Shown piece after piece: positions 1 to 22,761 of a DNA stretch of 22,761 nt. The notes beneath the pieces are model-generated. The model did not search any database. It was not told where the DNA came from and saw nothing but the letters and a program-made list of their open reading frames with translations. Each line of letters begins with the position of its first letter. Position 1 is the stretch's first letter. This stretch comes from a virus. The position numbers were made by a program, and so were the translations under genes. The stretch covers positions 1 to 22,761 of IMG/VR virus record IMGVR_UViG_3300037502_000158; one strand, 5' to 3'.

Positions 1-242
1 AAGACTATCCAGAAGTCGCACGAGCCATGCTCGCATCCGGAACTCAAACCGGCAATATTGAGATTGGTGGATTAATGCTGTGCCGCGCCCCTGTAGAGAT
101 GGTTGATCAGCGCAACGGGTTCTACCTGAAGCAGGCCAACGATTGGATGCAGAGTGTGGACAGTAATTTCATGCGCGAAAATGATCCAAGGATGCCGCTG
201 TTTAATGACAGACGTTCTGAGGTCAGATTCGGTAAGAGATAA
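1..242 (+). CDS. 3' end of an unknown head-region protein (partial)
   Basis: This is the C-terminal end of a gene that begins before the window. The frame is open from base 3 with no need for the internal ATG at 27, and it ends at TAA 240-242. About 79 residues are visible. They are soluble and mixed in charge, with a basic end (RRSEVRFGKR) and a segment reading MRENDPRMPLFNDRR. I do not recognise the family. It lies 20 bp before the capsid-associated gene and two genes before the major capsid gene, so a portal, scaffold or other head-morphogenesis protein is plausible from position only. The reading frame is well supported; the function is unknown. Confidence 0.7.
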   Translation, partial: DYPEVARAMLASGTQTGNIEIGGLMLCRAPVEMVDQRNGFYLKQANDWMQSVDSNFMRENDPRMPLFNDRRSEVRFGKR

Positions 243-262
243 CCTCATTTGGAGTAACTTAA

Positions 263-931
263 ATGGCTTACCCGACTATTTCAGGCCCTTATGGTCTGCG
301 TCCGGTCAATTTGATCGGCGGTCAGGTGTTTGCCGGAGCCACTCGCCAGCGTCGGATCGTAAACTCCAGCGCAAGCAGTATTGGTTTTGGTGACCCTGTG
401 AAGTTTGACAACAACGGTTGCGTTGTTGTTTGTACCGAAACGACTGCTGCCCCAACAACTGGTTTTGCCGGTGTGTTCATGGGCTGTACGTTTGTTTCTG
501 CTGTAACTGGCCAGCCCACGTTTTCTCAGGCATGGATTTCTGGAACCGCAATTGCAAGCAACACATATATCGTTGCTTACATCTGTGAAGATCCAGATCA
601 GTTGTTCCAGGTTTGCGGCGTAAGTGGCACGACGGTTGTTTCTACTACATCAGGATTTACGTATACAGACGTCGGTCTAAACGTATCTATGGTTGCAAAC
701 ACCCTGAATACCACGACCAAGGACAGCCGTTACGCAGTAGATATTGCAAGCGGTGCAACGACTCAAACTCTGCCTTTGCGAGTCATCGATGTGGTGCCTG
801 ATACGGCATTCACTTATAGCGGTACTCTGTACTACCCAGAAATCATCGTTAAGTTCAATGCAGCTTATGTAGTGCAGGCAACTGGCGTGGTGACGGGCGG
901 TCATGCGTACAACAACCCAGTCGGACTGTAA
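263..931 (+). CDS. probable capsid-associated (decoration-like) structural protein
   Basis: 222 residues, rich in Ser, Thr, Val and Gly, with the alternating pattern of a beta-sheet protein. There is no signal peptide and no membrane segment. The N-terminus reads MAYPTISGPYGLRPVNLIGG. A good ribosome site (GGAG at 251-254) precedes the ATG at 263. The gene sits directly before the major capsid gene, a usual place for capsid decoration or stabilising proteins; similar proteins of about 200 residues occur next to capsid genes in uncultured aquatic phages (from memory). No catalytic motif is visible. A role on the capsid surface is inferred from position and composition. A head fibre or neck protein is the alternative. 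Confidence 0.72.
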   Translation: MAYPTISGPYGLRPVNLIGGQVFAGATRQRRIVNSSASSIGFGDPVKFDNNGCVVVCTETTAAPTTGFAGVFMGCTFVSAVTGQPTFSQAWISGTAIASNTYIVAYICEDPDQLFQVCGVSGTTVVSTTSGFTYTDVGLNVSMVANTLNTTTKDSRYAVDIASGATTQTLPLRVIDVVPDTAFTYSGTLYYPEIIVKFNAAYVVQATGVVTGGHAYNNPVGL

Positions 932-943
932 GGGGAAACTTAA

Positions 944-1852
944 ATGGCTATTTCACGCGCACAACTACTGAAAGAGCTGCTCCCCGGCCTGAACGCCCTG
1001 TTCGGTCTTGAGTACGCTCGTTATGGCGAAGAACACAAAGAGATCTACGAAACCGAGACCTCTGAGCGTTCATTTGAAGAGGAAACCAAGCTGTCTGGAT
1101 TCTCGGCCGCACCGGTCAAGAACGAAGGCGCTGCGATTCGTTATGACAACGCGCAGGAAGCTTGGACAGCTCGCTACACCCACGAGACGATTGCTATGGG
1201 TTTCTCGATTACCGAAGAGGCAATCGAAGACAACCTGTACGATTCGCTCAGCTCACGTTATACCAAGGCACTTGCTCGCGCCATGGCATACACCAAGCAG
1301 GTGAAAGCAGCGGCCGTATTGAACAACGGATGGGCATCAAGCGTTACTTACGGTGACGGCCAGCCTCTGTTCTCTACAGCACATCCTCTTGTATCCGGCG
1401 GCACTAACAGCAACACGCCCGCGACCCAGGCAGACTTGAACGAGACTTCGTTGGAAAACGCAGTCATTCAAATCGCAGCTTGGACCGACGAACGTGATCT
1501 GTTGATCGCAGCTCGCCCACGCAAGCTTATCGTTCCTCCTAACCTCCAGTTCGTGGCAACGCGTCTGTTGGAAACCGAACTCCGTGTCGGCACCAACAAC
1601 AACGACATCAACGCCATCAAGAACAACGGTTCGATCCCAGAAGGCTACACGATCAACCACTTCTTGACCGACACGAACGGCTGGTTCCTCACCACCGATG
1701 TACCCAACGGATTGAAGCACTTCGTGCGGACACCGATGAGTACTGGAATGGACGGTGACTTTGACACGGGGAACGTCAGATACAAAGCCCGTGAGCGTTA
1801 TTCCTTTGGCGTATCGGATCCATTAGGGATCTTTGGTAGCCAGGGCGCATAA
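944..1852 (+). CDS. major capsid protein, Mu gpT-like
   Basis: 302 residues, matching the Mu-like major head subunit (gpT) family in length and signature. It has an N-terminal helical stretch (LLPGLNALFGLEYARYGEEH), a central FSITEEAIEDNLYDSL segment, and the characteristic LFSTAHPL followed by GGTNSN near residues 143-156. The C-terminal part ends in KARERYSFGVSDPLGIFGS. It would assemble the icosahedral head. The start ATG at 944 has AGGGGA upstream, and its initiation region is almost identical to that of the preceding gene. A strong terminator follows 25 bp after the stop codon, as is common after highly expressed capsid genes (T7 has its main terminator there). I see no separate protease-like extension in this ORF. 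Confidence 0.92.
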   Translation: MAISRAQLLKELLPGLNALFGLEYARYGEEHKEIYETETSERSFEEETKLSGFSAAPVKNEGAAIRYDNAQEAWTARYTHETIAMGFSITEEAIEDNLYDSLSSRYTKALARAMAYTKQVKAAAVLNNGWASSVTYGDGQPLFSTAHPLVSGGTNSNTPATQADLNETSLENAVIQIAAWTDERDLLIAARPRKLIVPPNLQFVATRLLETELRVGTNNNDINAIKNNGSIPEGYTINHFLTDTNGWFLTTDVPNGLKHFVRTPMSTGMDGDFDTGNVRYKARERYSFGVSDPLGIFGSQGA

Positions 1853-1876
1853 CAGCAAGCTCTTTGTAAACAACAG

Positions 1877-1898
1877 AAGGGGGTTGCGGCCCCCTTTT
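1877..1898 (+). terminator. rho-independent terminator after the capsid gene
   Basis: A perfect 7-bp stem AAGGGGG (1877-1883) pairs with CCCCCTT (1890-1896) around the loop TTGCGG, followed by a T-rich tail (TTTTGTTTGT, from 1895). It lies 25 bp after the capsid stop codon. It should reduce read-through from the capsid operon into the HNH gene. The -35-like hexamer of the next promoter occupies its loop. Confidence 0.85.
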
Positions 1899-1912
1899 GT
1901 TTGTCCTATAAT
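1884..1912 (+). promoter_or_regulatory. candidate sigma70-type promoter for the HNH gene
   Basis: TTGCGG at 1884-1889 (3 of 6 matches to TTGACA) is separated by exactly 17 bp from a perfect TATAAT at 1907-1912. Expected start sites are purines at about 1918-1920, some 20 nt before the HNH start codon. The -35 element is the loop of the terminator, so termination and re-initiation share the same bases. The call rests on sequence match only. Confidence 0.6.
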
Positions 1913-1935
1913 TCTCTGTGTCAAAGACAGGAGAA
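1912..1935 (+). promoter_or_regulatory. hairpin masking the Shine-Dalgarno of the first HNH gene
   Basis: TTCTCT (1912-1917) and TGTC (1919-1922) pair with GACA (1926-1929) and GGAGAA (1930-1935, with one T-G wobble). The loop is AAA and G1918 is bulged, giving 10 base pairs in total. The 3' arm contains the ribosome site AGGAG (1929-1933) of the HNH gene at 1940. RNA starting at 1918-1920 from the TATAAT box would lack most of the 5' arm and leave the ribosome site open. Confidence 0.6.
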
Positions 1936-1939
1936 AGAA

Positions 1940-2542
1940 ATGGACACTACAAACCTACCCAAAACCCGCAAAGAAGCTCAAGACTCAGGAGCTAAGTATT
2001 ACTTCACAGGCGAACCCTGTAAGTACGGTCACATAGCGCCACGCAAAACAAAAGGTTCTTGCGTTGAATGCCTAAAGGTTGAATGGGAAAAAGCCAATAC
2101 CACTAGGGCAGATTACTTCCGCGAGTACAACAAATCAGAAGCCGGGCAGAAAGCTAAGCGCAAGTACTACGAAGCTAACAAAGATGAGGTTATTGCTAAG
2201 GCCGCTAACAGATCAACCGAGGAGAGACGAAGGTCAAGGAACAAGCACAAGAAGGCAAACCCAGAGCTATACAAAGAACTGGTTAATGCGCGTCGTCGTC
2301 GATTCAGGCAAGCAACTCCCAAATGGTTGGATGAAAAGCAACGCATGGAAATACGTCTGAAGTATCGCCTTGCCTTGGAAATGAGTAAGGCTACTGGAAT
2401 TAAATACGCGGTAGATCACGAGATACCATTGTTTGGTGAAAACGTATGCGGCCTACACGTCCCATGGAATTTGCGTGTAATCACACAAGAGGAAAACCTC
2501 TTGAAGTCCAATAAGCTGATTGACTCCCACCCTAATAACTGA
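1940..2542 (+). CDS. free-standing HNH homing endonuclease
   Basis: 200 residues from the ATG at 1940, chosen because AGGAG (1929-1933) precedes it at a good distance; an in-frame ATG at 1901 has no ribosome site. The N-terminal zinc-binding-like motif has Cys27, His31, Cys41 and Cys44 (PCKYGH, then CVEC). A long, very basic helical middle follows (residues 45-135), suited to DNA contact. The C-terminal HNH nuclease core has Asp159-His160, His173 and Asn177, with the motifs VDHEIPLFG and HVPWNLRVITQEENLLKSNK. Such genes spread by cutting phage genomes that lack them. It sits between the capsid terminator and the next structural gene, with its own promoter, as expected for an inserted selfish element. 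The exact target site cannot be read from this sequence. Confidence 0.9.
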   Translation: MDTTNLPKTRKEAQDSGAKYYFTGEPCKYGHIAPRKTKGSCVECLKVEWEKANTTRADYFREYNKSEAGQKAKRKYYEANKDEVIAKAANRSTEERRRSRNKHKKANPELYKELVNARRRRFRQATPKWLDEKQRMEIRLKYRLALEMSKATGIKYAVDHEIPLFGENVCGLHVPWNLRVITQEENLLKSNKLIDSHPNN

Positions 2543-2566
2543 TACAACCACCCTACTAGGATTTAA

Positions 2567-2609
2567 CTCATACCGACTGGCCTAGCAGACTTAGTAGAGA
2601 CGGTATGAG
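2567..2609. repeat. inverted repeat with 25-nt spacer in the gap after the HNH gene
   Basis: CTCATACCG (2567-2575) and CGGTATGAG (2601-2609) are a perfect 9-bp inverted repeat enclosing 25 nt. Inside it, TAGTAG (2592-2597) can also pair with CTACTA (2553-2558) just outside. No T-run follows, so it is not a typical terminator. It may be an RNA leader structure for the gene at 2634, or a protein-binding dyad. Confidence 0.6.
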
Positions 2610-2633
2610 GATGCGCTACTACGCGGAGTTATC

Positions 2634-3173
2634 ATGGCTATTTCTACCTTTGACGGTCCAGTCCGTTCCCTGGGCGGTATTTATCAACAAGGTCCGTCCA
2701 CGATCGTTGAGATCACTTCCAGTACCACATTAAATCCCGTGGCCCATGCAGGCCGGATTATTTCTGTTGGCGGCACGCTTGCAGCTAACGTGGTTCTGAC
2801 ACTTCCAGCAATCAATACCTCGGCTAACGTATCCTCGTCTGGCCCTGGCAATGACCCCAATACGGCTAACAACGAAGGCGTTGTTTATACGATCTGGGTT
2901 CCCACCACGATTGCTACGTCTTCCCTGAAGATTGGTACCGATGGCACTGACAAGTTTGTTGGTACGATCCTTGGTGTTGATACTGATTCTTCCAATGCGC
3001 TTGTGGCTTACACGGCCGGTGCTTCCAATGACTTCATCAACTTCAACGGTACAACGACCGGTGGCGTTGCTGGCTCATGGGTCCAGATCGTTGCCATCGC
3101 AGCTAACAAGTACATGGTAAACGGTATTGCACTTGGCTCTGGTTCGGTTGCTACACCCTTTGCTGATTCCTAA
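2634..3173 (+). CDS. structural protein of unknown function, beta-rich
   Basis: 179 residues, rich in Thr, Ser, Ala, Gly and Val, with no charged clusters, signal peptide or membrane helix. The segment VAHAGRIISVGGTLAANVVL followed by LPAINT suggests a small beta-fold domain. The ATG at 2634 is preceded by GGAG (2625-2628) at 5 nt. Composition and place between the capsid gene and other virion genes point to a head decoration, head fibre or neck protein. I do not recognise a named family. The 91-bp gap before it carries an inverted repeat that may affect its expression. Coding status is secure; the role is inferred. Confidence 0.75.
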   Translation: MAISTFDGPVRSLGGIYQQGPSTIVEITSSTTLNPVAHAGRIISVGGTLAANVVLTLPAINTSANVSSSGPGNDPNTANNEGVVYTIWVPTTIATSSLKIGTDGTDKFVGTILGVDTDSSNALVAYTAGASNDFINFNGTTTGGVAGSWVQIVAIAANKYMVNGIALGSGSVATPFADS

Positions 3174-3185
3174 TAGGAGTGCATC

Positions 3186-3704
3186 ATGGGGATGCAAACC
3201 GATGTTAAGCAGGCCCACTTAAACGGTAGCGGTTTTTTTGTAAAAGGCCGCAACCGTGTAAAAGGCATTTCAATGGTTGGGGCAGGTTCTGCGGACGGGA
3301 CGTTAGTTTTATTTGACGCAGCCGCAGCACCAGTTACTGCAAGTGTTACCTATGCTCGGTCAGGTACAACCGTGACGGTGTCAAAAACGGCACACGGTCT
3401 TACCAGTGGGGCTGTCATAGGTATTCACTTTGCCTCGGGAACTGGTGGTACTGCAACAGATGGAACGTATACCGTGACTCGGATAGATGCCGATAGCTTC
3501 TCGGTGACGGACATCAATAGCGGGACGATTACCGGAACCCCGGCGGCGGTGTACGCAGTGGGCCGTTGGCTTATGACCTATGAAGTAGATTCCACAGATG
3601 TGTTTCAGAATGCGCCATTTATTCCGGGCGAAGGTGTATTAGCCAACACAGCGGTCTATGGCTATATGTCTAACATCGCTGCGGCACAGATCTATTATGG
3701 CTAA
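3186..3704 (+). CDS. structural protein with an inserted Ig-like module
   Basis: 172 residues. The N-terminus (MGMQTDVKQAHLNGSGFFVK) and C-terminus (RWLMTYEVDSTDVFQN...) look like one domain interrupted by a small beta module at about residues 53-115. That module has the pattern TAHGLTSGAVIGIHF, then DGTYTVTRIDADSFSV, found as a movable insert in many phage structural proteins. The ATG at 3186 has AGGAG (3175-3179) at 6 nt, and the gene follows the previous stop by 12 bp. It probably sits on the particle surface or at the neck. No enzyme motif is visible. A related insert occurs in the nozzle-like gene at 21186. Confidence 0.75.
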   Translation: MGMQTDVKQAHLNGSGFFVKGRNRVKGISMVGAGSADGTLVLFDAAAAPVTASVTYARSGTTVTVSKTAHGLTSGAVIGIHFASGTGGTATDGTYTVTRIDADSFSVTDINSGTITGTPAAVYAVGRWLMTYEVDSTDVFQNAPFIPGEGVLANTAVYGYMSNIAAAQIYYG

Positions 3705-3951
3705 GACGCCAGCATGGCAGCGTAAAGAAGGTAAGAACCCGTCTGGTGGTTTGAACGCCAAAGGGCGGGCTTCATACAACGCAGCCAATCCTGACAAGCC
3801 AGGCCTTAAGGCTCCTCAACCCGAGGGTGGGTCACGTAAGAAATCATTCTGCGCCAGAATGGAAGGGATGAAAAAGAAGCTTACGTCGGCCAAAACAGCC
3901 AAAGATCCTAATAGCCGTATTAACAAAAGTCTACGCGCATGGAAGTGTTGA
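3697..3951 (+). CDS. small basic conserved phage protein (GLNAKGR / KSFCARM type)
   Basis: 84 residues starting MAKTPAWQRKEGKNPSGGL; the ATG at 3697 overlaps the previous stop by 8 bp, suggesting coupled translation, and the longer frame from 3658 lies mostly inside the upstream gene. Two motifs stand out: GGLNAKGRASYN and GGSRKKSFCARMEGMKKK, then a DPNSRINKSLRAWKC end. This pattern is familiar from small phage proteins of unknown function; I believe Pfam calls it DUF6321, but that is from memory. It is very basic and has two Cys residues, so nucleic-acid binding or packaging inside the virion is possible. No catalytic motif is visible. Confidence 0.8.
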   Translation: MAKTPAWQRKEGKNPSGGLNAKGRASYNAANPDKPGLKAPQPEGGSRKKSFCARMEGMKKKLTSAKTAKDPNSRINKSLRAWKC

Positions 3952-4203
3952 ATGGATACGGGCGCTCTTATTTGGAATCTCATCACATCATTCTTTGTGG
4001 GTCTGGTGATGTTCATGCTTAAGCAAGCTTCAGATGAACAGAAGCGCATCCAGATCCTACTTAACAGAACCCGGGAGGAAATTGCCCGTGATCACATCAC
4101 TCGCGCAGAAGTTCGTGCTGACATGGAAAAGATTATTGAACGCTTTGACTCAGGCTTTGCAAGACTTGAAGCAAAAATTGATGCCCTCGCTGAAAGGAAA
4201 TGA
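3952..4203 (+). CDS. small membrane protein with coiled coil
   Basis: 83 residues. A single hydrophobic segment lies near the N-terminus (residues 5-24, ALIWNLITSFFVGLVMFMLK), followed by a long charged heptad-like helix to the end (RTREEIARDHITRAEVRADM... FARLEAKIDALAERK). The ATG directly follows the preceding TGA. The layout, with the N-terminus in the membrane and a coiled coil outside or inside, resembles small phage XhlA-like or holin-accessory proteins, but the recognised lysis cassette is 16 kb away. It could act in the membrane during DNA entry or lysis. Topology is visible; function is not. Confidence 0.7.
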   Translation: MDTGALIWNLITSFFVGLVMFMLKQASDEQKRIQILLNRTREEIARDHITRAEVRADMEKIIERFDSGFARLEAKIDALAERK

Positions 4204-4205
4204 TG

Positions 4206-4451
4206 ATGCAAAATGACCCCCGTAAAGGCCGTGGGCGCCATGGCGACACGAACTACAACCCTAACTACGATCTTGTACCCACCCAAAAAGAGAAGGGTGC
4301 GATGCAACAAGAAGTAGAGGATGCCAAGCTCCGCAAGATGGATCAGCGCCCCAACCTTGGCAAGATGTTCAAAGCCGGTGGTTACGTGAAAGCTGCCGAT
4401 GGATGCGCCAAGCGTGGCAAGACTAAAGGCACGATGGTCGTGATGAAGTAA
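4206..4451 (+). CDS. small basic protein with C-terminal GKTKG motif
   Basis: About 81 residues. Three ATG codons follow each other at 4200, 4203 and 4206; AGGA at 4195-4198 is best spaced for the later ones. The N-terminal half is polar and likely disordered (NDPRKGRGRHGDTNYNPNYD). The C-terminus reads FKAGGYVKAADGCAKRGK then TKGTMVVMK. That ending recurs in the genes at 4494 and 5414. The gene overlaps the previous stop. The motif suggests a shared binding or packaging signal, which is an inference. No known domain is recognised. Confidence 0.75.
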   Translation: MQNDPRKGRGRHGDTNYNPNYDLVPTQKEKGAMQQEVEDAKLRKMDQRPNLGKMFKAGGYVKAADGCAKRGKTKGTMVVMK

Positions 4452-4471
4452 TTCCGTCCATGGACGGAATT
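4450..4471. repeat. perfect 22-bp palindrome
   Basis: A perfect self-complementary sequence with no spacer, centred on CCATGG at 4458-4463 with arms AATTCCGT and ACGGAATT. It begins on the last two bases of the upstream stop codon. The following bases (TGCTACTAA) give almost no T-run, so it is a weak terminator at best. A dyad operator or an mRNA-processing hairpin are alternatives. Confidence 0.75.
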
Positions 4472-4493
4472 TGCTACTAAAGTAGGGGGTAGT

Positions 4494-5414
4494 ATGAAGA
4501 AGCGCAGGCGTTTCCAAGAAGGTGGCGACATTCCTGATATAGACCGGGAGCCACTAAGGGATAGCAGCGGCGAGATTGTTAGGGATAGTAGCGGTGAGGC
4601 CATCATGTCTGGCAGCACACCAAGGAAGCCCTTGCGCCAAGTTATGTCTGAAATGGACGACCAGCAGGGCATAGATCTTAGCAACATACGTAAAGCCGAG
4701 TCTGCGCCGGTACGAACCCCTCGTATTGAATCAGTAGGTGATACAGACCTTGCCGAGCCTAGTACCGCTGGTTTTTCTCGCACACCTTTGAAAACCACGG
4801 CCCCGAAGGTTGTAGCAAAGCCAAAGTCAGAGGTTAAATCGCAGCCTAAAGCAGAGGTGAAACCCGTTCCCAAGAAGGATGTCAAAGCTGAGATTGAGAG
4901 GCTCAAGGCTTATGACAAACCTATTGAGCGTGTTACACCGGAGATGAATCTTTTTGGCGGACCTTTGCTCAAAGGTCTTAAAGCAGCTGGCGCCGGTTTA
5001 GCTGCAAAGATTGCACCGCAAGCGGCTAAGGCTCGCGTTGAACCATCCATCCCGCAGGAAGCGGCTAAAGCGCTTGCCATGGCTCCCAAGCGCGGTGGTG
5101 AGTTGGCCACTCGTGGCGGAGAGCTTGCTACAAAGTCTCCCAAAGGAGAGTTGGTTACCAAGGGAAGCGATTTGGTTAAGCGTCGAGAATCCATGGCGCA
5201 ATTAGAATCGCCTCGCCGGCGTTTGCCTTTTGAGAAGGATATGGGTAAGGCCAGGCTTGAGACTCAAGCCAATAAGCGCAGGCAGCTCGGTGGAACTAGT
5301 CGTAGTGAAGATGTGATTGAGATGGGCATGAAGCGCGGCGGCAAAGTAGGATCAGCATCTAGCCGTGGTGACGGTATTGCAAAGCGTGGTAAAACCCGCG
5401 GAAGGTATATCTGA
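4494..5414 (+). CDS. disordered basic protein with C-terminal GKTRG motif
   Basis: 306 residues, mostly low-complexity and Lys/Arg/Ala/Pro-rich. A tandem repeat lies at residues 22-36 (RDSSGEIVRDSSGEA). A Pro/Lys/Val stretch spans 103-130 and an Ala/Gly-rich, possibly amphipathic segment 150-175. A second repeat lies at 200-225 (RGGELATRGGELATK, then KGELVTKGSDLV). The end, RGDGIAKRGKTRGRYI, matches the C-terminal motif of its two neighbours. The ATG at 4494 has a G-rich AGGGGG upstream. No domain is recognised. The high charge and disorder fit a protein packed with DNA in the head or ejected with it, which is inference. It overlaps the next gene by one base. Confidence 0.7.
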   Translation: MKKRRRFQEGGDIPDIDREPLRDSSGEIVRDSSGEAIMSGSTPRKPLRQVMSEMDDQQGIDLSNIRKAESAPVRTPRIESVGDTDLAEPSTAGFSRTPLKTTAPKVVAKPKSEVKSQPKAEVKPVPKKDVKAEIERLKAYDKPIERVTPEMNLFGGPLLKGLKAAGAGLAAKIAPQAAKARVEPSIPQEAAKALAMAPKRGGELATRGGELATKSPKGELVTKGSDLVKRRESMAQLESPRRRLPFEKDMGKARLETQANKRRQLGGTSRSEDVIEMGMKRGGKVGSASSRGDGIAKRGKTRGRYI

Positions 5415-5710
5415 TGGATAAAATTGGACGTGTCATGAAAGAGTTCAAGGAGGGCAAACTCAAGTCTTCCTCGGGCCAGAAAGTTACTAACCCCAAGCAA
5501 GCCATAGCAATTGGCATATCGGAGCAAAAAGCGATGGAAAAGAAACCTGCAAAGAAGATGGCCTCTGGCGGATACATGCACGGTGGCAAGGTGCACGCTT
5601 CCAAGATGGGCTCAGTAAAGACTGCCGCTCCTAGTAAAGATGGCGTGGCAACGAAGGGCAAGACCAAAGGAACCATGGTTAAGATGGCCAAGGGCGGACG
5701 CTCTTGCTAA
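5414..5710 (+). CDS. DUF6496-like small basic protein with GKTKG motif
   Basis: 98 residues. The N-terminal 40 residues (IGRVMKEFKEGKLKSSSG, then KVTNPKQAIAIGISEQKAM) match the pattern I know as DUF6496, a short family of unknown function in phages and bacteria. The C-terminal part is Gly/Lys-rich (ASGGYMHGGKVHASKMG) and carries DGVATKGKTKGTMVKM, the ending shared with the genes at 4206 and 4494, followed by an extra KGGRSC tail. Start ATG 5414 overlaps the previous TGA. A DNA-associated or virion-packaged role is possible because of charge and context. The family assignment is from memory. Confidence 0.8.
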   Translation: MDKIGRVMKEFKEGKLKSSSGQKVTNPKQAIAIGISEQKAMEKKPAKKMASGGYMHGGKVHASKMGSVKTAAPSKDGVATKGKTKGTMVKMAKGGRSC

Positions 5711-5718
5711 GGTGATTT

Positions 5719-8700
5719 GTGGCACTTCCTGTATTTGATAGTGAATGGTTTGGTCTAGGCGCGGCTGACAAAATTGCGCGGTTTACCGCTGCGGGTACAA
5801 CGCTTGATGAATTAAGAAGCATTGCCGACGAAGGAACTATTCAATGGATGATCAAAGAGGGCGGGTGGAAACCTCCTCAAGAAACCGTCCAAGAAGTACA
5901 GGCACCACCTTCTGATCCCATAGCAGACCTAGCTTCCGAGTTAGGTTTGCCAAAGTTTCTTGTTGCTAATTTAGTAAATGCTGGTTACTCGGCAGGCGAG
6001 ATTCGTAATATTTACGCTCCTCCCCCGCCAGAGCCTCCTGCGCCAGAACCCGCCCCTCCCTCGCCGCCTCCACCTCCCTCACAACCTCCGCCATCAGGAC
6101 CAACGCCACAGCAGATAGCTGATTCGCAAAGGTCAAAGTTTGGGATGACCGCGGATGAGTTTAAGACTCGTCTGACGCAAGGAAATCCAAGTGATTTGCT
6201 GATGGATCAGCGATTGCTTGAGATAACGCTAGAGAAGTCATGGTCCCCGCAGTTAGCCGTGGACATGGTGAATACGGCTTTTGGTACAAGCAAAACGGTT
6301 AATGATTACACCACGGCAATGTCCAAGGTGTTGCAAGATCCAATTACCAAGCTGGTACAGAACGGATCTACGGCAAGTGAAGTTGCTGCGATTGGTAAAC
6401 AGATTGGCATTGATGACACCACGCTTAATGCAGCCATAAGTACGGCAATCAATACCAAAGCCGCCGAGGATATTGTTAAAGGTGTAACGGCTCTTGTCCC
6501 GGCCGGCAAGTCGCTTGGATACGATGCGATTGTTAAATATGCCGATGACAACAAACTAGCCTATGCTGATGTAGCAAATGCTTTAAAGAGTACATTTAAA
6601 GACACGACAGCAGAGCAGATCGTTAATTCGATGGTCTATGAAAAAGACCGTCAGCAGATAGACAGTATTGCTAAAGATGTCACGGTAGATGGAAAGACAT
6701 CGAGATCGGTTGCATTACCTGATGCCATAGCCTTGGCCATATCGCAGGGTATTGAGACCGATAACCTTGCTAAGTTCTTTGGCAAGACGCCTGACGAATT
6801 TAAAACGATGGTGTCGGATAACCTGGGGTCAATAGCATCTGCCGTTAACAAGGCTGGTGTTGATGCGTCGATAGGTTTGTCAGACCTTCTTGGTATAAGC
6901 AAAGATACGACAAATGCAGCGGTAAGAAGAAATGATTTACAAACGGGTATTAATAGTCTTGCTGTTACTAAAGATGGCAAGAGTTCAATACCCTTAGACA
7001 AGGCATTTGAATTTGCCGCAACAAACAAGCTTGGAGATGAGGAGCTTGGCAGCCTGATAGGCATGTCGGTTGCTGATATCACCAAGGCTAGAGATACGAT
7101 AGCAACCACGGGCAAGTTAAATGATTTAAAAGCGAACGATGGCAAATTAACGCTTAATGAAATACTTGGCGTCGTTGGCGAGAAACAAATGTCCATTGAG
7201 GACTTTGTCAAAAACTACTTTGGTAATGACCGGCAAACGTTAACCAACCTGAAAGCCGAAGCAGCGTTTTCTCCACAAGAAAGAGCGTGGCGAGAAACAA
7301 CGCCATTTGACGGAACCAAAATAGATCAAATTGCAGCATTCCAAGACACTAACAAACTCTCAGATGCTGACATGGAGAGGGTGTTTGGTGTGGCGCCAAA
7401 AGATCTTGACACTTATCGTGTCACGTCCGCCATGAATCAGTATGCTGGCGAAGACAAGCAGCTTAGTTATTCAGAGCTGGCCAAGTTTGCTGAAGACAAT
7501 AAGATGGATTTATCCAAGGTGGTTAGCTATCTTGGAACAGATGAGACGCGGCCAGATATTCTTAAGGGATTAGAAGCTTATGTGGCGGATTCAAAGTTAA
7601 CGCCACAAGACAGACTGACCACTCAGCTAAACCAGATTACCAAAGAAGGTACCGCTTCAGGAACTTGGGACAAAAACTCAGGCTGGGATCATCACCTAGA
7701 GAAGATGGTGAATTACCTGACGGGCTACGGCATTACTGACTTGAACCAGATTGGAACCCGCCAAGAGGTACGAGGAACTCCAGGAACGGGCGATGAAGAC
7801 GTTAGGGAGCAGGCGGGTTTTACGGCCATAGAAGGAGAGCCTGCACGATCCTACACAGTTTATTTTGACAAGGTAACGGGCAAGGAGTTGCAGGCTGTTC
7901 CAACAAATGTCAACGGTGGCATGTGGCGGTTTGGATCAGAAGGCGAAGGAAGTGGCAGCACGGGCTATTTCCTTGGTGATGCTGGTAATGGTAATGCAGG
8001 GATAACCAGTAACTGGGAAGAGAAGTATGGTGCCCGAGAGTATGCACTTCCATTAGCCATCATATCGGCTGTTGCTATGCCGTATCTGCTTCCTGAGTTA
8101 ATTGGTACATCGGTTGCTGGCGTTGAATTGGCGGCGCTCGGCGGAGAAATGGCTGCCGGTACAGGCCTAACAGGGACGCTTATGTCTGCCGGCCTGCCTG
8201 CATCTGTAGCGCAGGCAACAGCTACGGCGATTGTTCGTGGCACGTATAACGGTCTGGTATCAGAGGCTGCCGACGGAGATTTCAGCAAAGGATTTATATC
8301 GGGTGGCGTGGCACCTGTTCTTGGCCAGATGGCAACAAACTATGCTTACTACAACTTACCGGATGAAATCTTTGCTAATAAAGATGCAATTCTGGTTTCA
8401 AGAGCAATTGGTAATGCAGTAACGCAGCTTGTCACTAATGGTGAGTTAGACCTTACAAAAATGGCAGCGGCAAGTGTGACACCTTTTGTTGTAGGTGAGG
8501 TGGTTAAGGCAAGTGATGGCACGCTAACAAGCGCCCAAGCCAAGCTTCTTGTAGACACGGTGCTTTCTGGCGGTCAGAACATCACGGCCATGGCTAGCAA
8601 TCCGTTGGCTGTCTTAAGTTTCGTGCAGAACAATTCCAAGCTATTTGATGAAATAGCTAGTACGGGATCATCAAAATCTAATATCAATTTAACGGGTCTT

Positions 8701-9705
8701 ACCGATGAGCAGCAGGGAAGCCTTGTTGCATCAAGCGATCCGAATACACCTTTGAGCCAGGTCACCATGAATGATGCTGGCCAGTTAGTGGTATCTGGCT
8801 CAGGTGAAGATACGGCCATGGCTGCAACAGGGACGGACACGATCAATCAATCAACGTCTGGAACACCAACGGCTACCACTACAGTCACGGCACCTTCTAT
8901 ATCCTCTCCAATCGGAGACCAACTCAAGATAGACACATTAACGCCAACAGGCATTGCATCAGGGACAACGGTCGCAACGCAGCCAGTAACGGTTACGGCG
9001 CCCAGCGAAGGTGTTATCGATGAAGCGTTAAAGCTTGATACATTATTACCAGATGCAACAACAGTTAAGACAGAGCCAGTTACTGTAACTTCTACAAAGC
9101 TGGGCGACTCAACAGCTACAAAAGTAGATCAAGTTGTACCTGTTGATACAACAACATCAGGCCAACCTTCAGTGACGGTAACAAGCACAGGATTGCCGCT
9201 AGACGCTCCTGAGCTAGATATTGACGATTTGATACCAGATTTCAAAGTTGATCCACAAGCACCGATACCTGGCTCAGTAAACGCAGGTACGGTCACTGTT
9301 TCATCAACACCGATTATCACGCCGACTGAGTTGGTAACAGACACATTACCTCCATCATCAGTGACTACAGGAACCCCAACGGTTACAACGACACCGCCAG
9401 TGTCTACCACTACGACGACTGTACCACCGATCATTTTTACGCCGGATGTCTCTATTCCTCTGACAAAACCAACTACAACAAGTACTACGACGAGTGCGAC
9501 AACTAATTATGATCAGCCATATGTTGCGCCGCCGGAACTTCCAACTTACTACGGTATGCCGTATCCTAATTACCTACGTCCCTTGGAGCCTTATTTGCCC
9601 ATGGGATTAGCCGCACTGATGGAGGCGATGAATGCTCAAAAGTCGGGGTATGGGGATTATCAATCCCTCCAAAATGCCGCGCCCAAAATTACGATCCCGA
9701 CGTGA
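5719..9705 (+). CDS. 1328-residue modular protein, candidate internal/ejection protein
   Basis: A GTG start at 5719 follows AAGGTG at 4 nt. Domains in order: an N-terminal helical part (1-95); a Pro-rich linker (101-130); a series of degenerate helical repeats (about 140-635) built around patterns such as IVKYADDNKLAYADV, FEFAATNKLGDEELGSLIG, IAAFQDTNKLSDADMERVFG and LAKFAEDNKMDLSKVVSYLG; a mixed domain (640-765, with GWDHHLEKMVNYLTGYGITD); an Ala/Gly/Val-rich partly hydrophobic region (775-975, with ALPLAIISAVAMPYLLPELI); a Thr/Ser/Pro-rich stretch with about five copies of a VTVT-type repeat (1050-1265); and a Tyr/Pro-rich end. Size, helical content and a membrane-compatible segment fit a podovirus internal virion protein that forms a DNA-delivery conduit. 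No lytic transglycosylase motif is visible. A tail-spike or other large structural role cannot be excluded. Confidence 0.8.
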   Translation: MALPVFDSEWFGLGAADKIARFTAAGTTLDELRSIADEGTIQWMIKEGGWKPPQETVQEVQAPPSDPIADLASELGLPKFLVANLVNAGYSAGEIRNIYAPPPPEPPAPEPAPPSPPPPPSQPPPSGPTPQQIADSQRSKFGMTADEFKTRLTQGNPSDLLMDQRLLEITLEKSWSPQLAVDMVNTAFGTSKTVNDYTTAMSKVLQDPITKLVQNGSTASEVAAIGKQIGIDDTTLNAAISTAINTKAAEDIVKGVTALVPAGKSLGYDAIVKYADDNKLAYADVANALKSTFKDTTAEQIVNSMVYEKDRQQIDSIAKDVTVDGKTSRSVALPDAIALAISQGIETDNLAKFFGKTPDEFKTMVSDNLGSIASAVNKAGVDASIGLSDLLGISKDTTNAAVRRNDLQTGINSLAVTKDGKSSIPLDKAFEFAATNKLGDEELGSLIGMSVADITKARDTIATTGKLNDLKANDGKLTLNEILGVVGEKQMSIEDFVKNYFGNDRQTLTNLKAEAAFSPQERAWRETTPFDGTKIDQIAAFQDTNKLSDADMERVFGVAPKDLDTYRVTSAMNQYAGEDKQLSYSELAKFAEDNKMDLSKVVSYLGTDETRPDILKGLEAYVADSKLTPQDRLTTQLNQITKEGTASGTWDKNSGWDHHLEKMVNYLTGYGITDLNQIGTRQEVRGTPGTGDEDVREQAGFTAIEGEPARSYTVYFDKVTGKELQAVPTNVNGGMWRFGSEGEGSGSTGYFLGDAGNGNAGITSNWEEKYGAREYALPLAIISAVAMPYLLPELIGTSVAGVELAALGGEMAAGTGLTGTLMSAGLPASVAQATATAIVRGTYNGLVSEAADGDFSKGFISGGVAPVLGQMATNYAYYNLPDEIFANKDAILVSRAIGNAVTQLVTNGELDLTKMAAASVTPFVVGEVVKASDGTLTSAQAKLLVDTVLSGGQNITAMASNPLAVLSFVQNNSKLFDEIASTGSSKSNINLTGLTDEQQGSLVASSDPNTPLSQVTMNDAGQLVVSGSGEDTAMAATGTDTINQSTSGTPTATTTVTAPSISSPIGDQLKIDTLTPTGIASGTTVATQPVTVTAPSEGVIDEALKLDTLLPDATTVKTEPVTVTSTKLGDSTATKVDQVVPVDTTTSGQPSVTVTSTGLPLDAPELDIDDLIPDFKVDPQAPIPGSVNAGTVTVSSTPIITPTELVTDTLPPSSVTTGTPTVTTTPPVSTTTTTVPPIIFTPDVSIPLTKPTTTSTTTSATTNYDQPYVAPPELPTYYGMPYPNYLRPLEPYLPMGLAALMEAMNAQKSGYGDYQSLQNAAPKITIPT
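6019..6108 (+). repeat. proline-rich linker coding stretch
   Basis: Residues 101-130 of the large protein are mainly Pro with Glu, Ala and Ser (PPPPEPPAPEPAPPSPPPPP, then SQPPPSGPTP). Such a stretch forms an extended rod between the N-terminal helices and the helical repeats. The DNA is a run of C-rich codons, locally much richer in C than its surroundings. Confidence 0.85.
8914..9400 (+). repeat. degenerate Thr/Val repeats in the large protein's C-terminus
   Basis: About five imperfect units of 25-35 residues (roughly 1066-1225). Each pairs a [LV]xxDxLxP element (KIDTLTP, KLDTLLP, KVDQVVP, DIDDLIP, LVTDTLPP) with a TVT-type strand (QPVTVTAP, EPVTVTST, PSVTVTST, GTVTVSST, TPTVTTTP). They look like a stalk of short beta elements. 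Confidence 0.7.
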
Positions 9706-9913
9706 CGATACTGATTTCATTCAGTACGCAGAAGGTGGGAAAGTATCAAAGGTTAATGAGGCTGGCAATTACACCAAGCCTGGCATGAGGAAGCGTTTGT
9801 TTAATTCAATCAAAGCTGCCGCTGTGCAGGGGACTGGTGCAGGCCAGTGGTCCGCGAGAAAAAGTCAGTTGTTAGCTAAGCGATATAAAGCTGCTGGAGG
9901 CGGGTACAAGTGA
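9632..9913 (+). CDS. small conserved protein (YTKPG / GQWSARKSQLLA type)
   Basis: 93 residues; the ATG at 9632 has a strong GGAGG (9621-9625) at 6 nt, so this start is preferred even though it overlaps the large upstream gene by 74 bp. The conserved part is residues 45-93: NYTKPGMRKRLFNSIKAAAV, then GAGQWSARKSQLLAKRYKAA and GGGYK. I recall this block fused to a second block (SLKxW...EKW...RYLP) in single bacterial and viral proteins, possibly DUF5872; here the second block is the next gene. It is very basic and has no catalytic motif that I can name. Function unknown; the context is neck and internal virion genes. Confidence 0.8.
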   Translation: MLKSRGMGIINPSKMPRPKLRSRRDDTDFIQYAEGGKVSKVNEAGNYTKPGMRKRLFNSIKAAAVQGTGAGQWSARKSQLLAKRYKAAGGGYK

Positions 9914-10155
9914 AGGCTCCGCAGCAATCCTTGAAAGCTTGGGGGGACCAGAAATGGACTACCAAGAGTGGTAAACGATCGTCTGATACGGGAGAGCGTT
10001 ATCTCCCAGAGTCAGCAATCAAATCGTTATCTCCACAGGAGTATGCTGCGACCACTAGGGCAAAGCGTGCAGGTAAGGCTAAGGGTAAGCAGTTTGTAGC
10101 GCAGCCAAAGACTATTGCCAAAAAGGTTGCACCGTTTAGGAAGGTGGGCAAATGA
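9910..10155 (+). CDS. small conserved protein (KW..KSGK / RYLPESAIKSL type)
   Basis: 81 residues from GTG 9910, which overlaps the preceding TGA in a GTGA, pointing to coupled translation. Motifs: SLKAWGDQKWTTKSGKR, GERYLPESAIKSLSPQEYAA and KAKGKQFVAQPKTIAKKV. From memory these are the second half of a protein family in which the preceding gene's block comes first, so the two genes probably encode partner halves. It is strongly basic (many Lys) and lacks membrane segments. Binding to DNA, or to the partner inside the virion, is inferred. Confidence 0.8.
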   Translation: MKAPQQSLKAWGDQKWTTKSGKRSSDTGERYLPESAIKSLSPQEYAATTRAKRAGKAKGKQFVAQPKTIAKKVAPFRKVGK

Positions 10156-11126
10156 CAACCACGGGAACGACAACATTTAATCCAAACCTGAACGAATACG
10201 TTGAGGAAGCGTACGAGCGCTGCGGACGTGAATTGCGATCGGGTTATGATTTGCGAACAGCACGCAGGTCACTCAATCTATTGCTGACAGAATGGGCCAA
10301 TCGTGGGATTAACTTATGGACCATGGAGCAGGGTGCTATCCAGCTTTATGCCAATCAGATTACCTATCCGTTACCGATTAATACGGTCGATCTTGTTGAA
10401 ACGGTTATCCGCACAGGGGAAAGTCAAAACCAGACGGACATCAATATCAGCCGGATCTCGGTAAGCACTTACTCAACCATTCCTAATAAGCTAGCCACAG
10501 GGCGGCCTATTCAGATCTACATTGACAGGCAAGGCGGTCAAACATATGTCTTTACTGGGACGCTTGCGGCTAACATCACATCCTCTGCTACAACAATACC
10601 GATGTCTAGCCTCGCGGGGATACCATATGCAGGATATGCAAACATTGGTTCGGAGACGGTTTATTACTACGGTACTTCAACCCAAGCCGAGAATGTGGCA
10701 ACAGGTGCTTCGGCTTATGCAACGTTAGACAATGTTGTCCGTGGGCAGAACAACACAACGGCTGCAAGTCATTCATCCGGCGCAGAGGTAAGTAATACCA
10801 AGTTTCCTAATGTCACGGTATGGCCGGCCCCGGATCAGGGTTCTATCAGCAGCCCTTATTACACGTTGGTTTACTGGCGCATGAGAAGGCTACAAGACGC
10901 TGGTAATGGTGTGAACGTGGAAGACATCCCATTCAGATTCCAAGAGGCTCTGATTGCTGGGTTGGCATATAAGCTATCGATGAAGGTAGAAGGTGGCTTA
11001 GAGCGCATGGGAATGCTGAAGGCTCAGTACGATGAAGCATGGGATCTTGCATCTTCTGAGGATCGTGAAAAGGCGCCAATTAGGTTTGTTCCAAGGCAGT
11101 CATTCTTAGGAACGGGCGGGTTCTAA
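10152..11126 (+). CDS. gp4-like head-tail adaptor / connector protein
   Basis: 324 residues. The N-terminal helical domain (LNEYVEEAYERCGRELRSGY, then RTARRSLNLLLTEWANRGIN and LWTMEQ) and the following strand region YPLPINTVDLVETVIR resemble the P22 gp4 / T7 gp11-type adaptors that bind beneath the portal. Residues about 135-215 hold an inserted beta module with IPYAGYANIGSETVYYYG and LDNVVRGQNNTTAASHSSGA, a pattern I have seen as a movable insert in other phage proteins. The C-terminal helices (RFQEALIAGLAYKLSMKVEG) complete the fold. ATG 10152 forms an ATGA overlap with the previous stop and has AAGGTGG upstream. The adaptor call is from fold-level resemblance. Confidence 0.75.
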   Translation: MTTTGTTTFNPNLNEYVEEAYERCGRELRSGYDLRTARRSLNLLLTEWANRGINLWTMEQGAIQLYANQITYPLPINTVDLVETVIRTGESQNQTDINISRISVSTYSTIPNKLATGRPIQIYIDRQGGQTYVFTGTLAANITSSATTIPMSSLAGIPYAGYANIGSETVYYYGTSTQAENVATGASAYATLDNVVRGQNNTTAASHSSGAEVSNTKFPNVTVWPAPDQGSISSPYYTLVYWRMRRLQDAGNGVNVEDIPFRFQEALIAGLAYKLSMKVEGGLERMGMLKAQYDEAWDLASSEDREKAPIRFVPRQSFLGTGGF

Positions 11127-11552
11127 ATGCCCAATCAGTTTGCCAGTGGTAAGTGGGCCATATCGCAGTGTGATCGCTGCGGGTTCCGCTATAAGCTTAA
11201 ACAGCTAAAGCCGCTGACAATCAAGACAAAAAATGTCAATATACTGGTATGTCCGACTTGCTGGGAGCCTGACCAGCCGCAATTGCAGCTAGGCATGTTT
11301 CCCGTGAATGACCCGCAGGCCGTACGGAATCCTCGTCCCGATTCCAATTCGTATTACCAGTCAGGTTACAACGGGATGCAGACGAACAACACGGTAGGAA
11401 CAAGCCCGCTTTACACGGGGGTTCCATCTGAAGGAAGCCGAGTTATTGAATGGGGCTTCAACCCTGTTGGCGGTGCAAGATCATACGATTCCGGCATGAC
11501 CCCCAATCACCTTGTGGGTCAAGCATTGTTGAACAGTGTCACAGCATCATAG
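11127..11552 (+). CDS. zinc-ribbon phage protein of the neck gene cluster
   Basis: 141 residues; ATG 11127 directly follows the previous TAA. The N-terminal half has two CxxC pairs, Cys15/Cys18 (CDRCGF) and Cys42/Cys45 (CPTCWEPDQPQ), spaced as a zinc ribbon. The segment after it reads VNDPQAVRNPRPD, a pattern I recall from uncultured phage proteins in the same gene position. The C-terminal half is Gly/Ser/Asn-rich and probably extended. No nuclease motif is visible. Its place between two adaptor genes suggests a structural part of the connector or an assembly factor, but a DNA-binding role is equally open. Confidence 0.75.
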   Translation: MPNQFASGKWAISQCDRCGFRYKLKQLKPLTIKTKNVNILVCPTCWEPDQPQLQLGMFPVNDPQAVRNPRPDSNSYYQSGYNGMQTNNTVGTSPLYTGVPSEGSRVIEWGFNPVGGARSYDSGMTPNHLVGQALLNSVTAS

Positions 11553-11560
11553 GAGCTGAC

Positions 11561-11731
11561 ATGAAGGACGACATCAAGCAGGACAAAAAGACGGCAGCGG
11601 CTGCTGTGCATAAGCATGAGAAGGCCATGCACCCAGGCAAGCCCCTAACCAAAATGCGTAAGGGTGGACCTACATCAGAGATGATGAAGAAGATGGGTCG
11701 CAACCTTGCACGCGCACGCAACCAGGGGTAA
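11561..11731 (+). CDS. very small basic protein (GGPTSEMMKKMGRNLARA)
   Basis: 56 residues from ATG 11561, which has AGGAG (11551-11555) at 5 nt; the longer frame from 11450 lacks a ribosome site and overlaps the previous gene. It is highly charged with many Lys (DDIKQDKKTAAAAVHKHEKA) and ends in KMRKGGPTSEMMKKMGRNLA then RARNQG. I recall similar short proteins in aquatic phage genomes but know no function. The run of small basic proteins in this phage suggests a common use, perhaps inside the virion. Confidence 0.75.
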   Translation: MKDDIKQDKKTAAAAVHKHEKAMHPGKPLTKMRKGGPTSEMMKKMGRNLARARNQG

Positions 11732-11734
11732 GTT

Positions 11735-11995
11735 ATGGCCAAGTACTCTATGAAGCAGGGCGGCAAGGAAGTCGGTCCGGCATCTGTTTACGCAGAGCCG
11801 CATACGATGACTGGCGCCAAGGTTGTTGCATCGCCTAATCCAGGCAAGCAAATGCCATACAACATGGATAAGGATTGGCAGCCCACACATGGGGTGGCCA
11901 TCAATCCTAATAGCCAAGTCAAGACGACTGGTATTAAAATGCGTGGCGCAGGGGCAGCAACCAAGGGTGTTATGTGCCGGGGGCCAATGGCGTGA
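11735..11995 (+). CDS. small basic protein ending TGIKMRGAGAATKG
   Basis: 86 residues, polar, probably disordered (MAKYSMKQGGKEVGPASVYA). The C-terminus reads VKTTGIKMRGAGAATKGV then MCRGPMA. This Gly/Lys/Arg tail resembles in style, but not in exact order, the GKTKG tails at 4206-5710, and I recall similar tails in other aquatic phage proteins. The gene starts 3 bp after the previous stop and its TGA overlaps the next start. Function unknown. Possibly another virion-internal or neck-associated small protein. Confidence 0.75.
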   Translation: MAKYSMKQGGKEVGPASVYAEPHTMTGAKVVASPNPGKQMPYNMDKDWQPTHGVAINPNSQVKTTGIKMRGAGAATKGVMCRGPMA

Positions 11996-12657
11996 ACTGG
12001 GGTGAGCTGAAGACAGCTATTCAGGATTATCTTGAGACGACGTTTGAGACGTCCACGCTCCAGACATTTGCTCAGCAAACTGAACAGCGCATCTTCAATA
12101 CCATTCAATTCCCATCGCTTCGCAAGAACGTGACCGGGAGTTTGACCAGCGGCAATAAGTATCTTCAGTGCCCGTCAGACTTCTTGGCCGTCTATTCCAT
12201 GGCGGTGATTGATACGGATGGATCGTATAAGTATCTCCTGAATAAGGATGTGAACTTTATACGCGAGTCATTTCCTACGCCCACGGATACAGGCTTCCCA
12301 TACTGTTACGCACTATTTGGTCCAGACTATCCGACATTTCCGAAAGAGCTGACGTTCATTATTGGGCCAACACCCAATTCGGGTTACTCGGTAGAGCTTC
12401 ATTACTTCTACTACCCTTCTTCCATTGGTGCAGGTAATGTGGATGCAACGACCACATGGCTGAGCGATAACTTTGACTCGGTGCTTTTATACGGCTGCTT
12501 GGTTGAAGCAAGTACATTCTTGAAGCTTGAGCCTGACTTGATGGCCAATATCAATGGCAAGTACAAAGAGGCATTAATACTGGCCAAACGACTTGGTGAT
12601 GGACTGGAGCGCCAGGATGCGTACAGGACTGGCCAAGTTCGGGATAAGGTGGTGTAA
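11992..12657 (+). CDS. SU10-type head-tail adaptor protein
   Basis: 221 residues from GTG 11992, chosen because it forms a GTGA overlap with the upstream stop and gives the familiar start MNWGELKTAIQDYLETTFE; an in-frame GTG at 11974 would add six residues. The helical N-terminus (LQTFAQQTEQRIFNTIQFPS, then LRKNVTGSL) and strand elements (YLQCPSDFLAVYSMAV, LTFIIGPTPNSGYSVELHY) followed by C-terminal helices (LLYGCLVEASTFLKLEPDLM) fit the phage adaptor family known from phage SU10. It would form a ring between portal and nozzle. It contains no catalytic residues. The next gene starts on its last base (TAATG). Confidence 0.82.
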   Translation: MNWGELKTAIQDYLETTFETSTLQTFAQQTEQRIFNTIQFPSLRKNVTGSLTSGNKYLQCPSDFLAVYSMAVIDTDGSYKYLLNKDVNFIRESFPTPTDTGFPYCYALFGPDYPTFPKELTFIIGPTPNSGYSVELHYFYYPSSIGAGNVDATTTWLSDNFDSVLLYGCLVEASTFLKLEPDLMANINGKYKEALILAKRLGDGLERQDAYRTGQVRDKVV

Positions 12658-13085
12658 TGGCGATCATTCAAACCCTGACGACGAGCTTCAAGGTTGAAGT
12701 GGCGCAGGGTCTTCATAACTTCACCACGGGAACGGGCGATGTCTTTAAGCTGGCCCTATACACCGCCAACGCGGATCTCGGTGCCTCAACGACTGCTTAC
12801 ACGACGGCAGGTGAAGTCAGTGGAACCAATTATTCCGCTGGAGGAATTATCCTCACAAACATCACGCCAAGCTTTCAAGGAACTACTTCTTATTGGTCTT
12901 TCCAAAATGCGACATTCACAAACGTCACGTTAACGACCAATGGGGCGCTTATTTACAACTCAACTAATGGAAATCGTTCCGTTGCAGTATTAAACTTCGG
13001 GGTTAATATCACTAAAACCGCACAGGACTTGGTGATTACATTCCCGGTTAATGATGCTACCAACGCCGTTTTAAGGATTGCATGA
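12657..13085 (+). CDS. small structural protein, beta-rich
   Basis: 142 residues. Begins MAIIQTLTTSFKVEVAQGLH and contains FKLALYTANADLGASTTAYT, a pattern I recognise from conserved small phage virion proteins encoded near tail and fibre genes. It is mostly beta-type with many Thr and Asn and no membrane segment. The start overlaps the previous stop by one base, and its TGA overlaps the next ATG. I cannot name a function; tail knob or fibre attachment are possible from position. Confidence 0.78.
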   Translation: MAIIQTLTTSFKVEVAQGLHNFTTGTGDVFKLALYTANADLGASTTAYTTAGEVSGTNYSAGGIILTNITPSFQGTTSYWSFQNATFTNVTLTTNGALIYNSTNGNRSVAVLNFGVNITKTAQDLVITFPVNDATNAVLRIA

Positions 13086-13657
13086 TGGAAAAAGCAAAAG
13101 CGGGTGATCAAGTTTCTAGCGGGTTAGCCGCTAAAACATCGTGGGGTGAATCGGCTGTGGCCTGCGGTAGGTACTATGCAGAGTGCCATGACAAGGATGG
13201 CAACCTCAAGTGGACTGCTGAGGGTGATAACTTGGTGGTTAATGCTGGTCTACAGTATATGGCTGGAACTGCCTTGGTTAGTACAGCGCAGATCACAACG
13301 TGGTATGTTGGTCTTTATGGCGCAGCGGCAAGTAATACACCGGCAGCATCAGATACGATGGCTTCTCATGCAGGCTGGACAGAGATTGATTGCTATAGTG
13401 ATGCAACAAGACCAGCGGCAACATTTGCTGCGGCGACCAATGCGAATCCTTCGGTAGTCACAAACACCTCCAATAAAGCCGTGTTTAATATTGACGCAAC
13501 GGCAACGGTTGGCGGGGCGTTTCTTACAAGTAATAACACCATCCTTGGAACGACAGGCACGTTATTCTCGGCAGCAGACTTCCAATCGCCGGGGGATCGG
13601 TCTGTGGTATCCGGGGACGTCATTAGCTGCACTTATGAGTTCCGTCTTTCTGCATAA
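13082..13657 (+). CDS. structural protein with WYVGLYG motif
   Basis: 191 residues. Two in-frame ATGs (13082 and 13085) lie just after AAGGA (13073-13077); the first makes an ATGA overlap. The central region reads NLVVNAGLQYMAGTALV, then ITTWYVGLYGAAASNTPAA and MASHAGWTEIDCYSD, a conserved pattern in short-tailed phages and prophages. The C-terminal half is beta-rich (NKAVFNIDATATVGGAFLTS, DVISCTYEFRLSA). It resembles the preceding gene product in style (both mention a small tail or fibre-base role) but not in sequence. Function unknown; a tail or fibre-base protein is likely. Confidence 0.78.
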   Translation: MMEKAKAGDQVSSGLAAKTSWGESAVACGRYYAECHDKDGNLKWTAEGDNLVVNAGLQYMAGTALVSTAQITTWYVGLYGAAASNTPAASDTMASHAGWTEIDCYSDATRPAATFAAATNANPSVVTNTSNKAVFNIDATATVGGAFLTSNNTILGTTGTLFSAADFQSPGDRSVVSGDVISCTYEFRLSA

Positions 13658-13668
13658 ATTTATGGTAC

Positions 13669-13691
13669 TCTCCTTAAACTTTTTAAGGAGA
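13669..13691 (+). promoter_or_regulatory. hairpin masking the Shine-Dalgarno of the second HNH gene
   Basis: TCTCCTTAAA (13669-13678) and TTTAAGGAGA (13682-13691) form a perfect 10-bp stem with a CTT loop. The 3' arm holds the ribosome site AAGGAG (13685-13690) for the ATG at 13696. A -10-like TATGGT (13661-13666) lies just upstream of the 5' arm, but I find no good -35. No T-run follows, so this is not a terminator. Confidence 0.75.
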
Positions 13692-13695
13692 TGCT

Positions 13696-14268
13696 ATGGA
13701 TATGCAACTAAACAGGGTATGGCGCGGCATGCATAATCGTTGTTATAACGAGAACCAAAAGTCCTATAAGAACTATGGGGCCAAGGGCATCCGCGTCTGC
13801 GAAAGATGGCACGGCAAGCAGGGGTTTAAAAATTTCCTTGCTGACATGGGTGAAAGACCCGAAAAAGGAACCATTGAGAGGATCAACTCAAATGGCAACT
13901 ACGAGCCTTCAAACTGCCGATGGGCAACACGACTTGAACAGGCTAACAACAAGTCAAACAATCGGTACATTACGATTGAAGGCGTGACGCAAACCAAATC
14001 GCAGTGGGCCAGACAGTACAACATTGGTGTCGCAATTTTTCATCAAAGGTTGCAAAATGGTATGGAGCCATTGGAGGCTTTGAAAAAGCCAGTGGCAAAA
14101 AGATCAAACTCAACCCTTTCTGATGATGACGTAAGAGAAATTCGTGACACCTATCCACTGATGACCGCAAGCGCACTTGGGGTAAAGTTTGGCGTTAGCA
14201 AAAAAGCGATCTTGAACATACTTCATAATAGGACGTATCAAGATGTGCAACAGAGTAAGGTGTCATGA
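13696..14268 (+). CDS. free-standing HNH endonuclease with C-terminal HTH
   Basis: 190 residues. The N-terminal nuclease domain has the hallmark pattern VWRGMHNRCYN, YGAKGIRVCERWHG, FLADMGERP, then the HNH core TIERINSNGNYEPSNCRWAT (59-78) and QANNKSNN. Two DNA-binding stretches follow: SQWARQYNIG-VAIFHQRLQ (102-120) and a helix-turn-helix-like segment LSDDDVREIRDTYPLMTASA, then LGVKFGVSKKAILNIL (141-176). It is of a different HNH type from the gene at 1940. It probably homes into phages lacking it. Ribosome site AAGGAG lies 5 nt before the ATG but inside a stable hairpin. Its TGA overlaps the ATG of the next gene. Confidence 0.92.
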   Translation: MDMQLNRVWRGMHNRCYNENQKSYKNYGAKGIRVCERWHGKQGFKNFLADMGERPEKGTIERINSNGNYEPSNCRWATRLEQANNKSNNRYITIEGVTQTKSQWARQYNIGVAIFHQRLQNGMEPLEALKKPVAKRSNSTLSDDDVREIRDTYPLMTASALGVKFGVSKKAILNILHNRTYQDVQQSKVS

Positions 14269-14741
14269 GTGAAGGCGGCTGGGGATCAGGTGCATGGGGA
14301 TTTGGGCCTTGGGGCAGGTCAGCTTATGATCGTTCTGTTCTTGAACTGGCTTCAGGAAACGACACAGTTGCTGTGCCGGGGGTTGAGTATCCAGCATCTA
14401 TTCTTGAAGCCGCATCGGGCAATGACCTCATGGCAGGCAACCCATACTTTGCCACCGATATTATTGAAGCAGCCAGTGGTACAGATACAATTGCAGGGGC
14501 TGCTAATTTTGGTGGAACGATTATTGAAACATCTGCTGGTGCAGACAGTATTTCAGGTTCAGCAAGCTTTATTAGTTCTGTGCTTGAGAATGCGGCTGGT
14601 AATGACCTTGTTTCAATCAACGTGGAAATGCAGCTATCTGTACTTGAAAACGCATCTGGTGCTGATAGCATCTCTGCTGTATTGTTCTGGGAGCAGATCA
14701 ATACTTCTCAAACCGCTAATTGGACTGAGATAACGACATGA
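14265..14741 (+). CDS. fibre-type protein with six short tandem repeats
   Basis: 158 residues. The N-terminus carries a Trp-Gly motif, GGWGSGAWGFGPWG. The rest is six repeats of 20-23 residues that start with a strand and a loop: SVLELASGNDTV, SILEAASGNDLM, DIIEAASGTDTI, TIIETSAGADSI, SVLENAAGNDLV and SVLENASGADSI. The invariant positions are a Glu in the strand, a small residue run, and Asp after Gly-x. Each unit probably adds one rung to a trimeric or solenoid fibre. The end, FWEQINTSQTANWTEITT, is distinct and may be the attachment end. The ATG overlaps the stop of the HNH gene, and its own TGA overlaps the next ATG. Confidence 0.8.
   Translation: MSEGGWGSGAWGFGPWGRSAYDRSVLELASGNDTVAVPGVEYPASILEAASGNDLMAGNPYFATDIIEAASGTDTIAGAANFGGTIIETSAGADSISGSASFISSVLENAAGNDLVSINVEMQLSVLENASGADSISAVLFWEQINTSQTANWTEITT
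14326..14678 (+). repeat. six-unit tandem coding repeat
   Basis: Each unit encodes a [SDT][VI][LI]Exx[SA]xGxD[TLS] core of about 12 residues plus a variable link of about 8-11. The units are diverged at the DNA level, so this is an old, selected protein repeat and not a recent expansion. Confidence 0.8.
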
Positions 14742-17296
14742 CAGTCAATTACACATCCCTTTTGGCCCTCGGTCAGCCTGTCACGGGCACCGAGTCTGGA
14801 ACTTGGGGCGACGATGTCAACAACGCCGTTACCTCATACCTTGATATTGCAATTGCGGGTACACAGACATTAAGCACTGACGGTGATGTCACGCTGACCC
14901 TGACGCAAGGTACAAGTTCAGCAACGAATATTGGGACGACATCAGCCCAGTACATGATCCTGAACTGTACGGGATCAAGAACAGCACTCAGGTATATCAA
15001 CGTACCCAATAGCAGTAAAGCCTACATTGTGATGAACAACACCTCTGGTGGGTTCAATGTCACGATCAGGGGAAGCACTGGGCCTACGACAGGTATTTCA
15101 GTCGCCCCCGGCAAACAGACTTGGGTAGCTTGGGATACCAATGCAGGTGATTTTAGAGAGATTGCATCAGGTGATGTAGATGGTCCTTCGTCCGCCACAG
15201 ATAACGCAGTGGCTCGGTTTGATGGCACCACGGGTAAGATCATCCAGAATTCAGCCGTAACGATTGCTGATACCACGGGTGACATCACAGGCGGTGCTTA
15301 TAACAAGGTCACGATTACAGCCCCGGCATCCAGTGCAACACTTACGATTGCTGATGGAAAGACGCTAACCGCAAGTAACTCGATCACGCTAGCGGGTACT
15401 GATAGCACGACAATGACTTTCCCCGGCACAAGCGCGTCGGTGGCAAGAACGGATGCAGGTCAGACTTTCACAGGTACGAATACGTTTAGCTCGGCTCCAG
15501 TTGTTTCGGCGCTGACTGCAAGCAAGCCTGTCTTTACGGATAGCTCCAAGGGATTAACGTCCACAGGAACTTTGGCAACGGATCAGGGCGGTACGGGGCA
15601 AACAAGTTATACGGCTGGTGATCTTGTTTACTACGCAACAGGAACTGCGTTTACGAAACTAGCCATAGGCGCAAGTACAACCATCCTGACCTCATCGGGT
15701 TCAGCACCTCAGTGGACTGCGGCTTCAGGGGTGACGATTGGTACGGCGACTAACCTTGCAGGTGGTGCAGCCGGGTCGGTGCCTTATCAGACGGGTTCAG
15801 GGGCTACGAGCTTCTTGTCTATCGGTACAGCTAATTTTGTTTTGACCTCTACAGGATCTGCGCCAACTTGGACCGCTAATACAGGTACGGGAAGCGTGGT
15901 TCGGGCTACATCACCGACACTGACAACCCCTGTGCTTGGTGCAGCAACAGCAACGAGTATTAATGGCTTAACGGTTTCAACAACCACGGGTACGTTAACG
16001 CTGGCTAATGGTTCATCGTTAGTGACATCAGGCGCTAACAGCATCACGTTAACGTCAACAGGCGCAACGAACGTCACGCTTCCCACATCAGGAACGCTTG
16101 CAACAACCGCAGGTACTGTCGGTACGATTTCGTTTGGAACCACGGGGCTAACACCAAGCACGGCAACATCGGGTGCGGTAACGGTTGCAGGTACGTTGAG
16201 TCCTGCTAATGGTGGTACTGGGGTTGCGAACAACGCGCTGAATACGCTTACCTTCACAGGTAACTACAGTCTTGGGCTGACCTTAAACGGCAATACATCA
16301 GTCACGCTACCTACGACAGGTACGTTGGCAACGCTGGCAGGTGCAGAAACCCTGACCAATAAGACGATTAACGGTGCCAATAACACCATCAGTAACATCA
16401 ACCTAGCATCCCAAGTCACGGGTACGCTTTCGATTGGTAACGGTGGTACGGGTAATACCGCGACTCCAACGAACGGTCAACTGCTGATTGGTAACGGATC
16501 GGGTTTCTCGATTGCCACACTGACCGCAGGTTCGGGGATCACGGTTACCAATAGTTCGGGTGGTATCACGATTGCTGCTTCGGGCGGTGGTGGTTCGGGC
16601 ACGGTTACTTCGGTTGCACAGTCTTTTACGGGTGGTTTGATTTCCGTATCAGGCTCACCGATCACCACATCAGGAACGCTTGCATTAACGGTTGCTGGTA
16701 CATCGGGCGGTATTCCTTACTTCTCTAGTGCGTCAACTTGGGCAAGTTCTTCTGCTTTAGCGGCTAATGCGATTGTGATTGGTGGTGGCGCAGGTGCAGC
16801 GCCGAGTACAACGACAACGGGTACGGGTGTTGTCACAGCCGTTGGTAATGCAGTCAACACTTCAGGCGGTTTTGTTACTCAATCAGGGACATTAGCCGCA
16901 AGCTCCTTACTGATTGGCGGTGGCGCATCAACAGCTATCTCATCAACAACCACAGGCGCAGGGATTCTGACCTTCTTGGGTACGCCATCGTCGGCTAACC
17001 TTGCAGCGGCTGTAACGGATGAAACGGGTTCAGGGTCATTGGTCTTTGCAACAAGCCCAACTCTGACAACGCCAACACTTGGCGTGGCTTCTGCAACAAG
17101 CATTAACAAGGTAGCGATCACGGCACCAGCTACAAGCGCCACGTTGACCTTGGCTAACGGTTCTACGCTGGCAACATCAGGTGCAAATAGCATCACCCTA
17201 ACATCCACGGCATCTACGAACGTGACGTTGCCAACGTCAGGAACCCTTTCTACAACTGGATTTGCTATTGCTATGGCATTAGTCTTCGGAGGTTAA
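14738..17296 (+). CDS. long Ser/Thr/Gly repeat tail fibre
   Basis: 852 residues. The N-terminal 45 residues (YTSLLALGQPVTGTESGTWG, then DDVNNAVTSYLDIAIAG) form the attachment domain common to many phage fibres. The rest is a beta-rich shaft with fibre-type motifs: TDQGGTGQTSYTAGDLVYY (near 282-300), PANGGTGVANNALNTLTFTG, ETLTNKTINGANNTISN (537-553) and IGNGGTG. A block of about 45 residues containing TLTLANGS, SITLTST and LPTSGTL occurs three times (191-235, 412-456, 792-838). The C-terminus is short and hydrophobic (GFAIAMALVFGG), with no separate receptor domain, which suggests a partner protein makes the tip. ATGA overlap with the upstream gene; GGAGG for the next gene lies in its last codons. 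Confidence 0.88.
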   Translation: MTVNYTSLLALGQPVTGTESGTWGDDVNNAVTSYLDIAIAGTQTLSTDGDVTLTLTQGTSSATNIGTTSAQYMILNCTGSRTALRYINVPNSSKAYIVMNNTSGGFNVTIRGSTGPTTGISVAPGKQTWVAWDTNAGDFREIASGDVDGPSSATDNAVARFDGTTGKIIQNSAVTIADTTGDITGGAYNKVTITAPASSATLTIADGKTLTASNSITLAGTDSTTMTFPGTSASVARTDAGQTFTGTNTFSSAPVVSALTASKPVFTDSSKGLTSTGTLATDQGGTGQTSYTAGDLVYYATGTAFTKLAIGASTTILTSSGSAPQWTAASGVTIGTATNLAGGAAGSVPYQTGSGATSFLSIGTANFVLTSTGSAPTWTANTGTGSVVRATSPTLTTPVLGAATATSINGLTVSTTTGTLTLANGSSLVTSGANSITLTSTGATNVTLPTSGTLATTAGTVGTISFGTTGLTPSTATSGAVTVAGTLSPANGGTGVANNALNTLTFTGNYSLGLTLNGNTSVTLPTTGTLATLAGAETLTNKTINGANNTISNINLASQVTGTLSIGNGGTGNTATPTNGQLLIGNGSGFSIATLTAGSGITVTNSSGGITIAASGGGGSGTVTSVAQSFTGGLISVSGSPITTSGTLALTVAGTSGGIPYFSSASTWASSSALAANAIVIGGGAGAAPSTTTTGTGVVTAVGNAVNTSGGFVTQSGTLAASSLLIGGGASTAISSTTTGAGILTFLGTPSSANLAAAVTDETGSGSLVFATSPTLTTPTLGVASATSINKVAITAPATSATLTLANGSTLATSGANSITLTSTASTNVTLPTSGTLSTTGFAIAMALVFGG
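15905..16105 (+). repeat. fibre repeat block, copy 1
   Basis: Encodes residues 390-456: ATSPTLTTPVLGAATATSIN followed by TLTLANGSSLVTSGANSITL and TNVTLPTSGTLAT. It is paired with 17048-17251. The two copies are clearly alike in protein and similar but not identical in DNA. A third, more diverged copy of the second half lies at about 15308-15442. Confidence 0.85.
17048..17251 (+). repeat. fibre repeat block, copy 2
   Basis: Encodes residues 771-838: ATSPTLTTPTLGVASATSIN followed by TLTLANGSTLATSGANSITL and TNVTLPTSGTLST. It is the second copy of the block at 15905-16105 and ends close to the C-terminus of the fibre. Confidence 0.85.
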
Positions 17297-17297
17297 C

Positions 17298-17681
17298 ATG
17301 GCGGCCCCAAATATAGTTTCTGTAACGAGTATCGTGCCACACACGGTATCTATCACCCCTGCTGATACCTCACGAAATGCTCTAGTGACGGCACCATCCA
17401 CAGGGGCAACGCATAAGATCAACTCGATCTTAATAGCGAATATTGATGGAACAGCGTCGTATTACGCCACAGTAGAATTAAGGCTGGCAGATGGCACAAC
17501 GTATCGATATTTATCCTATTTGGTATCTGTTCCAGCGGGTGGCACGGTGGAGTTGATGACCACAGGGACGTCACTTTATTTGCTAGATACAAGCGTGTCG
17601 GGTGAAGCTTCAACACTGTGGGCGACGAGTTCCACAGCATCTAAATTGACGTATACCTGCTCTTACACGACGATTTCTTAA
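17298..17681 (+). CDS. small fibre-module structural protein
   Basis: 127 residues, beta-type, no membrane segment. ATG 17298 has GGAGG (17288-17292) at 5 nt. Sequence features: VSVTSIVPHTVSITPADTSR, NALVTAPSTGATHKINSIL, and YYATVELRLADGTTYRYLSY followed by VSVPAGGTVELM. Similar small proteins of about 120 residues occur after fibre genes in uncultured phages (from memory). It may be a fibre cap, a tail-knob protein or a small head protein. I cannot name a family. Confidence 0.75.
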   Translation: MAAPNIVSVTSIVPHTVSITPADTSRNALVTAPSTGATHKINSILIANIDGTASYYATVELRLADGTTYRYLSYLVSVPAGGTVELMTTGTSLYLLDTSVSGEASTLWATSSTASKLTYTCSYTTIS

Positions 17682-17691
17682 GGTGTAGATC

Positions 17692-18630
17692 ATGGCTCAA
17701 TTTCCTTCTCCGACAAATGCTAGTGGTATTTGGGGTTTAAATGAAGTTAGAAATGCGTTGATGGGTGGTAACTGGCCGCCTCAAGCTATCAACGTCCAAT
17801 TTCTTGTTGTTGCTGGAGGCGGTGGTGGTGGGGGCGTGATTGGTGGTGGTGGGGGCGGTGGCGGTTTAATAACGGACACTACAGATGGCCTCTATTTAAA
17901 ATTAGCAACAAATTACACAGTTACTGTAGGGGGTGGCGGTTCTGGCGGACCTTCCTCAGGCGGAGGAGGCAATGCAGGAACTCAAGGAAGTAATTCGGTT
18001 TTTAGTACGATAACAAGCACAGGAGGTGGAAGAGGTGCTTACAGTGTTGCTTCCGGGAATGGCGGTAGTGGCTCAGGAGCGCCGGGAAGTGCGCCTCCGG
18101 GTAATACTTTCGGTGGATCGGGAAATACACCTTCAGTAACTCCTTATCCTTCACAAGGTAATAATGGAGGGACATCTCCTAACTCTAATACTTGTGCCGG
18201 TGGTGGTGGCGGTGCAGGAGCCGTTGGTGGTAATGCTTCGGCGTCGCCAAATGTAGGCGGCAATGGCGGAGCCGGTCTTTCCTCTTCTATTTCAGGATCG
18301 TCAGTAACTTATGCTGGCGGTGGTGGTGGTGGTGCTTTTTCTGGAACTGGCGGAACCGGTGGATCTGGAGGAGGTGGTGCAGGAAGAGGAGGTAGTACAG
18401 TTGGTGGAGCTGGAACGGCAAATACAGGCGGCGGTGGTGGTGGTGCTGGATATTCTGGATCAGATGTAGCAGGAGGTGCAGGTGGTTCTGGCGTAGTAAT
18501 TCTTAAATATCCTGATACCTACACAATCTCCAATCCGGGTGGAGGGCTAACTTTTAGCACACCTGCGGCGTCAGGCGGCTTTAAGGTAACAACATTCACG
18601 GCTGGGACAGGAAGTGTGCAATGGACTTGA
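17692..18630 (+). CDS. polyglycine adhesin-like fibre protein
   Basis: 312 residues. A short N-terminal domain (MAQFPSPTNASGIWGLNEVR, then NALMGGNWPP) is followed by residues 38-270 with repeated runs of five to eight Gly (LVVAGGGGGGG, YAGGGGGGAF, NTGGGGGGAGY), separated by short variable loops. The end of the Gly region reads GGSGVVILKYPD, and a 40-residue C-terminal beta domain follows (NPGGGLTFSTPAASGGFKVT). This is the glycine-rich phage protein type; in phage S16 gp38 such runs pack as polyglycine-II helices that display the receptor-binding loops. A receptor-binding role is therefore likely but inferred. Start ATG 17692 follows AAGGTG. It overlaps the next gene by 10 bp. Confidence 0.85.
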   Translation: MAQFPSPTNASGIWGLNEVRNALMGGNWPPQAINVQFLVVAGGGGGGGVIGGGGGGGGLITDTTDGLYLKLATNYTVTVGGGGSGGPSSGGGGNAGTQGSNSVFSTITSTGGGRGAYSVASGNGGSGSGAPGSAPPGNTFGGSGNTPSVTPYPSQGNNGGTSPNSNTCAGGGGGAGAVGGNASASPNVGGNGGAGLSSSISGSSVTYAGGGGGGAFSGTGGTGGSGGGGAGRGGSTVGGAGTANTGGGGGGAGYSGSDVAGGAGGSGVVILKYPDTYTISNPGGGLTFSTPAASGGFKVTTFTAGTGSVQWT

Positions 18631-19229
18631 GCATACATAATTTGTTCCCTACTGCTGTTGGATTTGCTGAACTTAACAGACCCTTGTCAGATGAGGAGTT
18701 GTTCTTTGTCCGTCAGTTAGAGACAAGACAAAACACGGGGAATACTACAAGCACAGATAATTTTGTCTTGCGTAGCCCTGTTTTGACTTCACTACGGTCG
18801 TTTATTGAAGATTCGGTTGCTGAGTATTTCAAAGCCACAACGAATCCAAAACACGATGTCACGTTACGGGTGACGCAAAGCTGGGTTAATTATTCAGAAC
18901 CTGGGCAGTATCACCACAAACACGCACACCCAAATAGTTTCATCTCAGGGGTGTTCTACATTCAGACCAATCCTAACGACAAGATTTATTTTTACCGATC
19001 AGGCTGGCAACAAATCAAGTTTCCTCCGGCTGAGTGGAATACCTACAATTCAGAGTCTTGGTGGTATGAAGCTGTAGCAGGCAAACTTATTCTTTTTCCT
19101 TCTTCGTTAGAGCATATGGTGCCGACCGTTGAAGGGGATGTGGTCAGAATTAGTTTGAGTTTTAATACGTTTCCCGTTGGAATGGTCGGCGAGGAAGTAG
19201 ATTTAACCGCACTTAGATTGGAGGCGTAA
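18621..19229 (+). CDS. 2OG-Fe(II) oxygenase-like protein
   Basis: 202 residues. The pattern fits the phage/bacterial family 2OG-FeII_Oxy_5: QYHHKHAHPNSFISGVFYIQ at 97-116, with candidate iron ligands among His98-His103; KLILFPSSLEHMVPTV at 155-170, with His165 as the distal ligand; and RISLSFN at 176-182, with Arg176 as the likely 2-oxoglutarate anchor. A SWVNYSEPGQ strand precedes the His motif. Such enzymes hydroxylate or oxidise a substrate using O2 and 2-oxoglutarate; the substrate here is unknown. The gene overlaps the adhesin gene by 10 bp and touches the next gene, so it is expressed with fibre proteins. A role in modifying a virion protein is an inference. Confidence 0.85.
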   Translation: MDLSIHNLFPTAVGFAELNRPLSDEELFFVRQLETRQNTGNTTSTDNFVLRSPVLTSLRSFIEDSVAEYFKATTNPKHDVTLRVTQSWVNYSEPGQYHHKHAHPNSFISGVFYIQTNPNDKIYFYRSGWQQIKFPPAEWNTYNSESWWYEAVAGKLILFPSSLEHMVPTVEGDVVRISLSFNTFPVGMVGEEVDLTALRLEA

Positions 19230-19609
19230 TGGCGCACTATGCTTTCCTGGATGAAAATAATCTTGTAACGGAAGTCATCACCGGAAAAGACGAGGGTGAA
19301 GAAGGTCGTGATTGGGAGCAATGGTACGGCGACTTCCGAGGGCAAGTTTGCAAGCGCACTAGCTACAACACGGTCGGTGGCATTCACAGTAAAGGCGGCA
19401 TACCATTCCGCAAGAACTATGCAGGGATTGGCTACGTTTATGACGCACAGCGCGATGCTTTTATCCCACCAAAGCCTTTTAACTCTTGGGTGCTAGTTGA
19501 ACAAACCTGTCAATGGGAAGCACCTGTAGCGATGCCAACCGACGGGCAGATGTACTCATGGGATGAAGCGACCACTTCGTGGAAAGTCAATGAACCCGCT
19601 CAAGCTTGA
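19229..19609 (+). CDS. conserved fibre-region protein (AGIGYVYD type)
   Basis: 126 residues. Begins MAHYAFLDENNLVTEVITGK and carries CKRTSYNT, RKNYAGIGYVYDAQRDAFIP, PKPFNSWVLVEQTCQWEAPV and the end DGQMYSWDEATTSWKVNEP. This is a recurring small protein near fibre genes in many uncultured and marine phages. The Trp/Tyr/Pro-rich body suggests a compact beta protein; it may be a fibre-tip, chaperone or neck protein. There is no catalytic motif. The start overlaps the previous stop by one base (TAATG), and the next gene starts 20 bp before its end. Confidence 0.8.
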   Translation: MAHYAFLDENNLVTEVITGKDEGEEGRDWEQWYGDFRGQVCKRTSYNTVGGIHSKGGIPFRKNYAGIGYVYDAQRDAFIPPKPFNSWVLVEQTCQWEAPVAMPTDGQMYSWDEATTSWKVNEPAQA

Positions 19610-19751
19610 TCTCACACTTGATGAAGTCAACACGGTATTAGATGCGCTAGGGAATCTGCCCTATAAGCAAATAGCACCGTTGTTTGAGAAGATCAAATCC
19701 CAGGCTGTAGCGCAGTTGCAGCCAGAGGAACCCAAGGCTGATCCGCAGTAA
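19590..19751 (+). CDS. short conserved phage protein (LTLDEVNTVLDALGNLPY)
   Basis: 53 residues from ATG 19590, which overlaps the previous gene; an in-frame ATG at 19563 lacks a ribosome site. The core LKLDLTLDEVNTVLDALGNL, PYKQIAPLFEKIKSQAVAQL is a helical hairpin seen as a tiny stand-alone protein in many phages, usually next to tail or lysis genes. It probably acts as a small dimer or regulatory partner. Function unknown. The ribosome site is weak (GGAAAG at 3 nt), so expression may rely on coupling. Confidence 0.75.
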   Translation: MNPLKLDLTLDEVNTVLDALGNLPYKQIAPLFEKIKSQAVAQLQPEEPKADPQ

Positions 19752-19756
19752 CGATC

Positions 19757-20173
19757 ATGGACGACAAAACCCACGAACTAGCGGTTCTCAAAGCGCAAGC
19801 CAAGATCAAGCTAGAAGAACTAAAGGCCCAAGACTCTGCCAAGGAAGTTGCTGGCAAAGCGATTGGCGAGGACGGGCTTCTTTACATCTTCCTCATCGTA
19901 CTCGTGGGTGTCGGCGCATCCCTGTTCTTAGAGGGCGAGAAAATCGCTGCCGTTATGGGACTTCTTGGCGCTTCGCTAACTGCCTTGATTCAAATGCTCA
20001 ATGGCATTGCAGGCACCGCTGCCAAACAGGAAAAGCCAGAGTTTGAAGTCATCAAGGATCTTATCCATCGTCTTGACAAACTAGACCGTGCCGAGCAACC
20101 CATGCAAGTTGATGTGGAAGGCACCAAGGTAACAGTTAAGAAGGGCCAAGATGTTGTAACCGCTAAGGGGTAG
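19757..20173 (+). CDS. two-helix membrane protein, holin candidate
   Basis: 138 residues. A Lys/Glu-rich N-terminal helix (1-37) is followed by two hydrophobic segments: about 40-58 (GLLYIFLIVLVGVGASLFL) and 62-86 (IAAVMGLLGASLTALIQMLN, then GIAG). A charged cytoplasmic tail with Lys and Glu follows (87-138). Two membrane helices with charged ends directly before a second membrane protein and a GH24 endolysin fit a holin or antiholin that triggers lysis. No Shine-Dalgarno is visible, so it may be translated by coupling with the gene 5 bp upstream. The holin role is from context and topology. Confidence 0.72.
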   Translation: MDDKTHELAVLKAQAKIKLEELKAQDSAKEVAGKAIGEDGLLYIFLIVLVGVGASLFLEGEKIAAVMGLLGASLTALIQMLNGIAGTAAKQEKPEFEVIKDLIHRLDKLDRAEQPMQVDVEGTKVTVKKGQDVVTAKG

Positions 20174-20175
20174 TC

Positions 20176-20679
20176 ATGCTTTCACTGTTATCAACGCTTG
20201 GTGGTTTGCTGATCTCAGGCCTCCCGAAACTCCTTGATTATTTCCAGAATAAAGCTGATCAAGCCCATGAGCTTGAGTTAGCAAGGATGCAATCGGAGCG
20301 CGAACTGGCCTTAGCCAAGGAAGGTTTTATAGCCCAACAGCGGGTGGAAGAGATCCGCACTGATCAGATTGCCATGCAGACTGACGCTCAAATGACAGTC
20401 GCTGCGCTAGACCATGACAAGATGGTGATGGAGAAAAGCTCCCGGTGGGTTGTTAATTACATCGGCACCGTAAGACCTAATGTCACTTATCTGCTGATCC
20501 TTGAACTGATTGCTGTTAATGCGGTACTTGCTTATTACGTTTGGCATCACCCGCATCTTGTGCAATCTATGGAGGATTTAATCAAGGTTGCTGAGATTAT
20601 CTTTAGTGATGATGAGATGGCGATGCTTGGCGGCATCATAGGGTTTTGGTTTGGCTCTAGAAGTTGGAACAAAAAGTGA
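20176..20679 (+). CDS. second membrane protein, 3TM-holin-like
   Basis: 167 residues. The N-terminus is amphipathic and hydrophobic (LLSTLGGLLISGLPKLLDYF), then a coiled coil at 24-85 rich in Glu, Gln and Ala (HELELARMQSERELALAK). The membrane part at 100-160 reads VRPNVTYLLILELIAVNAVL, AYYVWHH, then DDEMAMLGGIIGFWFGSRSW. The FWFGSR ending and the RP-containing helix resemble holin families with three membrane segments found in phages and gene transfer agents. The gene lies between another membrane protein and the lysozyme. It could be the main holin and the first the antiholin, or the reverse. ATG 20176 has AGGGG upstream. Confidence 0.75.
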   Translation: MLSLLSTLGGLLISGLPKLLDYFQNKADQAHELELARMQSERELALAKEGFIAQQRVEEIRTDQIAMQTDAQMTVAALDHDKMVMEKSSRWVVNYIGTVRPNVTYLLILELIAVNAVLAYYVWHHPHLVQSMEDLIKVAEIIFSDDEMAMLGGIIGFWFGSRSWNKK

Positions 20680-21182
20680 AGACAGGGCAAGCGGGTATTG
20701 AGTTGATGCACCAGTTTGAGGGACGCAAGCTCAGGCCTTATCTTTGCCCTGCTCACCTGTGGACCATAGGATACGGCCATGTGCTGTACCAAGATCAGAT
20801 CAAATTACCGGTAGTGAGGAAAGATGGTTATACCGGCATTATTCGCAAGGAGTACCCGCTCGCAACCAAAGATAATCGTGCTTGGACGCAGGAGGAGGTT
20901 GATCGCCTTTTTGAGGATGATCTCGTCAGTTTTGAACGCGGTGTTCTGCGAATGTCTCCTAATCTTGCTGGCAGTCAGTCACGCTTCGACGCTGTTGTCT
21001 GTTTTGCGTTCAACTGCGGAGTCGGTAATTACCAGCGGTCTACGATAAGGATGAAGAACAACCGTGGCGACTATGAAGGTGCGGCAGAAGCGTTTATGAT
21101 GTGGACTAAGGGCGGAGGCAAAGAATTACCAGGATTGGTGCGCCGCCGCAAAGCTGAAAAAGCTCTGTATCTCGCGGGGTAA
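20676..21182 (+). CDS. GH24 endolysin (lysozyme), E-C-T type
   Basis: 168 residues from GTG 20676, which overlaps the previous stop in GTGA; a TTG at 20664 would add four residues. It cuts the glycan strands of peptidoglycan. The catalytic region reads HQFEGRKLRPYLCPAHLWTI, then GYGH: Glu15 is the acid, Thr30 matches T4 lysozyme Thr26, and Cys24 stands where T4 has Asp20. The other GH24 signatures are QSRFDAVVCFAFNCGVGNYQ and the end LPGLVRRRKAEKALYLAG. There is no signal peptide or anchor helix, so it should need a holin to reach the wall, and two holin candidates lie just upstream. Family assignment is secure. Confidence 0.95.
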   Translation: MKTGQAGIELMHQFEGRKLRPYLCPAHLWTIGYGHVLYQDQIKLPVVRKDGYTGIIRKEYPLATKDNRAWTQEEVDRLFEDDLVSFERGVLRMSPNLAGSQSRFDAVVCFAFNCGVGNYQRSTIRMKNNRGDYEGAAEAFMMWTKGGGKELPGLVRRRKAEKALYLAG

Positions 21183-21185
21183 ATC

Positions 21186-22761
21186 GTGCCACTGTCCAAA
21201 ATACTATACCGCCCTGGTGTAAATAAAGAGAACACTCGTTATACTTCTGAGAACGGTTGGTATGTCTCTGACAAGGTTCGTTTCCGCCAAGGCACGCCTG
21301 AAAAAATAGGCGGCTGGTTACGCATCTCACAGGCCACATTTCTTGGTGTCTGCCGATCCTTGTGGAACTGGGTAACGCTTTCCAATTCTAACCTGCTTGG
21401 CGTAGGAACCAACCTCAAGTATTACATTGAGCAGGGTGGTGCTTATTCCGACATCACTCCCATACGTTTAACCCAATCAGTCACTTTTGCTGCGGTTACT
21501 GCCTCCCCCTTCTCATCGACCATCACGGTTACATCGGCAAGCCATGGGGCCATTACCGGGGATTTTGTCACCTTCTCAGGGGCGGTGAGTCTTGGCGGAA
21601 ACATCACGGCAGCGGTACTTAATCAACAGTATCAAATAGATTCTGTACCTACATTAAATACCTTTACCTTTACTGCCAAGAACCCAAGCACGGGTGCAAC
21701 TGTCACCTCCAATGCTTCGGATGTTGGTAATGGTGGTGGGTCTTCGGTTGGCGCTTTTCAGGTCAATACCGGTCCTGGTATTGCTCAGGTTCCTCTGATT
21801 GGCTGGGGCGCAGGTGCTTGGGGCAGTGGCTCATGGGGCGTTACGCCACAGGTTACAGACCCGCTTAGGATATGGAACGCAGGTAACTGGGGCGAAGACC
21901 TTGTGTTTGGACCGAGGGCGGCTGGTATTTATTACTGGGATGCAACCAACGGTATATCGAGCAGGGGCGTAGCACTTAGCAGTCTTGGCGGCACGGTAAC
22001 GATTACGATTGCATCGCCGGCTGTTGTCACGTTTGGTGTGGTTCTTGCAGAGGGTACTTCTGTATCGTTTACAACGACTGGGGCGCTTCCAACGGGTCTA
22101 TCTGTTGGCACAACGTACTACTTGCGTAATGTATCTGGGCTGTCGGCAAACCTTTCTTCCACGCCAACGGGTTCGGTGATCACGACAACTGGTACTCAGT
22201 CAGGTACGCATTCCATGGTTCTTGAGGATGTACCAAAGTACCAGTACTCACTGATCATCTCTGATGCCTTGCGGTATCTCATGGTCTTTGGATGTAATGA
22301 CATCGGAAGTACCGTGGCTGATCCTATGCTTATTCGCTGGTGCGATCAAGAATCCTTGGTGGATTGGCTTCCGTCTGCAACCAATACAGCAGGATCAATC
22401 AGGCTTTCCCATGGGTCGCAGATCATTACGGTCCAGCAGACACGTCAAGAGATCCTTGCGTGGACGGATTCAGCTCTCTTTTCCATTCAGTACCTAGGGC
22501 CGCCGCTGGTCTTTGGTTCTCAAATCCTTGCGGACAACACGTCCATCATTGGGCCAAATGCTACAGCGGTGGCATCTGGTGTGACCTACTGGATGGGCGT
22601 GGATAAGTTTTACCTGTACAACGGACGTGTTCAGACGCTTAACTGCGACCTACGCAGATATATCTTTAATGATATAAATCGTTACCAGAACTTCCAGGTA
22701 TTTGCCGGGACCAATGAAGGTTTCAACGAGGTTTGGTGGTTCTACTGCTCGGCTAATTCCA
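21186..22761 (+). CDS. tail nozzle-like protein (P22 gp10-type), 5' part
   Basis: 525 residues are visible from GTG 21186 (GGGG 7-10 nt upstream), and the frame is open to the window edge. The N-terminus (LSKILYRPGVNKENTRYTSE, NGWYVSDKVRFRQGTPEKIG) and the propeller-like body (YYIEQGG, RYLMVFGCNDIG, GVDKFYLYNGRVQTL, NEVWWFYCS) resemble the podovirus tail hub or nozzle family. Two beta modules interrupt it: about 95-180 (TVTSASHGAITGDFVTFSGA) and about 268-345 (VSFTTTGALPTGLSVGTTYY). A Trp-Gly motif GWGAGAWGSGSWG lies at 206-218. It would close the tail below the adaptors. Family match is from pattern memory. Confidence 0.8.
   Translation, partial: MPLSKILYRPGVNKENTRYTSENGWYVSDKVRFRQGTPEKIGGWLRISQATFLGVCRSLWNWVTLSNSNLLGVGTNLKYYIEQGGAYSDITPIRLTQSVTFAAVTASPFSSTITVTSASHGAITGDFVTFSGAVSLGGNITAAVLNQQYQIDSVPTLNTFTFTAKNPSTGATVTSNASDVGNGGGSSVGAFQVNTGPGIAQVPLIGWGAGAWGSGSWGVTPQVTDPLRIWNAGNWGEDLVFGPRAAGIYYWDATNGISSRGVALSSLGGTVTITIASPAVVTFGVVLAEGTSVSFTTTGALPTGLSVGTTYYLRNVSGLSANLSSTPTGSVITTTGTQSGTHSMVLEDVPKYQYSLIISDALRYLMVFGCNDIGSTVADPMLIRWCDQESLVDWLPSATNTAGSIRLSHGSQIITVQQTRQEILAWTDSALFSIQYLGPPLVFGSQILADNTSIIGPNATAVASGVTYWMGVDKFYLYNGRVQTLNCDLRRYIFNDINRYQNFQVFAGTNEGFNEVWWFYCSANS

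Follow-up and report, generated by a model that had tools for sequence, protein, structure and literature searches.

Why would a nuclease gene lodged among the virion genes of a phage carry a leader in which its own ribosome-binding site is folded away? The window analysed here is the whole of a 22,761-base virus record and holds a cluster of structural genes, including those for the major capsid protein, an SU10-type adaptor and tail-associated proteins. The gene in question follows a virion-associated gene of this record, and its product falls within the HNH family (phrog_3377, E 7e-52), the comparison with solved structures having returned one chance match; it is probably a free-standing HNH endonuclease of the homing type. 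The reading that we favour, with a probability of about 0.68, is that the leader hairpin is a selected RNA element of a mobile HNH cassette, which would lock the Shine-Dalgarno sequence (SD) on read-through RNA and leave it free on RNA started from a promoter. Such a hairpin would probably act as a built-in off-switch against transcripts that merely pass through the gene.

The hairpin occupies the 38 bases between the upstream stop codon and the HNH ATG at 13696 (Table 1). The original prediction had described AAGGAG as masked by a perfect 10-bp stem that closes on a CTT loop, and this is borne out to the base, the structure spanning 13669-13691 with the SD inside. Folding of 13655-13735 gives -24.7 kcal/mol (z -3.3), equalled by 1 of 200 shuffled sequences, and adds some ten pairs to the stem, so that the helix reaches about 20 bp in all (13658-13701), with one bulged C at 13668 and several G-U pairs, and the start codon is paired as well. 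On the long transcript, both the SD and the ATG are predicted to be sequestered. An intrinsic terminator at this place was considered and rejected, as no terminator-like site was found under the criterion of a GC-rich stem followed by a T run. The sole Rfam match was a sub-threshold microRNA adjacent to the hairpin, a near-identity search against named phages gave no match, and an exact search with a 20-nt piece of the leader matched only three known relatives.

Table 1. Features of the window at and around its two HNH genes
Feature	Position	Strand	Basis or remark
Leader hairpin of the other HNH gene	1912..1935	+	sequence, comparison
Other HNH gene, endonuclease VII-like, phrog_1035	1940..2542	+	family match
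Upstream virion-associated gene, phrog_8123-like	13082..13657	+	directly upstream in 56/56 clade copies
85-nt block identical to L004 (-62 to +23 of ATG)	13634..13718	+	surrounding DNA 84% identical
Cassette, approximate extent, missing from HNH-less relatives	13650..14262	+	alignment to L195, L190, L225
Lower stem, 5' strand, ATTTATGGTA	13658..13667	+	RNAfold
TATGGT, counterpart by position of the clade -10; weak, without -35	13661..13666	+	promoter scoring
5' arm of the perfect 10-bp stem, TCTCCTTAAA	13669..13678	+	sequence, RNAfold
CTT loop	13679..13681	+	sequence, RNAfold
3' arm of the perfect stem, TTTAAGGAGA	13682..13691	+	sequence, RNAfold
Shine-Dalgarno AAGGAG, wholly within the 3' arm	13685..13690	+	unpaired probability 0.00
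Lower stem, 3' strand, TGCTATGGAT, ATG included	13692..13701	+	RNAfold
HNH endonuclease gene, 190 aa, phrog_3377	13696..14268	+	dN/dS 0.075 vs L004
Next structural gene; ATGA overlap with the HNH stop	14265..14741	+	gene calls, relatives

About 55 copies of the HNH clade were recovered from viral contigs in two protein searches. Their leaders comprise 35 distinct sequences, each of which folds into a hairpin with the SD in its 3' arm. Leaders at least 85% alike were merged into 25 for stem scoring, and a stem scoring at least 8 covers the SD in 22 of them, against 1/305 other genes of the same contigs (Fisher p 5e-30). As the stems are the best found in each leader, the fair baseline is given by these neighbours and by leaders whose 5' half was shuffled, 0.8% of which reach the same score. 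The comparison with neighbouring genes is the one that the original prediction had called for, and it came out in favour of a true excess before these HNH genes. The SD has an unpaired probability below 0.1 in 18 of 20 clade leaders, a slightly stricter gene set than that of the stem count, and in 21 of the 305 neighbours (p 6.5e-17). The arms differ from one relative to another (ACACCTTCA/TGGAGGTGT, GTATACTC/GAGTATAC, GATACACCC/GGGTGTATC and AGAATGCTTCT/AGGAGCATTCT for example), with several pair types at most stem positions outside the SD, while their complementarity is kept: 118 of 122 pairs outside the SD are Watson-Crick, against 50 +/- 4.8 (maximum 66 in 2000 trials) when the 3' bases are re-dealt among leaders, these counts and the preceding ones being not fully independent since the clade leaders share descent. 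An excess of G-U over A-C pairs would favour pairing in RNA rather than in DNA; outside the SD there are 4 of the former and 1 of the latter, few informative pairs whose asymmetry is confounded by the SD.

Chance, or the ordinary structure of ribosome-binding sites in phage DNA, could produce some masked sites, as the 21 neighbours with paired SDs attest, the window gene at 3186 among them; contradicted as it is by the enrichment, the covariation and the conservation of the leader, this explanation is of practically negligible probability. The gene at 3186 does not encode an endonuclease, and its SD (TAGGAG) sits in a small perfect hairpin (3150-3190). SD-masking hairpins of such size can also act as regulated switches, and the one described here could open with temperature or on binding of a protein or small RNA. 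Neither loop nor stem keeps a fixed sequence from one clade member to the next, leaving no conserved binding site, and the placement of a promoter is a simpler route to a free SD; we hold regulated opening to be highly improbable. The hairpin has its limits in the wider family: the HNH endonucleases of PHROG 3377 and 374 belong to the same protein family, and the distant ones mostly go without it, a strong SD stem being found in 1/16 distant relatives and such a hairpin in few cultured-phage HNH genes. The proposal that selection silences homing endonucleases in this manner is supported for the present clade by the enrichment, the covariation and the promoters of the relatives, but does not extend to a general rule. 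A 13-bp hairpin covers the ribosome site of a distant HNH gene in L024 (2740-2790).

The hairpin follows the gene in its distribution among genomes. The same gene lies upstream in 56/56 copies, whereas the gene downstream of the HNH gene differs among them. About 40 phages whose upstream protein is 78-99% identical have neither the HNH gene nor the hairpin, and in most of these empty alleles the stop of the upstream gene and the following ATG share bases (ATGAGTGAAGG). The HNH gene is present or absent at one site in otherwise alike genomes, and the bounds of the insertion, about 13650 to 14262, imply that hairpin and gene arrived together. At the other end of the cassette (14257-14268), the 3' end of the HNH gene supplies an AAGG SD and an ATGA overlap to the next structural gene, this stop-start overlap replacing the one of the empty alleles. 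With the hairpin as part of a free-standing cassette that has entered behind one and the same virion gene, read-through RNA of the structural operon has both arms and would lock the SD (in the window, the ATG too), and the ribosomes of the late mRNA would make no nuclease.

The relatives suggest how the lock could be bypassed. Most of them have a sigma-70-like site whose -10 lies at -29 to -37 and abuts or overlaps the 5' arm (TAGGAT and TATACT, with a -35 at 15-18 bases, are examples of adjoining hexamers), with -35 hexamers such as TTGACG, GTGACA, TTGTCA or TTGACA at a spacing of 16-18 bases, as in GTGACA-N17-TATAGT, TTGACG-N17-TACACT and TTGACA-N16-TAGAGT. The median promoter score is 9.0 in the clade, whereas 601 other genes have a median of 3.6 (p 9e-16), on an approximate E. 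coli sigma-70 matrix used for ranking only. In L128, L150 and L155, the -35 TTGACG is spelled by the codons of a conserved LDA at the C-terminus of the upstream virion protein, as seen in many relatives. The T4 late promoter TATAAATA adjoins the 5' arm in none of the 35 distinct leaders, and a search of 10 contigs, not all of them necessarily complete, gave no phage sigma factor (PF04542). The original prediction held that an RNA started about 7 bases past the -10 would lack part of the 5' arm. With such a start the median SD accessibility of the 25 leaders is predicted to rise from 0.00 to 0.69 (above 0.5 in 17 of them, 0.5 or less in 8), and that of the window RNA from 0.00 to 0.46-0.70 for starts at 13673-13675. 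In most of the clade, the promoter at the 5' arm would thereby produce a short, translatable RNA lacking this arm, and its host type suggests that the HNH gene would probably be expressed before, or independently of, late operon transcription.

The overlap of the repeat with the -10 in many relatives also brings to mind an operator at the DNA level, covering the promoter and recognised by another repressor or by the nuclease itself, in the manner of I-TevI, which is an autorepressor (PMC2988022). Pfam, which gave no significant match for the window HNH protein, gave weak HTH matches in its relatives that would suit this role. A conserved binding sequence would be expected of an operator, but the arms differ across the clade, conservation there bearing on their complementarity and on the overlap with the SD, and an operator would not need the SD within every copy. 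We consider it very unlikely.

The window copy itself is less clearly equipped than most of its relatives. TATGGT, originally proposed as a -10, does end 2 bases 5' of the hairpin arm, but it scores 3.9 on the sigma-70 matrix, a value typical of ordinary upstream regions (it is equalled or exceeded upstream of 43% of ordinary genes), and no -35 was found at 15-19 bases from it. With its own -10 degenerate, the promoter step is doubtful in this copy, where a promoter role is suggested by the relatives only, and expression of the window HNH gene may be very low or reliant on an unrecognised start. The window leader nevertheless appears to be under constraint despite its weak-looking promoter, because none of its 38 bases is changed with respect to L004, against 25 of 59 fourfold sites in the HNH gene; the 85-base run identical between the two is more than twice as long as the next longest run. 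The alternative to constraint is a recent swap of a short stretch between the window phage and L004.

The lack of a convincing promoter in the window copy would suit a gate by translational coupling, in which ribosomes terminating on the upstream gene open the hairpin and thereby couple a low output of HNH protein to that gene, the HNH gene itself having no promoter. Nearly all copies have their upstream stop 35-43 bases 5' of the HNH start, and the lower stem of the window starts right after the TAA, so that a stopping ribosome would melt it. The core stem, however, lies 11 bases past the stop, near the edge of the ribosome footprint, and would mostly stay closed; the gap is of 63-68 bases in some leaders, and the strong promoters of most relatives would be left unexplained. 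Coupling is in our opinion unlikely, and a selected lock on read-through RNA remains the preferred reading.

The original prediction extended hairpin masking to both HNH genes of the window. At the other one, the layout of promoter and hairpin is as it had been described, TTGCGG-N17-TATAAT at 1884-1912 being followed by the hairpin at 1912-1935. Its family associates a promoter with a shorter repeat, of which one common form, ACCTGTGTCGTAACACAGGAG, precedes genes of the phrog_1035-type HNH family in 30/30 exact matches in viral contigs. The hairpin of this family is weaker, with strong stems in 4/39 and a milder SD masking (8/39), so that masking stands for the first clade and only in an attenuated form for the second, which is placed behind a native terminator. 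A terminator lies just upstream of 41/49 HNH genes of this other family, against 0/24 in the first clade and 1/462 other genes. That the HNH gene brought it in was rejected, since the terminator is also present in relatives without the gene, at 49/66 such loci, and it is attributed to the capsid gene. In the window, within 1877-1912, the -35-like TTGCGG (1884-1889) belongs to the terminator hairpin of the capsid gene. The contrast between the two families would fit with a strong lock being needed only where read-through occurs. More tentatively, as a possibility rather than an expectation, the sigma-70-like promoter and the SD hairpin may constitute a self-contained switch giving early expression and silence on late mRNA, the reverse of the T4 timing, with the insertion context setting the need for a lock: a strong hairpin where the operon is unterminated, a weak one behind a native terminator.

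The region that follows this other gene contains a distinct conserved intergenic element (2552-2630), 5' of the gene at 2634 and also present in relatives without the HNH gene. Compared in L314, L321, L322, L347, L375, L387 and L391, it displays interleaved covarying helices, CTAGG/CCTAG with CTCATACCG/CGGTATGAG and then TTAGTAG/CTACTA, in an apparent pseudoknot ending just 5' of the SD, with a constant core around GCAGAC. It has no match in Rfam, and an automatic helix search recovered the pairing in only part of the relatives.

The type of mechanism proposed here is already known, since the same layout is described in reviews (PMC2988022, PMC3014915) for the hairpin-regulated leaders of I-TevI, I-TevII, I-TevIII, segB and Aeh1 mobE in T4-type phages. 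There too, the gene lies within a foreign transcription unit, its SD is in a stem on the long RNA, and the promoter is sited to give an RNA without the 5' arm, a likeness carried here mainly by the relatives and weak in the window; mobE and segB are free-standing like the window gene, and mobE is also an HNH gene. The T4 genes e, soc and 49 have SD hairpins as well (PMC3014915), with the SD or start codon in an RNA helix on longer transcripts and, for gene e, late promoters that remove the 5' part, but they are resident phage genes and not mobile cassettes. The window phage differs from the T4 type by its SU10-like virion genes, and the hexamers of the clade are sigma-70-like in place of T4 late promoters. 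As long transcript there is that of the structural operon instead of the early or middle RNA of T4-type systems, and the timing is probably reversed. Unlike in the T4-type leaders, the hairpin is a constant of the whole clade with a freely changing sequence. The phage group, the promoter type, the clade-wide covariation and the probable reversal of timing are the new aspects of the present case.

Most known cases of homing endonucleases controlled by a hairpin come from T4-type phages, where T4 late promoters are used. The near-constancy of the same layout in a large clade of non-T4 phage contigs, whose stems covary and whose promoters are of the host type, suggests a recurring need to silence a selfish nuclease on the mRNA of its host operon, for which the many natural variants and their matched empty sites provide direct test material.
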